From the NCBI GenBank assembly GCA_020072565.1, contig JAIQGI010000013.1:62001-126000 (forward strand): a stretch of DNA of 64,000 bases, written 5' to 3'. The translations under genes were made by a program, and so were the position numbers. Below are positions 1-64,000 of the stretch, one piece after another; the first letter of the stretch is position 1; the number at the start of each line of letters is the position of its first letter. This stretch comes from Terriglobia bacterium. GTDB taxonomy: Bacteria; Acidobacteriota; UBA6911. The notes beneath the pieces are model-generated. The model was given only the letters and a program-made list of their open reading frames with translations, ran no database searches and had not been told where the DNA came from.

Positions 1-124
1 AGCCGTGATAGTCGTTGAACGAAATTGGAACCTGCTGTGCCGGTGATACCGGCGCAACCCCGAGCAGGAGACTGATCCCCAGGATGAATCCAATTCCGCC
101 CCACCTGCCTGGTAGTGGCTTCAT
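1..124 (-). CDS. Secreted protein N-terminus, probable M14-type metallocarboxypeptidase (partial)
   Basis: Only the first 41 codons are in the window; the gene runs off the left edge. The start ATG lies at 122-124, preceded by a GGAGGAAC ribosome-binding site at 130-137. The peptide opens with a basic, then hydrophobic stretch ending ...VSPAQ, a classic Sec signal peptide, followed by QVPISFNDYHG. From memory of the family, a mature N-terminus of the SFNDYHGY type is common in secreted M14 zinc carboxypeptidases of Acidobacteria. No catalytic residues are visible, so the family call is an inference; that the protein is secreted is well supported. Confidence 0.5.
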   Translation of the reverse strand, partial: MKPLPGRWGGIGFILGISLLLGVAPVSPAQQVPISFNDYHG

Positions 125-429
125 CGATGTGTTCCTCCCAGCGAGTTAGAATGAAGTGCCGTTATGCGTGTGAATCCTGTCTGGCAGGGCCTAGTGTGCG
201 ATAGCCGGGGACCAAATCTCTAGCAAATTCTTCAGGAGCGCGGCACGGTCCGTGGAGTGCGGCAGCCAGCCGCTGCCTTGGCGCTGAGCGATCTGGGTTT
301 GAAATGGACAAGGCCCAAGCCGGCTTGCGTGCTTTGGGGACCAGGTCACCAACACGGAGGTTTGACATAGGCAAAGCCTCGGTTCATCCCGTACAATGAC
401 CGTCGTCATTGCATTTCGAGGAAAGCGCT
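125..429. other. Divergent spacer between the M14-like gene and manC
   Basis: About 300 bases separate two divergent starts. Short open frames exist on the minus strand but have no ribosome-binding site or recognisable product. The stretch holds two near-identical words (GGGGACCAAATC near 209 and GGGGACCAGGTC near 336) of unknown role. No convincing promoter could be picked by eye. Confidence 0.5.
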
Positions 430-1488
430 ATGTCCAGTGTCTATGCCGTCATCATGGCCGGAGGCCGGGGAGAACGCTTCTGGCCGCTGAGCACCGAATG
501 CATCCCCAAGCCGTTTATGCCGCTTCTCGGCCCTAAAACTCTCATTCAACAGACTGTCGATCGCCTCCTCCCGTTGCTGCCGCCGGAGAGGATGCTTATT
601 TCGATCGGCGAGGCACACAGAGGGATTGCCGGCGAGCAACTGCCGCAGATCCCGCCGGAGAACTTCATCGTCGAACCTGTCGGCCGCGACACGGCGCCGT
701 GCCTCGGTTATTGCGCGCTTCACATCGAACGGCACGAGCCGGACGGCACCATGATCGCCATACCTGCGGATCACTATATCGCCGATGCCGCAGCCTACCG
801 CCGCACCTTGCAAAAGGGGATCGACGCTCTCCCCGGAGCCACCGGCGTGGTTTTCGGCATCCGCCCCGGAAGGCCGGAGACTGGGTACGGCTATATCCAA
901 ACGCAGATATCCGAGTCCGGCAACGAGGCCCTGCCGGTCATCCGCTTCGTGGAAAAGCCGGATGCGACGCGCGCCCGTGGGTATGTGGCGGCAGGTAATT
1001 ACTATTGGAATAGCGGCATTTTTCTCTGGCGCAACCGCACCCTGCTCGACCTTTTACGGCAGCACATGCCGGAGTTGTATCGGGGCCTGGAGGCTCTTCG
1101 CCCGTTTATCGGACGCGAAGAGGGCCGTGCGGAGGCGCGTCAAACCTTCGCTGAACTGCCGCGCATCTCGATCGACTTCGGCGTGATGGAAAAAGCTTCG
1201 GGGCTGCGCCTGGTACCGGCCGAGTTCGTTTGGGATGACATCGGCAACTGGGGCGCCCTGGAACGGGCGCTGCCACACGACGCCGCCGGCAACGTCGCCA
1301 TCGGTCCGAATCTTGCCCTTGAGGCCGGAGACTGCGTTTCGTACTCGGATGCGGGTACCGTTGCGACCTTCGGCGTATCCAACCTGATCGTTGTCCAAGC
1401 TCAGGGCAAGGTCCTTGTCTGTCCCAAAGATCGAGCAGCAGATCTGAAGCGCCTGATCGCCGCACTCGGCAATGAGGGTCAGTCATAA
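430..1488 (+). CDS. manC: Mannose-1-phosphate guanylyltransferase (ManC-type nucleotidyltransferase)
   Basis: A cytoplasmic enzyme of about 352 residues that makes GDP-mannose from mannose-1-phosphate and GTP for glycan and exopolysaccharide synthesis. The N-terminus has the nucleotidyltransferase signature IMAGGRGERFWPLS, followed by KPFMPLLG (sugar-phosphate/NTP binding) and later FVEKPD. The C-terminus carries the WDDIGNWG stretch typical of this family. It ends without the cupin isomerase domain of the bifunctional ManC/AlgA proteins. I chose ATG 430 over 409 because a GAGGAAAG ribosome-binding site sits just before it and the protein then begins directly at the Rossmann strand. It stands alone upstream of bshC. 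Confidence 0.88.
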   Translation: MSSVYAVIMAGGRGERFWPLSTECIPKPFMPLLGPKTLIQQTVDRLLPLLPPERMLISIGEAHRGIAGEQLPQIPPENFIVEPVGRDTAPCLGYCALHIERHEPDGTMIAIPADHYIADAAAYRRTLQKGIDALPGATGVVFGIRPGRPETGYGYIQTQISESGNEALPVIRFVEKPDATRARGYVAAGNYYWNSGIFLWRNRTLLDLLRQHMPELYRGLEALRPFIGREEGRAEARQTFAELPRISIDFGVMEKASGLRLVPAEFVWDDIGNWGALERALPHDAAGNVAIGPNLALEAGDCVSYSDAGTVATFGVSNLIVVQAQGKVLVCPKDRAADLKRLIAALGNEGQS

Positions 1489-1523
1489 GTGATGAGAAAT
1501 AAGACTCTTTACTCATGACTTAT
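1485..1523. terminator. Imperfect inverted repeat between manC and bshC
   Basis: ATAAGTGATGAG (1485-1496) pairs with CTCATGACTTAT (1512-1523) at 11 of 12 positions around a 15-base loop, right at the manC stop. The arms are built from shuffled ATGAGT/AAGTCAT words that continue to about 1533. It could end manC transcription; there is no clear U-tract. Confidence 0.45.
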
Positions 1524-1576
1524 CACTCATCAGTGAGCTCTTGCTTTAAGGGGTGGAGTCTTGGGAAGCTGATATC

Positions 1577-3220
1577 ATGGATCGTTCCCCATTCGCGAAG
1601 AGCCTGCCATTCCGAAAGATTCCGCGCCAGCCCGCGGCATTTCTGAAGTACCTGGAGGCATCGCCGGATGTTCTGGCCTTTTATCGGCAGCCTCCAACCC
1701 CTGCAGCCCTGACCGAAACAGCGCGTGAGGCGCGTCAAAGCGAGTTTCCCAGGCGCGAGATGGCTGAGATCCTCAGGAGCCAGAATGAGGCCTTCGGCAG
1801 CGATGACACGGTCCGGCATTCGATCGCGGAGCTGGAAAGCACAGACTGCGTCGCCGTCTTGACGGGCCAGCAGGTGGGCCTTTTTACGGGTCCCATTCTT
1901 ACAGTCTACAAGGCGCTCACCGCTCTCCGCCTGAGCGCGGAGCTGCGCCACAAGGGGTTCAACTCCGTCGCCGTCTTCTGGATGGCATCCGATGATCACG
2001 ACCTGGCCGAGACCACACGCCTCACTATCCAGGATTCTGATCACCATACTCGCACGCTCGATTCCAGGGAACTGCTCTTCAGCACCACTGAATTGCCTCC
2101 TCATCCGGTCGGAGCCATCCGGCTCCCTGAAACCGTCAGGCAGGTGGTGGACGCGTATTCAGCTTCCTTCTCCGGCGACTGGAGCAGTGAGATCAGGGCC
2201 CAGTTGGCGTCGTCTTGCCGGCCGGGGGACACTTTTGCCGAGGCTTTTGGCCGGCTCATGGCCCAGCTCTTCCGGGGGAGGGGCTTGATTCTATTCGACT
2301 CCCGAGACCCGGGCGCCAAGAGGCTCGCGGCACCGATGATTAGGAAGGCCCTGGTGGAAGCCCGGAAACTGCGCACGGAGCTTATGGAACGGAGCCGCGC
2401 GCTGAAAGGTGCCGGCCTTGAGCCGCAGGTCGCTGTGCTCCCGCGCTCAACGCTCGTGTTCCTCCAGGATGAAGGCGGGCGCAGGCTCCTGGTCACAGGG
2501 GACGACGGCTTCGTGCTCAAAGACGCCGGCAGGCGTTTCACGATCGAAGAATTGTTGCTGCTCACAGAAGACGAGCCTGATCGCTTCAGCCCGAATGTGC
2601 TCCTGCGACCGGTGGTGCAGGATCGCCTCTTCCCGACTGTGGCTTACGTCGGCGGCCCTGCCGAGGTCTCCTATTTCGCACAGGTCGAGCCTCTCTACCG
2701 GTTCTACGGCCGGCCGATGCCGCTTATTTGGCCGCGGAGCAGCTTTACAGTCCTCAGTGCGCAGATCTGCACGGCCATGGAACGTCACGCCATGCGCCTG
2801 GAGGACTGTTTTCAAGGAGAAGCCCGGGTAATTCGGCAGATTCTGGAAGCGCAACCCGCGCACTTTGAAGTCCTGCTGGCTGAGCTGCGCCGAGACGCGG
2901 ATCGGGGCATCGCGGAGGTAAAGCCGGCCATGGCAGCTGTAGACGCGTCGCTCGCATCGGCAGCCGACACCGTACGACGCAAACTCCTTCATCGCATAGC
3001 GTCCCTGCAGTCGAAGTTTCACAATTTCGAAATGCGACGGAACAGCGCCCTCCGTGCTGAGGTTTCACGCCTGCTGAACAGTTGCTATCCGCACGGGAAC
3101 CTGCAAGAGCGCGAGCTCGGGGTGTATCCCCTGCTGGCCCGCTACGGCCCGTCGCTGCTCGACGCAATCTACGAATCGGTCGACCTCGAAACCTTCGCGC
3201 ACCAGATTCTGTGTATCTAA
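1577..3220 (+). CDS. bshC: Bacillithiol biosynthesis cysteine-adding enzyme BshC
   Basis: A 547-residue protein, the normal size for BshC, which joins cysteine to GlcN-malate in the last step of bacillithiol synthesis. The family hallmark LTGQQVGLFTGP lies near residue 95, followed by VFWMASDDHDLAE near 135, both typical of the Rossmann-like core. The C-terminal half is helical, matching the family's coiled-coil segment. The frame opens at GTG 1553, but ATG 1577 is preferred because GGAAG precedes it and the product then starts close to known BshC N-termini. No bshA or bshB is present here, so the rest of the pathway must lie elsewhere. The gene converges on the MFS gene at 3297. Confidence 0.9.
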   Translation: MDRSPFAKSLPFRKIPRQPAAFLKYLEASPDVLAFYRQPPTPAALTETAREARQSEFPRREMAEILRSQNEAFGSDDTVRHSIAELESTDCVAVLTGQQVGLFTGPILTVYKALTALRLSAELRHKGFNSVAVFWMASDDHDLAETTRLTIQDSDHHTRTLDSRELLFSTTELPPHPVGAIRLPETVRQVVDAYSASFSGDWSSEIRAQLASSCRPGDTFAEAFGRLMAQLFRGRGLILFDSRDPGAKRLAAPMIRKALVEARKLRTELMERSRALKGAGLEPQVAVLPRSTLVFLQDEGGRRLLVTGDDGFVLKDAGRRFTIEELLLLTEDEPDRFSPNVLLRPVVQDRLFPTVAYVGGPAEVSYFAQVEPLYRFYGRPMPLIWPRSSFTVLSAQICTAMERHAMRLEDCFQGEARVIRQILEAQPAHFEVLLAELRRDADRGIAEVKPAMAAVDASLASAADTVRRKLLHRIASLQSKFHNFEMRRNSALRAEVSRLLNSCYPHGNLQERELGVYPLLARYGPSLLDAIYESVDLETFAHQILCI

Positions 3221-3296
3221 GACATCTCCACGCAGAGGGCGCTGAGGCAAGATGTGAATTTCTCCGCGTCACCTGCGTGCAGAGGTTTGGATACGA

Positions 3297-4565
3297 TTAT
3301 TGCATGAGGTGATCGTCGATCCGCAGGGCGGGGCGTCTCAGCGAGAAGATTGCGGCGGCGATCATGGAAGCGGAACCGCAGAAGAAAACTGCAACCGGGG
3401 CGCCGAGATGCTGGGCCATGAATCCTGCAATCAGGCTGCCGAAGGGCGCCAAGCCCAGGAACATCATGCTGTAGATTCCCATGACGCGGCCACGCATCGT
3501 GTTGCTGACAGTGGACTGGATCAGCGTATTGGTCGAGGCCAGTTGCGTCATGATGAAAAAGCCCGCCGGCACCAGCAGGAGCAAGGAGAGCCAGAGGATT
3601 CGGGACAACGAAAACAGGATCAGGCTCGCGCCGAATCCTGCACAGGCTCGGCCTACGACACGGTCCAGGCCCAGCACCCGTTGGCGCCTTGCCAGCCAGA
3701 GCGCTCCGATCAGAGCACCGACTCCGGCACTGGTCAACAGTTCCCCCAAGCCGCCGGCTCCGCTATGCAGCACCTTGTCCGCAAAGATGGGCATCAGCAC
3801 CGTATAAGACATGCCGAGCAGGCTCACGATGCCGAGCAGCAGGAGGAGGGTGCGGATTGCCGTATTGCCGCGCACATAGACGAAGCCTTCCCTGAACTGC
3901 TCGAGTTTCGGGGCATGGTCTCGCCGGACCGCCAGCTGATCGATCCTCATCATCAACAGGCCCGCGATCACCGCGATGAAGCTTAGCCCGTTGAGCAGAA
4001 AGCACATTCCTTCGCCCAGCGCACCGACCAGGATCCCTGCAACCGCCGGCCCGATGCTGCGGGCGGCGTTGAACGTGGAGGAATTGAGGGCAATCGCGTT
4101 CATCAGGTCATCACTGCCGACCATCTCGACGATGAAGGACTGCCGTGCAGGAATATCAAAGGCATTGCATATTCCCAGAAACAAGGCCAGGACGAAAATC
4201 TCCCAGACCTTGATCGTGTGGGTCAGGGTCAGTGCGGCCATGACCAGCGCCTGGATCATCATCAGCGTCTGGGTGACGATGACGATCCGCTGGCGGCTGT
4301 GGCGGTCGGCAAATATGCCGGCCACAGGTCCCAGGAACAGAACCGGGATTTGAGAGGCAAAGCCGACTTCTCCCAACAGCGCTGCCGAATGGGTCAAACG
4401 ATAGACCAACCAGCTTTGCGCCAGCATCTGCATCCAGGTCCCAACCAAAGAGATGAGCTGGCCGCCGAAGAACAACTGGAAATTGCGGTGTCGCAACGCA
4501 CGAAACATGCTTCCACGGCGAGGTCCGGGCTTCTGGCTGAGAGGTGCGGCAGGAAGTGTGCTCAC
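3297..4565 (-). CDS. MFS exporter of the EntS/MFS_3 type
   Basis: A 422-residue inner-membrane permease with about twelve hydrophobic segments. The N-terminus (FRALRHRNFQLFFGGQLIS, then GTWMQMLAQSWLVYRLT) and the loop GIFADRHSRQR match the MFS_3 group that includes enterobactin exporter EntS and drug efflux proteins. NTLIQSTVSNTMRGRVMGIY near the second half is also characteristic. The substrate cannot be read from sequence. The start at GTG 4565 lacks a good ribosome-binding site; an ATG at 4508 preceded by GGAAG is an alternative, giving a protein that starts MFRALRH. It is separated from the tripartite efflux operon by about 100 bases and may be independently expressed. Confidence 0.85.
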   Translation of the reverse strand: MSTLPAAPLSQKPGPRRGSMFRALRHRNFQLFFGGQLISLVGTWMQMLAQSWLVYRLTHSAALLGEVGFASQIPVLFLGPVAGIFADRHSRQRIVIVTQTLMMIQALVMAALTLTHTIKVWEIFVLALFLGICNAFDIPARQSFIVEMVGSDDLMNAIALNSSTFNAARSIGPAVAGILVGALGEGMCFLLNGLSFIAVIAGLLMMRIDQLAVRRDHAPKLEQFREGFVYVRGNTAIRTLLLLLGIVSLLGMSYTVLMPIFADKVLHSGAGGLGELLTSAGVGALIGALWLARRQRVLGLDRVVGRACAGFGASLILFSLSRILWLSLLLLVPAGFFIMTQLASTNTLIQSTVSNTMRGRVMGIYSMMFLGLAPFGSLIAGFMAQHLGAPVAVFFCGSASMIAAAIFSLRRPALRIDDHLMQ

Positions 4566-4669
4566 GAAGATCGGCGCTCAGGTCTGATATCAGATCCAAA
4601 TCCAACGTGCAATTCCTTATCGTAGCACAGCGGAAATCGCTATCGGGTTCAAATCCGTGAGCTCGGGGA

Positions 4670-6241
4670 TTAGTGCGCCTCGGCATCGCCTGATTCCTCG
4701 CGCTGCTTCGGACTCTTCATAATAAGCACAAGCGGCAGCATCAACAGAAAGACGAGCCCCAGAAAGCGGAAGACATAAATGAAGGAGAGCATGGCGGCCT
4801 GCCGCTGTACCATGCCGAAGAGGGCGGCATTGGCTCGGATCTTCGCGGCCGCCGGATCGATGCCGCGCATGATGAACGCCGAGCGCAGGCGCGCGCGGAA
4901 CGACTCTGTCAGCGGACCGCCGGCATTCACGTGCCTCCCGAGAAGGTCGGTGTTTTTCTGAATGCGGCGATCCAATATCGTAGTACCGGTGGCGATGCCG
5001 AAGCTTCCGCCCAGGTTGCGCATGAGGTTGAATATGCTGGTGGCGTTCCCCATCTCCTCTTTGGGAATGGGACTCATCGTCACAGTCGTCAGCGGAACAA
5101 ACAGCAATGCGAGGGAGACCCCTTGAATGAACTGCGGCCAAAAGAAGCTCCAGTATCCCGCGCTCAGATTGACCGAGCCCAGCCAGAAAAGCGTGGCCGC
5201 GCCCGCGGCCAGTCCCAGCGCCAGCAGCTTGCGCGGCCCCACGCGCCCGACCATGACGCCGACAATCGGGTTCGCGATAAAGGATCCCATGCCGCGCGGC
5301 GCCATGGCGATTCCGGCCTCGAGCGCAGGGTAGCCCATGAGAGTCTGCAGGAGGATCGGGACCAGTATCAGGCTTCCATACAAGACAAAACCGAGCATGG
5401 TCATGAGGAACACACCCGCACTATAGGTCGCGACCTTAAGAACACGCAGCCGGACCACTGGATCCGAAGTGGTGAGCTCGCGTATGACAAAAGCGATCAA
5501 GCCGACGGCTGCGATCAGGGTCAGGTACCTTATTGCTGCAGATCCGAACCAGTCCAGCTCCTGTCCCTTGTCGAGCAGGACCTGCAGCGAGGCGATTCCG
5601 ACGGCGAGGAAACCGATGCCCCAGAAGTCGATGCGTGCCGAGCTTCGCCGGATGTAGGCCGGGTCGAAGATGAACGTCTTCGTCATCAAAAGCGAGAGCA
5701 GACCGACTGGAATGTTGATATAGAAGACCCAGCGCCAGGTGTAGTTATCCGTAAGCCAGCCGCCCACGACCGGGCCCAGAATGGGCGCCACAACGATCCC
5801 CAACGCCCAGAAGCCCATCGCCTTGCCGCGTTCCCGGGGCGGGAAAGTTTCGAGCAGGACAGCCTGCGACAGGGGCTGCAATGCCCCGCCGCTCATTCCC
5901 TGGATGACGCGAAAAAGGATGAGTGAGGCCAGGTTCCAGGCGAGACCGCACATAAATGACGCGGCTGTGAAGCCGGTCACCGCCATCATGAGCAGTCGCT
6001 TGCGCCCGAGATAGTTCGCCAGCCAGCCTGTCAGCGGCAGGATGATCGCATTGGCAACCAGGTAGGAAGTCAGAGTCCAGGTTGCCTCATCGACCGACGC
6101 GGACATGCTGCCGGCAATGTGCGGCAGCGAGACGTTCACGACCGTGGTGTCGAGCACCTCCATGAAGGTCGCAAGCATCACCGAGATGGCGATGATCCAG
6201 GGATTTACCGGCGTGGGCACCTGCGGAATTTCGCTGCGCAT
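4670..6241 (-). CDS. DHA2-family MFS drug transporter, EmrB/QacA type
   Basis: A 523-residue inner-membrane transporter with about fourteen hydrophobic segments. Early motifs such as VMLATFMEVLDTTVVNVSLP and WTLTSYLVANAIILPLTGWL are the DHA2 signature (motif D1 with the acidic Asp in the first helix). The A-motif region reads LGRKRLLM. I start it at ATG 6239-6241; the frame stays open further upstream but that part has no family similarity. It is the last gene of a minus-strand operon after the TolC-like and HlyD-like genes, 89 bases downstream of the latter. Together these form a complete EmrAB-TolC-type tripartite efflux pump, probably for hydrophobic compounds; the actual substrate is unknown. 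Confidence 0.9.
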   Translation of the reverse strand: MRSEIPQVPTPVNPWIIAISVMLATFMEVLDTTVVNVSLPHIAGSMSASVDEATWTLTSYLVANAIILPLTGWLANYLGRKRLLMMAVTGFTAASFMCGLAWNLASLILFRVIQGMSGGALQPLSQAVLLETFPPRERGKAMGFWALGIVVAPILGPVVGGWLTDNYTWRWVFYINIPVGLLSLLMTKTFIFDPAYIRRSSARIDFWGIGFLAVGIASLQVLLDKGQELDWFGSAAIRYLTLIAAVGLIAFVIRELTTSDPVVRLRVLKVATYSAGVFLMTMLGFVLYGSLILVPILLQTLMGYPALEAGIAMAPRGMGSFIANPIVGVMVGRVGPRKLLALGLAAGAATLFWLGSVNLSAGYWSFFWPQFIQGVSLALLFVPLTTVTMSPIPKEEMGNATSIFNLMRNLGGSFGIATGTTILDRRIQKNTDLLGRHVNAGGPLTESFRARLRSAFIMRGIDPAAAKIRANAALFGMVQRQAAMLSFIYVFRFLGLVFLLMLPLVLIMKSPKQREESGDAEAH

Positions 6242-6330
6242 CGTTTTCAAATGCAAATCAACCGCGGATTTCCAGGATTGCCCGCAGGAGAAAACTCCTG
6301 TGGCACCCGTGGCCCGGTTTTTCGGTTCGA

Positions 6331-7602
6331 CTACCTGATTATGATGGTTGGCTCCACGGACAGCCCGATGCGGAGGAGGTGCTCCGGGTCCTGCCCCTTC
6401 TCGAGTGCGATTTTTACCGGTACGCGCTGGACAACCTTGACGAAGTTGCCCGACGCGTTCTCGGGCGGCAGCAGGCTGAAACGTTCGCCGGTCGCCGCCG
6501 CGATACTGTCGACATAGCCATTGTACGTGCGCCCGTAAGCGTCGACACGAATCTGCGCGCGCTGGCCCGGCCGTATGTTTTTCAGCTGCGTCTCCTTGTA
6601 TTGAGCCGTTACCCAGATGTCTTCGAGCGGAACGATGGCCAGCAATCCCTGGCCTTCCTGTACCACCTGTCCGATCTGCACCGTTTTGCCGGTGACCCAT
6701 CCCGTGACAGGAGCCTTGACCGATGTGTATTCGACATGAAGCTGTGCCTCTTCCACGGCCGCCCTGGCCTGCTGCACCCTGGCATCGGCCGAGCTGGCCT
6801 GCGCCTTGCTGATGCGCACTTGTTGCGGTGCGGTGCTGGCCGCTCTGATTGCGGCCTGCGCCTCCGACACGACGCTTTGGGCCTGGTTCAGTCGCGCCGC
6901 CGCAGCTCCGACTGCCTTGTCAGCCTCGTCCACCAGCGCCTCGGCCGAATCGCGCACGGCGCGCGCCGCTGCCGCCGCCGTCGCCGCCGTGTCGTACTGC
7001 TGCTGCGAGATCTCGTCTTTGCCGATCAGTTTCTTGTAGCGCTCCAGATCCTGCTGAGCCCTGGTGTAATTCGCTTGAGCTTCGCGCTGCCGTGCGCGGG
7101 CGGAATCGAGTCGCGCCTGTGCGCTGTCGACGTCCCGCGCCGCTGCCGCGACACCTCCTTCTGCCAGCCGCAGTGCGGCCTCGGTGGTGCTCACCTGGCT
7201 CGCCGTGGCAATCGACTCGACAGGCACTCCCGTGCGCGCAGCTTCCGAGGTTGCGATCGCTGACGCCAGGTTCGCCTCGGCCTGCGCCAACGCCACCCGG
7301 TAATCCCTGGGATCAAGTTGCACCAGGACCGTCCCGGCCTGCACCAGCTGGTTGTCGCTCACGTTGACGGCGACAACCGTGCCGCTGACGCGCGCGGCGA
7401 CCGGGCTGATATTGCCGTCGATCAGCGCGTCGTCTGTGCTTTCGCGCAAGGCATAGTAGTGCCAGAGCAACCAGGAGCCGGCTGCAACGACAACCAGAAC
7501 GGCGAGCAGCATTGAGCGGTTAATGCGATTCAGGGACAGATGGCCCTGCACCCGATTCCGCGCCGCCGGCGTTTGGGGCGCGACAGGGAGCGGCTGTTTC
7601 AT
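6331..7602 (-). CDS. HlyD-family periplasmic adaptor, EmrA type
   Basis: A 423-residue membrane-fusion protein that bridges the inner-membrane pump and the outer-membrane channel. It has one N-terminal transmembrane helix (MLLAVLVVVAAGSWLLWHY), then the split lipoyl domain (ISPVAARVSGTVVAVNVSD and, after the hairpin, VKAPVTGWV). A long Ala/Gln-rich coiled-coil hairpin of about 180 residues lies between them. I chose ATG 7602, preceded by GGGAAGA at good spacing. An alternative GTG at 7645-7647 overlaps the stop of the upstream TolC-like gene as GTGA, so translational coupling is possible. It is the middle gene of the efflux operon. Confidence 0.9.
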   Translation of the reverse strand: MKQPLPVAPQTPAARNRVQGHLSLNRINRSMLLAVLVVVAAGSWLLWHYYALRESTDDALIDGNISPVAARVSGTVVAVNVSDNQLVQAGTVLVQLDPRDYRVALAQAEANLASAIATSEAARTGVPVESIATASQVSTTEAALRLAEGGVAAAARDVDSAQARLDSARARQREAQANYTRAQQDLERYKKLIGKDEISQQQYDTAATAAAAARAVRDSAEALVDEADKAVGAAAARLNQAQSVVSEAQAAIRAASTAPQQVRISKAQASSADARVQQARAAVEEAQLHVEYTSVKAPVTGWVTGKTVQIGQVVQEGQGLLAIVPLEDIWVTAQYKETQLKNIRPGQRAQIRVDAYGRTYNGYVDSIAAATGERFSLLPPENASGNFVKVVQRVPVKIALEKGQDPEHLLRIGLSVEPTIIIR

Positions 7603-7643
7603 TTCAAGGTCTTCCCTGGAGCTGTTCTCCACTTGTCTTTCCC

Positions 7644-9083
7644 TCACTTGCCTCGCAAGAGCTTCTCATATCCGCTCTCGGCCATGCCCATCGCCTCGGC
7701 CAGAGTGGCTTTGGCAATGTTATGTGCATAGAGACTGGAGATATAGTCCTCCGTGGCCGTCGCGAGAGCGTCCTGCGCCTGAACCACCTCTATGTTGCTC
7801 ACCACGCCGGCAGCGAATCGATCCTGCGCCTGAGTTACCTGCTCGGTGGCGAGGTCGAGGCTGCTCTGGGCCACCAGAACCCGATCCTCGGACGACTTCA
7901 AATCAAGAAGCACCGTCCGTATCTCATAGTAAATGCGCGCGCGCAAACTCTCAAGGTCCGCCTTCTGCTGTTCGAGTTGGGCATCGGAAGCCAGAATCTT
8001 CGACTCGGTTTCCCTCCCTTGAAAAATAGGGATGCGCAGACTCATCGCCACGAGAAAACTACCGTGCGAGTTGAAGGGACGCTGCCCGATATCGCCATAA
8101 TTGGCATTCAGATCCATACTCGGCGCTCTCTGACGGACTGCTGCCTCACGCGAGCGTTCCGCCTCCTTTACCTGTGCCATCGCGCTTTGGTAGTCGCCCC
8201 GATAGCGATAGGCATCCTGCAAAGCGTCCTCGATGGCAATGGGGGCGAACGGCGTGTACGGGATCTGATCCGTAAGTTGAAACTCCTGCCCCAGCGGCAA
8301 GCCGATGGCCTGCGCCAGATTGAGCTTCTGCTTGGCAAAGTCGTTCTGGGCCACAATAAGACGCTGTTGCTGCGCCTGCATCTGGACCTGCGCCCGCAGC
8401 ACTTCGATCCCGGGGACCAGCCCCGCGCTGCGCCGGCTCAGTGCAAGTTCGTAAAGCACCTGCGCCGTCTTGAGCTGGGCCTGATTGGCTTCGACGCGGC
8501 TGCCGCCGGCCACCGCCTGCATGTACAGCTGAAGACAGGCGAGAGCCACCAGATCACGGGTATTCTTATATGCGTGCTGGGTCGCTCTCACATTCTCCGT
8601 CCTTGCCTGGAGCTCACTGACCTTGCTCAAATCCAACAGCGATTGGGATACGTAAGCCCTGATGTCGAACACCCCGAAGGGTCCGACCATCTGCGGGATC
8701 CCCGGGAAGCCGGAGAACCCGACACTGGCAAGATTCACCTGCTCGACGGTCTCAGAAGTCTGAACCGTCACGTGGGGAAGCAAATCGCTGAGCGTGCGCA
8801 GTCGCGAACTCTGAGCGGCCCGGATACTCTGTTGGCCGAGGATGATGCCGAGGTTGTACCTCAGTCCTCGATCGACAACATCCTTGAGAGACAGAGACAG
8901 GACCTTCGCTGTGGCTGTGCCGGAGGGAACGCCTGCCAGCAGCTGGCTTTGCGGCCCGTCCGGTGAGGCAGCACCGGACATCATGCTTTGCCCCTGGGGC
9001 GCGGGACCCGTATATTGGGCCCAGGCACTGCTCAATGCACATAGGATAACTGCAACAGTTGAAACGGTAGCGGTCGGTTTCAT
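7644..9083 (-). CDS. TolC-family outer-membrane efflux channel
   Basis: A 479-residue precursor with a signal peptide (ending near AQYTGPAP) and two repeated helical halves typical of the outer membrane efflux protein family. Examples are the LSLKDVVDRGLRYNLGI start of the first half and the C-terminal RARIYYEIRTVLLDLKSSEDR stretch. QTSETVEQVNLAS and the LQARTENVRATQHAYKNT segment fit beta-strand and coiled-coil alternation. ATG 9083 is chosen because GGAAAGGA precedes it; the frame also opens at a GTG 21 bases upstream. First gene of the efflux operon; the stop overlaps a possible start of the adaptor gene. Confidence 0.88.
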   Translation of the reverse strand: MKPTATVSTVAVILCALSSAWAQYTGPAPQGQSMMSGAASPDGPQSQLLAGVPSGTATAKVLSLSLKDVVDRGLRYNLGIILGQQSIRAAQSSRLRTLSDLLPHVTVQTSETVEQVNLASVGFSGFPGIPQMVGPFGVFDIRAYVSQSLLDLSKVSELQARTENVRATQHAYKNTRDLVALACLQLYMQAVAGGSRVEANQAQLKTAQVLYELALSRRSAGLVPGIEVLRAQVQMQAQQQRLIVAQNDFAKQKLNLAQAIGLPLGQEFQLTDQIPYTPFAPIAIEDALQDAYRYRGDYQSAMAQVKEAERSREAAVRQRAPSMDLNANYGDIGQRPFNSHGSFLVAMSLRIPIFQGRETESKILASDAQLEQQKADLESLRARIYYEIRTVLLDLKSSEDRVLVAQSSLDLATEQVTQAQDRFAAGVVSNIEVVQAQDALATATEDYISSLYAHNIAKATLAEAMGMAESGYEKLLRGK

Positions 9084-9151
9084 CAGGGTGAGATTCCTTT
9101 CCACATCAGATCAGGCCTCGAGCTGATCGGGATATGCACCTTTCCGAGGCG

Positions 9152-9173
9152 GGCGCGGCATTCCTTCCGCGCC
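9152..9173 (-). promoter_or_regulatory. Perfect 7-bp inverted repeat upstream of the efflux operon
   Basis: GGCGCGG (9152-9158) and CCGCGCC (9167-9173) form a perfect dyad with an 8-base spacer, about 70 bases upstream of the TolC-like start. Its position suits an operator for a dimeric repressor. No regulator gene is adjacent, so the role is inferred. Confidence 0.35.
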
Positions 9174-9185
9174 TATGAAAACCTT

Positions 9186-9309
9186 ACCGCAGAGGGCGCA
9201 GAGAACGCAGAGAAAAAAGAGGTGGTAACCAGGAAGGAATCACCCTTCCCATGATCTTTGTCTTTGCCTCTGGGATCTATTTCTTTGCGCCCTCTGCTCC
9301 CTCTGCGGT
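9186..9309. repeat. Long-spaced inverted repeat of the CGCAGAGGG word family
   Basis: ACCGCAGAGGGCGCAGAG... (9186-9208) is matched on the opposite strand at 9287-9309 with about 20 of 23 positions identical. The two arms flank some 78 bases. The same GCAGAGG word recurs at about 3230 and 34615. It lies in the spacer between the divergent efflux operon and the aldehyde dehydrogenase gene. Confidence 0.5.
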
Positions 9310-9352
9310 TATATTGGAGGAGAATACCGTACTCTGAAAGGAGGGCGAAGTC

Positions 9353-10723
9353 ATGCAATCGATCAACCCGGCAACCGAAGAGGTGTTGAAGTCCTTCCAG
9401 ATTCACTCCAAAGAGGATATCGACCAGGCGCTGCAGGATGCCTCCCAGAGCTTCCGGAGTTGGCGCAGGACCCCCTTTGAGGAACGCGCTGCCCTCATGC
9501 GGCGTGCAGCCGCCGGTCTGCGCGGGCACGGCGCGCGCCTGGCGGCCCTCATGACCGCAGAAATGGGCAAACCGATCGTCGAAGCCGAAGCCGAGGTCGA
9601 AAAGTGCGCCTGGAATTGCGACTACTATGCCGAGAACTCGCAGCGCTTTCTTCAGGATGAATCTCGTGCCTCGAATGCCGCCGAGAGCTACATCCAGTAC
9701 ACTCCGCTCGGGGTGGTGTTGGCAATCATGCCGTGGAACTTCCCCTTCTGGCAGGTTTTTCGATTTGCCGCCCCGGCACTGATGGCGGGTAATGCCGCTG
9801 TTCTGAAGCATGCGTCGAATGTCCCACAGTGCGCACTGGCCATTGAAGAGGTCTTTCGCGAGGCCGGATTTCCGGCGGGAGTTTTCCGCACGCTGCTCGT
9901 GCCGGCTGCGGCAACTGCCGGTTTGATTGAGTCCCCGCAAATCGCGGCTGTGACGCTGACCGGCAGTGAGGCGGCCGGCAGTTCGGTGGCCTCCCGCGCC
10001 GGGCGTGTCTTCAAGAAGACCGTGCTCGAGCTGGGTGGGTCCGATCCATTTATTGTTCTGGAGGACGCTGACCTCGCAGTTGCAGCACGCGTCGGCGTGC
10101 GTGCGCGGTATCAAAACACCGGCCAGAGCTGCATCGCCGCCAAGAGATTTATTGTCGTCGATGCAGTGTGGCAGGAGTATCAGGAACGCTTCCTCGCGGA
10201 AGTCCAGGCGCTGAAGATCGGGGATCCAATGGATCGTGAGACCCGCGTCGGCCCTCTGGCGCGCCGCGATCTGATGGATGATCTGGATCGCCAGGTGCGC
10301 GATTCCGTGGCACGCGGCGCCCGGGTGCTCCTCGGAGGCCGCCGTTGCGGCGGGCGCGGCTATTTCTATCATCCGACGGTAATCTCGGAGGTCCCTCTGG
10401 ATGCTGCCGCGGCCTGCGAAGAGGTTTTCGGCCCGGTCGCGGCCCTGATGAGGGTACGCAACGCGGACGAAGCCGTTCAGGTTGCCAACAGTTCTCCTTA
10501 CGGCCTGGGCTCGGCTGTTTGGACGTCCGATCTCGCGCGGGCGCGACGCCTGGCCCGCGAAATCGAAGCAGGACAGGTTTTCATCAACGGCATGGTGGCT
10601 TCGGACCCGCGTCTCCCCTTCGGCGGCGTCAAGCGCTCAGGCTACGGCCGCGAACTCTCCGAGTTCGGCATCCGCGAGTTCGTGAACATCCAGACCGTCT
10701 GGATCGGCCCGCCCAGCGGTTGA
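9353..10723 (+). CDS. NAD(P)-dependent aldehyde dehydrogenase, succinate-semialdehyde dehydrogenase type
   Basis: A 456-residue ALDH-superfamily enzyme. It shows the coenzyme-binding stretch LGVVLAIMPWNFPFWQVFR, the catalytic glutamate in LELGGSDPF and the catalytic cysteine in YQNTGQSCIAAKRF. FGPVAALMR and LPFGGVKRSGYGRELS complete the fold. The opening MQSINPATEEVLKSF and overall length resemble E. coli Sad (YneI), which oxidises succinate semialdehyde, but substrate choice in this family is loose. An AGGAGGG ribosome-binding site precedes ATG 9353. No GABA transaminase is nearby. The stop is immediately followed by a palindromic spacer. Confidence 0.85.
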   Translation: MQSINPATEEVLKSFQIHSKEDIDQALQDASQSFRSWRRTPFEERAALMRRAAAGLRGHGARLAALMTAEMGKPIVEAEAEVEKCAWNCDYYAENSQRFLQDESRASNAAESYIQYTPLGVVLAIMPWNFPFWQVFRFAAPALMAGNAAVLKHASNVPQCALAIEEVFREAGFPAGVFRTLLVPAAATAGLIESPQIAAVTLTGSEAAGSSVASRAGRVFKKTVLELGGSDPFIVLEDADLAVAARVGVRARYQNTGQSCIAAKRFIVVDAVWQEYQERFLAEVQALKIGDPMDRETRVGPLARRDLMDDLDRQVRDSVARGARVLLGGRRCGGRGYFYHPTVISEVPLDAAAACEEVFGPVAALMRVRNADEAVQVANSSPYGLGSAVWTSDLARARRLAREIEAGQVFINGMVASDPRLPFGGVKRSGYGRELSEFGIREFVNIQTVWIGPPSG

Positions 10724-10820
10724 TTTTGGATTGCGGCTCGCACACTGAGGTTCGTCGATTCTGTCGTCACCCCGTACTGCCAAGTCGGCGGACTTTCGAT
10801 CCAAAATCCAGATTCCAAAA
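10723..10820. repeat. Inverted ATTTTGGATT / AATCCAAAAT words after the dehydrogenase gene
   Basis: ATTTTGGATTGCGG begins at the stop codon (about 10723-10736), and its complement appears twice in CCAAAATCCAGATTCCAAAAT at 10801-10821. The arms are some 65 bases apart. This is another member of the window's family of word-built intergenic dyads; a terminator function is possible but not shown. Confidence 0.45.
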
Positions 10821-10924
10821 TTACATTTTTCCTTCCACTCTAGCCAAAGCACATTTTCCAGGTTACGATTTCCTGGTACGGTTGGTTTGTCTCGTAAGCA
10901 TCCAAATATCGTTGAGGGGCGAAG

Positions 10925-11515
10925 ATGAAATACGAACCGAGGAATTTCGAGCATTTGCTGGGAACCGAAGGGTTCAGCAACACCCTGTTGAACAACCACT
11001 TCACTCTCTATAAAGGCTATGTGGCGAACACAAACAAGCTGGCTGAAATCCTGGACTCGTTGCTGAAGGAAGGAAAGATCGCAACCCCGGAGTATGCAGA
11101 ATTGAGCCGCAGGTTCGGGTGGGAATTCAACGGCATGAGGCTGCACGAATACTATTTCGAGAACATGATCAAGGGCGGGTCGAAACTCGACAAAGGGTCG
11201 CCGCTGTCCACCAGGATCGCGCAGGAATTCGGCAGTCTGGAAAACTGGGAGAAGGATTTCAAGGGCACCGGGACGATGCGCGGTATCGGCTGGACCGTCC
11301 TGTATTACGACAGCATCAGCAAGCACCTCTTCAATGTCTGGGTCAACGAACACGACGTCGGTCATCTCGCGGGCTGCGCTCCACTCCTGATCATGGATGT
11401 CTTCGAGCACGCCTTCATCACCGACTATCAGCTCAAGCGCGCGGATTACATCGAAGCGTTCCTGAAAGCCACAAGCTGGAAAGCCGTCGGCGACCGGTTC
11501 CAGGCTGCCTCCTAG
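10925..11515 (+). CDS. Fe/Mn-family superoxide dismutase
   Basis: A 196-residue protein that would dismutate superoxide in the cytoplasm. The four metal ligands can be placed: His25 (NNHFTLYKG), His74 (MRLHEYYFEN), Asp158 and His162 (MDVFEHAF, the D-x3-H motif). It is more divergent than typical SodA/SodB, for example FEHAFITDY in place of WEHAYYLDY. WVNEHDVGH is also unusual. No signal peptide. A GAGGGGCGAAG ribosome-binding site precedes ATG. Metal preference cannot be read. It is followed by a perfect 18-bp hairpin that may terminate it. Confidence 0.83.
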   Translation: MKYEPRNFEHLLGTEGFSNTLLNNHFTLYKGYVANTNKLAEILDSLLKEGKIATPEYAELSRRFGWEFNGMRLHEYYFENMIKGGSKLDKGSPLSTRIAQEFGSLENWEKDFKGTGTMRGIGWTVLYYDSISKHLFNVWVNEHDVGHLAGCAPLLIMDVFEHAFITDYQLKRADYIEAFLKATSWKAVGDRFQAAS

Positions 11516-11541
11516 TGAAACGCCGGAACGGCCCACAATCA

Positions 11542-11583
11542 AACCACGAAATACACGAATGCCCTTTCGTGTATTTCGTGGTT
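11542..11583. terminator. Perfect 18-bp hairpin after the superoxide dismutase gene
   Basis: AACCACGAAATACACGAA (11542-11559) and its exact complement (11566-11583) are separated by a 6-base loop, 26 bases after the SOD stop. It is the strongest hairpin in the window. The word TTCGTGTATTTCGTGG recurs in degenerate form at about 11825-11855 and near 20428. Confidence 0.6.
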
Positions 11584-11928
11584 GATAGGACTCCTTAACA
11601 TCTTCGGCCGCTTTCTGCCTTCTCGCTCAGGAAAGCCGCTCGCGCCGCACGTGGCGCGCAGCTCGAGGCTCCAGGCGAGCCCCGTGCGTGGCTCGAACGC
11701 CTGTATTGAAACAGCCTGTTTCCCAACCACGACGGCAAAGAAGGAATCGGAGCCTTCCACGCCCACCGCACTCCCAGATGGGACGACCGTTGAACCGCGG
11801 AAACCGCGAAACATACCAAACCCCCTTTCGTGAGTTTCGCGTATTTCGTCGTTGCTGTTAGATTGATTCCGGGTTTTGATTTGTGTTACAAGCCTTGCTT
11901 CACGGCACTCGGGAAACCAAGACATCGG
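11584..11928. other. Spacer between two hairpin-word copies, upstream of the permease
   Basis: About 345 bases with no supported gene. A degenerate second copy of the hairpin words lies at about 11793-11857 (GAACCGCGGAAACCGCGAAA ... TTTCGCGTATTTCGTCGTT). The roughly 200 bases between the two copies are GC-rich and open in several frames without a start signal. This could be a decayed insertion or a non-coding element. Confidence 0.4.
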
Positions 11929-13278
11929 ATGAATCCTCTCAACCCACCCCAACTCATGCGCGCAATCACTCTTCCGCGGGCGACTGCGATGGTGGTCGGC
12001 ATCATCATCGGTGCCTCGATTTTCGTCCAACCTTCGGAAATCACCGGACGAGTACCCTCCGTTAGCGGCGTATTTCTTGTGTGGTTGGTTTCGGGAACGC
12101 TCACGATCTTCGGCGCTCTCGTGTGCGCCGAACTGGCTTCGATCTTTACGCGTTCCGGCGGTGTCTATGTGTACCTGAGTGAAGCCTTTTCCCCCGCGGT
12201 CGGATTTCTCTGGGGTTGGGCCATGTTCTGGAGCATGCATTCGGGCATTATCGCTGCCGTGTCGGTCGTCTTCGCCCGCTATGCCGCCTATTTCCTGCCT
12301 CTGAGTGCCGGGGACGTCAAGGGGGTAGCCATCGCAGCCATCTTGCTGCTCTCGGCGGTCAACTATGTCGGAATCAAACAGGGGAGCCTCCTGCAGGCAC
12401 TCTTCACGGCGGGCAAGCTGGCCGCCATTGCTTTCATCATCGCCTTCGGCTTTATCCGAGGTGCCGGCCTGCCCGCTCATTTCGCAGCCGGAGACCTCAG
12501 CAACCTCGGCAGCGTCTCCGCCAACAGCTTTCTGCTGGCTATGATCGCGGGGCTGTTTGCATTCGGCGGCTGGCACATGGTCACCTACAATTCCGAGGAG
12601 ACCCACGATCCGCGGAAGATTATTCCGCGCGCTCTCATTCTCGGAACAGTTCTGGTGACGGTGTGCTATCTGGCACTGAACGCAGTATATATGTACGTGC
12701 TGCCGCTCTCCACGGTCGCATCATCGACCAGAATCGCGGCCGACGCCGCCAATGCCCTGGTCGGCTTCGGCGGCGGTGCCTTCATGTCCGCGTTGGTCGT
12801 GTTCTCCACATTCGGGGCGATGAGCGGCATCATACTTTGCGGCCCCCGCGTCTACTATGCCATGGCCCAGGATGGCCTGCTCTTTCGCTGGCTGAGCGCG
12901 ATCCATCCGCGCTTTCACACGCCTCACAAGGCCATCCTGCTGCAAGCGGTATGGTCTTCTGTTCTCGTCGCCACCGGAACTTATCGGACGCTGTTCACCC
13001 GCGTTGTCTACACGGAGTGGGTTTTCTTCGGACTCATGGCCATCGGTTTGTTTGTGCTCCGGCGCAGGCCTGGGATCAGACGCGGCTACGGCATCTGGGG
13101 CTATCCGGTCACGCCGGCGCTTTTTGTGATTTCTTCTTTTGCCATAGTCGTCAACCAGATTGTATCCAGCCCGATCGAGAGCCTGTCCGGATTGTCTCTC
13201 GTGCTGCTGGGACTTCCCGCCTATTGCCTTCAGGCAAGATTCAACAGAGAAAGGAGACAGGCAAGTGCCATTCATTGA
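11929..13278 (+). CDS. APC-superfamily amino-acid permease (LAT-like)
   Basis: A 449-residue inner-membrane transporter with about twelve hydrophobic helices. The first helix reads MVVGIIIGASIFVQPSEITG, carrying the GxGIF-like substrate-binding break of the APC family (here IIGASIF). YNSEETHDPRKIIPRALILG after helix six is the conserved loop seen in LAT-type exchangers. ATG 11929 is the first reasonable start; there is no strong ribosome-binding site, and ATG 11956 is an alternative. The last 14 bases overlap the amidohydrolase gene, so the two are probably translated from one message and act on the same amino-acid-derived substrate. Confidence 0.85.
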   Translation: MNPLNPPQLMRAITLPRATAMVVGIIIGASIFVQPSEITGRVPSVSGVFLVWLVSGTLTIFGALVCAELASIFTRSGGVYVYLSEAFSPAVGFLWGWAMFWSMHSGIIAAVSVVFARYAAYFLPLSAGDVKGVAIAAILLLSAVNYVGIKQGSLLQALFTAGKLAAIAFIIAFGFIRGAGLPAHFAAGDLSNLGSVSANSFLLAMIAGLFAFGGWHMVTYNSEETHDPRKIIPRALILGTVLVTVCYLALNAVYMYVLPLSTVASSTRIAADAANALVGFGGGAFMSALVVFSTFGAMSGIILCGPRVYYAMAQDGLLFRWLSAIHPRFHTPHKAILLQAVWSSVLVATGTYRTLFTRVVYTEWVFFGLMAIGLFVLRRRPGIRRGYGIWGYPVTPALFVISSFAIVVNQIVSSPIESLSGLSLVLLGLPAYCLQARFNRERRQASAIH

Positions 13279-14260
13279 TTTTCACAACCACTTTTACCCG
13301 CCGGAGTATCTCGAGGCCATCCAAGCCGGGCCCAGCAACGTAAGGGTGACCTTCGACTCGGAAGGCAATCCACTGGTTCACTACCCCGGAGATTACAACA
13401 TTCTTGTGCCCGGGCACCGGGACATTTCCTATCGTGCCGACGCCCTGAGCCGTGCAGGTGTGACCAAGCAGATTCTGAGTTTTACCACGCCGGGCACCCA
13501 TGTGGAGACGCCGGACCGTGCGGTCGAGCTGGCCCGCATGGTCAATGACGCAATGGCCAGGATCGTGTACGAACGCGGCGCTCGCTTCGCGGCACTGGCA
13601 ACGCTCCCCATGAACGCACCCGAGGCCTCGGCGGCCGAGTTTGATCGCGCGTTTGACGATCTTGGCTTCAGGGGGGTGATGGTTTTCAGCAACATCAATG
13701 GAGTGGCTCTGAGCGACCCCTGCTTCTGGCCTCTCTACGAACGCGCCGACCGGAGGAAGGCGGTGATCTACATTCATCCCTCCTTTCCCGTCGGGGTCGA
13801 GGCCATGACCGAATACTGGCTCACACCTCTGCTCGGCTTCACCTTCGACACTACACTCGCCGCGGCCAAACTCGTCTTCAGCGGCGTCACCGAAAGGTTT
13901 CCCGGAATCCAGTGGGTCCTCTGCCACCTCGGCGGAGCCATCCCCTACCTGGCGGAACGTTTGGATCGGGGGCACTCCGCATTCAAGGAGTGCAGGAAAA
14001 ACATCAGCAAGCCGCCGAGCGAATACTTGAAGCGGTTCTATTTTGACACCGTCAATTTTGACCCGGCGGCCCTGCAGCTCGCGATTGATTTTGCCGGTGC
14101 AGATCACCTCGTGGCTGGGAGCGATTATCCGCATCAGATCGGGAGTCTGACGCAGATGATCGCCAGCATCGAAAAGCTGAGCATCCCCGAGGAACAGAAA
14201 GCGGGCATTCGATGGGGGAATGCGGCTCGATTACTGGGACTTTACAAATATGACGCATGA
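13265..14260 (+). CDS. ACMSD-type amidohydrolase-2 family metal-dependent hydrolase/decarboxylase
   Basis: A 331-residue TIM-barrel protein starting at GTG 13265, with AAAGGAGA before it, inside the end of the permease gene. The N-terminal metal motif IDFHNHF (HxH), a central YIHPSFP histidine, CHLGGAIP and the catalytic aspartate in VAGSDYPH are all present. These match the family of 2-amino-3-carboxymuconate-6-semialdehyde decarboxylase and related aromatic-acid decarboxylases. Coupling to an amino-acid permease suits a role in tryptophan or aromatic amino-acid breakdown, but no other kynurenine-pathway gene is visible. A hairpin follows the stop. Confidence 0.82.
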   Translation: MPFIDFHNHFYPPEYLEAIQAGPSNVRVTFDSEGNPLVHYPGDYNILVPGHRDISYRADALSRAGVTKQILSFTTPGTHVETPDRAVELARMVNDAMARIVYERGARFAALATLPMNAPEASAAEFDRAFDDLGFRGVMVFSNINGVALSDPCFWPLYERADRRKAVIYIHPSFPVGVEAMTEYWLTPLLGFTFDTTLAAAKLVFSGVTERFPGIQWVLCHLGGAIPYLAERLDRGHSAFKECRKNISKPPSEYLKRFYFDTVNFDPAALQLAIDFAGADHLVAGSDYPHQIGSLTQMIASIEKLSIPEEQKAGIRWGNAARLLGLYKYDA

Positions 14261-14261
14261 C

Positions 14262-14295
14262 GAGTGACAAATGAAGCAGGCATCATTCGTCACTC
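14262..14295. terminator. Hairpin between convergent amidohydrolase and unknown secreted-protein genes
   Basis: GAGTGACAAATGA (14262-14274) pairs with TCATTCGTCACTC (14283-14295) at 12 of 13 positions around an 8-base loop. It lies between two convergent stops (14260 and 14331), a good place for a bidirectional terminator. Confidence 0.55.
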
Positions 14296-14330
14296 TTCGT
14301 GCCTTATTTCTTTCGCGGAGCCAAAATGAG

Positions 14331-15068
14331 CTAGAACTCGAGAATGCCCTCATACATCAGATCTTTAACCTTGAAGCGCATGTCGAGTTTGATCAGCTGG
14401 TTGTTGCCCGCCGCCTTCGGAAATTCAGCATAAAAGCGCACGTCGCCGGTCTTGGCGTCGAGGATGGGTTTGTCGTCGACGATGCGCGGGAAAATAAACT
14501 TTGCCCCCAAGCCCTCACCGGGGATCGGGGCCTGGTACTCTTGCAGGAACACGCGCTTGCCGCCTTTGATGTCGAGATACGTGTTGTTCTTCATGGTGGC
14601 GGTGATGGCAACGCCAAAAGCCTGGAAAACAGGCTGGGTGAAACGACCGTCCTTGGCCAATCCCTGCTGATCGTAATCGACCGCGATAACGACAATCTTC
14701 TCGAATTTGCGGTCAACGTACTGGCGCATGAGCTCGGTCTGCTGCGGGGTGGACTTGGTCGGGTTGAGTTCCAGTATTCGCAGAAAGGCCTGGCGAATGG
14801 GCTTTGCGGAAAGAAAACGAATGCGGTAATTCACGCCGGTAGCCTGGTTCATGGCACCCCGGCTGTCGATAGGGCGGGCACCGGGAGTAAAGTAGGTTTC
14901 CGTGGTATCGGTTTCGGTTTGCGTTTGCCCCCAGCCAGATTGATTAAGTATCTTTTCGGCGTCCTGCATGGTCCATTCGGTCCAAGGTTTGTTCTTCTGC
15001 GCGGCCGCCACACCGATCGCCAATGCCAGGCCGAGCAATACCAGGAGCGCCATTGTTTTGCTCTTCAT
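14331..15068 (-). CDS. Secreted protein of unknown function
   Basis: A 245-residue protein with a clear signal peptide (MKSKTMALLVLLGLALAIGVAAAQ). The mature start is PWTEWTMQDAEKILNQSGWG followed by Thr/Gln-rich sequence. The rest alternates beta-strand-like and charged segments and has no cysteines. I do not recognise a named domain; the WT...DAEKILN...WG opening resembles hypothetical periplasmic proteins of Acidobacteria as I remember them. ATG 15068 has GGAGGAAGG in front, which decides it against earlier in-frame codons. A sigma-70-like promoter lies at 15131-15160. It is transcribed alone. Confidence 0.7.
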   Translation of the reverse strand: MKSKTMALLVLLGLALAIGVAAAQKNKPWTEWTMQDAEKILNQSGWGQTQTETDTTETYFTPGARPIDSRGAMNQATGVNYRIRFLSAKPIRQAFLRILELNPTKSTPQQTELMRQYVDRKFEKIVVIAVDYDQQGLAKDGRFTQPVFQAFGVAITATMKNNTYLDIKGGKRVFLQEYQAPIPGEGLGAKFIFPRIVDDKPILDAKTGDVRFYAEFPKAAGNNQLIKLDMRFKVKDLMYEGILEF

Positions 15069-15130
15069 TACACCTTCCTCCATACAATTTCCGCTGATTA
15101 GATCTGGATGAAACTGGAATTTCGCGAAGC

Positions 15131-15160
15131 AGTATACTCCCAATTAGACGGGTCTGTCAC
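15131..15160 (-). promoter_or_regulatory. Sigma-70-type promoter for the secreted protein gene
   Basis: Read on the minus strand: -35 GTGACA (15155-15160), an 18-base spacer, -10 TATACT (15131-15136). Each box differs from consensus at one position. The predicted start near 15124 leaves a leader of about 55 bases before ATG 15068. Confidence 0.5.
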
Positions 15161-15294
15161 AAGAAGGGTTCAGAAAAGCAACCGAGGCCGGTGGGAAACG
15201 AGGACGGACGTGACGATCACACAGGAAACTGCAAGCTGAAGCCGATCCGGCCTATCCGATCGGGAGGGCCGGCGACTTTGTGGCGATCTCCAGT

Positions 15295-15801
15295 TCAGAC
15301 TTCATCGAGATCCTGGAGCTTTCCCCGAATTCGCAGCATGGCCGTCGCATGAATCTGGGCAACGCGCAGTTCCGAGATTCCGAATATCTCGGCGATCTCT
15401 TGCATGGAAAGATCTTCGTTGTGGTGGAGGGAAACGACCAGTTTCTCATTCTTGGGCAGTGCCTCGAGCGCGTGAGCCATCGCAATGCGAAATCCGGACT
15501 TGGAACAGACGCGGAAGGATTCCGCCTTCTCCGGGTCCGGGACATATTTGATTCTGGGCCCCAAACCCGCGTCCCCGTCGGCCGGCTCAAAATCGTTCAT
15601 GCTGCCCAAGCCTATCCCCTTATGGAGATCGAGCAGGACATAAAACTCCCTCAGGCTCAATCCCAGCTCGTCGCAAACCTCCATATTGGTAGCGGGCCTC
15701 CCCAGGCGGGCCTCGCAGTCCCTGAAAGCCTTCTCTAATGCTCTGAGCCCATTCTCCGGCAATACCGGATCGGGATTCGCGGAAATCGTTTCTTGCAACA
15801 T
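15295..15801 (-). CDS. FliA/WhiG-like sigma factor protein lacking region 2
   Basis: A 168-residue protein that aligns with the C-terminal two thirds of FliA-type sigma factors. Residues about 20-55 (CEARLGRPATNMEVCDELGL) are region 3, and residues about 110-165 (ALPKNEKLVVSLHHNEDLS, then EIAEIFGISELRVAQIHATA) are region 4 with its helix-turn-helix. Region 2, needed for -10 recognition and core binding, is absent. An in-frame TGA lies four codons before ATG 15801, and no region-2 sequence appears upstream in any frame I could read. A GGAG site precedes the ATG, so the short form seems genuine. It may be a decayed sigma gene or a regulator that binds -35 DNA or anti-sigma factors. A sigma-54-like promoter sits upstream. 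Confidence 0.75.
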   Translation of the reverse strand: MLQETISANPDPVLPENGLRALEKAFRDCEARLGRPATNMEVCDELGLSLREFYVLLDLHKGIGLGSMNDFEPADGDAGLGPRIKYVPDPEKAESFRVCSKSGFRIAMAHALEALPKNEKLVVSLHHNEDLSMQEIAEIFGISELRVAQIHATAMLRIRGKLQDLDEV

Positions 15802-15860
15802 ACCGATGCTCCGTCAAATGATTTAAGAAAGCGTCTGATTGTCTGCCAGCACATACTTCT

Positions 15861-15877
15861 ATGCAGGATTCGTGCCA
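15861..15877 (-). promoter_or_regulatory. Sigma-54-type promoter for the FliA-like gene
   Basis: On the minus strand the sequence reads TGGCACG-AATC-CTGCA, one mismatch from consensus TGGCACG-N4-TTGCW, with GG and GC exactly ten bases apart. It lies about 60 bases upstream of ATG 15801. Confidence 0.6.
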
Positions 15878-16452
15878 TCGGGCAAAAAATCCTCGCACAA
15901 ACCCGGGCCGGACGCAGTCGTCTGATCTTGCGCGGCGCGTGCCATCCCAAACACCAATACCCCCACTGCAATGCCGACGACGGATATCCCGCCGCAATGA
16001 TCCGCGGCGATTCAAGAGAAGGCCGGCTTGGCTCCCTTGTAATCATCTGAAAAGACAATTGTTAGCCTGTATCCCTCGTCGAGCTCCGCGGGCCTGGGCA
16101 TCCTTAGGCAACTCCCTTCGCGGACAAAGATGCCGGTCGGCGGCGACGGTGCCACGGGTCGCCGGGATGTCTCAACGTGGTCAGCTGGAAATCATACGTT
16201 GAACAATTCGATGGATTGTCAGGCCGGCAGGCTCACCCGGAGGATGTCATTTCTCATCACAGTTGGATGCTCATTTTCATCAACCTTGGGCAAGCAATTT
16301 CTCAAGGACGGCCCTGAACTTGATCCAAGTTCCCCGGCACGCGTAAGCGTGTTTCGAAAATAGAATTTGCCGGGAGCGGTCGGGCCCCCGCTCCCCTCCT
16401 CATGTCTCCCAACATTGCCCCGATTCTCATGCAGGGTGCGCTCCTGGGCGCA

Positions 16453-16492
16453 TGAGAGACTGCTCTCTCACTATGATTGAGAGCGGCTCTGA
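16453..16492 (+). promoter_or_regulatory. Paired dyads, candidate enhancer sites for the NtrC-type activator
   Basis: TGAGAGA-CTGC-TCTCTCA (16453-16470) is a perfect 7-bp dyad. A related imperfect dyad, TGAGAGCGGCTCTGA, follows at 16478-16492, with centres about 24 bases apart. They lie about 110-150 bases upstream of the sigma-54 promoter at 16603, the usual distance for activator binding. Confidence 0.5.
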
Positions 16493-16602
16493 GCTGCCCG
16501 ACTGCGCGACGGTGGGCAAGACTTTCACACTAGGTGTACAGAAACCGCACAGTACGGGAGGACCCTTGCGTTGAAGCCATTGAGTTTACAGAAGTTCATT
16601 CA

Positions 16603-16618
16603 TGGCACACGGATTGCT
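16603..16618 (+). promoter_or_regulatory. Sigma-54 promoter for the sensor-kinase operon
   Basis: TGGCACA-CGGA-TTGCT matches the -24/-12 consensus at every defined position, with GG (16604-16605) and GC (16616-16617) ten bases apart. Transcription would start near 16629 and leave a leader of about 150 bases before ATG 16781. Confidence 0.72.
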
Positions 16619-16780
16619 CCCCTTTTGTGGATGGGTCTGTGATGTCAGGTGTTTCGGGCTTCCGAATCGAGAGTCGGAGTGATTCGGGCTGCAGGCATTC
16701 TTCAGGTCAAGGAGTCATTCACTGCGGTCACAGGGTGCGGAATTCTCAGGTGTCTTTGTTCCGAGGCGGCTGTGCTGAAA

Positions 16781-17437
16781 ATGAAAATTCTTATTAATAC
16801 GGCAGCAGCGGCGCTGGCGCTGGCTGCAGCGGTCAGTGCTATCGCAATGCAGTCCGGTTCTCAGGATCCGCCGCGAGGTCAAAGAGGGCAGTGGGATCAG
16901 GGCGGACGGGACGGCAAGGGTTGGACGGAGCGCGACAAGCAGGAGCGGTTGGAGCGCTTGAGCAAAACGCTGGCCTGGAGGATGAACGCTCCTGATCCCG
17001 GTCCGGAAACCACTTTCCTGCACGCTCGCGCAAGCGAGTTGTTGGAACGTACCAGGCAGGCGCGTGCAAACAACTTCCAGTTTGACCGGCTCGCGCGTGC
17101 CATGGATGCCCTGCTCCGGGCCAGCGAGAGGATTTTTATGTCTCGCAAAGCCGGCGAGATCGACGATAATGATAAGCGCGACGCCGCAGAATTTTTGCAG
17201 CGCTGCTACTTCCGCGTGCAACAGGCGGGATATTTCGCCGAGCTGAGCGGGGAGAAGCTGGCAAACCAGTACGTAACTTACACGCGCAGCCTCTACCAGC
17301 AGGCGCGCAGCGCTTACGATGCCCACCAATATGACAGGGCTCAGATGCTGGGAGACGCGTCTTCCATGATCGTGGCGGCTTTGGAGAACATTGCTCATGC
17401 CTCGCTGCGCATTCCCGATCCGCCTGTGATCAAGTAG
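16781..17437 (+). CDS. Secreted helical protein of unknown function, first gene of the two-component operon
   Basis: A 218-residue protein with a signal peptide (MKILINTAAAALALAAAVSAIA), then a Gly/Gln/Arg-rich linker and an all-helical, highly charged body (ERDKQERLERLSKTLAW, then LLERTRQARANNFQFDRLAR and RDAAEFLQRCYFRVQQAGYF). No known domain is recognised. ATG 16781 is used because it precedes the signal peptide directly; upstream codons in frame run through the promoter leader. It lies 6 bases before the sensor kinase, so it is likely to be a periplasmic partner or input protein for that kinase. This last point is inferred from position only. Confidence 0.7.
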   Translation: MKILINTAAAALALAAAVSAIAMQSGSQDPPRGQRGQWDQGGRDGKGWTERDKQERLERLSKTLAWRMNAPDPGPETTFLHARASELLERTRQARANNFQFDRLARAMDALLRASERIFMSRKAGEIDDNDKRDAAEFLQRCYFRVQQAGYFAELSGEKLANQYVTYTRSLYQQARSAYDAHQYDRAQMLGDASSMIVAALENIAHASLRIPDPPVIK

Positions 17438-17443
17438 GCAAAG

Positions 17444-18913
17444 ATGTTCTGGCCGGCCCCAGCGAGTTTCCGCGCCCAAGCAGCAATCATCGCCGCCGCC
17501 TCCCTGGCCGTCTTCGGACTGGCGGCATTCATCGTGAACAACATCATCACGACGACGGAAGGCGCCCTGCGGGCGGATGCGCGACAAACTTGCATCGCCG
17601 CATGCCAGGAACTCCGAACTCAATACGATGAGCGGACCACTTACGGGAGCGATCTGCTGCAGATGCCCCCGGAAGCACAGGATCTCTCTCTCACCGGAAT
17701 GGCAAAAACAGTCTTGCGGGCATTCGAGGGGGTCGACGGAGGCATCTATCTGGTGAAGGAGGATCGTCTGTCGGGCTATGCCAGTTCCTCCGAGACGACC
17801 GCTGCGAGACCTCGCCCAAGGGGTCCAAGAATGGAGTTTATCCGATCCCTGGCCGCGCGCGCCGCTGCGACCGACGAGATCATATCCCAAGAAAACCAGT
17901 TCGACACCAATTACGTCGTCTGGGCCGCCGGGCGCACGAAATCCGGCGGTGCGGTCGCGTGGACGGCGAGACGCATCTCGTTGGCTCGTGAACCAATCGC
18001 GGAAACCGTGCGCTGGTGGCTTGCCGCCCTGGTTCTTTTTACCCTCCTGGGCATGCTTGGGATCGTCTCCATCTGGTACATGCTCCACTCGGGCGTGGCC
18101 GGCATCCGCCGCGGCCTGCACAAACTCGAGGAGGACTTCACCTATCGCCTGCCCATGATCAGGGGCGATTTGGGCCAAATTGCCATGGCCATCAACGGCA
18201 TGGCCGAACGGCGCGTGGCGCTCGAGGCCGAACTGCGCCGTCAGGACCGGCTGGCCGCACTTGGAAAGGTAGTCTCCGGCGTGGCTCACGAAGTGCGCAA
18301 TCCATTGAACTCCATGAAGCTCACACTGCAGCTCCTCGACCGGCGGCTGAAGAAGGGAGCGCCCGTCTCCCATGAGATCCAGGAATCCCTGCGCGAGATT
18401 GACCGTCTTGACATGATCGTGGGGCGGCTCCTGGCTTTCGGCCGTCCCGCCATGATCAATCGCCAGGTCCAGAAGCTGGCGCCCCTGGCGGAACAGGCGG
18501 TCAAGATGGTGCAGGAACCCGCACGGCAGAAAGGGGTGCTCATCTCGATCCGGGGACTCGAAGAGGGCCAGGCTGCGGATGTCGACGGCCCACAGATCGT
18601 GCAGGTGCTGATCAATCTTCTTCTCAACGCCATAGACGCATCCCCCCCCGCCGGCACGGTCGCCGTCGAAGTGACGCACCAGGATTCGAGTTTGCGCATC
18701 GTGGTTTCGGACCAGGGTCCCGGCATCGCGGAAGAGGCTAAGCCCCACATTTTCGACGCCTACTACACCACCAAGCCGAATGGCAGCGGACTGGGCTTGG
18801 CCGTGTCGCGCGAGATCGTGGCGAATCACGGAGGTGTGCTCGAGTTCGAAACCGGTCCTTCGGGTACGAACTTCATCCTGCAGCTTCCGATCGACAGGAG
18901 TCGCCCGCTTTGA
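17444..18913 (+). CDS. NtrB-type membrane sensor histidine kinase
   Basis: A 489-residue inner-membrane kinase. It has an N-terminal transmembrane helix (about 15-33), a sensor region of about 160 residues likely in the periplasm, a second helix near 190-212 (LAALVLFTLLGMLGIVSIWY), then a HAMP-like linker. The HisKA motif is GVAHEVRNPLNS with phospho-acceptor His282. The ATPase has N, G1 and G2 boxes (LINLLLNAIDAS, SDQGPGI, GSGLGLAVSREIV). It would autophosphorylate and pass phosphate to the NtrC-type regulator encoded next, whose TTG start overlaps this gene's stop (TTGA). The signal sensed is unknown. Confidence 0.9.
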   Translation: MFWPAPASFRAQAAIIAAASLAVFGLAAFIVNNIITTTEGALRADARQTCIAACQELRTQYDERTTYGSDLLQMPPEAQDLSLTGMAKTVLRAFEGVDGGIYLVKEDRLSGYASSSETTAARPRPRGPRMEFIRSLAARAAATDEIISQENQFDTNYVVWAAGRTKSGGAVAWTARRISLAREPIAETVRWWLAALVLFTLLGMLGIVSIWYMLHSGVAGIRRGLHKLEEDFTYRLPMIRGDLGQIAMAINGMAERRVALEAELRRQDRLAALGKVVSGVAHEVRNPLNSMKLTLQLLDRRLKKGAPVSHEIQESLREIDRLDMIVGRLLAFGRPAMINRQVQKLAPLAEQAVKMVQEPARQKGVLISIRGLEEGQAADVDGPQIVQVLINLLLNAIDASPPAGTVAVEVTHQDSSLRIVVSDQGPGIAEEAKPHIFDAYYTTKPNGSGLGLAVSREIVANHGGVLEFETGPSGTNFILQLPIDRSRPL

Positions 18914-20271
18914 AACACGATGTTCCCATTTTGATCGCCGAAGACGAGAAGCAGGCGCGGGAGTCGCTCTCCGCCCTGCTCGAGGATGAAGGATACAAGG
19001 TCATCTGCGCGTCAGATGGAGATGAGGCCGCCCGAATCCTCACTACGACGACCGTGGAGGCGGCACTGATCGATATTCGCATGCCCGGCAAAGATGGCCT
19101 GGTGCTGCTGCGCGAGTTGCGTGAGAATCCCAATCCCCCCGCCGTCCTGATCATGACTGCTTATGGCACCAGCGCCGTCGCCATCGAAGCGATGGCTCTC
19201 GGCGCTTTCGACTATCTGATCAAGCCGCTGAATTTCGACGAACTGCGCATCCAGCTCCAGCGAGCCATTGAAAACCGGCGCCGCATCCGTGAGCTCGAGG
19301 CCTACCGCATCGAGGAGGACACGCTCCAGGAGTCCGAGATCGTCGGCAGCAGTCCTGCCATGCAGAAGCTGTACAAGCTGATCGGCCAGACGGCACCGAC
19401 CGACTCGACCGTGCTGATCCGCGGCGAATCCGGAACGGGAAAGGAGGTGGTCGCGCGCGCCCTTCATCGGCACAGCCCGCGCGCCGCACTGCACATGGTG
19501 AAGGTCAATTGCGCGTCGATCCCGGAAACACTCCTGGAGGCCGAACTGTTCGGGCATGAACGGGGCGCTTTCACCGGAGCCACTCAGCGTCGTATCGGCA
19601 AGTTCGAGTTCGCGGATGGCGGGACCATCTTTCTGGACGAGATCGGTGACCTCAGCCCCTCAACCCAGGCAAAAATGTTGCGTGTGCTCCAGGACCACTG
19701 CGTGGAACGACTCGGATCGAATATAACCATTCCGCTCGATGTCCGCGTCCTCGCCGCCACCAACCGCGATCTCGAGGGCGCCGTTCGCGAAGGACGCTTC
19801 CGCGAGGATCTGTATTATCGCCTGAATGTGGTTGCCATCGTCATTCCCCCGCTGCGCGAGCGGCGCGAAGACATCTTTGAACTGGCACAGGTCCTGCTGC
19901 GTCGCAGCGCAGCACGCCTCAGGCTGCCGACACCCACGATCTCCGAAGAGGCGCGCCGGGTCCTCTACCAGAACGACTGGCCTGGAAACGTGCGCGAACT
20001 GGAACACTGCCTCGAGCGCGCCCTGATTCTCAGCCGCTCGGGAGTGATCATGCCCGAACACGTCAAGCTCGCCGCCGGACCGCTTACCGCCGACCCCCTC
20101 GATGCCTTCAGCCTCGAAGAGGGGCTCCATGGGGCGGTCCACAAGCTCGAACGCCGGCTGATCGAACGCGCCCTGGCAACCGCGGCGGGGAATCGTACCC
20201 GCGCCGCGCAACTGCTGAAGATCAACCGCAGGCTCCTCTACGACAAACTTCGCGAGCACGGCCTCGAATAA
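18910..20271 (+). CDS. NtrC-family sigma-54-dependent response regulator
   Basis: A 453-residue activator with three domains. The receiver has phospho-acceptor Asp55 (ALIDIRMPGKDG). The AAA+ domain has Walker A GESGTGKE at 172-179, the sigma-54-contact loop GAFTGA at 219-224 and Walker B GGTIFLDEIGDL. A C-terminal Fis-type helix-turn-helix (AAGNRTRAAQLLKINRRLLY) follows. Translation starts at TTG 18910, overlapping the kinase stop, with AGGAG upstream. The presence of GAFTGA and the sigma-54 promoter in front of its own operon (16603) suggests autoregulation through the dyads at 16453-16492. The divergent FliA-like gene is a second plausible target. Confidence 0.93.
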   Translation: MKHDVPILIAEDEKQARESLSALLEDEGYKVICASDGDEAARILTTTTVEAALIDIRMPGKDGLVLLRELRENPNPPAVLIMTAYGTSAVAIEAMALGAFDYLIKPLNFDELRIQLQRAIENRRRIRELEAYRIEEDTLQESEIVGSSPAMQKLYKLIGQTAPTDSTVLIRGESGTGKEVVARALHRHSPRAALHMVKVNCASIPETLLEAELFGHERGAFTGATQRRIGKFEFADGGTIFLDEIGDLSPSTQAKMLRVLQDHCVERLGSNITIPLDVRVLAATNRDLEGAVREGRFREDLYYRLNVVAIVIPPLRERREDIFELAQVLLRRSAARLRLPTPTISEEARRVLYQNDWPGNVRELEHCLERALILSRSGVIMPEHVKLAAGPLTADPLDAFSLEEGLHGAVHKLERRLIERALATAAGNRTRAAQLLKINRRLLYDKLREHGLE

Positions 20272-20468
20272 AAACGACCGATGACAGATGACACCCCGTA
20301 GATTCGTCAATCTTCATTTTCCCTGCGGTTTGGATAGTTAGATGATTTTGTCCATATTTCGGTTCATCAGGCGTGCGCCACCACGGGCGGAAAAGACGCG
20401 AAAACTCATCTCGTCTAGTTCGTGTATTTCCTGGCTCCCGGTTCTAGAATAGGTTCCCGGAGGATCGC
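20272..20468. other. Spacer with degenerate dyad words
   Basis: About 200 bases hold loosely inverted GATGACAGATGACA / TCGTCAATCTTCATT words near 20280-20320, and a lone TTCGTGTATTTC word near 20428 identical to the arm of the 11542 hairpin. No gene seen. Confidence 0.35.
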
Positions 20469-22676
20469 ATGGATCGAAGATATTCGCTGCACCGAGGTGA
20501 GCCGATGGGTGGAGATCGACGCGTCAGTCATCGTCGCGCTGCCGCAGACCCGACCCGGGCGGTGGCGCTCTTCCTGTTCACTGTCATGAGCCTGCCGGCT
20601 CTCGGCCGCGCGGCCGCGTCCGATGCGGCTTTGCGTCAGGCGATCCTCAGCGCAGAGCACAACCGTGCTCGCTCTGAGACAGATCTTGCCGTCCTTACAG
20701 ACGCGGCCGGAAACAGCGATCCCGCGATTCAGTGCCTGGCGGTGCGGGCTCTCGGCCGTCTGGAGCGGCCCGAGCTGGCGGATCACATTCGCCCGCTGTT
20801 GGCCGCGCCGTCGCCTGAGGTGCGCTGCGAGGCCGCCACTGCATATGGCCGCGCTCTCCTGGCTGACCGGCTCCGGGCAGCCGAGGCGGGCGCACATTTG
20901 CGCGAGCGGCTTGCGGGGGAGGGGGATGCAGAGGTGCGTGCTGCCTTATGCCAAGTGCTCGGCCGCCTTCCCTACCAGACCGCAGGAGATTACCGGGCCG
21001 CCGAAGCTGCATTGGTCGCAGCGACGCGCTCTGCAGCTGGGCACGACGCGCCTGCAGCCGTGCTGCTCGGCGCGGCCAGAGGCATCGAGTCACTGGTCCG
21101 TCTGAGCCTCAAGCTCTCACCTCCGGCGGCCGCAACCGTTGAAAGACTGCAGGAACTGGCCTCATCCGCAAAGGAAGATGTGGTGAGACGGCTGGCGCTG
21201 GCGGCGCTGGTGGCATCAGCAAAAGCGGACGCTGCGTTTCTCACCCGTGTCCTCCAGGACCGGGATGTCCAGGTGCGCCGTCAGGCAGTTCGGGGCGCGG
21301 CATCACTTTCGACTGACGACCGTGGCGCCGATGCCATCATAAGCCGCTCCCTGAAGGATCCTTCTTCGACAGTCCGCTACGAGGCACTTGCGGCCTACGG
21401 CCGCCGTGGCCGCGCAGAGGGCTGCAGACCGATTCTCGCGGCCGTGAAGGACCCAACGCCTTTCGTGGCGTTGCAGGCTGTCGATCTGCTCGCTGGCGTG
21501 TGTCCTGCCCACCAGATGGTTGTCGACACCCTGGCACAGATCGCCGACAAGCTGCCGGCGAAATCCGTCGCCAGGGGCTGGCACGCGCCTGCGCACGCTC
21601 TTGTCGCACTCTCCAAGGTTGCGCCTGAAGCCGCGCGCTCCAGGTTGACGCGTTTCGCGGAACATCCGCAGTGGCAGGTACGGGCTTATGCGGCGCGGGC
21701 AGCCGCCAACACCCGTGACCACATGCTACTCGAGAAGCTGGCATGCGATCCGGTCGACAATGTCAGGACCGCAACGCTTGGGGGGCTCATCACCAACCGG
21801 CGTCACGAAGCGGACGCTCTTTATCTGCAAGCCCTCGCAGCGCGCGACTATCAGCTGATCAGCACGGCGGCGCGCGGCCTGACAGCTGCGCCGGACAAGG
21901 CCGGTGCCGTGACGGCACTCATTGCTTCTCTCGCCAGGCTGACTGCGGAGCACCGCGACACGTCGCGCGACCCACGGATCGCCATCCTCCAGCGCCTGCG
22001 GGAGCTGGGATCCGCAGAGCATGCCACTGCCCTGGAGCCCTATCTGGCCGATTTCGATCCCAGAGTGGCTGCGCTGGCCGCCGAGGTGCTGGCATCCTGG
22101 ACCGGCACCCGGCATGTTCCCGTAACCAGGGCACTGGATCCGGGTCCGGCTCCCCGGCTTGCCGAGATTGAAGCACTCGCCAACGCAACGGCCATAGTGA
22201 GGATGCGCACCGGCGGGAGTTTCGAGTTGCACTTGCTCTCCGCCGACGCGCCTGCGACCGTGTTGCGTTTTGTGCAGCTGGCGCGATCCGGATATTACGC
22301 CGGACTGACGTTTCACCGGGTCGAGCCCAACTTCGTCATTCAAGGAGGCAGTCCCGGGGCCAACGAGTATATGGGGGATGCGCGCTATATGCGGGATGAA
22401 CTGGGACGACTCATGCATGCGCGTGGCACCGTCGGCATTTCAACCCGCGGGCGCGACACGGGCGACGCCCAGATCTTCATCAACCTGGTCGACAATCCCA
22501 GGCTGGATCCGGATTACACGGTTTTCGCGGCAGTCGTCCGCGGCATGGATGTGGTCGAGGGCGTGCTGGAGGGTGACGTGATCGATCGCGTCGAGATCCG
22601 TACCGCCCGAGCCGGCGCGCGCGCTTGCGGCACCAGCAACCATGAAACGCACTCACCGCATTTGTGCGGCTGGTGA
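20469..22676 (+). CDS. HEAT-repeat protein with C-terminal cyclophilin domain
   Basis: A 735-residue protein. A hydrophobic segment near residues 30-50 (VALFLFTVMSLPALGRAAA) looks like an export signal, so it probably acts in the periplasm. Residues about 60-560 are Ala/Leu/Arg-rich helical HEAT repeats (for example AIQCLAVRALGRLERPELAD). From about 570 a cyclophilin-type peptidyl-prolyl isomerase follows, with FHRVEPNFVIQGGSP and GTVGISTRGRDTGDAQIFIN containing the catalytic FHR and QIFI signatures. GGAGG precedes ATG 20469. The gene ends 12 bases from the convergent SurA-like gene, so two unrelated prolyl isomerases sit tail to tail. Confidence 0.85.
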   Translation: MDRRYSLHRGEPMGGDRRVSHRRAAADPTRAVALFLFTVMSLPALGRAAASDAALRQAILSAEHNRARSETDLAVLTDAAGNSDPAIQCLAVRALGRLERPELADHIRPLLAAPSPEVRCEAATAYGRALLADRLRAAEAGAHLRERLAGEGDAEVRAALCQVLGRLPYQTAGDYRAAEAALVAATRSAAGHDAPAAVLLGAARGIESLVRLSLKLSPPAAATVERLQELASSAKEDVVRRLALAALVASAKADAAFLTRVLQDRDVQVRRQAVRGAASLSTDDRGADAIISRSLKDPSSTVRYEALAAYGRRGRAEGCRPILAAVKDPTPFVALQAVDLLAGVCPAHQMVVDTLAQIADKLPAKSVARGWHAPAHALVALSKVAPEAARSRLTRFAEHPQWQVRAYAARAAANTRDHMLLEKLACDPVDNVRTATLGGLITNRRHEADALYLQALAARDYQLISTAARGLTAAPDKAGAVTALIASLARLTAEHRDTSRDPRIAILQRLRELGSAEHATALEPYLADFDPRVAALAAEVLASWTGTRHVPVTRALDPGPAPRLAEIEALANATAIVRMRTGGSFELHLLSADAPATVLRFVQLARSGYYAGLTFHRVEPNFVIQGGSPGANEYMGDARYMRDELGRLMHARGTVGISTRGRDTGDAQIFINLVDNPRLDPDYTVFAAVVRGMDVVEGVLEGDVIDRVEIRTARAGARACGTSNHETHSPHLCGW

Positions 22677-22688
22677 GTATCCGGGTCT

Positions 22689-23792
22689 TTATCCCACAGA
22701 CCCGGCGGTAATCAGCACTTCGATCTTTGCCTGGCTCTGCAGAGTCTTGACCAGTTTCGCCACCTCGGCATCTTCTTTCTGGTTTTTCAGAAACTCGGTG
22801 AGCTGGCCGCGAACCTCATCTAGCGTGGATGTCCCCGCCGTCTTCCTGTCCGTCAGCTTGATGACGTGATAGCCGAACGATGTCCTCACAACGCCGACCT
22901 CGCCCACCTTCAGTCTGGCGGCCGCCTGTTCATATTCGGGGGCGAGTTCGCCGTTGGTGGTCACGCCGATATCGCCCCCCTGCGAGGCGGAGGGGTCCAT
23001 GGAGTTTTCCTTGGCCAGCTTAGCGAAATCTTCCCCCTTTTTTGCGCGTTCCAGGAGCGCTTCGGCACGCTGTTGGGCGATCTTGTCCTGCTCGGCCGAG
23101 GCACCTTCCGGCACACTGATCAGAATGTGGCTGGTCCGGATGATATCCGGATGCTTGAACTCATCGGGGTGGGTGTTGTAGTAATCCAAGACCTCAGCCG
23201 GCGTGACGACCAGCTTCTTGGTGATATTCTCCCGAATGTATTTCTCGACCACCAGGGTCCTGGCCAGCTCCCGGGAGAGCGCCTTACGATCCATCCCGCG
23301 GTTTGCCAGATCGGTGTTCAGCGCGGCGTCGTTCGGATATGTCTTGGCAACCTGGTCGAATTGCGCCTGGATTTCGGCCTGCGTGGCCACCACGCCGCTG
23401 CCGATCGCTTTCTGGTACAGGAGCTCATCTCCCACAAGCTGGGCCAGCTGGCGGCTCGTGACTTCACTTCGGTAGTCATCACGCAGGTCCTTCCAGGCCG
23501 GGCTGCCGATGGTGGCCAGCTCCGCGCGGACGCGCTGCTCGAGATCCCTACCCAGAACGGGCTTGCCGTTCACGCGCGCGACCACTGCAGGGAAAAGTGC
23601 ATTAGGAGCCGCCGGAGGAATCGGCTCGTCCGGCTCGGCCGCCTTGGCAGGAGGTTTGGCCGCCTGAGCCGGCGGGGTTGGGGGCTTTTTTGTTTGGGTC
23701 TGACCAGTCGCCTGACCCTGGGTCTGAGCCACGACATAACTGGCTGACAGGATTACAGCAACCACAGCCGCCAATCTGATATATGTTTTCAC
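22689..23792 (-). CDS. SurA/PpiC-type periplasmic peptidyl-prolyl isomerase
   Basis: A 367-residue exported chaperone. A signal peptide (to about residue 22) is followed by a Pro/Lys/Gln-rich linker, a SurA-like N-terminal helical region (VVARVNGKPVLGRDLEQRVR), and a parvulin domain near 215-320. The parvulin domain contains IRTSHILISVPEG, SMDPSASQGGDIG and VGVVRTSFGYHVIKL, the standard substrate-binding strands. It probably assists folding of outer-membrane proteins such as the TolC-like and TonB-dependent proteins nearby. Start is GTG 23792 with AGGAGCG upstream. Single parvulin domain, unlike the two of E. coli SurA. Confidence 0.88.
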   Translation of the reverse strand: MKTYIRLAAVVAVILSASYVVAQTQGQATGQTQTKKPPTPPAQAAKPPAKAAEPDEPIPPAAPNALFPAVVARVNGKPVLGRDLEQRVRAELATIGSPAWKDLRDDYRSEVTSRQLAQLVGDELLYQKAIGSGVVATQAEIQAQFDQVAKTYPNDAALNTDLANRGMDRKALSRELARTLVVEKYIRENITKKLVVTPAEVLDYYNTHPDEFKHPDIIRTSHILISVPEGASAEQDKIAQQRAEALLERAKKGEDFAKLAKENSMDPSASQGGDIGVTTNGELAPEYEQAAARLKVGEVGVVRTSFGYHVIKLTDRKTAGTSTLDEVRGQLTEFLKNQKEDAEVAKLVKTLQSQAKIEVLITAGSVG

Positions 23793-24159
23793 GGGGTATA
23801 AAGCGCTCCTTCAATTGATTTCGATATGGGTAATCCACCGGCGCTGGTGCTCGTGGGCCGGGCCTCGCCGGGTGCCGGCAGATCCGCCGGAAATAATAGC
23901 ATACCGGTGGGAAAAGGGGACAGCCAAGAATGGCTCTCAGTCAAGCTGCATGCTCGTCCCTCCATATTCTGCGTTCATCTGCGTCTATCTACGGTCAATG
24001 TTCCGCCCTCGGCGCACTCTGCGTTGAGACTTTTGGGTTGCCGCCAGGCTGCGCCGTGTCATTCGTGGCTCCTTTTGGCCTGCCGTGTGTGAATCGCGGG
24101 TCCATCCTCCCGGCTCTTGCAATCGCATTCCATTTGAGTTATTCCTGAACCCCACCCGA
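23793..24159. other. Spacer upstream of the sodium:solute symporter
   Basis: About 365 bases between divergent genes. A run of TCTGCGTTCATCTGCGTCTATCT words at about 23948-23990 and a CTCTGCGTTGAG echo near 24015 are the only structure seen. No gene and no clear promoter. Confidence 0.4.
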
Positions 24160-25611
24160 ATGGGGGATGCCTTGCGTCTCAACTGGCTGGACGGCCTCAT
24201 TGTCGTCTTCTATCTGGCCGCGATCACACTTTTTGGCGTCAGCTTCCGCAAAAAGCAGCGGTCTCTGCACACTTATTTTCTCGGAGGCCAGGATATCCCT
24301 GCCTGGGCTCTGTCCCTGTCGATCGTGGCAACGGAAACCAGTACGCTCACCATCATCGGCACTCCGGCCATTGCTTTCGGCGGGGACCTCTCGTTCCTCC
24401 AGCTGGTGATGGGCTATCTGGTCGGACGCGTGTTCATCTGCCTGGTCCTGATCCCGGCCTATTTTAAGGGGCAGATGTACACCGCCTACGAACTCATGCA
24501 GCGGCGCTTCGGGTCCACGATCAAGCATGCCACGGCCAGCATGTTCCTGATCACGAGGGCGCTGGCGGAGGGCGTGCGGGTGTTCGCCATCGCCACCGTA
24601 GTCAGTGTCGTGCTGGGAACCGGGGACGTGTGGTCGATCCTGATCATATCGGCCCTGACACTGATTTACACGTTCGAAGGGGGCCTCACGGCCGTCATCT
24701 GGACCGATGTGGTCCAGCTCTTCATTTATATCGGCGGCACGCTGGTTTCGTTCTTCGTGATCCTGAGCTTGATCCCCGGCGGCTGGCCCGGCGTCATGGC
24801 CAATGCCGGGCACAAGATGGTCCTGTGGAACTTCTCTTTCGACTATCACATCACCTACACTTTCTGGGCCGGAGTCATCGGCGGCGCCTTTCTCAACACG
24901 GCAAGCCACGGCGTGGACCAGTTGATCGTGCAGCGCCTGCTCGCCGCCCGGAACAAGCGCGAAAGCAGGCTGGCGCTCCTGGGCAGCGGCCTGCTCGTCT
25001 TCTTCCAGTTCGCGCTTTTTTTGATTGTCGGCGTCATGCTATTCAGCTTTTTTCTGTATCACCCGGAGGAAACCGTCCCGGCGGTTCGCGACCGCATCTT
25101 CCCTTCCTTTGTTGTCCGGCACCTGCCGCACGGCGTGTCCGGGCTCATGATCGCCGCGATTTTCGCCGCCGCCATGTCCAACTTGAGCAGCGCCCTCAAC
25201 TCGCTGGCCTCGACGACCGTGGTGGATTTCTATCGGCCGTTCCTGAAGAAAGGCGCCACTGCGGCCGAGCAGGTGCGCTTTTCGCGCTGGATGACCGTGC
25301 TCTGGGGCGTGGTCCTGGTCGGGCTTGCGGTGATGTCGCGCAAGGTCCAATCGGTCCTCGAGGCGGGGCTGACCATCGCGGGAATCACGTATGGCAGCAT
25401 GCTGGGCGTGTTTCTCCTGGGCGTGCTGACGAAAGAGGCCAATGAAAAGGGCTCGATCGTGGGCATGGCCACAGGGCTCGCGACGATGCTGGCGGTGTGG
25501 AAATTCAGCACCATTCCCTACACCTGGTACGTGCTCATCGGCACCGTCATCACCTTCGCGGTGGGCTATGCCGCCAGCCTGCTCTTCAAGCGCGCGGAAG
25601 CCCAGGCGTAA
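24160..25611 (+). CDS. Sodium:solute symporter (SSS family)
   Basis: About 483 residues with some thirteen hydrophobic helices. The start (WLDGLIVVFYLAAITLFGV, then SLHTYFLGGQDIPAWALSLS) and ATETSTLTIIGTPAIAF, containing Na+-site helices, are typical of the SSS family that imports sugars, amino acids, vitamins or sialic acid. ATAFAAAMSNLSSALNSLAS-type sequence in helix nine (here FAAAMSNLSSALNSLASTTV) carries the conserved Ser/Thr sodium ligands. Substrate not assignable. ATG 24160 has no good ribosome-binding site; a TTG at 24172 with GGGGGA before it is possible. It ends 3 bases from the convergent AGCS gene. Confidence 0.85.
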   Translation: MGDALRLNWLDGLIVVFYLAAITLFGVSFRKKQRSLHTYFLGGQDIPAWALSLSIVATETSTLTIIGTPAIAFGGDLSFLQLVMGYLVGRVFICLVLIPAYFKGQMYTAYELMQRRFGSTIKHATASMFLITRALAEGVRVFAIATVVSVVLGTGDVWSILIISALTLIYTFEGGLTAVIWTDVVQLFIYIGGTLVSFFVILSLIPGGWPGVMANAGHKMVLWNFSFDYHITYTFWAGVIGGAFLNTASHGVDQLIVQRLLAARNKRESRLALLGSGLLVFFQFALFLIVGVMLFSFFLYHPEETVPAVRDRIFPSFVVRHLPHGVSGLMIAAIFAAAMSNLSSALNSLASTTVVDFYRPFLKKGATAAEQVRFSRWMTVLWGVVLVGLAVMSRKVQSVLEAGLTIAGITYGSMLGVFLLGVLTKEANEKGSIVGMATGLATMLAVWKFSTIPYTWYVLIGTVITFAVGYAASLLFKRAEAQA

Positions 25612-25614
25612 AGC

Positions 25615-26997
25615 CTACGGGCTGCGCACCGCGCCGCTCCCGGTTGCCTTCGCGCCGTTGAAGTAGCCGCGGGTGGCAGATACCACCAGGGGCGCCAATA
25701 CAAGCAACCCGATCAGGTTGGGGAAAATCTGGAGGCCGTTCATAGTGTCGGCATAGTCCCAAACGGTCTTCACCTCGGTGACGGCGCCCACGAATATCAG
25801 ACCGCAATAGATCCAGGCGTAGATCTTGAGGACGTTGGACCGGAAAATGTACCCGAAGCAGAGTTCCCCGTAATACGCCCACCCCACAAGATTGGAGTAA
25901 CCAAACAGAAAGGAGCTCACGGCCACCATCCAGCCTCCCGCGACCGGGATGCTGGTATTGAAGGCCGACGCCACCAAGGGGGTGCTCAGGGCACCGCTGG
26001 TCCACTTCCCTGTGATGGTGACCACGAGGGCAGTCATCGTGCAGGTGATGAAGGTGATGACGAAAACATCCACCGTTGCGATCAATCCCTGGCGCACCGG
26101 GCTGCGGCTGCGGGCCGCGCCGTAGGCCATGCCGGCAGTCCCGAGCCCTGCTTCATTGGCATAGAGTCCGCGCGCGGCGCCCAGCCGGGCCGCATCGATC
26201 ACACGGGCTCCGACGAACCCGCCGATGGCGGCCGCCGGGGTGAAGGCGCTCTCCAGAATCAGGGCCACGGTCTGGGGCAGCAGGTGGGCGTGCGCGAGGA
26301 TGACGTAAAGACAACCGCCTACGTATAGGGTCACCTTGACTGGGACCAGCTTTTCGGCAAAGCGGGCGATGCTCTTGATGCCCCCGATGACGACCAGCCA
26401 GACGCCCACGGCGATGGCCGCCCCGGAGAGCCATCTCGGGATTTGAAACTCGGTGTTGAGCACCAATGCCATCGAGTTGGTTTGAGCCAGCGGCCCGGTG
26501 GTCATGGCGGCCATTCCGGCCAGAAAGGCAAACACCCATGCGAGCACCGGCGACCGGACGCCATTCTTCAGGTAGTACATGGGGCCGCCCGCCATGCTGC
26601 CGTCCGGAAGTCGCTCGCGCAACTTCAGCCCGAGAACTGCCTCGCTGTACTTGGTCGCCATGGCAAACAGGCCGCTGGCCCACATCCAGAAAATGGCGCC
26701 CGGCCCGCCTATGGCAATGGCAGTGGCCACGCCGGCAATGTTGCCGTTTCCGATGGCGCCGGCGAGCATCGTCATCATCGACTGCCAGGGCGAGATGTCG
26801 CCCTGGAGTGCGGCGCCGTCCTGCCGGGCTTCAGCCCGGGCGGCGGCACTCTGGAAGGCGAATTGCCAGCCCCATTTGAACTTTCGCAGGTGTGCAAACC
26901 TGAGGCGGAAGGAAAGGTAAATGCCGGTGCCCATCAACAGGATGATCGTCGGCGGCCCCCACACCCACGCAGCTGCCAGTGCCCAGAACTCGCGCAT
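25615..26997 (-). CDS. Alanine/glycine:cation symporter (AGCS family)
   Basis: A 460-residue inner-membrane sodium symporter for alanine or glycine. The family signature is present: MMTMLAGAIGNGNIAGVATA with the glycine-rich substrate segment, GGPGAIFWMW, then GLGTAGMAYGAARSRSPVRQG. About eleven hydrophobic helices. It converges on the SSS symporter and is followed upstream (higher coordinates) by the thioesterase remnant and the aldo/keto reductase on the same strand with only a few bases between. It could therefore be co-transcribed from the reductase promoter. Confidence 0.9.
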   Translation of the reverse strand: MREFWALAAAWVWGPPTIILLMGTGIYLSFRLRFAHLRKFKWGWQFAFQSAAARAEARQDGAALQGDISPWQSMMTMLAGAIGNGNIAGVATAIAIGGPGAIFWMWASGLFAMATKYSEAVLGLKLRERLPDGSMAGGPMYYLKNGVRSPVLAWVFAFLAGMAAMTTGPLAQTNSMALVLNTEFQIPRWLSGAAIAVGVWLVVIGGIKSIARFAEKLVPVKVTLYVGGCLYVILAHAHLLPQTVALILESAFTPAAAIGGFVGARVIDAARLGAARGLYANEAGLGTAGMAYGAARSRSPVRQGLIATVDVFVITFITCTMTALVVTITGKWTSGALSTPLVASAFNTSIPVAGGWMVAVSSFLFGYSNLVGWAYYGELCFGYIFRSNVLKIYAWIYCGLIFVGAVTEVKTVWDYADTMNGLQIFPNLIGLLVLAPLVVSATRGYFNGAKATGSGAVRSP

Positions 26998-27002
26998 CTG
27001 AT

Positions 27003-27194
27003 CTACCCGGCCGCCTTTATGATGCTACGACGATGCAATCTCTCTCCGATCACCTGGTTTCCCTGCAGGACTCGCACTTCGAACAGCAGCCTGCGGCCAT
27101 CGGCTTCGAGCAGCCTGGCGCAGGCCGTCACCTCGGTCCCGAGCAACGCCGGAGCCTCATGTCTTACATGCACCTCATAACGCATCACTTGCAT
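27003..27194 (-). pseudogene. C-terminal remnant of a FlK-like (hotdog) acyl-CoA thioesterase
   Basis: A 63-residue open frame starting with an ATG that touches the TGA of the aldo/keto reductase, in the same reading frame. Its sequence (YEVHVRHEAPALLGTEVTAC, then LLEADGRRLLFEVRVLQGN) matches the second half of small hotdog thioesterases, from the VRHLAP strand to the end. The N-terminal half with the catalytic helix is missing, so it is unlikely to be active alone. Either a deletion removed the first part, or it is a tail reached by stop-codon readthrough. No independent ribosome-binding site beyond the reductase coding end is seen. Confidence 0.5.
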
Positions 27195-28175
27195 TCAGCG
27201 GTTGTATTTTGGCGCGGCGCCGCGCAGTTTTTCCCAGACGACAGTGCATTCCTTGAGCACGTCAGCTGTTAGCACGGGGCCCTCGCAGGCCTTGAGGTTT
27301 TCTTCGAGCTGTCCGATACCGGAGGCTCCGAGCAGCACAGAATCAACCGCCGGCTGCATCAGGAGCCAGCGAAAAGCGAGTGCAATCGTCGACATCCCTG
27401 CCCGGTTTGCGATCGCGGACACTTCATGTTGGGCGTCAAAGTAGGAGGAATGCCAATACCGGTCCTGATATATCTTGTTGCTGTCAAAACGCGTGCCGGC
27501 AGCCGGCGGCTTCTCCTGCAGGTGCTTTCCGGTGAGAAGCCCACCGGCGAGCGGATTGTAAACCACGACGGCAATACCGTACTCCTTGCAGCAGGCCAGG
27601 TAGTCCTGCTCAATACCCCGCGCCAGCAGGTTGTACATGGGCTGAGAGACGGTCGGGGGAGCGAAACCATGATTCTCACAGTACCAGAGCATCTGAACCA
27701 ACTGCCACGAAGCGTAGTTGGACACCGCAGGGTAACGGACTTTCCCTTCTCTCACCAACTCGTCCATTGCGTCGAGGGTTTCTTCGATGCGCGTATCCCA
27801 GTCGGGAGCGTGCAGGTAGTAGAGGTCGACGTATTCCGTGCCCAGGCGTTTGAGGCTGGCCTCAATGGCTTGGCGTATCGCGGGACGCTTGAGGCCGGCA
27901 TCGTCCGGTTCCTCCCCCATCTTGCCTCGCACCTTGGTAGCCAACACTGCTTTGTGCCGCCGCCCGCGCAGCGCTTTCCCTAGAATAATCTCGGATTTCC
28001 CCTGGTTGTAGACATTGGCGGTATCGAAAAAATTGATTCCATGTTCCAGGCAGCGGTCGACCATGAGGATCGCCTCAGCCTCGGGTGCCTGGCCGCCAAA
28101 TGTCATGGCGCCCATCGCGAGGCGGGAGACCTTCAGGTCGGTCTTACCGAGAGTCCGGAATTCCATCGCTTGCAT
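27195..28175 (-). CDS. Aldo/keto reductase
   Basis: A 326-residue NADPH-dependent oxidoreductase of the AKR fold. The N-terminus MEFRTLGKTDLKVSRLAMG, the catalytic tetrad region (NFFDTANVYNQGKSE with Asp and Tyr, LATKVRG with Lys, DLYYLHAPD with His) and the nucleotide-binding LLGASGIGQLEENLKA are all present. This looks like the YajO/Tas-like or general stress-protein subgroup. AGGAG precedes ATG 28175. The substrate is unknown. The stop is immediately followed, in frame, by the thioesterase remnant. Confidence 0.88.
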   Translation of the reverse strand: MQAMEFRTLGKTDLKVSRLAMGAMTFGGQAPEAEAILMVDRCLEHGINFFDTANVYNQGKSEIILGKALRGRRHKAVLATKVRGKMGEEPDDAGLKRPAIRQAIEASLKRLGTEYVDLYYLHAPDWDTRIEETLDAMDELVREGKVRYPAVSNYASWQLVQMLWYCENHGFAPPTVSQPMYNLLARGIEQDYLACCKEYGIAVVVYNPLAGGLLTGKHLQEKPPAAGTRFDSNKIYQDRYWHSSYFDAQHEVSAIANRAGMSTIALAFRWLLMQPAVDSVLLGASGIGQLEENLKACEGPVLTADVLKECTVVWEKLRGAAPKYNR

Positions 28176-28259
28176 GGCTGACTCCTGCCGTCAAAATTCA
28201 CACCCAGATCTGCCGGCGGCAAAATGATACTATGACATTTGGGGCCAGCGCTCGAAAAT

Positions 28260-28306
28260 CAGTTGGCAGTCTGGAGCAGAAACTGCACACTGCTTCTTGC
28301 CAACTG
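28260..28306. repeat. Inverted repeat in the divergent spacer before the hotdog gene
   Basis: CAGTTGGCA (28260-28268) and TGCCAACTG (28298-28306) are perfect complements. A smaller GCAG...CTGC dyad is nested inside. It belongs to the window's word-built intergenic dyads and lies between the divergent aldo/keto reductase and MaoC-like genes. Confidence 0.5.
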
Positions 28307-28393
28307 CATGCTGCCTGCCGGGCTTTGTGGTATCCTGAGCCATCGATCGTGGAGTTGGCTGTCCGACCTGCACACCTTGGAGATCTGGACCCG

Positions 28394-29221
28394 ATGCTCT
28401 ACGCCATAGGTTCTCCGCTTCCCGAGTACCGAGTGAAGGCAGTCAAGAGCGGTGCAGATGCCTGCAACCTGATCTGCGATGACACCCACGCCCGCCGCCA
28501 TGGCTACAAGGCCGGGCTGGTGCCTGGCGTGACGATATACGCCTACATGTCCCGCAGCCTGGTGGAGTCGCTGGGCAGGGACTGGCTGGAGCATGGCTTC
28601 GCGGAGGTCGCATTCCACCACCCGGCCTACGAAGGAGAAGAGATCCGGGTAGCCGGTCACATATCCTCCGTGACCAAGGAAGGCACCCTTTGCATCGAAT
28701 ACCGTGCTGAGAATCCACAGGGCATGGCCTGCGGTACCGGCGTTGCCAGGCTGCCGACCCATCCCCCTGTTCCGGAACCGTCGCCCGACGACTATCCGCC
28801 AGGCCAGCGCGAATTGAAGCGCCCCATCTCGCTCCACTCGCTGAAGGCAGGCGAGCGCCTGACCGCGGTCACATCTGAGTTCGACCGCAAAACTCACTGG
28901 GAGTACTGCGAAAAGACGGTGCGCGACCATCACCAGATCTATCAACAGCTCGTGCATCCCGGATGGCTCCTTTCCCAGGCCAACCTCCTTCTTACCGCCA
29001 ACTATGATCTTCCTCCCTGGATTCACGTGTCGAGCGCCGTGCAGAACTACCACGCCCAGGAGCAGGAGTGCACGGTGGAAACGCGAGGGTGCGTGCTCGA
29101 AAAATTCGAACTCAGAGGCAACCATTTCATCGTCCTGGATGTGGCCGTTTTCGCCGGCCGGCGCTGTCTGGCTACCGTGCGCCACACCGTGATCTTCCGC
29201 ATTGCTCCCCGCGTCGCATGA
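28394..29221 (+). CDS. MaoC-like double-hotdog acyl dehydratase/thioesterase-fold protein
   Basis: About 275 residues. The N-terminal hotdog shows ARRHGYKAGLVPGVTIYAYM, where the D-x-HARRHGY...G-x-VPG arrangement resembles MaoC/R-hydratase active-site segments. FHHPAYEGEEIRVAGHISS is the following strand pair. The C-terminal half (LVHPGWLLSQANLLLTANY, then WIHVSSAVQNYH) looks like a second hotdog. It may hydrate or hydrolyse an acyl-CoA; the exact reaction is not clear. I use ATG 28394 with TTGGAGAT upstream, because the open frame before it runs through the palindromic spacer and has no family similarity. Confidence 0.65.
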   Translation: MLYAIGSPLPEYRVKAVKSGADACNLICDDTHARRHGYKAGLVPGVTIYAYMSRSLVESLGRDWLEHGFAEVAFHHPAYEGEEIRVAGHISSVTKEGTLCIEYRAENPQGMACGTGVARLPTHPPVPEPSPDDYPPGQRELKRPISLHSLKAGERLTAVTSEFDRKTHWEYCEKTVRDHHQIYQQLVHPGWLLSQANLLLTANYDLPPWIHVSSAVQNYHAQEQECTVETRGCVLEKFELRGNHFIVLDVAVFAGRRCLATVRHTVIFRIAPRVA

Positions 29222-29228
29222 AGAGGAA

Positions 29229-29344
29229 GAGTCAGGAGTCAGAATAAAAGCCAGGTTACTCAGCGCAGGCAGACGATGGAATCATGCCGAAGTTGTCATT
29301 CAGTAGAGCAGCGGTTTTGATAACGCCCTTGCCCTGACTCCCGT
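29229..29344. repeat. GAGTCAGGAGTCAG / CTGACTCC dyad between convergent genes
   Basis: A tandem GAGTCAG word at 29229-29242 is complemented by CCTGACTCCC at about 29334-29343, between the stops of the MaoC-like and TonB-receptor genes. Possible bidirectional terminator. Confidence 0.4.
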
Positions 29345-29348
29345 TTTC

Positions 29349-31811
29349 TCAGTTTTTGCCCAGGAAGCGGATTCGTCCCGTGAACACCCGTCCTTCGGAA
29401 CCGCTGAAGCGGCCGAAATCCATCGCATCGATGTTGTTGTTGACGACGGTCGGATTCAGATGGCCGGTGATATTGTTGAAGCCCGCACGCAGGGCCCACT
29501 CCGAGCGCCAGATGCGAACGCGCCGCTCCAGATGCAGGTTCAGACTGAAGTAGTTGGGGAATCGGCGCGAATTTGGCTCGCCTACAAGCTGCTGAAACTG
29601 GTTCACCCGGCTCCAGGGCATGCCGGTATGCCACTCGGCAAAATAGGCCAGCGAATACTTCTTGAAGTGCGGAAGCGGGATGACGGACCAGGAAATGAGC
29701 CGGTTGGGCGTGTCCCAGTCGAGCGGCCCTCCAGCCTGCCGGGCAAAAATCGGATTATCCTGGGAGAAGTTGATCACCTGCGTGGTGCGCGTGCTGGCGC
29801 GCGCGTAGGAAAGAAGCCATGGATACTTTCCTTTGAAGGTGCGCGAGAGCTCGATCTCGACGTAAGAGTAACTGTCCCGTCGTGCGCTGCCCAAGTAGTA
29901 GACATACTGTGTGGGGAGTGATGGGATGGAAGGCCCGAGATCATAAGCCCAGCCGTGTCGCCCGTTCTTGCGGATGAAATTGGTGTCTAAATAAAAGCCC
30001 CGTCCCAGCTTTTGCTGCCAGCCCGCGCTCCAGTTCAGGTAAAATGGCGCTCTCAGGCCGCGCTCGTCGACCATAAACCGCGTGACGAGGGGCCCCCCTG
30101 GCACGGGGGCTCCTGACTGGTCGAAGAAAATATCCGAGCGCTCCTGATCGAGGGCTTGCGCCAGGATCGCGAGATTGGTTGCATCATGAAAAACACCGAT
30201 ACCTGCCGAAAACTTGGAGTCGGGAAAGCGCGCCGGGCCCCAGGTGAAGGCCAGGCGCGGTGACCAGAGCCGCTGGCGCAGCACCTGATCCCAGTCGAAG
30301 CGTATCCCGGCTTCCACAAAAACTTGATCGTTGAGCATCCAGCTATCCTGAAAATATCCGCTGAACTCGGAGCTGTTCCGGCCGAAGCGCGGATTGCCCT
30401 GGAAGCTGACCTGCCGGGAAACCGTTCCTGTGCTGCCCGCGATCTCGAAGGGGCGGCGATCAGAAAACTGCCGATAACTGATCCGGTTGGCGTCGATACC
30501 GAATTTGAAACTGTGGCGCCCGTGCCAGTCCCACAACGGAGCCATCACCGAGGCAAGAGCCTGCGTGCGGCCCACTTTCCCTTCCGATTGCAGGTAGTAG
30601 TTTCCAGATCGACCCTGCGGACTGAGGACATAGGGGAGTCTGCCGAGGGGCTGCTGCCGCGTATTGATCTGATTCATGGCAACGCCGGTCTCCAGCACCC
30701 AGCCTCCGCTGAAATAAGCCTGATCCTTGAGGTTTAAGAAATAAAAGTGCTCGCTCAGACCGCGGGTGGTCTCCACAGGGTCCAGCGGGCTCAGACCAAA
30801 GTGCGGGGAGTCCCGGAAGTCGAAGAGCAATCCGCCGGTGAGGATGTTCTTGCCGGCCAGGTTCACCTGGATGCGCGTCAGGTTGCTTCCCTGCCAGCTG
30901 TGGTTGGTATTTCCTCCCGGAGGTAGTTCCTTGATGACGTTCAGGTCGTATTGAAGATCGAGCGCGTTGTAGTACCAGGCCCGGCCCTTGACGATCGGCC
31001 CCGAGATCGTGGCGCGTGGATTCCAGTTGCTGAGTTTCAATCCGTCGTTGACCGAAAAGGACGGCAGGAAGTTGGTGGAGGAAAGACGGAAGTGGTCATC
31101 CCCCTGAGACGACTCGAGGGCCATTACACCTGCCGAGCCTTTGCCGTACTCGGCCGAGTAGCGGCTGGTTTCGATGCGCAGGGCACGAATGGCATCCACG
31201 GAGATCCGGTTTTCGAGGATGCCGGATACCGGGCTCGTGATGTTGAAGCCGTCCAGGCTGTAGAATGCCTGGTTTTCCCTGCCGCCGTTCATGTGCATGC
31301 GCCCGTTGTTGTCCTTGACGATGCCCGGGATCAGTGGCAGGGAGTTGTGAAAATCGTGGGTTGCGATCGTCGGGAGGTCGACAATCTCCTCGGCTGTGAT
31401 CGTCGTTGCCTTGGATGCTTCCTGGCGATCGACAACGGGGGCGGAATAGACCACGTTCACCGTTTCCTCGAATTCCTGCTGATGGTTCAAAACCACCTCG
31501 AGGGAAGTGGCGCGTTCCTTGATTTGCAGCGCGCGCGAAATGGTCGCGTAGTAGCCCGGTTTCTCCGCCTTCAGCTCATAGGTTCCGGGCTCCACCGCAG
31601 GCAGTTGGAAGCGCCCGGCATCATCGCTCACGGCTGCCAGCGGCGCCTTCAAACCGCCTCCATTCAGGCTGACCTTGGCGCCGGCCACGGCCAGACCGTT
31701 TTCATCAATCACCTTTCCAGACAGTTCCTGCGCAAGGCCAGACGTTACCAGGGCGACACACAAAATGGCGGCAAACGCACAGTGAAGGGCGATCGGTCGC
31801 ATGTGAAGCAT
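29349..31811 (-). CDS. TonB-dependent receptor with N-terminal carboxypeptidase-regulatory-like domain
   Basis: An 820-residue outer-membrane protein. After a signal peptide (ending near SGLAQ) comes a beta-sandwich domain (LSGKVIDENGLAVAGAKVSL, then AGRFQLPAVEPGTYELKAEK), then a plug domain (VDLPTIATHDFHNSLPLIPG, MNGGRENQAFYSLDGFN) and a beta-barrel. It ends in RIRFLGKN rather than the classical terminal Phe. This architecture is the abundant Acidobacteria/Bacteroidetes-style receptor for glycans, siderophores or large nutrients. It lies 9 bases downstream of the CitE-like gene, so the two are likely one transcript. Two possible start ATGs (31811, 31802) differ by three codons. Confidence 0.87.
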   Translation of the reverse strand: MLHMRPIALHCAFAAILCVALVTSGLAQELSGKVIDENGLAVAGAKVSLNGGGLKAPLAAVSDDAGRFQLPAVEPGTYELKAEKPGYYATISRALQIKERATSLEVVLNHQQEFEETVNVVYSAPVVDRQEASKATTITAEEIVDLPTIATHDFHNSLPLIPGIVKDNNGRMHMNGGRENQAFYSLDGFNITSPVSGILENRISVDAIRALRIETSRYSAEYGKGSAGVMALESSQGDDHFRLSSTNFLPSFSVNDGLKLSNWNPRATISGPIVKGRAWYYNALDLQYDLNVIKELPPGGNTNHSWQGSNLTRIQVNLAGKNILTGGLLFDFRDSPHFGLSPLDPVETTRGLSEHFYFLNLKDQAYFSGGWVLETGVAMNQINTRQQPLGRLPYVLSPQGRSGNYYLQSEGKVGRTQALASVMAPLWDWHGRHSFKFGIDANRISYRQFSDRRPFEIAGSTGTVSRQVSFQGNPRFGRNSSEFSGYFQDSWMLNDQVFVEAGIRFDWDQVLRQRLWSPRLAFTWGPARFPDSKFSAGIGVFHDATNLAILAQALDQERSDIFFDQSGAPVPGGPLVTRFMVDERGLRAPFYLNWSAGWQQKLGRGFYLDTNFIRKNGRHGWAYDLGPSIPSLPTQYVYYLGSARRDSYSYVEIELSRTFKGKYPWLLSYARASTRTTQVINFSQDNPIFARQAGGPLDWDTPNRLISWSVIPLPHFKKYSLAYFAEWHTGMPWSRVNQFQQLVGEPNSRRFPNYFSLNLHLERRVRIWRSEWALRAGFNNITGHLNPTVVNNNIDAMDFGRFSGSEGRVFTGRIRFLGKN

Positions 31812-31820
31812 GGCTTCGTG

Positions 31821-32696
31821 TTACTTTCGTGAAAGCCGCGCGCGGCGAAGTATGCGTTGCGCCGCATTGCGGTGCGGATTGTCGATGAGGTGCCCTTCGA
31901 GAGTCGACAATGCGCGTCCTCTGTTCTCGGCATCCTGCAACTCGGCCACCACCTTTTCGGCCCAGATTCTTTCCTCCGGCGTCACATCGAATACTCCGTT
32001 GATGGTGCCCAGCTGTCCAGGATGGAGCGCGCTCTTACCGTCAAAACCAAAGCGCCGCGCCTGGGTGGCCTCCCGGTGCAACAGGTCCTGGTTACTGATG
32101 TCGAAACAGGGCCCGTCGATGGCGTCGACGGCAGCAGCGCGTGCGCCGGCCACAACCATCTGCAGGGCGAACCACAATTCGATGCGATCCTCTCCAGGCT
32201 GGCAATGTACGTCGTCGCAGTAGTCGGCGGATCCGAAAATGAGCGACGCCATCCGGCTCGATGAGGCGGCGATGTCACGCGCGCTCAACACCCCTGCGGC
32301 CGACTCGATCATGGCGTGGAGCCGCACCCCTCCTTCAGGCGACTCGTGGCCGGATTCCAGTTCCAGAATCGCGGTTTCGGCCGCCCGCACAGCCGCAGGC
32401 GTTTCGATCTTGGGGAGGCATATGCCGTCGGGGCGGCAGGGCAGAACAGCCGCAAGATCGCACCTTCCGGCTTCCGACTCCAGGCTGTTGATACGCACTA
32501 CTACTTCACGAGCGCCAAAGTCCAGCGCCTTCAGCGCCCCAACAGCGTTGGCGCGCGCAGTATCTTTGCTGGATGCCGCGATCCCATCCTCGAGATTGAG
32601 CAGAAGGAGGTCCGCCGGATACTCGACGGACTTCTCGACCATCTTCCTGCGGTCGCAGGGGATGTAAAGCGCGCTGCGCCTGAGCCCGGTGATCAT
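31821..32696 (-). CDS. HpcH/HpaI aldolase / citrate lyase beta-subunit-like (CitE) protein
   Basis: A 291-residue TIM-barrel lyase. The opening LRRSALYIPCDRRKMVEKS and LLNLEDGIAASSKDTAR are the CitE-like CoA-ester binding and Mg-binding strands. RLHAMIESAAGVLSARDIAA carries the conserved metal-binding glutamate, and FGFDGKSALHPGQLGTIN is the typical C-terminal motif. It probably cleaves or hydrolyses a beta-hydroxyacyl-CoA such as malyl- or citramalyl-CoA. No CitD or CitF is near, so it is not a classical citrate lyase. It is the first gene of a pair with the TonB receptor. Confidence 0.85.
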   Translation of the reverse strand: MITGLRRSALYIPCDRRKMVEKSVEYPADLLLLNLEDGIAASSKDTARANAVGALKALDFGAREVVVRINSLESEAGRCDLAAVLPCRPDGICLPKIETPAAVRAAETAILELESGHESPEGGVRLHAMIESAAGVLSARDIAASSSRMASLIFGSADYCDDVHCQPGEDRIELWFALQMVVAGARAAAVDAIDGPCFDISNQDLLHREATQARRFGFDGKSALHPGQLGTINGVFDVTPEERIWAEKVVAELQDAENRGRALSTLEGHLIDNPHRNAAQRILRRARLSRK

Positions 32697-33060
32697 GAGA
32701 ACAACCGATCTTCCACGGCAAGTCCACTTCTGGGCCAGTCATGGAATGGCACGTTCACCTCTAACCCCGCGAAGTATTCGCGAATCGCATTGTGCCCCGA
32801 GCTTCCGATGGCCCCCTGACCTTATAGCACCACCGCGAGATGCTTGCAACTGAGCGCTGCCACAGCCGAAGCCGCGAGGCCTCGTACGCCCTCTGGTGGC
32901 GCCGTTATGTCGAGCACGAAATATGCGCGACAGAAAAATGGTCTGTTCGCGGGGTTCACATATAAGACGGCCTTCGTTTGGATTGCAGCCGCCCGTCGCG
33001 TTGCGGTATTATTTTCTTTTTAGAGGTTCATTCGATCCGCTCCGTCGGGACGGCACACCT
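32697..33060. other. Divergent spacer between the CitE-like and kinase-like genes
   Basis: About 360 bases. The main structure is a perfect dyad CGCGAA-GTA-TTCGCG at 32768-32782, about 70 bases upstream of the CitE-like start, which could be an operator. The in-frame extension of the kinase-like gene into this spacer has no family similarity. Confidence 0.45.
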
Positions 33061-34044
33061 TTGGCTATCATCACGGTTTCCTATCAGTATGGCACCCGCG
33101 GCGAGATCCTGGCCTCTGAACTCGCCCAGCGTCTCGGATTCTCCCTGGTCACTCCGGCCAAAGTCGATGAGATCATCCGCACGCGGTATCAGCTCGATTA
33201 CTCGCTGTCGGGGGAGATCGGCCAGACACCCCGGGAGCTAGACTCCAGCAAGCTCTTCGCCAATCTGATTTCCGCAATCCTGACTGACATGGCGGTGCTG
33301 GAAGACCTGATTGTGCTCGAGTGCGGCGGCCAGTTTATTTTCCGTGCTTTCCCGAACGCCATGCACGTGCGCCTGGTTGCGGCAAGGGACATTCGCGTCC
33401 ACAACATCATGCAGGACAAGGGCGTCTCATTTGAACAAGCCCTCAAGGACATCGACGAGCACTACCGCCGCACGCTGCGGTTTCTCCACTCCACCTTCCG
33501 GCGCCCAAGCGAGACGCCGGAGCGCTACGACCTCGTCCTCAACGCCGGCGGCTTCGACATCAATCAAGCGGTGGAACAGGTGATGTTCGCAGCGCGGGAG
33601 AAGAAACTGGCCGACTTCGGGATGGTATCCAATGAGGCCGCTGAGCGCGCGCGCTTGCGCAACCAGATCCGCCTCGTGCGCTCCCTCACGAAGCTGTCCA
33701 TCGAGCAGAACCAGTCCTTGATGCAATTCGCCCATCCGAGCGAAATGGTGTTCGCGCGCCTGCTGGACTTCTACGGTATTCAATGGCAGTACGAACCACG
33801 TACTTTCCCTCTGAGTTACGACGAAAAGGGGAATATCAGCGAAGCCTTCTCCCCTGATTTCTACCTCCCCGACAGCGACCTGTATGTCGAACTCACCACC
33901 ATGAAGCAGTCGCTCGTAACCAAGAAGAACAGGAAGGTCAGGCGGCTGCTCGAGCTTTATCCCGAGATCAAAATCCGCCTTCTCTACCAGAAGGACTTTG
34001 AAGACCTCCTGTTCAAGTACGCCACCAAGAGCACGCGAGGTTAG
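33061..34044 (+). CDS. Cytidylate-kinase-like domain fused to a PD-(D/E)XK-like domain
   Basis: About 327 residues from TTG 33061; the open frame extends to 32896 but similarity begins at AIITVSYQYGTRGEILASEL. That region is the P-loop of the cytidylate kinase-like family, here a GTRGE variant lacking the usual Lys. The N-terminal 190 residues fit that family (RDIRVHNIMQDKGVSFEQAL is the LID-like part). Residues about 230-320 differ: MVFARLLDFYGIQWQYEPR, SPDFYLP (Pro265-Asp266) and YVELTTMKQ (Glu277), then an Arg/Lys-rich helix. This arrangement resembles PD-(D/E)XK nucleases of the DUF559/VSR kind. Function unknown. It lies 9 bases before hpt, implying co-expression with purine salvage. Confidence 0.6.
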   Translation: MAIITVSYQYGTRGEILASELAQRLGFSLVTPAKVDEIIRTRYQLDYSLSGEIGQTPRELDSSKLFANLISAILTDMAVLEDLIVLECGGQFIFRAFPNAMHVRLVAARDIRVHNIMQDKGVSFEQALKDIDEHYRRTLRFLHSTFRRPSETPERYDLVLNAGGFDINQAVEQVMFAAREKKLADFGMVSNEAAERARLRNQIRLVRSLTKLSIEQNQSLMQFAHPSEMVFARLLDFYGIQWQYEPRTFPLSYDEKGNISEAFSPDFYLPDSDLYVELTTMKQSLVTKKNRKVRRLLELYPEIKIRLLYQKDFEDLLFKYATKSTRG

Positions 34045-34053
34045 ATCGAGCCC

Positions 34054-34596
34054 ATGCACGAAGACCTGGAAAAGGTATTATTTACTCACGAGCAGATTCA
34101 TCAGCGCATCCGCGAGGTCGCCGGGGAGATATCACGGGATTATCAGGGGCGCCAGTTGATGCTGGTCGGAGTTCTGAAGGGAGCGGTCTTCTTTCTCTCG
34201 CACCTGGCAGAGTCGCTGGATGTGCCGGTCGAGATCGATTTTCTGGGCATAGCAAGCTTCTCACCCGGCAGAGCGCTGCCGGGCGTGGTCCGCATTTCCA
34301 AGGATCTCGACCTTGACATCCTGGACAAGGACGTGCTGGTGGTGGAAGACATTGTGGATACCGGGTTGACGCTGCGCTATCTGCTCAACATCCTCTCGGG
34401 ACGTCAACCGAGCAGTCTGGCTGTCTGCACCTTCCTGGACAAGCCCACCCGGCGGCTCGTCGAAATCCCTGTGAAGTACCGCTGCTTCGAGATCCCTGAC
34501 CGCTTTGTCGTGGGATTCGGTCTCGATTACGATCAGCATTATCGCGCACTCCCGTACGTCGGCATCCTCAAGAGCCAGATCTACCAGGGGAAGTAG
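34054..34596 (+). CDS. hpt: Hypoxanthine phosphoribosyltransferase
   Basis: A 180-residue purine-salvage enzyme that converts hypoxanthine or guanine plus PRPP to IMP or GMP. The PRPP-binding motif VLVVEDIVDTGLTL is intact, as are LMLVGVLKGAVFFLSHL near the N-terminus and the C-terminal FVVGFGLDYDQHYRALPYVG loop with the base-stacking aromatic residue. Size and order match bacterial HPRT throughout. The start ATG 34054 follows the upstream fusion gene after 9 bases. Confidence 0.93.
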   Translation: MHEDLEKVLFTHEQIHQRIREVAGEISRDYQGRQLMLVGVLKGAVFFLSHLAESLDVPVEIDFLGIASFSPGRALPGVVRISKDLDLDILDKDVLVVEDIVDTGLTLRYLLNILSGRQPSSLAVCTFLDKPTRRLVEIPVKYRCFEIPDRFVVGFGLDYDQHYRALPYVGILKSQIYQGK

Positions 34597-34904
34597 CCGG
34601 CGGCGCTGTCGTGTCGCAGAGGCACGCAGCACAGCAGAGCCCCGTGTTTCTGCCATCCCTCAGTCAAGATCTTCCTTTGCAGTATCGGCAATCTGGCGAT
34701 ACCGTCCCTCAGCACGAATTCGCCTGAAATAGAAACCCTCTCCGCGAAACAGTAAGGGCAGACCGGAAGCGAAAGAGTTTCCCGGCTGCAGCAGTCCTGT
34801 GATTCCGAGCTAGCGCAGATTCGGCAGGGGAATGAGGGACGGTCCCTCGATCGCTTCCGGGCAACTGCAAGTCTCGTTCACATGCATAAAAGGAGGTCTT
34901 AGAA
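34597..34904. other. Leader region of the small-peptide locus with a 15-bp dyad
   Basis: About 308 bases. A perfect dyad GAGGGAC-G-GTCCCTC at 34834-34848 lies 57 bases upstream of the first peptide start and could be an operator or leader hairpin. A GCAGAGGCACGCAG word near 34617 belongs to the dispersed spacer words. No gene seen. Confidence 0.45.
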
Positions 34905-35192
34905 ATGAAGAAACTACTGTGCCTTGTGCTGAGCATGTCGGTGTTGCTGATTCTGTGTTCCGCGGCCCCGGGCGCGAACCTGCTTCAGGGATCCGCTTCG
35001 ATCCCCTTGACCGATCGTGACGCCGCCTCGATTGCGGGAGGCGGCGCGTGGGGCGACTTTTTCGCAGGCGTTGGCTGCGGCATAGGCTTCACCCTGCTGG
35101 TGAGCGGCTATGCCAGTGGCGTGGGCGCTCCCGCCGCCGCGCTGTTGACGGCGACAACCCTCAAGGCATGCGCAACCGCATTGGGGCTCTAG
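34905..35192 (+). CDS. Small bacteriocin-like peptide with signal segment and double-glycine motif
   Basis: A 95-residue peptide behind a strong AAGGAGG ribosome-binding site. It has three parts: a Sec-like signal (MKKLLCLVLSMSVLLILCSA), a leader-like stretch LTDRDAASIAGG, and a hydrophobic, glycine-rich core beginning GAWGDFFAGVGCGIGF with two cysteines. The core resembles class II bacteriocins (GWGDFF...GCGIGF), with GxxxG-type helix-packing motifs as in two-peptide bacteriocins. The Sec-like segment in front of a GG motif is unusual. It pairs with the next gene, whose leader has the same pattern. No C39 peptidase or immunity gene is identifiable, so the bacteriocin role is inferred. Confidence 0.65.
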   Translation: MKKLLCLVLSMSVLLILCSAAPGANLLQGSASIPLTDRDAASIAGGGAWGDFFAGVGCGIGFTLLVSGYASGVGAPAAALLTATTLKACATALGL

Positions 35193-35261
35193 CGCGGATT
35201 CCTGCGTGCGCAGCGGCATATCCGCAGGATGTGAAGTATTCATTCAGCAAAGGAGGTTCCC

Positions 35262-35567
35262 ATGTATCGGTGGTATCAAAGCAAAGGAGTTCTCGGCAAG
35301 ATCAACTGCCTGGCTCTGGCAGTGATCCTTCTGGTGAGTCTCGCCTCGTATGGCTACGGCACCGGATGGATCGACTCTTCCCAGCTACTCTCGGATTCAG
35401 AGGCAGCCGGGCTGGCCGGCGGAATCAATGTTGGAGCATGCGGGATTCTGGTCGGCATCGGCATCGGGGTGCTCGCCCTCGGAGTGGCAGGCGTCAGCGT
35501 CGGCTTGGGCTCCGCGGCTGTGATCTCGGTGGGCGCCCATGTGGCAGCTGCCATATGCATTGACTAG
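35262..35567 (+). CDS. Second small bacteriocin-like peptide with matching double-glycine motif
   Basis: A 101-residue peptide with a strong AAAGGAGG ribosome-binding site, 69 bases after the first. A hydrophobic N-terminal segment (LALAVILLVSLASYGYG) precedes LLSDSEAAGLAGG, which aligns with LTDRDAASIAGG of its neighbour as L-[TS]-D-x-[DE]-A-A-x-[IL]-A-G-G. The core after GG (INVGACGILVGIGIGVLALG...) is almost entirely Gly/Ala/Val/Ile/Leu with many GxxxG spacings, and has two cysteines, one near each end. It looks membrane-active. Together the two peptides resemble a two-component class IIb bacteriocin; an alternative is a membrane-inserted structural or signalling peptide pair. Confidence 0.63.
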   Translation: MYRWYQSKGVLGKINCLALAVILLVSLASYGYGTGWIDSSQLLSDSEAAGLAGGINVGACGILVGIGIGVLALGVAGVSVGLGSAAVISVGAHVAAAICID

Positions 35568-35756
35568 ACCAGGCCAGTCCAGGAGTCTGGAATTCCCAAG
35601 ACGGATCCGCGGCGGGACCGAAATACATCGATAACAATGCCCGGTTTGACTCATACCGTCACCGGGGGCCTAGCAACGCCCAATTCGGAAGCCGGTTCTG
35701 CCGCACCTCAAAATTGCCGCTAACGCTGTACAGACATATGGAATCGAGTCATAGCC

Positions 35757-36626
35757 ATGAACCTCGCAGCAGAGATATCCTCAGTTTCGAAATTCTATGG
35801 CAGTTTCAGGCTGCAGGATGTGAACCTGGCCGTTCCGGCTGGCAACATCCTCGGACTGATCGGACAGAACGGCGCCGGCAAGACTACTCTTTTCAAGTGT
35901 ATCCTGAACTTGATCGGTCGGGACTCCGGCAGCGTCCGGATGCCCGGCATCGGCCAGGACATCTCGTCGGAGAAGATTCGCGGCCTCGTAGGCTACGTCC
36001 CCGAGAGGCTCGCCTTCTACGAATGGATGACGGTCGATGCCGCCCTCCGGTTCACGTCGAAGTTCTACCCGAACTGGGACGCCGGGCGCTGCCGGGATCT
36101 GATGAGCAGATACGAACTGGATTCGGGCAAGAAAATCAAAGAGCTGTCTATGGGGATGCGAAAGAAACTGGGCCTTCTCCAGGCTCTGGCAATACAGCCC
36201 CGCCTGCTGATCCTCGATGAGCCGACATCAGGACTGGACCCGGTGATGAAATTTTATTTCCTGCAGGATTTGCGCCATGTCATCGACACCGGTGCGACCG
36301 GGGCGGTCATGATTTCCTCGCACAACCTGGACGAGGTCGAGCGTTTGGTGGACTCGATCGCGATTCTCAAGCTCGGCGTGCTGCGGTGTCACGAACCCAA
36401 ACGACGTTTTCTGGAGGCATGGCACAAGGTCGAGTTCACGCCGCCTGCGGAAGTGGATTGGGTGCGCGAGTTTGAGAACACGGCACATCCCATAGCCGCC
36501 AACCGGGCCATGTTCGTTACAAGGGAAGAAACAGGATATCTGACCCGGAAACTCGCGCTCCTCGGAGCAGGCGCAATTGAGGTAAGCCGCCCCAATCTGC
36601 AGGAGATATTCCTGCAGGTGGCGTGA
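35757..36626 (+). CDS. ABC transporter ATP-binding protein of the small-peptide locus
   Basis: A 289-residue ATPase. Walker A is GQNGAGKTT at 36-44, the signature is LSMGMRKK, Walker B is LLILDEPTSGLD and the H-loop is ISSHNLDEV. The C-terminal 80 residues form the extra domain of ABC-2-type exporters such as YtrB/BcrA-like proteins. It energises the permease encoded 13 bases downstream. About 190 bases separate it from the second peptide gene, where a weak GCCCGGT/ACCGGGG hairpin (35639-35667) could attenuate transcription. That would give more peptide than transporter. It may export or give immunity to the peptides. Confidence 0.9.
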   Translation: MNLAAEISSVSKFYGSFRLQDVNLAVPAGNILGLIGQNGAGKTTLFKCILNLIGRDSGSVRMPGIGQDISSEKIRGLVGYVPERLAFYEWMTVDAALRFTSKFYPNWDAGRCRDLMSRYELDSGKKIKELSMGMRKKLGLLQALAIQPRLLILDEPTSGLDPVMKFYFLQDLRHVIDTGATGAVMISSHNLDEVERLVDSIAILKLGVLRCHEPKRRFLEAWHKVEFTPPAEVDWVREFENTAHPIAANRAMFVTREETGYLTRKLALLGAGAIEVSRPNLQEIFLQVA

Positions 36627-36639
36627 AAGGAGGCATGCC

Positions 36640-37338
36640 GTGATCCGGACTCTGTTTTGGAAAGATGTCGTACAACATGCCCGGGGATTATTCGGGCTTG
36701 CCGCATCCGCGCTGGCGCTGCCGCTCGTCTTTGCCCTGCTCACCGGGTCAGGGAAGGATAGTGCAGGGTACGTCGGATTTGTGTTCGGCTATCTGGGTGT
36801 GAGCGCGCCGATGATGCTCGCGCAGTGGTTCATCGGCCAGGAGAAAATCAAAGGGACTTTCCGAGTGCTCAGACTGCTGCCCGTTTCCGGATTCCGCATC
36901 ATGATCACAAAATGCCTGGGCGCGATGCTGCTTTGCCTGATTCTGATCAACACCACGCTTGTCCTCGAACCTGCCGGGTGCCAGGCCTTGGGAATCGGAA
37001 TCGCCCAGCCCAGGGCAGCGCTTGTGCTGTGGACGAATACCGCAGCAGTGTTCTTCCTCGGCATCAGCATGGCGCTTTTTACGATACTCGACACTCGAAT
37101 CGCAATTCAGGCAGCTATCTGGACGCTCTGCGGCCTCATGATCCTGGGCTATGGGGCACAGAAATACCTGGGCAAACAGGATTTCAATGCCTTTACGGAG
37201 CGGGCCGGCCCGCTCGCAGGCAACATTGGCCTGCTCTGTGCGGCAGCGTTGCCGGTTGCTCTGGCGGCGCTCCTCCTGGTCGGTCTTTCGGCATGGTTTT
37301 TTGAGCGGAAAGAATGGGCTGACCTGGAGGAGGATTAA
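36640..37338 (+). CDS. ABC-2-type permease of the small-peptide locus
   Basis: A 232-residue membrane protein with six hydrophobic segments, starting at GTG with AAAGGAGG in front. The opening IRTLFWKDVVQHARGLFGLA and the cytosolic IKGTFRVLRLLPVSGFRIM loop are typical of short ABC-2 half-permeases paired with YtrB/BcrA-type ATPases. It would form a homodimeric channel with the preceding ATPase. No cargo peptidase domain is present, so peptide maturation, if it occurs, needs another protease. Confidence 0.82.
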   Translation: MIRTLFWKDVVQHARGLFGLAASALALPLVFALLTGSGKDSAGYVGFVFGYLGVSAPMMLAQWFIGQEKIKGTFRVLRLLPVSGFRIMITKCLGAMLLCLILINTTLVLEPAGCQALGIGIAQPRAALVLWTNTAAVFFLGISMALFTILDTRIAIQAAIWTLCGLMILGYGAQKYLGKQDFNAFTERAGPLAGNIGLLCAAALPVALAALLLVGLSAWFFERKEWADLEED

Positions 37339-37394
37339 ACACAGGAGCCGTCGCTCGGGCGCAGATCTGTCCCGGCGAAAGAGAGGGATGTCTG

Positions 37395-37574
37395 GTGCAT
37401 AATCGGGAACGCTTTGTTTACCTTTTCATCTTGGCAACGGGAGTGGTTCTGCTGCTGGGCGCACTGGCCGATCCTCCGCACGGATGGTGGCGGGCATTCC
37501 TTAACATCATCATCCCCATTTTACTGATCCTGGTATCCGCCTGGCGCATGACTGCCATCCGTAGTCGCCGATAG
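37395..37574 (+). CDS. 59-residue two-helix membrane protein
   Basis: A short gene 56 bases after the permease. It starts at GTG 37395 with GAGAGGG about eight bases upstream and ends at TAG 37574. Two hydrophobic helices (FVYLFILATGVVLLLGALA and LNIIIPILLILVSAW) flank a DPPHGWWRAF turn, with Arg-rich ends that fit an in-in topology. Similar in size to bacteriocin immunity proteins, but I recognise no family. Strand, spacing and ribosome-binding site make it a likely last gene of the peptide/ABC operon. Confidence 0.55.
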   Translation: MHNRERFVYLFILATGVVLLLGALADPPHGWWRAFLNIIIPILLILVSAWRMTAIRSRR

Positions 37575-37731
37575 ACCGGATTATTCATGAGTGATTGCCC
37601 AAAACAGATCTCTGGACGCCGACGGTTTTGATCTTGTCGGTGCGCAGAAGCTTTTGCCGTCCAACTTCATGAACCATTCAGGCCAGGTCGTGTGGGTCTC
37701 GCGATCTTCAGGATAGCCTGGAGTCGATATC

Positions 37732-38868
37732 CTACTGGTTCACGTGTACCACTTTCGCGGGCGAGAAACCGTTGAACCAGGTTGATGAAGCGTTGCTGTA
37801 GGCGCCTATGTTTTCGGAGAAGACCAGGTCGTCGAGCTCCAGGTCAGGCAGTTCTTCAGACTGAGAAATGGTGTCGAGCCCGTCGCAGGTTTGCCCGAAA
37901 ACCGCGCAGATTTCGGTCTTACCCTTCGTGAACGCCTTGAGGTGATACTGGCAGTGATCGAAGATGATGCCGGAAAAGGTGTGATAGACGCTGTCGTCGA
38001 TGAAGTAAGAAGTCTTGCCGTCCCGGACGGCTTTCCCGATGATCCGCGCGACCAGCGTGGCCGCTGTGGCCACGAAAAACCGGCCGGGCTCGGCGAGGAT
38101 TTGAATGTCTTCCGGGAACAACCGATCGATTTCCGCGTTGATCACTCTTGCCAGCGCGCTGAAGGGCTTGACATGCCGATCGTAGGCCACCGGAAAACCG
38201 CCGCCGATGTCGAGGATTTTGATCTCGTGGCCGCGGGCCTTGGCTTCCTTCATCACGGCGGCGGCCATATTCAGGGCCTGCACGAAGTTTTCGAAATTCG
38301 TACACTGGCTGCCGACGTGGAAGCTCAGTCCCTCGACCTCCAATCCGATGCGGAATGCCTCCAGGATCAGGTCCACCGCTTCACCGGGATCGCAGCCGAA
38401 CTTCGACGACAGCTCTACCATCGAGCCGGTGTTCGGTACGCGCAGCCGCAGCACCACGCCGGCGTGGGGCGCGTATTGTTTGATTTTGCGCAACTCGTTC
38501 ACGTTGTCGTAGGTGACCAGCGGTTTGTACTGGTCGAGAGCTTGGAGCGTTTCCTTGGTTTTCGTTGTGTTGGCGAAGATGATTTTGTCCCAGATGAAGT
38601 CCTGCTGTTCCTTGGGGGGGAGGTGCCTGATGTTTTCGTACACCAACATGAACTCCGGCAATGAGGCGACATCGAAGCTGGCGCCGGCCTCATAAAGGGT
38701 GCGCACAATCTCCGGCACGGGATTGGCCTTTACGGCGTAATAGGCCTGCACCTTGGGCAGATGCTTTTTATACTGCGCGTAGTTGGCGCGGATGATGTCG
38801 TGGTCAATGACCACCACAGGTGTGCCGTCGTCTTGGGCAATGGCTTGCAGCTGTCTCATTGTGGCCAT
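37732..38868 (-). CDS. Alanine-racemase-fold (class III) ornithine/lysine decarboxylase
   Basis: A 378-residue PLP enzyme that makes putrescine or cadaverine. PLP lysine Lys47 lies in AYYAVKANPVPE; SFHVGSQC and ILDIGGGFPV bind the cofactor phosphate; AEPGRFFVA follows. FGQTCDGLD (Cys328) is the active-site cysteine loop of eukaryotic-type ODC. I use ATG 38868 with GGAGG in front; the frame continues 44 codons upstream without similarity. It is downstream of the deoxyhypusine-synthase-like gene on the same strand and faces a polyamine context. Ornithine versus lysine preference cannot be read with confidence. Confidence 0.9.
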   Translation of the reverse strand: MATMRQLQAIAQDDGTPVVVIDHDIIRANYAQYKKHLPKVQAYYAVKANPVPEIVRTLYEAGASFDVASLPEFMLVYENIRHLPPKEQQDFIWDKIIFANTTKTKETLQALDQYKPLVTYDNVNELRKIKQYAPHAGVVLRLRVPNTGSMVELSSKFGCDPGEAVDLILEAFRIGLEVEGLSFHVGSQCTNFENFVQALNMAAAVMKEAKARGHEIKILDIGGGFPVAYDRHVKPFSALARVINAEIDRLFPEDIQILAEPGRFFVATAATLVARIIGKAVRDGKTSYFIDDSVYHTFSGIIFDHCQYHLKAFTKGKTEICAVFGQTCDGLDTISQSEELPDLELDDLVFSENIGAYSNASSTWFNGFSPAKVVHVNQ

Positions 38869-39002
38869 GCCAGCCTCCGAAATAAGGTCGCGGCCGGCCG
38901 ACGCGACCTGCATCCCCGCAGATAAGACATATTTCAATCTCAGGCCTGGCCGGGCCCGAATCATCGCAGCGCTGGGCGGCGCCGGGCCGCCGGCGCCCAC
39001 GT

Positions 39003-40214
39003 TCAGTCGAGAATCGGGTCAGAACCGTCGATCATCTTCACCTTGTTGTGGAGGAAATATTCCTTCGTCAGAGCCTTCATCATTTTGGCGCGCTGGTCGT
39101 AAAGGCGCCGCGGTTTTCGCGGCTTGTGCTTTGCCAGCGCATAGTGAGTAAGGATCGGCATTGCGATCGTGGTGTCGGTATAGCAAACCACGGCATCGGG
39201 CAGACGGTCCGGATCCACCTTTCCCCAGCTCACGGCCTCGCTCGGCGTGGCGCCGCTGAGACCTCCCGTGTCGGGGCGGGCGTCGGTCACTTGCAGGAAG
39301 TAGTCCTGGCCGTACTCCTTGATTCGGAGCACCTCCTGTATTTGGGGTTCGGTCTGGAGCATGAAGTTTTTGGGACTGCCGCCGCCCCAGAGGACCACAG
39401 CGCTCCTGCCCCCTGCGCGTTTGGCTGCAAGCACGAAGGCCGTGGTTTCGTTGACATCGATGGACGGATTGACACGCAGCTTGTTGCCGCGCAGTTGCAC
39501 GCCGGCCACATTCATGCCGATGGTCGAATCACCAGGCGAGGACGTGTAGCACGGAACACCTGCGCGATATGCGGCAGCCAGCACGGACACGTCTCTGAGG
39601 CCGGCCGTGCGTTCCCATTCGGCCGCATATTTGCCCAGCAGGTGATGAAGCTCGGCGGAGCCCATTTCCTTCTGGAATTCCGGCTGGATGAGAATGCTGC
39701 GCAGGATCTCATCGGTGGCCATCAGACAGTCGCTGTATCCGAGCAGCACGTCATACACTCGGACGATGTCATTGTTGCGCAGGTCAGTGTCGTCCATCTT
39801 GAAACTGCCGACGCGCACAGGGTAGTTCAAAGCGAAATGGAGGTCGTGATAGAGGTTTGCACCGGTGGAGACGATCCAGTCGACGAAACCGGCCTTGATG
39901 AGCGGTACGATGGAGGAGCAACCGAGGCCTGCCGGAGTGAGAGCGCCCGAGAGGCTCATCCCCACGGTCACATCCGGCTCGAGCATCTTCTGAACGAACA
40001 GCTGGCAGCCCTCTTTCAACCGCGCCGAGTTGTATGCGAGAAAAGCCTCATCCACGAGGTCAGCGAGCTTTTCCCTCCCCGTAAGGTTTTGGGGCAGGAT
40101 GCGTTTTCCCGACATATACTTGTCCCGGTGAGGGCACTTCTTCTTTCTCATCCAGTCCGGCATCTCCGTAAGGTCTTCACGGTAGCGCCGCTGTGTCTTT
40201 TGAGCTTTCGCCAT
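39003..40214 (-). CDS. Deoxyhypusine-synthase-like protein
   Basis: A 403-residue NAD-dependent enzyme of the deoxyhypusine synthase family. Visible motifs are [47 protein letters not shown] and SEAVSWGKV with Lys332 at the position of the catalytic lysine of eukaryotic DHS. Bacteria lack eIF5A, so the bacterial versions are thought to use spermidine and another amine, for example to make homospermidine, rather than modify a protein. Its pairing with an ornithine/lysine decarboxylase and divergent agmatine deiminase supports a small-molecule polyamine role. Start ATG 40214, weak ribosome-binding site. Confidence 0.85.
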
Positions 40215-40337
40215 AGTTCCAATCCATTTTCTCGCGCACGCAAGACCGGTGCGGCACGCATTGTCGACAAGATCCGGGCGGGATTAGACTAGCACAGCTG
40301 ACCGGCCGGGAAAAGCAGGCGCAAGGTCTTGCCGCGC

Positions 40338-40380
40338 ATTTCGCGGAACGCAAGAATTATCTTCGCGCGTTCCGTGAAAT
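40338..40380. promoter_or_regulatory. Imperfect 14-bp inverted repeat in the divergent polyamine promoter region
   Basis: ATTTCGCGGAACGC (40338-40351) and GCGTTCCGTGAAAT (40367-40380) are complementary at 13 of 14 positions with a 15-base loop. It lies between the divergent starts at 40214 and 40423, so it may act as an operator or be one more spacer dyad. Confidence 0.45.
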
Positions 40381-40422
40381 TATCCGTGGCAAGTTCGGGC
40401 GCGGCGCATTATCCTCCAATCG

Positions 40423-41553
40423 ATGCCTATGCCGAAAGCACATGCCATCAAGAATCCGGCACCCGCGGCGCTTGGTTTTTCGATGCCGGCGGAGTGGGAA
40501 CCACACGAGGCTACCTGGCTGGCCTGGCCGCACAATCCCACCGATTGGCCGGATAAGCTCGACACCATTCGCTGGGTTTATGGCGAGATCGTGCGCAGGA
40601 TCGTGCCGGGCGAAATCGTGCGCATGCTGGTCAATTCAAAAACCGAGGAAAAACTGGGTCTACGGCACCTTAAGCGCGCCGGAGCCGATGTGAGCCGCGT
40701 GGAGTTCATCGTGCACCCCACCAACCGCAGTTGGACGCGCGACAGCGGTCCCATTTTTGTGCGGCGGCGCGACAGCAGGAAGCCGGAGACGGCGATCGTC
40801 CATTTTCACTTCAACGCCTGGGCCAAATATCCCGACTGGCAGAAGGACCGCCGTGTGCCGGAAACCGCAGCAAGACGGCTGGCGAAGCGGCTGTTCGACG
40901 CACGGTCCCAGGGGCGCCGTTTCGTCCTGGAAGGAGGCGGCATCGATGTCAACGGTCGCGGCACCCTGCTGACGACGGCAGAATGCTACCTCGACTCGAC
41001 GACGCAGGTGCGGAATCCGGGACTGGACCGAAATGACATCGAGATCGCGCTCAAGGAAAATCTCGGCGTGACCAATATCTTCTGGCTCGGCGGCGGCGTG
41101 GCGGGCGACGACACCCACGGACACGTCGATGATGTCTGCCGCTTCGTGAACCCAAACACGTTGATCCTCATTAAGGAAGATGATCCTGGAGACGCCAATT
41201 ACCGTTCGCTCGCAGAGAACTGGGAGCGGATTCAGGATCTCAGACTCGAGGACGGCTCAAAGCCCGAGATTGTGGCGCTGCCGACGCCGGAAGCTGTCTT
41301 TTTCGATGGTGACCGGATGCCGGCCAGCTATGCCAACTTTTATATCTCCAACGCGGCGGTGCTCGTGCCCACTTTCAACGACCCGAAGGACCGCATCGCG
41401 CTCGGCATTCTGAGTGAACTCTTCCGGGACCGCCCCGTGATCGGCATCCACGCCGTCGATCTCGTGCTCGGGTTCGGCACGCTGCATTGCCTCACCCAAC
41501 AACAGCCGGCAGAGTGCTCAACAAAACAAAATTGCTTGCTGCCTCCATGTTGA
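40423..41553 (+). CDS. aguA: Agmatine deiminase
   Basis: A 376-residue guanidino-group-modifying enzyme that turns agmatine into N-carbamoylputrescine and ammonia. The pentein-fold motifs are clear: MPAEWEPHEATWLAWPHN, NRSWTRDSGPIFV, FVLEGGGIDVNGRGTLLTT, GDDTHGHVDDVCRF with the catalytic His, and FGTLHCLTQQQP with nucleophile Cys356. The next enzyme of the pathway, N-carbamoylputrescine amidase (AguB), is not in the window. The ribosome-binding site is weak. It is divergent from the DHS-like gene and 18 bases upstream of the propeller-phosphoesterase. Confidence 0.92.
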   Translation: MPMPKAHAIKNPAPAALGFSMPAEWEPHEATWLAWPHNPTDWPDKLDTIRWVYGEIVRRIVPGEIVRMLVNSKTEEKLGLRHLKRAGADVSRVEFIVHPTNRSWTRDSGPIFVRRRDSRKPETAIVHFHFNAWAKYPDWQKDRRVPETAARRLAKRLFDARSQGRRFVLEGGGIDVNGRGTLLTTAECYLDSTTQVRNPGLDRNDIEIALKENLGVTNIFWLGGGVAGDDTHGHVDDVCRFVNPNTLILIKEDDPGDANYRSLAENWERIQDLRLEDGSKPEIVALPTPEAVFFDGDRMPASYANFYISNAAVLVPTFNDPKDRIALGILSELFRDRPVIGIHAVDLVLGFGTLHCLTQQQPAECSTKQNCLLPPC

Positions 41554-41571
41554 ATGGTCTAACTTCACCCG

Positions 41572-44280
41572 ATGCCAAGATGCAAATCAATTAACTCACG
41601 CGCGGCCGTTCTGCGGGCTGGCCTGCTGGCGGTTGTTGCTTTGAGCATTCCACTCGCCGGCGCGCAAAAGAACCCGCAGTCACCCCGCGAACCGGTCGGC
41701 CGCCTCGCTCCCAACCGCTTCTACACGCCGGTGAATCAAATCCTCACCCCGGTCGGCATCCAGTTCGACTTGCCTGGACTCAGGCCGCAAGCTCTGGCAC
41801 TCAGCAGGGATGGCAGACTTCTAGTCGCAGCCGGCCTGACACATGAACTGATCGTGCTCGATCCCGTCAGGGGCACAATACGCCAACGCCTGGCCTTGCC
41901 GTCGGATGCGCAAAAAGTGCCGCTTCCCGAGCCGGACAAGCAGGGCCAAGTCAGTTTTACGGGTCTCATTTTCTCTCCGGACGGGTCCCGTCTCTATCTG
42001 GCGAACGTAAACGGCAGCATCGAAGTATTTGCTGTGCGCAAGGACGGGAACATCGCGGGACAGTCGGCTATAGCGCTTCCGGCCGCCGCTGCCCCGCGAC
42101 GCAAGGAAGAGATTCCTTCCGGCCTCGCGGTCTCCCCTGATGGCAAGCGGCTGTACGTTTGCGGCAACCTGTCAAACCGTTTGCTGGAATTGGACGTGGC
42201 GGCCGGGGTGGTCTTGCGCACATGGTATGTCGGAGTAGCACCATACGACGTCGTGCTGGCGGGCGGCAAGGCCTACGTGAGCAACTGGGGCGGCCGCCGC
42301 CCCGATGTCGATAGCGTCACCGGTCCCGCCGGTCAGGGCACTCTGGTGCGCGTGGATCCGTTGCGCTACATCGCGAACGAAGGATCGGTCTCGGTCATCG
42401 ACCTTGGGAGCGCGGCGGCCGCCCCCGCCGTACCCCAAGAGGCAAGGGATATCCTCGTCGGCCTGCACGCATCGGCAATCGCGGTGTCTCCAGACGGACG
42501 CCATGTCGTGGTAGCCAACTCCGGCAGCGATACACTCAGTGTCATCGACGCCCAGGCGGATCGTGTCGTCGAGACGATCTGCGCACGTCAGAACCCGGCG
42601 GATCTTTTCGGCGCGCAACCTGACGCCCTGGCCTTCGACAAGTCAGGGAAAAAGCTCTTCGCATGCAACAGCACTCAGAACGCCGTCGCAGTTTTCAGCT
42701 TCAATCCGGGCAGGTCGAAGCTGCTTGGATTGATCCCTGTCGGTTGGTTCCCCGGCGCCATTGTGCACGACGCCGGACGGAATTCGCTTTACGTCGCCAA
42801 CATCAAGGGCCTCAGCTGGGGCCGGCCGCGGAAGTCGAATGGCGAACCTGAATTCAACTCATACCAGTACCACGGCTCGATCTCGCTGGTGCCGTTGACG
42901 TCGCTGTCCAACCTTGTGACTTACACCGGCACCGCGCTGTCAAACATGCGTTACCCGCTGCTGAAGCAGGCCGCGCTGCCCCCACGTCCCGGCCAGCCGC
43001 CGCGGCCTGTTCCCGAGCGCGCAGGCGAGCCGAGCGTGTTCCAACACGTCGTTTACATTATCAAGGAGAACCGCACCTACGACCAGGTGCTCGGCGACGT
43101 CCAGGAAGGCAACGGTGATCCGGAACTCTGCGTTTTCGGCGAGAGCATCACTCCGAACCAGCACAAGATGGTGCGCGACTATGTCCTGCTGGACAATACT
43201 TATTGCTCCGGCATCCTCAGCGCCGACGGGCACCAGTGGGCCGACACGGCGATCGCCACAGACTACATGGAGAAATCCTTTGCCGGATTCCCGCGCAGTT
43301 ATCCGGATGGCATGGCCGACAATGAGGTCGATGCGCTGGCATACTCGCCCGCGGGCTTCATATGGGACAATGCCCTGGCGCACGGCCGCACGCTGCGCAA
43401 CTACGGCGAGTTTGCTATCACGCGGAAGAATTGGAAGGATAAAACGCGCAAGGGCGAACCGCACTTCCTCGACCACTACCGCGAATTCATCGCGGGCACC
43501 GACACCATCGCGCTCTGGAGCGAACCAGGCATCGAATCGCTTCGGCCCTATACCTTGACCAGCACCGTGGGGTGGGACATGGACGTGCCGGACGTGTTTC
43601 GGGCGGCTCAATTCATCCAGGAACTGGGAGAGTTTGAGCGCACCGGCACGTTCCCCAACCTCGTGATCATCTGTCTGCCGAACGATCACACCAGCGGAAC
43701 GAAGGCCGGCACCCCCACACCGGCCGCACAGGTGGCCGACAACGACCTTGCCTTTGGCCGGATCGTCGAGGCTCTGAGCCACAGCCGGTTCTGGCGGGAG
43801 ACCTGCATCCTGGGCATTGAGGACGATCCGCAGGCCGGCTGGGACCACGTGAGCGGATACCGCACGACGGCCTACGTCATCAGCCCCTACACCAGGCGCG
43901 GCCAGGTCATCAGCACGCAATACAACCAGACCAGCCTGCTGCGCACCATCGAGCTGGTCCTCGGCCTGCCGCCGATGAACCAGCTCGATGCCACCGCTAC
44001 GCCGATGTCGGATTGCTTCATGAACACGCCCGACCTTACACCGTTTGTGGCGTTGAAGAACAACATTCCGCTCGATCAGATGAACCCTGATCCGAAGCGG
44101 GTGTCCGATCCACTGCTGCGCCGATATGCTTATGCCTCGGCGCGCCTGCCGTTGGACCGCGTGGACCAGTGCCCGGAAGATCTGCTCAACCGGATCCTCT
44201 GGCACGCAATGAAGGGCCCGCACACGCCGTATCCTGTGTGGTCAGTGCGGGCCGTGAAAGATGACGACCGGCGGGATTAG
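41572..44280 (+). CDS. Secreted YncE-like beta-propeller / phosphoesterase bifunctional protein
   Basis: A 902-residue exported protein with a signal peptide to about residue 31. Residues about 60-470 are YVTN-type propeller repeats (ALALSRDGRLLVAAG, IFSPDGSRLYLANVNGSIEV, AIAVSPDGRHVVVANSGSDT). Residues about 490-870 are a phosphoesterase domain (FQHVVYIIKENRTYDQVLGD, LPNDHTSGT, EDDPQAGWDHVSGYRT), the alkaline-phosphatase superfamily relative of phospholipase C. Such fusions are common in secreted proteomes of Acidobacteria and Bacteroidetes. Likely acts on a phosphate ester outside the cytoplasm; substrate unknown. It lies between polyamine genes but no functional link is evident. Confidence 0.85.
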   Translation: MPRCKSINSRAAVLRAGLLAVVALSIPLAGAQKNPQSPREPVGRLAPNRFYTPVNQILTPVGIQFDLPGLRPQALALSRDGRLLVAAGLTHELIVLDPVRGTIRQRLALPSDAQKVPLPEPDKQGQVSFTGLIFSPDGSRLYLANVNGSIEVFAVRKDGNIAGQSAIALPAAAAPRRKEEIPSGLAVSPDGKRLYVCGNLSNRLLELDVAAGVVLRTWYVGVAPYDVVLAGGKAYVSNWGGRRPDVDSVTGPAGQGTLVRVDPLRYIANEGSVSVIDLGSAAAAPAVPQEARDILVGLHASAIAVSPDGRHVVVANSGSDTLSVIDAQADRVVETICARQNPADLFGAQPDALAFDKSGKKLFACNSTQNAVAVFSFNPGRSKLLGLIPVGWFPGAIVHDAGRNSLYVANIKGLSWGRPRKSNGEPEFNSYQYHGSISLVPLTSLSNLVTYTGTALSNMRYPLLKQAALPPRPGQPPRPVPERAGEPSVFQHVVYIIKENRTYDQVLGDVQEGNGDPELCVFGESITPNQHKMVRDYVLLDNTYCSGILSADGHQWADTAIATDYMEKSFAGFPRSYPDGMADNEVDALAYSPAGFIWDNALAHGRTLRNYGEFAITRKNWKDKTRKGEPHFLDHYREFIAGTDTIALWSEPGIESLRPYTLTSTVGWDMDVPDVFRAAQFIQELGEFERTGTFPNLVIICLPNDHTSGTKAGTPTPAAQVADNDLAFGRIVEALSHSRFWRETCILGIEDDPQAGWDHVSGYRTTAYVISPYTRRGQVISTQYNQTSLLRTIELVLGLPPMNQLDATATPMSDCFMNTPDLTPFVALKNNIPLDQMNPDPKRVSDPLLRRYAYASARLPLDRVDQCPEDLLNRILWHAMKGPHTPYPVWSVRAVKDDDRRD

Positions 44281-44571
44281 GAGCCCTCGCGTGCCCTGCA
44301 ATTCAGCGCAGTGGGCTGCGGTTGCCCGTCGGAAACAGGCGCTTACAATCTCGCGCCCTGCATGCCGGATAAACCGCGGTTCTTTTGCTGCCGCCATGGT
44401 ACGCCGAGTCTCCCGTCCTGCAGGTTCCGCCGGGCCACTGAGACCTATCGCAGCCGGCTGGAGATCGAAGGGGTTTCGCTTCCCTCGGAAATGTGGTATG
44501 AGATCGTTCGCACTCAGAAGTTTTGCATTTATTTAACATCGGGTTCTACCGTCGGGAGTTACCATCACCTC
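44281..44571. other. Spacer upstream of the spermidine-synthase-like fusion
   Basis: About 290 bases, open in the same frame as the fusion gene but with atypical, Cys/Arg-rich translation and no family match. No hairpin or promoter stands out. Confidence 0.4.
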
Positions 44572-47211
44572 ATGACAAAACTGAACGTCGAGCAATCGAC
44601 GAGCCCTCTCGCCTCGCGGCGCTATCTCCCCTGGCTGCTCGTGCTGTTTGTTGGCAGCGGATGTGCGGCCCTCATTTACGAGATCGTCTGGTTGCAGCTG
44701 CTGCAACTGGTGATCGGTTCGTCCGGCATCTCACTGGGCGTGCTGCTGGGAACCTTCATGGGCGGGATGTGCCTGGGCAGCCTGCTGCTGCCGCGGCTGA
44801 TCTCTGACAAGGTCCATCCGCTTCGGGTCTATGCGTTTCTCGAGCTGGGGATCGGGATCATCGGCATCCTGGAGCTGTTCGGCATGCCCTTGATCGCGGA
44901 TTTGTATACGTACTACCTCGGGCACGGCGTGGCCATGCGAGGGTTGGTGGCAGCCGTATGCCTGCTGCCCCCGACCTTCCTGATGGGCGCGACGCTTCCG
45001 GCCATCGCCCGCTGGGTTGAAACCACGCCCGAAGGTGTTTCCTGGATGGGCTTCTTCTACGGCGGGAACATTGCCGGAGCCGTTTTCGGGTGTCTGCTGG
45101 CGGGCTTCTTTCTGCTGCGGGTTTACGATATGCCCACCGCCACCTATGCTGCGGTCGCTATCAATGTTGCAGTCACAACGGTAGCTCTGTTCCTGGCCTC
45201 GAGGACATCCTCTCGTGTCATGTCCACCGACCCGGAGCAATCCCGCACCAGACGCGCACCGGGAGCCGGGGCTGCATATCTTACGATCGCCATGTCGGGC
45301 CTGTGCGCATTGGGTGCCGAGGTTGTCTGGACGCGCCTGTTGTCGCTGATGCTCGGCGCGACGGTCTACACGTTCTCGATCATTCTTGCGGTTTTCCTGG
45401 TCGGACTCGGCATCGGCAGCAGCGTGGGTGCGCTGATGTCACGCACACTCCTGAGGCCGCGTATTGCCCTGGGTGTCTGCCAGATGCTTCTCGCCGGCGC
45501 CGTCGCCTGGGCAGCGTTCATGATTGCCAGGTCCCTGCCCTACTGGCCGATCAATCCCAGCCTCTCGACGGGGGAGTGGGCGCCGTGGCTCACCTTCCAG
45601 CTTGATATCCTGCGCGCCGCCTGGGCGGTGCTGCCGGCGGCAATGCTGTGGGGCGCAAGCTTCCCCCTGGCGCTGGCGACCGTGGCATCGCGAGGCCAGG
45701 ATCCGGGCCGTATGGTGGGCGGAGTGTATGCTGCCAATACGGTGGGAGCGATCGTCGGTTCGCTGGCGTTCAGCATGCTCGTCATCCCCATGGCCGGCAC
45801 GCAGTGGGCCCAACGATGGTTGATTATTCTGTCCGCGGTGTCAGCCCTCGTCGCACTCGCGCCCTTGTTTACCCCTGCTCGACGAGGCGCGCCGCAGGAA
45901 AAAGAACCCGCGCCTGTTCTGGCATTTTCGCCCAGGGCGGTCATCTTCACGCTGCTCTCGCTGGTGATTGTCGGCTTCCTGGTCAATGCCCTTGCCCAGG
46001 TTCCATGGGTGGCGGTTGCCTGGGGCCGATTCTCCGCAACCTGGGTTTCGCAGTCGGTGCCCGGAGTGGTTGCTGAAAAAGATGTGCCTGTGGACCGAAG
46101 CGGACCGGTGTACCGCTATTGCACATATGTCGGCGAGGGGATGAACGTCTCCGTTGCCGTTACGAAATCGACTTCGGGCTGGCGCTATTTCCACGGCGCG
46201 GGCAAGGTGCAGGCTTCCAGCGAAATGCAGGACATGCGCCTCCAACGAATGCTCGGACATCTCTCGGTTCTGGCTCGCAGGAATCCTGACGATGTGAAAG
46301 ACGTATTGGTGGTGGCCTGCGGCGCCGGCGTCACGGCCGGCTCGTTTGTACCCTACCCCAACATCAAACGCATCATCATCTGCGATATAGAGCCGTTGGT
46401 TCCCAAAGTCGTGACCCCGATGTTCGGCGCTCAGAACTACCATATCGTCGACGGGATCGACAAAGAAAACCCCCACATGGTGCAAGGAAAACAGGTCCAG
46501 GTCGCCTACGACGACGGCCGGCACTACATCCGCACCCTCCCCAAAGACGCAAAATTCGACATCATCACCTCCGATCCGATCGACCCCTGGGTCAAAGGCT
46601 GCGCTGCACTGAACACGATCGAGTATTACCAGATGTGCAAAGATCATCTGAATCCAGGCGGCGTGATGAGCCTGTGGATACCTCTGTATGAGAGCAACAC
46701 CGACACCGCAAAGAGCGTCATCGGTACGTTCTTCAAGGTCTTCCCCAACGGGATTCTTTTCAGCAATGACTTGAACGGCGAGGGATACGACGCCGTTCTC
46801 TTGGGCCAGGCGGAGCCGACCCAGATCGACGTTGACAGACTGCAGCAGCGACTCGACAGCGACGAATATCGGCAGGTGAGAGAGTCGCTGACTGAAGTGG
46901 GATTCGGCATGGTCGGGGCCAATCCGGCACAGGGGCCCGACGATGGGGGTGTCGCGGTGGACCTTCTCGCCACTTACGCCGGCCGTGCGGCCGACCTGCA
47001 GGAGTGGATGAAAAACGCGCAGATCAACACCGACAGGAACCTGCGCCTCCAATACCTTGCCGGCATGTGGCTCAACACCTACATCAACACGGTAATTCTG
47101 GACGGCATCCTGCAGTATTACAGGTTCCCCGACGAGGTCTTCGTCGGTTCCGAAGAGCGTATCCAGGCGATGAAACAGGCGCTCGCAAATGCAGGCCGGC
47201 GCGGAAGGTAG
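44572..47211 (+). CDS. Membrane-anchored spermidine-synthase-like fusion protein
   Basis: An 879-residue protein. The N-terminal two thirds carry about 12-14 hydrophobic helices in two blocks (LPWLLVLFVGSGCAALIYEI, MSGLCALGAEVVWTRLLSLM), the membrane domain often found fused to spermidine synthase-like methyl/aminopropyltransferases. From about residue 545 a soluble Rossmann domain follows: VLVVACGAGVTAGSF (SAM/dcSAM loop), IICDIEPLVP and FDIITSDPIDPW, which contains the catalytic Asp. It could transfer an aminopropyl group at the membrane. ATG 44572 is chosen; the open frame before it has no similarity. It is the last gene of the polyamine stretch on the plus strand. Confidence 0.82.
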   Translation: MTKLNVEQSTSPLASRRYLPWLLVLFVGSGCAALIYEIVWLQLLQLVIGSSGISLGVLLGTFMGGMCLGSLLLPRLISDKVHPLRVYAFLELGIGIIGILELFGMPLIADLYTYYLGHGVAMRGLVAAVCLLPPTFLMGATLPAIARWVETTPEGVSWMGFFYGGNIAGAVFGCLLAGFFLLRVYDMPTATYAAVAINVAVTTVALFLASRTSSRVMSTDPEQSRTRRAPGAGAAYLTIAMSGLCALGAEVVWTRLLSLMLGATVYTFSIILAVFLVGLGIGSSVGALMSRTLLRPRIALGVCQMLLAGAVAWAAFMIARSLPYWPINPSLSTGEWAPWLTFQLDILRAAWAVLPAAMLWGASFPLALATVASRGQDPGRMVGGVYAANTVGAIVGSLAFSMLVIPMAGTQWAQRWLIILSAVSALVALAPLFTPARRGAPQEKEPAPVLAFSPRAVIFTLLSLVIVGFLVNALAQVPWVAVAWGRFSATWVSQSVPGVVAEKDVPVDRSGPVYRYCTYVGEGMNVSVAVTKSTSGWRYFHGAGKVQASSEMQDMRLQRMLGHLSVLARRNPDDVKDVLVVACGAGVTAGSFVPYPNIKRIIICDIEPLVPKVVTPMFGAQNYHIVDGIDKENPHMVQGKQVQVAYDDGRHYIRTLPKDAKFDIITSDPIDPWVKGCAALNTIEYYQMCKDHLNPGGVMSLWIPLYESNTDTAKSVIGTFFKVFPNGILFSNDLNGEGYDAVLLGQAEPTQIDVDRLQQRLDSDEYRQVRESLTEVGFGMVGANPAQGPDDGGVAVDLLATYAGRAADLQEWMKNAQINTDRNLRLQYLAGMWLNTYINTVILDGILQYYRFPDEVFVGSEERIQAMKQALANAGRRGR

Positions 47212-47381
47212 ATCGGGAAAAAGCGCTTAGGAGATGAGCATGACAACCAAGGAACTGCTCATTACGGCCGATAAGCGCCCGCTGCACTGCCTGTGATATG
47301 CCCCGTTCGCCAACAGGTGGGATCGGGCCGGCGCCGACGAAGAAGGACCACCGCGATCAGGTGAATCCCGGGTGCTGGGAC

Positions 47382-48836
47382 CTATTTCCCTCGCAGAAAC
47401 ACAGTGAAGCTCGTGAACTGGCGCTTGATCCAGGCCGGATCTTTCAGCGCGGCAGGTCGGAAGGAACTGCAGGGGTCCGGCCACAATTTGTCATAGCAGA
47501 CGACGATGCGACGCTTTACCTCTTCAGCCGCCAGAGAGCCCCGTCCGGGATCGAGATCACCGACGCGAAAAGGCTCCAACCCGGGATAGTAGTACTCAAG
47601 CAGAGGATAAACCACCGGGGCGGACACTGCATCCCCTTCTCGAACGGTGTTGCTCAAAAAGGTGGCCGTGCCGAGCCAATCTGCGGGTTCGCTGCGTGCA
47701 TGGATCTGGCCGATCCATACTGAACCGAGTACCAGCAGGCCCGCAAAAGCCATAGCCGGAGAGCTCAGTTGATAGGGGAGATGCGGCAGGATCGTGAGCC
47801 TTTCTCCCACATAAGACAGGCCATAACCGATAATAAGCAGGAGGGGTGGCGTGGCATGAAGGATATGCCGGATGGCAAAGAAGTATCCCGCCCAGACCTC
47901 TATCAGGAGCAAGGTTGGGATCGGGATGAAGAACCATGTCAGCAACCACATGAGCGACTTGCGCCGGCCGTGGCGGAGCAGCGCCCGGACCCCCGTGATG
48001 GTTCCGATCAGAAGCAGGCCGGCCACCGGATAACTGTTGTCTCCCAACTCCTTGATGAGCCTCAGGACCAGCTTGGGATTCATAATCTCGGAAGCCGGAG
48101 CGAGGAGCGGTTTGGCCCATACAAACCTCATCCAGGGGTAAAAGAGCGCGAAGGCGGCCATAGCCGTCAGTGAGTACATCACCACTTGAGACCACCGGGT
48201 GGGACTAAACTCGAACCTCTGCGTCCCATTTTCTTCCCGATCCTGGATCGCTCCCGGCCGCGGATTCTGAATCGTTGCCAGTACCAGGCCGGCAAACTGG
48301 GAGACGAGAATCAGACTTCCAAGAAAGCTCGTGTAGAGGAGCAGCGCAGATACGCCGGCAATGGGTAGCCAGCCCTGCCATGGCCGATCCTTATCGTATA
48401 GCTGGCGCAGCAGCAGGTCGTAGGAGAGCAACGACAGAAACATGAGCAGGGAGTAAGGCCTTGCCTCCTGGCTGTAATGGTAGGCAAGCGGGAAGAAGGT
48501 GAACAGGGTGGTAGAGTAGAGGGCCACACGATCGCCGAACAGGAAGCGGGCGAGGCGGAAAAAAATCCAGATGGAGAGGGTGCCGAAGATAGCGGCGTGC
48601 AGGCGCAGGGCCCAGGTGGAATCCCCCAGAAGAAGTGTCATCCCTCTCTGCACGAAAAAGTCGAGAGGCGAGGCCAGGTCCATCCCCCCTCGCAGGCGTG
48701 ACAGAATCTCCGCGGGCGAGGCGAACTTGATGATGCGGGCCTGCAAGAGTTCGTCCGTCCAGAGCTGGCGCGTGCCCAAAAACATGAGGCGATGCACCAG
48801 ACCGATTCCCATGATGACGGCAACAAATTTCTTCAT
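47382..48836 (-). CDS. GT39-like integral membrane glycosyltransferase
   Basis: A 484-residue protein with about eleven hydrophobic helices. Its first loop, RQLWTDELLQARIIKFAS, carries the acidic residues expected in the ArnT/PMT family of polyprenyl-phosphate-sugar glycosyltransferases. LRLHAAIFGTLSIWIFFRLA and YHYSQEARPYSLLMFLSLLS are also typical (the SQEARPYS motif is widespread in bacterial GT39 proteins). It probably moves a sugar from a lipid carrier to a lipid or protein in the periplasm. It is transcribed alone on the minus strand. Confidence 0.83.
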   Translation of the reverse strand: MKKFVAVIMGIGLVHRLMFLGTRQLWTDELLQARIIKFASPAEILSRLRGGMDLASPLDFFVQRGMTLLLGDSTWALRLHAAIFGTLSIWIFFRLARFLFGDRVALYSTTLFTFFPLAYHYSQEARPYSLLMFLSLLSYDLLLRQLYDKDRPWQGWLPIAGVSALLLYTSFLGSLILVSQFAGLVLATIQNPRPGAIQDREENGTQRFEFSPTRWSQVVMYSLTAMAAFALFYPWMRFVWAKPLLAPASEIMNPKLVLRLIKELGDNSYPVAGLLLIGTITGVRALLRHGRRKSLMWLLTWFFIPIPTLLLIEVWAGYFFAIRHILHATPPLLLIIGYGLSYVGERLTILPHLPYQLSSPAMAFAGLLVLGSVWIGQIHARSEPADWLGTATFLSNTVREGDAVSAPVVYPLLEYYYPGLEPFRVGDLDPGRGSLAAEEVKRRIVVCYDKLWPDPCSSFRPAALKDPAWIKRQFTSFTVFLRGK

Positions 48837-48968
48837 GCGGATTAAACCAGAGCGAGATGGTCAAACAAGCACTAGAGCCTAACCTCTTCTTCCGTGGAAT
48901 TCAAGCACTCACCACGGTTTAGGCACTGGAATGGGCAATCCGGCCGGAAGACCGGCCGGAGAGTGCGA

Positions 48969-49460
48969 TCAGAGGAAGGCGGTCACGCCGCCGTGAGCAC
49001 TCACCAGATACATATGGTAGAACAGGATCAATATGTAGCAGCAGAGACAGACCCGCGCCATGTAGCGGGCGAGCGCCCATTCCTTGTGGAGAATGATGAT
49101 CGCCAGAGCAAAAGCAGTCATGGCAGCCTTGAGGCTGAAAAAAGCGTAGATCCCTCCCCACGCGATCACCATATTCATGATCGGATTGGCTTCCTGGATA
49201 AATCCTCTCTGGATCTGGAGAACGGTCAGGATGGCGTCCAGGAATGAGAGCCCCAGCACGGCCAGAGCCAGGCTCCAGCTGCCTCGATCATAGATATCCA
49301 CGTACCCGCCGCGGTCAGTCTTGCGCCGTCCCTTGCTGCGCCTGCGACGCTGACTGCTGAACTGGGGCGGAAAGCCAGCCGGCTGTCGACGATCCACGCT
49401 GCGGCGCCGTTCCGGAGACGAAGGCATGACCACAGTGGACTCAGGAGGCGATGTTTTCAT
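48969..49460 (-). CDS. Small four-helix membrane protein, DUF5658-like
   Basis: A 163-residue protein with an Arg/Ser-rich cytosolic N-terminus (RRRRSKGRRKTDRGG) and about three to four helices. Characteristic stretches are LGLSFLDAILTVLQIQRGFI, ANPIMNMVIAWGGIYAFFSL and a final CCYILILFYHMYL. The LDAILT...G...E.NPIM...G pattern fits the DUF5658 family, whose role is unknown. ATG 49460 is preferred to a GTG two codons upstream. Confidence 0.68.
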   Translation of the reverse strand: MKTSPPESTVVMPSSPERRRSVDRRQPAGFPPQFSSQRRRRSKGRRKTDRGGYVDIYDRGSWSLALAVLGLSFLDAILTVLQIQRGFIQEANPIMNMVIAWGGIYAFFSLKAAMTAFALAIIILHKEWALARYMARVCLCCYILILFYHMYLVSAHGGVTAFL

Positions 49461-49600
49461 ATCCACGATAGCATATCGGCGTGCGCACCACGGGCATTAG
49501 CCGCAGAAAACACCTACAGGGCGCGGCTGTCGCATGCTCAACAGAGGCCATGCAATCCCCGCGGAAAGAGTTAGCTTCCCTTCGAAAATTTTAGTGGCTA

Positions 49601-50872
49601 TTATCCGCGGTACGGTCTCTGAAGGAACTTCCTTGCCATATCCTGGGAATTATCAACATCCTTCATCTTGAGCACTGCCTGATACCGCTGGACTGCTTCG
49701 GCTCGCTTTCCCTGGAGATCCAAAACCTGTCCCAACCGCAGTTGCGACAAGGCCTGTTCCCGCTCCGGGGTGTTCGAATTCGCAATGGATTTCCGCAGTT
49801 GATCTTCCGCAGCAGCCAAACGTCCCATCTTGAAGAGCTTGTTCCCCAGGGTGTAGCGAAAGGTCGCCAGGGGAAGCATGCTGTAGTTGGGCTTCCCTGT
49901 TTCCGCCTGGTGCACAACCTCGAGGTACTCGGAAACGGCTTGATCGGCCTGGCCGAGCTTTTCCTGGATCTGAGCAATGTTGATCTGAAAGATGTAGTTT
50001 CGTGGAAAATCGCGATGCAGTTCCTGCGCGTCACGGAGCGCATCCTTGGGTTGCCCTTCATGCATGAGCAGAACCATCTCGAGGATTTTGGCATCGGTCC
50101 TTACATACTCGCCCTTGGTGACCGCGAGGTCGAAGGCTTTGAAACCTTCTTCCTTGGTGCCGCGATATCCGACGAGGGTTGCGAGCCATTTTATGTACCA
50201 GGGTATGCTGCCGACGATGTACTGGTACAAACCGACGGTCATGAAGGCGTCGTAATACTTGGGGTCGAGCTTGAGAACCTGGCGGTCATAATCGTAGGCC
50301 TTGTTGCCAAAACTGAACGCCTTGCGCACGCTGTGGTCAATCGTAATGGAGAAGGATCCCAGGATGCCCTGGGCCGCCCCGAGAAAATAGATCGCATCCG
50401 TGTTCTTGGGGTTCTTGCCCAGAATCCCTTGCGCCAGGCTGCGGCACTCATCGAGATAGTCGAAAAATGCCTTGCGTTGCTCCGGAGGCATGACTTGGCT
50501 GGTTTCCTTAGTGAAAAAAGCCGGCGAGAGAAACAGGTCGAGGTCCAGGTCCTGCCGGCGAAACAGTTCTCTGAGCCAGGCAATGACGCCCAAGTAGAGC
50601 GGAGGCGCAGGATGCTGCGGATGTTGCTTTCGCAGTGTGAGAAAGATCCGCTCCGCCTGATCATAATCCAGGTTGTAGATGCAGTCGAAGCCCGGGCTGG
50701 CCTGGGCCATGAATTCAGGTTCCCGCAGGCTCTGGGCCGGGAGCGTCGACAGGAAGAAGCAGGCTACCAGGAAGCCAGCTACGAATTTGCGTCTGAACGG
50801 CACACGAAGCCCGGGGCGGAGCGGCAAGTTAGTTGAAAGGCGGCTGATATCTGGGTTCACGGGATTTCCCAC
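49601..50872 (-). CDS. Exported TPR-repeat protein
   Basis: A 423-residue protein with an N-terminal export segment (FVAGFLVACFFLSTLPAQS). Helical repeats of TPR type follow: NLDYDQAERIFLTLRKQHPQ, AEDQLRKSIANSNTPEREQA and LRLGQVLDLQGKRAEAVQRY with the usual Ala/Gly/Pro pattern. Middle helices (DAIYFLGAAQGILGSFSITI, AFMTVGLYQYIVGSIPWYIK) resemble a family of periplasmic TPR proteins in Acidobacteria as I recall. It likely scaffolds a complex; no partner is evident. The start is a GTG with a poor ribosome-binding site, so it may begin a few codons later. Confidence 0.72.
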   Translation of the reverse strand: MGNPVNPDISRLSTNLPLRPGLRVPFRRKFVAGFLVACFFLSTLPAQSLREPEFMAQASPGFDCIYNLDYDQAERIFLTLRKQHPQHPAPPLYLGVIAWLRELFRRQDLDLDLFLSPAFFTKETSQVMPPEQRKAFFDYLDECRSLAQGILGKNPKNTDAIYFLGAAQGILGSFSITIDHSVRKAFSFGNKAYDYDRQVLKLDPKYYDAFMTVGLYQYIVGSIPWYIKWLATLVGYRGTKEEGFKAFDLAVTKGEYVRTDAKILEMVLLMHEGQPKDALRDAQELHRDFPRNYIFQINIAQIQEKLGQADQAVSEYLEVVHQAETGKPNYSMLPLATFRYTLGNKLFKMGRLAAAEDQLRKSIANSNTPEREQALSQLRLGQVLDLQGKRAEAVQRYQAVLKMKDVDNSQDMARKFLQRPYRG

Positions 50873-51070
50873 CTCGCAATTATAGATTCAAGCCTGCTAT
50901 CATTCATATGAAATTGCGATCATGGCTCCCGGAATACTATACAATCCGGAATATTCCGGGAGAGAACGCAAGCTCATCCAAATCTGCAGCCACAGGATGT
51001 GGCTTGGAAGCGACGCCCGCTGTGGAATTTTTCGTGTGGCTTGCGGCTCGCAGAAACGCAGGTGCAGTTT

Positions 51071-53332
51071 ATGAAACAAGACCGGCAAGCGGCCCGACCG
51101 GCCCAAGAGGATGGGATTCGCCAGCGGTCCCAGGCTCCGATTTATCTCGATTTCAACGCCACGACCCCAATCGCTCCCGAGGTGGCCGATGCGATGCTCC
51201 CCTATCTTTATGAGCATTTCGGCAATCCGTCGAGTGCCCACCCGTTGGGCGCGGCGGCCAAGCTGGCAGTGGAGCGCGCCCGCATTCAGGTTGCACGGCT
51301 GATTGGAGCCCATCCGGAGGAGATCCTCCTGACCAGTGGCGGTTCTGAGTCGAACAACACGACGATAAAGGGCGTGGCCGCCGCTCTGAAATCTCGCGGG
51401 CGTCATATCATCACGTCCGCCGTCGAGCATCCCGCGGTGCTCGAACCGTGCCGCGCGCTCGAGGCCGATGGCTATCAGATCACCATCCTGCCTGTGGATA
51501 GTGCCGGGCGCGTCGATCCTGAGGATGTTGCCCGCGCCCTCACCCCTGAAACGATCCTCGTCACGATTATGCACGCGAATAATGAAGTGGGCACGATCCA
51601 GCCGATCGCGCGGATCGTGGATATTGCGCACCGGCAGGGCGCGCTGGTGCACACAGATGCCGCCCAGTCGGTCGGCAAGATACCCGTGCGCGTGGATGAT
51701 CTTGGCATCGACTTCCTGACTATCGCCGGGCATAAGCTCTATGCCCCCAAGGGAGTCGGCGCGCTCTACATGCGTTCAGGGATCCGCCTGCCGCAGTTGA
51801 TCCACGGAGCAGCCCACGAACTGGGCCGGCGTGCCGGCACCGAGAACGTGCTGGGCATCGTCGGGCTGGGCAAGGCATGCGAGCTTTGCGCCGAGCGTTT
51901 GGACGGCACCATGGCCCATTGCCGGGCAATGAGGGATCGCCTCTGGCACGGGTTGGAACAGGGCCTGGATTCGCTCCGCCGCAACGGTGACCCGGACGAA
52001 GGGCTGCCGAACACCCTCAGCGTCAGTTTTCGAGGCATCGATGCCGCAACCCTGCTGGCTGAGATCGGTGATCGAGTGGCAGCCTCGGCGGGCGCGGCCT
52101 GTCACGCCCAGGGGGTAACGGTGTCCTCAGTGCTGGAGGCCATGAAAATCCCGTTGGAGTATGCCATGGGCACCGTGAGGTTCTCTGTGGGTCGCAGCAC
52201 GACTGCGGAGGAGATCGACGCTGCCGTCGGCATCGTTGTGGCAGCTGCACGACGCCTGATGCGCAACGATAGCGCCCCGTCCGTCATCGAGAGTGGAGGG
52301 ACGATCCGGTTGACGCGCTTCAGCCACGGTATGGGCTGCGCCTGCAAGCTGCGCCCAAAGGAACTCGAGCAAGTACTGCGCGCTTTGCCTGCGCCCGTGG
52401 ATCCTGCCATTCTCGTAGGCACCGCCACCTCCGACGATGCTGCCGTGTACCGGCTCGGCGAGGACCTCGCCGTGGTCCAGACCGTCGACTTCTTCACGCC
52501 GATAGCGGATGATCCCCGCCTCTTCGGCGCCATCAGCGCCAGCAACTCGCTCAGCGACATCTACGCCATGGGCGCCCGGCCGCTGTTCGCGCTGAGTATT
52601 GTCGCATTCCCCACAAACCGGCTCCCCCTTGACGTCCTGCAGCAGATCCTGCGCGGCGCCGCAGACGCGGCACGCGAGGCAGGCATCGACATCATCGGTG
52701 GCCACAGCATCGAGGATCCCGAACCAAAGTTCGGACTGGCGGTAACCGGCATCGTGCGGCCTGATCGCATTATCACAAACGCCGGAGCGCATCCACGGGA
52801 CGCGCTCGTGCTCACCAAGCCGCTCGGCACAGGAATCGTGGCCGCCGCCGCCCGGCGCGATGCCGCCGATCCCGGGCTGATCGACCTGGCCTTCAGGACG
52901 ATGCGCTCGCTTAACCGCGCGGCAGCCGAAGTCATGGTCGAGGAAAAGGTACATGCCTGCACCGATGTGACCGGATTCGGGCTGCTCGGGCATCTGAGGG
53001 AGATGTGTGCCGGCGCCGGTCTTGACGCCGAGTTGGATCTCCCGGCCGTGCCGCTGCTGGAGGGCGTTCGCGAACTCGCGGAGGCCGATATCGCGCCCGG
53101 CGCCACCCTGGATAATCTTGAGCACTTTTCCCCTCATGTGAGCTGGGCCCGCGAGCGGTCGCGCGCCGACATGCTCATCCTTGCCGACGCACAGACTTCC
53201 GGAGGTTTGTTGATTGCGGTCGCGCCCGAAAGAGCTGCCGCACTCGTGGAAGCTCTCCATGCACGCGGCGTGTCTGCCGCAGCCGTTATCGGCAGATTCC
53301 TCGGCCGTGGCGCCGGCCAGATTTGCATCTAA
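51071..53332 (+). CDS. selD: Cysteine desulfurase / selenide, water dikinase fusion (NifS-SelD)
   Basis: A 753-residue two-domain enzyme. Residues 1-390 are a NifS/IscS-type PLP cysteine desulfurase: IYLDFNATTPIAPEVADAML, SGGSESNNTTIKG, TDAAQSVGKIPV, PLP Lys222 in AGHKLYAPKG and catalytic Cys344 in SAGAACHAQ. Residues about 405-753 are SelD: SHGMGCACKLRPKE with Cys423 and Lys426 at the E. coli Cys17/Lys20 positions, DDAAVYRL, TVDFFTPIADD and DVTGFGLLGHL. The desulfurase half probably supplies selenide to the SelD half, which makes selenophosphate. The active-site position is Cys, not selenocysteine. SelA, SelB and tRNA-Sec were not found in the window. Confidence 0.92.
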   Translation: MKQDRQAARPAQEDGIRQRSQAPIYLDFNATTPIAPEVADAMLPYLYEHFGNPSSAHPLGAAAKLAVERARIQVARLIGAHPEEILLTSGGSESNNTTIKGVAAALKSRGRHIITSAVEHPAVLEPCRALEADGYQITILPVDSAGRVDPEDVARALTPETILVTIMHANNEVGTIQPIARIVDIAHRQGALVHTDAAQSVGKIPVRVDDLGIDFLTIAGHKLYAPKGVGALYMRSGIRLPQLIHGAAHELGRRAGTENVLGIVGLGKACELCAERLDGTMAHCRAMRDRLWHGLEQGLDSLRRNGDPDEGLPNTLSVSFRGIDAATLLAEIGDRVAASAGAACHAQGVTVSSVLEAMKIPLEYAMGTVRFSVGRSTTAEEIDAAVGIVVAAARRLMRNDSAPSVIESGGTIRLTRFSHGMGCACKLRPKELEQVLRALPAPVDPAILVGTATSDDAAVYRLGEDLAVVQTVDFFTPIADDPRLFGAISASNSLSDIYAMGARPLFALSIVAFPTNRLPLDVLQQILRGAADAAREAGIDIIGGHSIEDPEPKFGLAVTGIVRPDRIITNAGAHPRDALVLTKPLGTGIVAAAARRDAADPGLIDLAFRTMRSLNRAAAEVMVEEKVHACTDVTGFGLLGHLREMCAGAGLDAELDLPAVPLLEGVRELAEADIAPGATLDNLEHFSPHVSWARERSRADMLILADAQTSGGLLIAVAPERAAALVEALHARGVSAAAVIGRFLGRGAGQICI

Positions 53333-53803
53333 CGCCGCCGGCCGGACACCGCTTGGCTGTGCCGCACCGCTGGATTTCACATCCAGTCCATCCCAATGCC
53401 CACTGCACATTCGTCGCATGATGGTTCTGAGGTTCCGCCTCTGGAAAGCGCATCGCGGGGGCGATTGGATGTGATGCAAAAGTGGGCAAGCGGGCTGTCA
53501 TTCCATGGCGCCTCTTTGCGGCGCGTGGCGGGCGGCGGGGCCCGATCGGCGGGCATATATGCTTCTTCGGTTTTGTGTGATGCGCGACACACTGGGGCGG
53601 TACCGATCTCTGATAGAGTTCAGCCATTGTGATTGAGTGGGCTATTCAACGTCCTCAAAGACGAAATCGGGTGTAGCCCCCAGGAAACAACAAACGCTGC
53701 TTGTGACCCGCTGTTTGGCAGCATAAGGCTGCTGACTTGCATACGCTGCGAGGAGCCTGTGTGCCACGGTCCAGGGTGCTGGCAGGAAAGGAAGCCCTGA
53801 ACT
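53333..53803. other. Leader region of the cytochrome operon
   Basis: About 470 bases. A tRNA-Sec-like anticodon arm at 53370-53386 lacks the rest of a tRNA. GCAGC-ATAAG-GCTGC near 53720 is a small hairpin 80 bases before the cytochrome start. I looked for a GEMM-type cyclic-dinucleotide riboswitch, which precedes cytochrome genes in some bacteria, and did not find its conserved words. No promoter could be called. Confidence 0.45.
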
Positions 53804-55975
53804 GTGCCAGAATGCGGCACAACTGGAATCGTGTCTGCCGTTTTTAGATACAGCAGCATCGTGATCGCGATCATGCTCATGGCAAGCGTCCCGGCCGGCG
53901 CCCAGCTTTCTCCCGGTGTGCTGTCGCAGGCCCACAGCTCCCTCGACGGCGCGGCCCACTGCATCGACTGCCACGAAATAGGCCAGCGGTCTCTGGTGTT
54001 CAAATGCCTGGACTGCCACCGCGAAATCCGGCAGCGACTAGACGAGGGGCGAGGGCTGCACTCCACTCTGGTCGGCCAGGAGAGAAGCGGTCTGGCTTGC
54101 ATCAAATGCCATTCCGAGCACAACGGCAGGAATTTTGGCGTGATTCACTGGGATCCCCCTCAGCGGAACTTCGATCATCGAAAAACCGGGTACATCCTGG
54201 CAGAGCGGCATGCCGCTCTCCCGTGCCGGGACTGTCACCAATCCTCCCACATTCCTGCCCAGGCTGCTTCGGATATCCTGGTAAAGGATCGGAGCCGCAC
54301 TCTACTTGGCCTGAGCCGGGAATGCACATCATGCCACCTCGACCAGCACCACGGCCAACTTTCCGCAAAGTGCAACACCTGCCACAATTTCTCCCGTTGG
54401 CGCGACGCCCTCAGCTTCGACCATCAAAAGTCCCGCTTTCCGCTCGAAGGGCCTCATGAGAAGGTCGAATGCCAGAAGTGCCACCAGCAAGTGGCCGACG
54501 TGAAACCTTATCTCAAGTACCAAGGCCTGGTGTTTGAAGATTGCACCCCCTGTCACAGCGATCCTCATCGGGGTGCGTTTCAAGCCACCTGCAAGACGTG
54601 CCATTCCCAGCCAAGCTGGAAGCCCGTTGTCGTTTCCAGCGTGTTCGACCACGCACGCACCAAATATCCGCTACAGGGAAAGCACGCCGCGCTGCCTTGC
54701 AAGTCTTGCCACAAGAAGAGCGATTTCAAACAACCAGTCGCCCATGACCGGTGCGCGGATTGCCACCGGCCGAGTCCGCATAAGGATCAGTTCGCCAACC
54801 GAGCTGACGGCGGCGAGTGCTCTGCGTGCCACAGGGTCGAAGGATTCAAACCGTCCACCTTCAACGCCGCGCAGCATCGCAAGAGCCGATATCCGTTGGA
54901 CGGCCGACACGCCGCGGTGCGTTGCGATCAGTGTCACAAGCCACAGGCCGCAGCAACGGTCTACCGGATCACGGACACCCGCTGCGCCGCTTGCCATACG
55001 GACACCCATGCCGGCCAGTTCTACCAACCTCCTTACGCCGGCCAGTGCGAGTCATGCCACACCGTCAAGGCGTTTTCTCCCTCCACATTCGCACTCGCGC
55101 GGCATCAGTCGACGCGATTTCCTCTCACCAACGCTCACGGAGCCGTTGTTTGCAGCGAGTGCCACAGGAAAGCGCAGGGTAAGGATGCCCTCCCGGCCAA
55201 GTATCATTTTGAAAACCGGGCCTGTTCAGCGTGCCATGCGGATATCCATCGGGGTCAGTTCTCGGAACGCATGGCGCAGCCTGGACCGGATGGCGCAGCC
55301 GGGGACTGCGCAACCTGCCACAGCACTGCCACATGGCAGAAACTGCCGGATTTCAACCACAGTAAGACAGATTACGCGCTGGTGGGCGCGCACGAACGGG
55401 TTCCTTGCGACCGATGCCACCAGCGCGGCGAACCGAAGCCCGACATAGACCGGGTCATTTTCAAGGCGACTCCAAGACAGTGTGCTGCCTGTCATGAGGA
55501 TCGGCATGGGGGGCAGTTCGCTGCAGAGGGCTCCACCGAATGCTCTCGCTGCCACACGCCGCGGGCGTGGAAGCCATCCACCTTCAATCACGACACCGGT
55601 TCAAGCTACGCGCTCAAGGGGGCGCACAGTTCGACGCCATGTGCGGGTTGCCACACCGCAACCACGTCAGCAGACGGCAAAAAGGTGATCTCCTACCGGG
55701 GCCTGCCGCACGCCTGTTCCGCATGTCATCGCAGCAAGGAACCCACAAATGCCCGTGATTCAGAAGCCGGGCCGCGCCGGCAGGGAGAGTCGGGATCGGA
55801 AATGCCATCCGGAGCCGCCACCGTTCTGCGCGGCGCCGGGGTAGCGACCCCGCCGGTCGTGCGCGGCTTCGAACGCGGCGCCGAGGGGCGAAATCCACTT
55901 CATGCCCTGCTGGCGTTTGACTACCCGTCTGGAAAACATGGAGTCTTAACAACACGAATGGGAGCGGCCCAGTGA
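53804..55975 (+). CDS. Secreted multiheme cytochrome c with 23 CxxCH motifs
   Basis: A 723-residue protein beginning at GTG with AAAGGAAG upstream, then a signal peptide (AVFRYSSIVIAIMLMASVPA). I count 23 CxxCH heme-binding motifs from CIDCH near residue 50 to CSACH near 645. They are arranged in loose repeats that alternate F/Y-x-H...YPLxGxHA and CxxCH triplets, such as KYPLQGKHAALPCKSCHKKS. It is most likely a periplasmic or surface electron carrier. The last 75 residues are Arg/Gly/Pro-rich, heme-free and unlike the rest. The stop overlaps the next cytochrome's start (TGATG), so the two are co-translated. Confidence 0.92.
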   Translation: MPECGTTGIVSAVFRYSSIVIAIMLMASVPAGAQLSPGVLSQAHSSLDGAAHCIDCHEIGQRSLVFKCLDCHREIRQRLDEGRGLHSTLVGQERSGLACIKCHSEHNGRNFGVIHWDPPQRNFDHRKTGYILAERHAALPCRDCHQSSHIPAQAASDILVKDRSRTLLGLSRECTSCHLDQHHGQLSAKCNTCHNFSRWRDALSFDHQKSRFPLEGPHEKVECQKCHQQVADVKPYLKYQGLVFEDCTPCHSDPHRGAFQATCKTCHSQPSWKPVVVSSVFDHARTKYPLQGKHAALPCKSCHKKSDFKQPVAHDRCADCHRPSPHKDQFANRADGGECSACHRVEGFKPSTFNAAQHRKSRYPLDGRHAAVRCDQCHKPQAAATVYRITDTRCAACHTDTHAGQFYQPPYAGQCESCHTVKAFSPSTFALARHQSTRFPLTNAHGAVVCSECHRKAQGKDALPAKYHFENRACSACHADIHRGQFSERMAQPGPDGAAGDCATCHSTATWQKLPDFNHSKTDYALVGAHERVPCDRCHQRGEPKPDIDRVIFKATPRQCAACHEDRHGGQFAAEGSTECSRCHTPRAWKPSTFNHDTGSSYALKGAHSSTPCAGCHTATTSADGKKVISYRGLPHACSACHRSKEPTNARDSEAGPRRQGESGSEMPSGAATVLRGAGVATPPVVRGFERGAEGRNPLHALLAFDYPSGKHGVLTTRMGAAQ

Positions 55976-58900
55976 TGTCAAACGGCCATGGAGAAAAGAA
56001 CTTTATCAGGATCGGGGGCCTGGGGATGTTGACGTCGCTAGTCCTGCTTTGGATTTGGTGCGGGACATCGCCGGGCGCAGCTCAGTCACCCCAGCGAGGA
56101 CCGGCGCGCAGCCCGCATGGTCCCCTTCAGCTCGCTTGCGAAAACTGTCATACATCCACAAACTGGGCGCCCCTCCGCCCTGCTCCCGACTTCGATCACC
56201 AGCAGACTGGATATCCGTTGCGTGGTCTGCATCAGCGTGTGAACTGCCGCAACTGCCACACCACCCTGGTCTTCAAGGATGCCGGCGCAAACTGTGCCGA
56301 TTGTCACGCCGATATCCACATGCGCAGCCTTGGGACGGGATGCGAAACATGCCACTCGCCGCGCGGATGGCGCGTCCAGGTGCAAGCCGTTAAGGATCAC
56401 CAGAACAGGTTTCCGCTCATGGGTGCGCACTCAGCTACCGAGTGCGAGTCCTGCCATCTCGGCGCTGCGGTCGGGCGTTATAAGGGCTTGGACACCCAGT
56501 GCGACTCTTGCCACCTCAAGGATTATCAGTCCAACAAGACGTTTGATCATGTAGCCGCAAAGATTCCCACGACCTGCGAGAGCTGCCATCAGATGAACTC
56601 CTGGACCGGGGCGAGATTCGACCATAGCAGCGCCAGGTTCCCACTCACCGGAGCACATGCGACGGTGGCTTGTGAACTCTGCCACACGAACAGGGATTAC
56701 GCGAGCACATCTACGGCCTGTGCTTCATGCCATGTGGCTGACTTCAACAAGACGAGCAATCCGAATCACAATGCCGCCGGTTTCCCACAGGATTGCGCCG
56801 CATGTCACGTGACCGCCGAGTGGAAGGGCGCCAAATACGACCATAACATGACCAGATTCCCACTCACTGGAGGGCATGCGGCGGCGGAGTGCCGCGCCTG
56901 CCACGCTAACGGCAACTATGCGAACACCTCCACGGCCTGCGCCTCGTGCCATATGACGGACTTCAATGGCACGAACAATCCCAATCATGTCGCGGCCGGT
57001 TTCAGTCAGGATTGCTCCCTCTGTCACACATTCGCCCAGTGGACAGGCGCTAAGTTCGACCACAACACAACCAAATTCCCCCTTACTGGAGGGCACGTGT
57101 CTCTGGGGTGCTCGACTTGCCACACCACCGGCAGCTACGCTAGCACTTCCACAGCCTGCGCCTCATGCCACAGGGCGGATTTCAATAGCACGAGCAATCC
57201 CAATCACACCGCCGCCGGCTTCAGTCAGGATTGCACAAGCTGTCATGTGACCGCCCAGTGGAAGGGCGCTAAATTCGACCATAACACAACCAAATTCCCC
57301 CTCACAGGAGGGCATGTCCTGGCCGACTGCTCGCGATGCCACACCAGCGCCAATTATGCGACTACGTCCACGGTTTGCGCTTCCTGTCACATGACCGACT
57401 ATAACAACACTAGCAACCCCAACCACACGGCTGCCGGATTCGTGCAGGATTGCACGATGTGTCACACGACTGTTCAATGGAAGGGCGGCAAGTTCGACCA
57501 CAACGCCACCAGGTTTTCACTGACGGGCGCGCACGTTTCAGTCACATGTCAGACCTGCCATACCACACCGAATTATGCGAGCACCTCCACTGCCTGCGCT
57601 TCGTGCCACTTGGCGGACTTTAACAAGACAACCAATCCCAACCATACCACCGCCGGATTCCCGCAGGATTGCACGGCCTGTCACACGACTGTCCAGTGGC
57701 TGGGGGCCACGTTCAACCACGGCAACACCAAGTTCCCCCTCACCGGCGCCCACGTTCCGGTCGCATGCCAGACCTGTCATACCACGCCGAATTATGCGAG
57801 CATGTCCACTGCCTGCGCTTCGTGCCACCTCGCGGACTTCAACAAGACAGCCAATCCCAACCACACCGCGGCCGGATTCCCGCAGGATTGCACCGTCTGT
57901 CACACGACCGTCCAGTGGCTGGGGGCCACGTTCAACCACGGCGACACCAAGTTCCCTCTCACCGGCGCCCACGTTCCGGTCGCATGCCAGACCTGTCATA
58001 CCACGCCGAATTACGCGAGCACGTCCACTGCCTGCGCTTCGTGCCACCTCGCGGACTTCAACAAGACAGCCAATCCCAACCACACCGCGGCCGGATTCCC
58101 GCAGGATTGCACGGCCTGTCACACGACCGTCCAGTGGCTGGGGGCCACGTTCAACCACGGCAACACCAAGTTCCCCCTCACCGGCGCCCACGTTCCGGTC
58201 GCATGCCAGACCTGTCATACCACGCCGAATTACGCGAGCACGTCCACTGCCTGCGCTTCGTGCCACCTGACGAACTTTAACAGTACGACCAATCCCAACC
58301 ACGTCCTGGCAGGCTTTGGTCAGGATTGTTCCCCTTGCCATACAACCGTCCAGTGGACAGGAGCTACGTTCAACCACGGCAACACCAAGTTCCCCCTCAC
58401 CGGCACACATGTTACGGTCACATGCCAGACCTGCCATACCAGCGGCAGCTATGCGAGCACTCCCACTACCTGTGTTTCTTGTCATCTGACTGACTTCAAC
58501 GGTGCGAACAGTCCTAATCACACTACAGCCGGCTTTCCACAGGATTGCTCGACCTGTCATACTACCGTCCAGTGGATGGGAGCCGTATTCGATCACAGCA
58601 AGACCGGCTTCGTTCTCACAGGGGTTCATCTACAAACAGCCTGCGCACTTTGTCATCCAAATGGCCGATTTGTCGGAACTCCCACAACTTGCTCCTCCTG
58701 TCATCTGGCCGACTTCCAAGGGACAAACAATCCCAATCATACAGCGGCTGGATTCCCGCAGGACTGCTCGCTGTGCCATTCCGCAGCCGGCTGGCCGGGA
58801 GCCCAATACACTCACCCGAGCGCCAAGTTCACACTCACGGGGTTTCATATCACTCTGAACTGCAGCGCTTGTCATGCAAACGGCCAATATGCCACGCTGA

Positions 58901-59466
58901 GCACCACGTGCGTCACCTGCCATTTGAGCGACTACAACGGCACGACGAGTCCCACACATGCAACATACGGTTTTCCTCAGGATTGTACCGTGTGCCATGC
59001 AACCACTGCCTGGACTCCGGCCTCCTTCAGTCATGCCACGACCAACTTCGCCCTCACCGGAGCGCACGTGAGTGTCACGTGTGTGAGCTGTCACATCGGG
59101 GGTGTCTTCAAAGGCACGCCGACAACCTGTTACGCTTGCCACAAGACGGACTACACCGGCATCACCAACCCAAACCATGTGGCGGCGGGGTTTCCTACGA
59201 CCTGTTCCACTTGTCACACAACCACCGTCTGGACCGGTGCGACCTTCACGCACAGCCAGTTCCCCATTAATTCCGGACACCACGCCAGAGCATGGACCTC
59301 CTGCGCCGACTGCCACACCAACGCGAACGATTACAAGGTCTTCTCCTGCACCGGCTGCCATCAGCACGACAAAGCCAGCGTGGATTCGCATCACAGGTCG
59401 GTGCGCAACTATGTCTACAACAGCGCGAATTGCTATTCGTGTCATCCGAATGGAAGTGCGGGATAG
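55975..59466 (+). CDS. Giant repeat-built multiheme cytochrome c with 46 CxxCH motifs
   Basis: A 1163-residue exported protein (signal segment LGMLTSLVLLWIWCGTSPGA). I count 46 CxxCH motifs: seven in the N-terminal part, 36 in twelve tandem units and three at the C-terminus. Each 73-residue unit has CxxCH starting at unit positions 19, 35 and 60, plus conserved His at 3 (F-x-H), 14 (G-A/G-H) and 51 (NPNH). That is three hemes and three possible distal ligands. This predicts bis-His hemes in a regular rod, like a conductive wire. Start ATG 55975 overlaps the preceding stop and has GGGAG upstream. The beta-barrel gene follows after 4 bases, which suggests it passes through or docks on that barrel. 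Confidence 0.93.
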   Translation: MSNGHGEKNFIRIGGLGMLTSLVLLWIWCGTSPGAAQSPQRGPARSPHGPLQLACENCHTSTNWAPLRPAPDFDHQQTGYPLRGLHQRVNCRNCHTTLVFKDAGANCADCHADIHMRSLGTGCETCHSPRGWRVQVQAVKDHQNRFPLMGAHSATECESCHLGAAVGRYKGLDTQCDSCHLKDYQSNKTFDHVAAKIPTTCESCHQMNSWTGARFDHSSARFPLTGAHATVACELCHTNRDYASTSTACASCHVADFNKTSNPNHNAAGFPQDCAACHVTAEWKGAKYDHNMTRFPLTGGHAAAECRACHANGNYANTSTACASCHMTDFNGTNNPNHVAAGFSQDCSLCHTFAQWTGAKFDHNTTKFPLTGGHVSLGCSTCHTTGSYASTSTACASCHRADFNSTSNPNHTAAGFSQDCTSCHVTAQWKGAKFDHNTTKFPLTGGHVLADCSRCHTSANYATTSTVCASCHMTDYNNTSNPNHTAAGFVQDCTMCHTTVQWKGGKFDHNATRFSLTGAHVSVTCQTCHTTPNYASTSTACASCHLADFNKTTNPNHTTAGFPQDCTACHTTVQWLGATFNHGNTKFPLTGAHVPVACQTCHTTPNYASMSTACASCHLADFNKTANPNHTAAGFPQDCTVCHTTVQWLGATFNHGDTKFPLTGAHVPVACQTCHTTPNYASTSTACASCHLADFNKTANPNHTAAGFPQDCTACHTTVQWLGATFNHGNTKFPLTGAHVPVACQTCHTTPNYASTSTACASCHLTNFNSTTNPNHVLAGFGQDCSPCHTTVQWTGATFNHGNTKFPLTGTHVTVTCQTCHTSGSYASTPTTCVSCHLTDFNGANSPNHTTAGFPQDCSTCHTTVQWMGAVFDHSKTGFVLTGVHLQTACALCHPNGRFVGTPTTCSSCHLADFQGTNNPNHTAAGFPQDCSLCHSAAGWPGAQYTHPSAKFTLTGFHITLNCSACHANGQYATLSTTCVTCHLSDYNGTTSPTHATYGFPQDCTVCHATTAWTPASFSHATTNFALTGAHVSVTCVSCHIGGVFKGTPTTCYACHKTDYTGITNPNHVAAGFPTTCSTCHTTTVWTGATFTHSQFPINSGHHARAWTSCADCHTNANDYKVFSCTGCHQHDKASVDSHHRSVRNYVYNSANCYSCHPNGSAG
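56617..59244 (+). repeat. Twelve tandem 219-bp units inside the 46-heme cytochrome gene
   Basis: The codon for the first residue of each unit recurs at exactly 219-base steps (56617, 56836, ... 57712, 57931, 58150, 58369, 58588, 58807, 59026), and a thirteenth partial unit opens at 59245. No unit is longer or shorter. Units starting 57712, 57931 and 58150 are about 97 percent identical, showing recent duplication; outer units differ more at DNA level but keep all heme residues. Confidence 0.93.
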
Positions 59467-59470
59467 TCTT

Positions 59471-61135
59471 ATGTCACGAGTGCGGGTACTACTGGTTTTT
59501 GCAAGCCTGTTGGCGGCGTCTCTGGTTGCCTTCGGGCAGCAACAGACTGAAGTTCGTACGCGTTTTACAGTGAAATACGTCGTTGAAGGCGCGGTCTATC
59601 TGGAAGGGGGCCGTACCGCGGGTCTGGCTGAGGGACAGAAATTGACGGTCAGGAGAATCGATCCCGCCCACCCTGAGGGCCGAACCATCGCGCAGATCGA
59701 GGTCGCTTCGGTTGCTTCGACATCGGCCGCCTGTTCGGTCGGGTCCGCCGATGAGGAGATCCGAGTCGGGGATGAGGTCTGGATGTCTCAAGAGGACGCG
59801 GAAGCGCTGCGCAAGAGTCGAGCGGCCGATGAGTCGGCGAAATACCCGCAGGTCGTGAGTTTCACTGCCGGCGATCCGATTGAGGACGAAGCGCGTGCGG
59901 CGGTACCGCGTCCTCCGCTGACCGAAATCAACCGCATGCGCGGACGCATCGGATTCGATTACAGCTCGATCAGGGATCTCACCACATCTAACAGTACCTC
60001 AGCGCTGGGTTTTGTGGTCAGAGCGGATGCCACCCGTCTGGGAGGCACCCATTGGAACCTGAGCGGCTATTACCGAGGCCGCTTTACGCGTCAAAAGCAG
60101 AGCGCTGTGCAGGAGACTCTCACCGACTTGATCCAGCGGACCTATCACCTGAGCCTCACTTACAGCAATCCTGAATCACCTTGGGTCGCGGGCATGGGGC
60201 GGTTTTACCTCCCCTGGGCCACCAGCCTGGGCACAATAGACGGGGGTTATTTCGGTTACCGCACTGGCAAGAGGGTCACTCTCGGCCTGTTTGCAGGCAG
60301 TTCGCCCGATCCGACTTCGTGGCGCTACGATCGCAACCGGCAGCTGGTCGGGGCTTCGGTAAATCTCGAGGGCGGCAGCTATGAATCGTTCCGTTACACG
60401 AGCACTTTTGGAGCGTCGGTGACCAGGATAAGCTGGAAGCCGGACCGCCAGTTCGGGTTCGTCGAAACCAGCCTGCAATACAAGCGGGCCCTGTCCCTTT
60501 ATTACAACCTCGAAGCGGATCTATTGCGAGCCACAGGCACAAACCAACAGCGGGAGATCGCCATGAGCCGGAGCTATCTCACGGTTCGCCTGCAGCCTCA
60601 TCGGTTCATCTCCTTCGACCTCAGCCACAATTTCTTGAGAGAGATGCCCACGTTCGATCCCAGGCTGGTGGCTACAGGATTGGTCGACAAGCTCCTGTTC
60701 CATGGCCTCAGCGCCGGCGTGCGCCTGGAACTCCCGCTTCACATCAGCCCGTATGCCAGTTTCGGCCGCAGTTCCAAGACGGGCGACACTCAAAGTTCCT
60801 GGAACCAGATGTACGGCCTCGCAATCGGCAACATCGCCCATACGGGGATTCGTGGAGATGCGCGATACTCGAAGTTTGACAGCTCGTTCGGTCGTGGAAT
60901 CTATCGCTCGGTCTCAATTTCACGCTCGGCAGGTGAAAGCCTCAGGTTCGAGTTGCAGGCCGGTCAGCAAAACTATGTCTCATCCTTCTCGTTGCAGAAT
61001 CGGGCCCGCTGGGTAAACGCAAACGCAGATTGGATCATGCTCAGACACTATTTTGTCGGGGTAGGCTGTACGCTCTATCGCAGCCCCGGCCAAGGCTATA
61101 ACCAATGGTATCTGAACGTGGGCTACGGCTTTTAG
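59471..61135 (+). CDS. Outer-membrane beta-barrel of the cytochrome conduit
   Basis: A 554-residue exported protein (signal VLLVFASLLAASLVAFGQ). Residues about 20-130 form a small soluble domain (TVKYVVEGAVYLEGGRTAGL, GQKLTVRRID) that resembles an SH3-like or flagellar-assembly-type beta domain. From about 160 the sequence is alternating beta-strands with aromatic girdles (THWNLSGYYRGRFTRQ, QRTYHLSLTYSNPES, ADWIMLRHYFVGVGC) ending NQWYLNVGYGF, a classic barrel C-terminus with terminal Phe. Directly after the 46-heme gene, it is the likely porin partner of a porin-cytochrome conduit. I see no similarity to MtrB by eye. ATG 59471 follows the cytochrome stop by 4 bases. Confidence 0.78.
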   Translation: MSRVRVLLVFASLLAASLVAFGQQQTEVRTRFTVKYVVEGAVYLEGGRTAGLAEGQKLTVRRIDPAHPEGRTIAQIEVASVASTSAACSVGSADEEIRVGDEVWMSQEDAEALRKSRAADESAKYPQVVSFTAGDPIEDEARAAVPRPPLTEINRMRGRIGFDYSSIRDLTTSNSTSALGFVVRADATRLGGTHWNLSGYYRGRFTRQKQSAVQETLTDLIQRTYHLSLTYSNPESPWVAGMGRFYLPWATSLGTIDGGYFGYRTGKRVTLGLFAGSSPDPTSWRYDRNRQLVGASVNLEGGSYESFRYTSTFGASVTRISWKPDRQFGFVETSLQYKRALSLYYNLEADLLRATGTNQQREIAMSRSYLTVRLQPHRFISFDLSHNFLREMPTFDPRLVATGLVDKLLFHGLSAGVRLELPLHISPYASFGRSSKTGDTQSSWNQMYGLAIGNIAHTGIRGDARYSKFDSSFGRGIYRSVSISRSAGESLRFELQAGQQNYVSSFSLQNRARWVNANADWIMLRHYFVGVGCTLYRSPGQGYNQWYLNVGYGF

Positions 61136-61143
61136 CATTTCAG

Positions 61144-61959
61144 ATGAAAAATATATATCGGCGCAGGTATGGCGGGCGGTTCAGGGTGCTGCCGCTCTGC
61201 ATCCTGATGGGGTTCATATTTCCGGCCATCATTCAGGCACAGTCAAGTTCGCCGCCGCTTGCCACGCTGCTCGAAAAACTGGGGAAACAGGTCGAGTCCT
61301 TCCGGCAGCAGTATCCGGCAGTAACCTGCAGTGAAGCGGTATCGCAGGTAAAGCTCGCCAAGGGGGGAGGGGTTGTTCGACGGCTGGAGTCCCAGTTTGA
61401 CTACCTGATCCTGATAAGCCCTGGCGAGAACTATCTTGCGGTGGAAGAATCACGCCTTATAAAGAAACCGTCAGCCAAGCGCAACGACGTGCCCCTCCTG
61501 GTCACAGGAGGCTTTTCCACCATGATTCTGGTTTTCCATCCCCTGTACCAAAACTGTTTCGAGTACCTGCAATTGCCGGAGGAATCCATCGGCGGCAAAA
61601 GGGTTGTGTGCATTCAGTTCCAGCATGTCCCGGGAACACGATCTACCGCATGTCTGCGCCTGAATGGCAGAGATGTCCCCCTGGAGCTGAAAGGAAAAGC
61701 ATGGATCGATCCCGAAACAATGGCTTTCATCAGAATCACCGCTGAGCTGGCGAGTCCCCTCACCGATCTGGGGCTGCAGACCCTTACCGCCGATGTGCAG
61801 TATGCCCCGGTGCGCTTTGACGGCGCCGAGAGCGCGTATTGGCTGCCCACGTCGGCCTTGATCGAAGTCGCCACTGCCCAGCAGCACTGGCGCAACATCC
61901 ACCGGTTCACCGACTACCGCCGTTTCTCGGTCACCACTCAGAGCAGCGTGAAACGATGA
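61144..61959 (+). CDS. Exported protein of unknown function in the cytochrome operon
   Basis: A 271-residue protein with a signal peptide (LCILMGFIFPAIIQAQ). It has a mostly beta-strand body with four cysteines, not in CxxCH arrangement, at about residues 63, 141, 159 and 172 (counted by eye). VTCSEAVSQVKLA, QFDYLILISPGEN and KGKAWIDPETMAFIRITAE suggest a LolA/LolB-like or DUF-type lipid-binding beta fold, as seen in hypothetical Acidobacteria proteins; this is only a resemblance. ATG 61144 lies 8 bases after the barrel gene, and its stop overlaps the next start (ATGA). It may assist assembly or anchoring of the outer-membrane complex. Confidence 0.65.
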   Translation: MKNIYRRRYGGRFRVLPLCILMGFIFPAIIQAQSSSPPLATLLEKLGKQVESFRQQYPAVTCSEAVSQVKLAKGGGVVRRLESQFDYLILISPGENYLAVEESRLIKKPSAKRNDVPLLVTGGFSTMILVFHPLYQNCFEYLQLPEESIGGKRVVCIQFQHVPGTRSTACLRLNGRDVPLELKGKAWIDPETMAFIRITAELASPLTDLGLQTLTADVQYAPVRFDGAESAYWLPTSALIEVATAQQHWRNIHRFTDYRRFSVTTQSSVKR

Positions 61960-62903
61960 GCACTGCAATTCCGCAAGTCCAGGTCCGGGCTATCGGGCGC
62001 TTAGACGCCAAGCCACGACTTCATCGCAATCTGGTGGCGTTTTTAATACTTGTGCTCCTCAGCCTTGCTGTCATTCTCTGCCTGTACGGCCGCGACTACT
62101 ACCTGCTCGACCAGGCGCACCGCCCCTTCTCGCCCATGCATCCCTACCTCAAGCCAAGCGGCGTGATCGGGCTGCGGCTGGGCATGCTGGGATTCTTCCT
62201 GTTCGTGCTTGTCTATCTCTATCCGTTGCGAAAACACTGGGGATGGCTGGGGCGGCGGGGAAAGACGGCACACTGGATTGACTTCCATATCTTGATGGGA
62301 GTGGGAGCTCCGGTCCTTATCAGTTTCCACTCCTGCTTCAAGACCCATGGCTTTGCTGGGATCGCCTATTGGACCATGGCCGCCCTGGTCGTCAGCGGGA
62401 TCACCGGACGCTACCTCTACGCGCAGATCCCGCGCAGCCTGGACGCTGCCATGATGTCACTGCGCGAGATGGAGGATCTCCAGAACCAACTGGCAATGCA
62501 GTTGGCCGCACAGAGTATCCTGCCGCCTGAAGAACTCGAGCGCTGCCTGCGCCTGCCGAATGTGCAGGAGGTGGAACTCATGCCGGTTCTGTATGCCACA
62601 TTCCGGATGTTAAAGGCCGACCTGGTTCGCCCACCCAGGATCTGGAGGCTGCGGCGCAGAGCCTCAGGAAAACGGGCGGCCTTGTTCTCTTTCGGGGGCG
62701 TGCTGCCCACGAACAACATCAATCTTGAAAAAGCTGTTGCCACGGCGCGCAGGCAGGCGGCACTCTCGAAGAAGATACTGTTCCTATCCAAAACCCAACG
62801 TGTCTTCTATTTCTGGCACGTGGTCCACCGCCCTTTCAGCTACACCTTCGCCGTCCTCGTCCTCATTCACGTTACCGTCGCACTGCTTCTCGGCTATTTC
62901 TAA
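61956..62903 (+). CDS. Cytochrome-b-like membrane electron carrier
   Basis: A 315-residue inner-membrane protein with about five helices. Candidate heme ligands line up in pairs: His111 and His125 in helix three (WIDFHILMG, VLISFHSCF), His131, and His288, His291 and His305 near the C-terminus (YFWHVVHRPFSY, VLVLIHVTV). The helix order and HxxHRPF-type stretch resemble cytochrome b561/ferric-reductase-like proteins. A soluble helical segment (residues about 165-280) separates the helix groups. Start ATG overlaps the previous stop. It probably takes electrons from the FAD/Fe-S protein encoded next and passes them to the periplasmic cytochromes. Confidence 0.75.
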   Translation: MSTAIPQVQVRAIGRLDAKPRLHRNLVAFLILVLLSLAVILCLYGRDYYLLDQAHRPFSPMHPYLKPSGVIGLRLGMLGFFLFVLVYLYPLRKHWGWLGRRGKTAHWIDFHILMGVGAPVLISFHSCFKTHGFAGIAYWTMAALVVSGITGRYLYAQIPRSLDAAMMSLREMEDLQNQLAMQLAAQSILPPEELERCLRLPNVQEVELMPVLYATFRMLKADLVRPPRIWRLRRRASGKRAALFSFGGVLPTNNINLEKAVATARRQAALSKKILFLSKTQRVFYFWHVVHRPFSYTFAVLVLIHVTVALLLGYF

Positions 62904-62934
62904 AAATGGCAGGGCGAGGCCCAGGAAATTGCTA

Positions 62935-64000
62935 ATGGACACACTGTTCTCTTTTCTGATCGCGGCGGTGCTCACATTCTATTTTGTCCGCCGCTATCTC
63001 AAGCGCATAGCCGGGGAGGCTGCAAAAACGAAGAGCAGCGGCTCCGCGCAGATTTCCGGCAGTCCCTGCCCCCGCTGCGGAGCACCCTTGCTGAGCGGCT
63101 CTTCCTTCTGCTCTCGCTGCGGCGCGGCCCTTGCGTTGTGGAATGTCCATCGCGCGCAGGTAAAGGTGACGACCGGAGACGGGGCCCGGCAGGAAAAGCC
63201 CAGGCCGGTGATTGACGCCGCCGTCTGTATGGGCTGCCACAGCTGCGTCGACAGCTGCCCGGAAAAGGGTGCCCTGGAGCTGGTGGGCGGCAAGTCCAAT
63301 CTGGTTCATCCCGAGTTATGCACCGGGCAGGCCCTCTGCGCGAAAGCATGTCCGACGGGCGCGCTCTCGCTCGCCTTCGGCGGCCTGGTAACTCAGACGC
63401 TCAAAGTGCCGCTTGTAAATGAGAATTTTGAGACCAACGTGTCGGGAGTCTACATCGTGGGTGAGTTGGGCGGCATGGGCATGATCAAGACGGCGATCAA
63501 CGAAGGGAAACTGGTCATCGATCACGTGAGGCAGCGGTTGGCAGAAGAAAAACAGGCCGCGCCTGCACCACCCGCGGCGTCGGACGGGAATGCAGTCTAT
63601 GACGTGCTCATCGTGGGTTCGGGGCCAGCCGGCCTGAGCGCTTCCCTCACCGCGCATCAGCACGGCCTGCAATACCTGACCCTCGAACAAGGAGAAATCG
63701 CTTCCACAATCCGGCAATACCCGCGCCACAAGTTCCTCATGGCTGAACCGATCCAGATGCCGCTGTACGGAACGCTTTATATCGCCGACGGTGCCAAGGA
63801 GTCGCTGCTGACGGTATGGGAGACCATCATCACCAATACAGGAGTCCACATCCAGACCAACGAGCGCGTGACCAGGGTCAAGATGAACGGCGGAAACTTC
63901 GAGGTGGAGACCAATAAGAGCCGGTACCACGCCCGACGCGTGGTGCTGGCCATGGGGAAAAGAGGCACCCCGCGGCGTCTGGGAGTGCCGGGTGAGGAAC
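62935..64000 (+). CDS. FAD/NAD(P)-binding Fe-S oxidoreductase with zinc ribbon (partial)
   Basis: The gene runs off the right edge after 355 codons. In order: one N-terminal transmembrane helix (LFSFLIAAVLTFYFV); a zinc ribbon (CPRCG at 45-49, CSRCG at 59-63); a ferredoxin-like domain with a complete Cys98-101-104-108-Pro cluster and a second cluster in which the second cysteine is replaced by Gln132 (Cys129, Gln132, Cys135, Cys139). Next is a segment resembling the C-terminal FAD-binding part of pyridine-nucleotide oxidoreductases (GELGGMGMIKTAINEG, 176-191). A Rossmann FAD motif GSGPAG follows at 228-233 with the expected downstream sequence. It is the likely cytoplasmic electron entry for the operon. 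Confidence 0.85.
   Translation, partial: MDTLFSFLIAAVLTFYFVRRYLKRIAGEAAKTKSSGSAQISGSPCPRCGAPLLSGSSFCSRCGAALALWNVHRAQVKVTTGDGARQEKPRPVIDAAVCMGCHSCVDSCPEKGALELVGGKSNLVHPELCTGQALCAKACPTGALSLAFGGLVTQTLKVPLVNENFETNVSGVYIVGELGGMGMIKTAINEGKLVIDHVRQRLAEEKQAAPAPPAASDGNAVYDVLIVGSGPAGLSASLTAHQHGLQYLTLEQGEIASTIRQYPRHKFLMAEPIQMPLYGTLYIADGAKESLLTVWETIITNTGVHIQTNERVTRVKMNGGNFEVETNKSRYHARRVVLAMGKRGTPRRLGVPGEE

Follow-up and report, generated by a model that had tools for sequence, protein, structure and literature searches.

A length-variable triheme-repeat cytochrome in a probable PCC3-type conduit of Acidobacteriota

Introduction

The window analysed here, a stretch of 64,000 nucleotides from the 7.46-Mb draft genome of an Acidobacteriota bacterium, contains a gene, MHC2, whose product carries 46 heme-binding motifs, largely in a tandem array. 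This raises the questions of how so long a chain of hemes is organised and grows, which proteins it works with and where its electrons would go. An earlier sequence-only reading of the gene had envisaged a heme wire, either a single chain or a polymer, made of exact modules and lengthened by their duplication.

The MHC2 gene

The MHC2 open reading frame runs on the forward strand from 55972/55975 to 59466 and encodes 1163 amino acids counted from the ATG at 55975, which overlaps the stop codon of the preceding cytochrome gene, MHC1, by one base (TGATG). A count of CxxCH motifs returned the expected 46, seven of them upstream of unit 1 and three downstream of unit 12, with a density of 25.3 residues per heme. 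Residue shuffles of the protein (n = 2000) gave a mean of 0.62 motifs and a maximum of 5, which rules out a chance origin of the repeats.

The array consists of twelve units starting at 56617 + 219k (k = 0 to 11), the last at 59026, each with CxxCH at unit positions 19, 35 and 60 (spacing 16/25/32) and additional His at positions 3, 14 and 51, reproducing in full the 219-base steps and invariant residues described earlier. The modules are exact in length, all twelve being 73 amino acids long, but not in sequence, as pairwise DNA identity ranges from 53 to 97%; of the 219 bases, 6 distinguish unit 6 from unit 7. Most of the changes among the units are synonymous, with dN/dS well below 1. No exact repeat in the array exceeds 104 bp in length, so that a miscount of units in the assembly of this draft genome is possible, but not especially likely. 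An open frame of 363 amino acids lies antisense to the repeats (window positions 57538-58629, reverse strand) and is most likely not a gene but a mechanical consequence of the repeated units.

Table 1. Features of the MHC2 operon, in window coordinates, and the evidence for each.
Feature	Position	Strand	Evidence
MHC1, 23-heme cytochrome, predicted periplasmic wire	53804..55975	+	23 CxxCH; Pfam Cytochrome_C7 91.6 bits; start codon uncertain
MHC2, 46-heme cytochrome	55975..59466	+	CxxCH count; Pfam Cytochrome_C7 184 bits, 12 stretches
MHC2 signal peptide and N-terminal heme domain	55975..56616	+	7 hemes, spacing 36,16,16,34,19,25; conserved in homologues
MHC2 triheme array, twelve 73-residue units	56617..59244	+	219-base period
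MHC2 C-terminal cap	59245..59463	+	3 hemes, spacing 15,28; retained among homologues
Predicted outer-membrane beta-barrel (porin)	59471..61135	+	Signal peptide; alternating C-terminal strand WYLNVGYGF with final Phe
Small exported protein of no known family	61144..61959	+	Present in some Acidobacteriota clusters only
IMP, inner-membrane protein, two b-hemes predicted	61956..62903	+	Two WX3HX13H and SGXXG; weak Ferric_reduct match (E 0.058)
Membrane-anchored zinc-ribbon/ferredoxin/FAD-NAD(P) oxidoreductase, YpdA/TrxR-like	62935..64000	+	Domain matches; extends past the window to 64410 on the contig, where it stops (L004:10935-12410)

Heme ligation and family of the triheme unit

Mature MHC2 contains 49 His outside the heme motifs for 46 hemes, and the units contain 36 for 36. 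Across 242 homologous units, His 51 is present in 230, a His near position 3 in 241 and a His at exactly position 14 in 216; Met is rare and none is conserved. The proposal that all MHC2 hemes would be bis-His is well supported by this conservation.

MHC2 scores 184.1 bits against Pfam Cytochrome_C7 (PF14522), passing the curated cut-off of 24.8, and 39.8 bits against TIGR04257 (nanowire_3heme), falling 0.2 bits short of the cut-off of 40. A two-unit profile searched against the PDB matched the 16-heme HmcA best (E 9e-8), followed by other class III cytochromes and by GSU1996 (3OV0, E 0.004), the nearest solved single-chain triheme array to the MHC2 units. Full-length MHC2 and MHC1 had no phmmer match in the PDB. 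AlphaFold2 models of five units (pLDDT 41.4) and of two units with 40 alignment rows (pLDDT 58.8) were too poor for heme contacts to be read, and a Foldseek search of the PDB with these low-pLDDT models gave no match.

OmcS, OmcE and OmcZ are polymers of small subunits whose bis-His c-hemes form long chains and conduct electrons extracellularly. The dense hemes and repeated units of MHC2 could suggest that its chains likewise join end to end, as the sequence-only reading allowed, but none of the three proteins is among the 42 PDB matches of the two-unit profile (E up to 1). MHC2 also has distinct, conserved N- and C-terminal parts and a widely varying length among homologues, which suit a capped single chain, and a polymerising filament is accordingly very improbable.

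Growth in steps of three hemes

A survey of unit number in relatives gave MHC2 heme counts of 10, 16, 19, 22, 25, 28, 31, 34, 40, 46, 52 and 88. For every one of the 25 complete MHC2 proteins from the two-gene form, the count equals 1 mod 3, provided that a CX3CH variant, which three proteins have at one and the same place in the cap, is included. These 25 proteins are related and therefore not independent cases; nevertheless, twelve different values fit the rule, from which it follows that MHC2 changes length by whole triheme units. Most homologues keep the N-terminal spacing (36,16,16,34/35,19/21) and the cap (15,26-29), and differ in how many triheme units lie in between. A sub-clade with a 24-heme MHC1 has a heme-count constant of its own, with remainder 0.

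Within the window, units 1-9 are nearer to one another than to those of any homologue, unit 10 is about equally distant and units 11-12, which adjoin the cap, lie nearer to homologues. Both this pattern and the rule of three bear out growth by unit duplication. The relatedness of units 1-9 also implies that their constant length of 73 residues is partly due to shared descent. Among 244 homologous units the period ranges from 70 to 78, with a mode of 73 found in only 90, which rules out a 73-residue period as a rule of the family and does not support the suggestion that fixed unit length reflects a geometric constraint. The spacing within these units is more regular (16 in 188, 25 in 232) than the linker to the next unit (29-37).

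The 88-heme relative, from a Bacteroidota draft genome (L041:7024-13725), has 27 units, and cap-like units recur inside its chain. Its heme number exceeds the 85 that was called the largest in 2017.

Operon partners of MHC2

The genes listed in Table 1 overlap or almost touch, forming a compact operon, and no inverted repeats were found near it. MHC1 homologues have 20 or 23 hemes with conserved spacing, or 24 in one sub-clade, and the signal peptide and gene order suggest a periplasmic location. The predicted barrel had no Pfam match above the cut-off and matched no curated family; its homologues adjoin MHC2 in relatives. IMP is a protein of 315 amino acids with the motifs WIDFHILMGVGAPVLISFH, SGITG and WHVVHRPFSYTFAVLVLIH, the SGXXG lying between both WX3HX13H, and this pattern is present in 12 loci. 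Upstream of the operon, a single open reading frame on the forward strand (window positions 50999-53332) encodes a NifS-like cysteine desulfurase joined to selenide, water dikinase (SelD); this fusion of selenium-pathway functions probably has no bearing on the conduit. Further c7-type multiheme frames of up to 1171 amino acids occur elsewhere in the host genome (G000:C10:10355-11425, C31:57740-61319, C17, C2 and C20), so the host has a wider heme-protein repertoire.

The inner-membrane protein of the PCC3 conduit has been described as a five-helix protein of about 300 amino acids with two WX3HX13H and SGXXG (PMC5566968). As IMP carries these motifs, the system is classed as a PCC3-type conduit, a membership judged from features and motifs set against published descriptions and not against Pseudomonadota sequences. 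Gene order and the literature would place MHC2 on the outside. The main reading, that this is a PCC3-type conduit with MHC2 as its outer, length-variable wire, is given a probability of roughly 0.7, a figure that does not include the direction of electron flow.

Alternatively, MHC2 could be a periplasmic heme capacitor, with the barrel serving something else. GSU1996 of Geobacter, a dodecaheme cytochrome in which triheme domains with one His-Met heme each are arrayed in a single chain, is regarded as a capacitor (PMC10138318), and MHC2 resembles it in the profile search and lies just below the TIGR04257 cut-off. The operon, however, also encodes a predicted barrel, and its IMP has the PCC3 motifs. 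MHC1, with its conserved 20-23 hemes, is already a candidate for the periplasm, and MHC2 alone varies in length, which fits a component whose length the periplasmic width does not constrain. The capacitor is thus improbable, and the outer wire of a PCC3-type conduit is the preferred reading of MHC2.

Distribution and fusion of the conduit genes

A genome scan found conduit clusters in Acidobacteriota, Bacteroidota, Calditrichota and KSB1. Of 396 Acidobacteriota genomes, 78 had a match to the IMP profile. The match was strong in about 40, and in most of these giant cytochromes adjoin the IMP gene; forty Acidobacteriota stretches with IMP were examined for cytochromes and neighbours. Weaker IMP-like stretches occur inside frames of about 820-1070 amino acids in many Acidobacteriota (for example G179:C27:286695-287420 and G106:C24:148225-148908).

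The plasmid pEMTOL02 of Emticicia oligotrophica DSM 17448 encodes ccsA, IMP, the flavoenzyme, a 23-heme MHC1, a 40-heme MHC2 and a predicted barrel. This cassette (L042:4198-16782, NC_018749.1), in a cultured Bacteroidota strain, thus includes a cytochrome-maturation gene, ccsA, of its own. Searches of plasmids for more PCC3 clusters found Emticicia alone. As this strain is a cultured environmental isolate, its cassette makes the system testable.

In one sub-clade, MHC1 and MHC2 are fused in one frame, cap included (L104:10200-13967 with 51 hemes and L098:5875-10944 with 53 hemes); in relatives of these the two are separate. Residues 14-583 of the L104 protein align with MHC1 20-650 and the remainder with MHC2, and a predicted barrel gene adjoins this fusion. 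Since BLAST alignments of repeat proteins are noisy, the fusions were defined by co-linear best segments together with heme spacing. Such natural fusions suggest that MHC1 and MHC2 probably touch, as would be expected if they meet in the barrel.

The FAD/ferredoxin oxidoreductase occurs together with IMP in 24 Acidobacteriota stretches and in L036, L037, L038, L040, L041 and L042 (the Emticicia plasmid). It is absent from the sub-clade with fused or 24-heme cytochromes, so it does not belong to every form of the system. Published descriptions of PCC3 list four genes and no such flavoenzyme (PMC5566968, PMC12442390), and no paper among those searched links PCC3 with Acidobacteriota, with Bacteroidota-type names and heme-binding, or with flavoprotein. 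Judged against these descriptions of Pseudomonadota clusters, the flavoenzyme is provisionally regarded as new to PCC3. It supplies a donor side that is specific and open to testing, and makes outward flow likely.

Proposed mechanism and direction of electron flow

The order of steps and partners proposed here draws on domain content, the operon, conservation and the published model. NAD(P)H would probably be oxidised by the FAD/ferredoxin enzyme, by way of FAD and two [4Fe-4S] clusters, and electrons would then cross the inner membrane over the two b-hemes of IMP. The 23-heme MHC1 would span the periplasm, the outer membrane being crossed inside the beta-barrel, and electrons would exit along the presumably stacked hemes of MHC2, a single-chain bis-His wire, to minerals, humics, electrodes or partner cells. 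By comparison with known heme wires, MHC2 would be perhaps 35-40 nm long. With a fixed base and a fixed tip, its reach or charge capacity would evolve by gain and loss of triheme units.

The same anatomy could also serve electron uptake, with the conduit running inward to oxidise Fe(II), minerals or cathodes. Inward flow is the published PCC3 model (He et al., PMC5566968), and PCC3 is common in Gallionellaceae iron oxidisers (PMC10734462). Against it stands the conserved FAD/ferredoxin/NAD(P) enzyme in the cluster. Electrons from Fe(II) are too weak for the reduction of NAD(P) unless energy is supplied, and the flavoenzyme therefore counts against uptake, which is considered unlikely, though less so than the capacitor. 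It is likewise because this enzyme is conserved that NAD(P)H is suggested as the donor and outward flow as the direction, perhaps twice as likely as inward flow. A full conduit that carries NAD(P)H electrons to the cell exterior without passing through the quinone pool, has its reach tuned in three-heme steps and occurs in at least four phyla, and also as a plasmid cassette, is put forward tentatively, at rather less than even odds.

Comparison with known systems

OmcS, OmcE and OmcZ differ from MHC2 in being polymers of small subunits, and showed no sequence match to it in the profile search. GSU1996 (PDB 3OV0, 3OUE) likewise consists of tandem triheme c7-type domains in one chain; its hemes are packed as a wire, as is proposed here for MHC2. 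It differs in having four domains to the twelve units of MHC2, in its periplasmic location and in the order of ligand His and CxxCH. The His-Met heme of each GSU1996 domain also has no counterpart in MHC2, whose units carry three extra His and no conserved Met.

In Burkholderiales S13, a pair of 24- and 49-heme cytochromes was described, the larger of which differs in length through inserted or deleted heme domains (Arbour et al. 2020, PMC7399161). The cluster resembles the present one in its two giant cytochromes before a porin and in the varying length of the larger; that comparison was limited to close Burkholderiales relatives, and the porin was called OmbB-like.

PCC3 itself is the closest system. 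As described by He et al. in 2017, it comprises a porin, a periplasmic cytochrome with a median of 21 hemes and an extracellular, repeat-rich cytochrome with a median of 34 and up to 85 (PMC5566968). The 23 hemes of MHC1 and 46 of MHC2 agree with this, as does the density of MHC2 with the 22-39 residues per heme (median 26) of PCC3 cytochromes, and in both systems the sequence is rich in Thr, Ser, Ala and Gly, with about 25 residues to each heme. Both have an IMP of similar length (about 300 and 315 amino acids) with the same motifs. The predicted barrel next to MHC2 would correspond to the PCC3 porin, with the weakest evidence among these features. The idea of a wire is not new, having been proposed for PCC3 (PMC5566968; see also PMC7399161), and PCC3 cytochromes give long linear AlphaFold models (Hoover et al. 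2023, PMC10734462); the single-chain wire reading of MHC2 is plausible on this precedent.

PCC3 was, however, described as four genes in Alpha-, Beta- and Gammaproteobacteria, whereas the present clusters come from four further phyla and show a ferredoxin/FAD/NAD(P) enzyme, heme steps of three and, in one sub-clade, MHC1-MHC2 fusions. These four features are what is new here and, together with a cultured plasmid bearer, they make the published wire concept testable: triheme quantisation shows how such wires grow, and the fusions indicate that the two cytochromes probably make contact.
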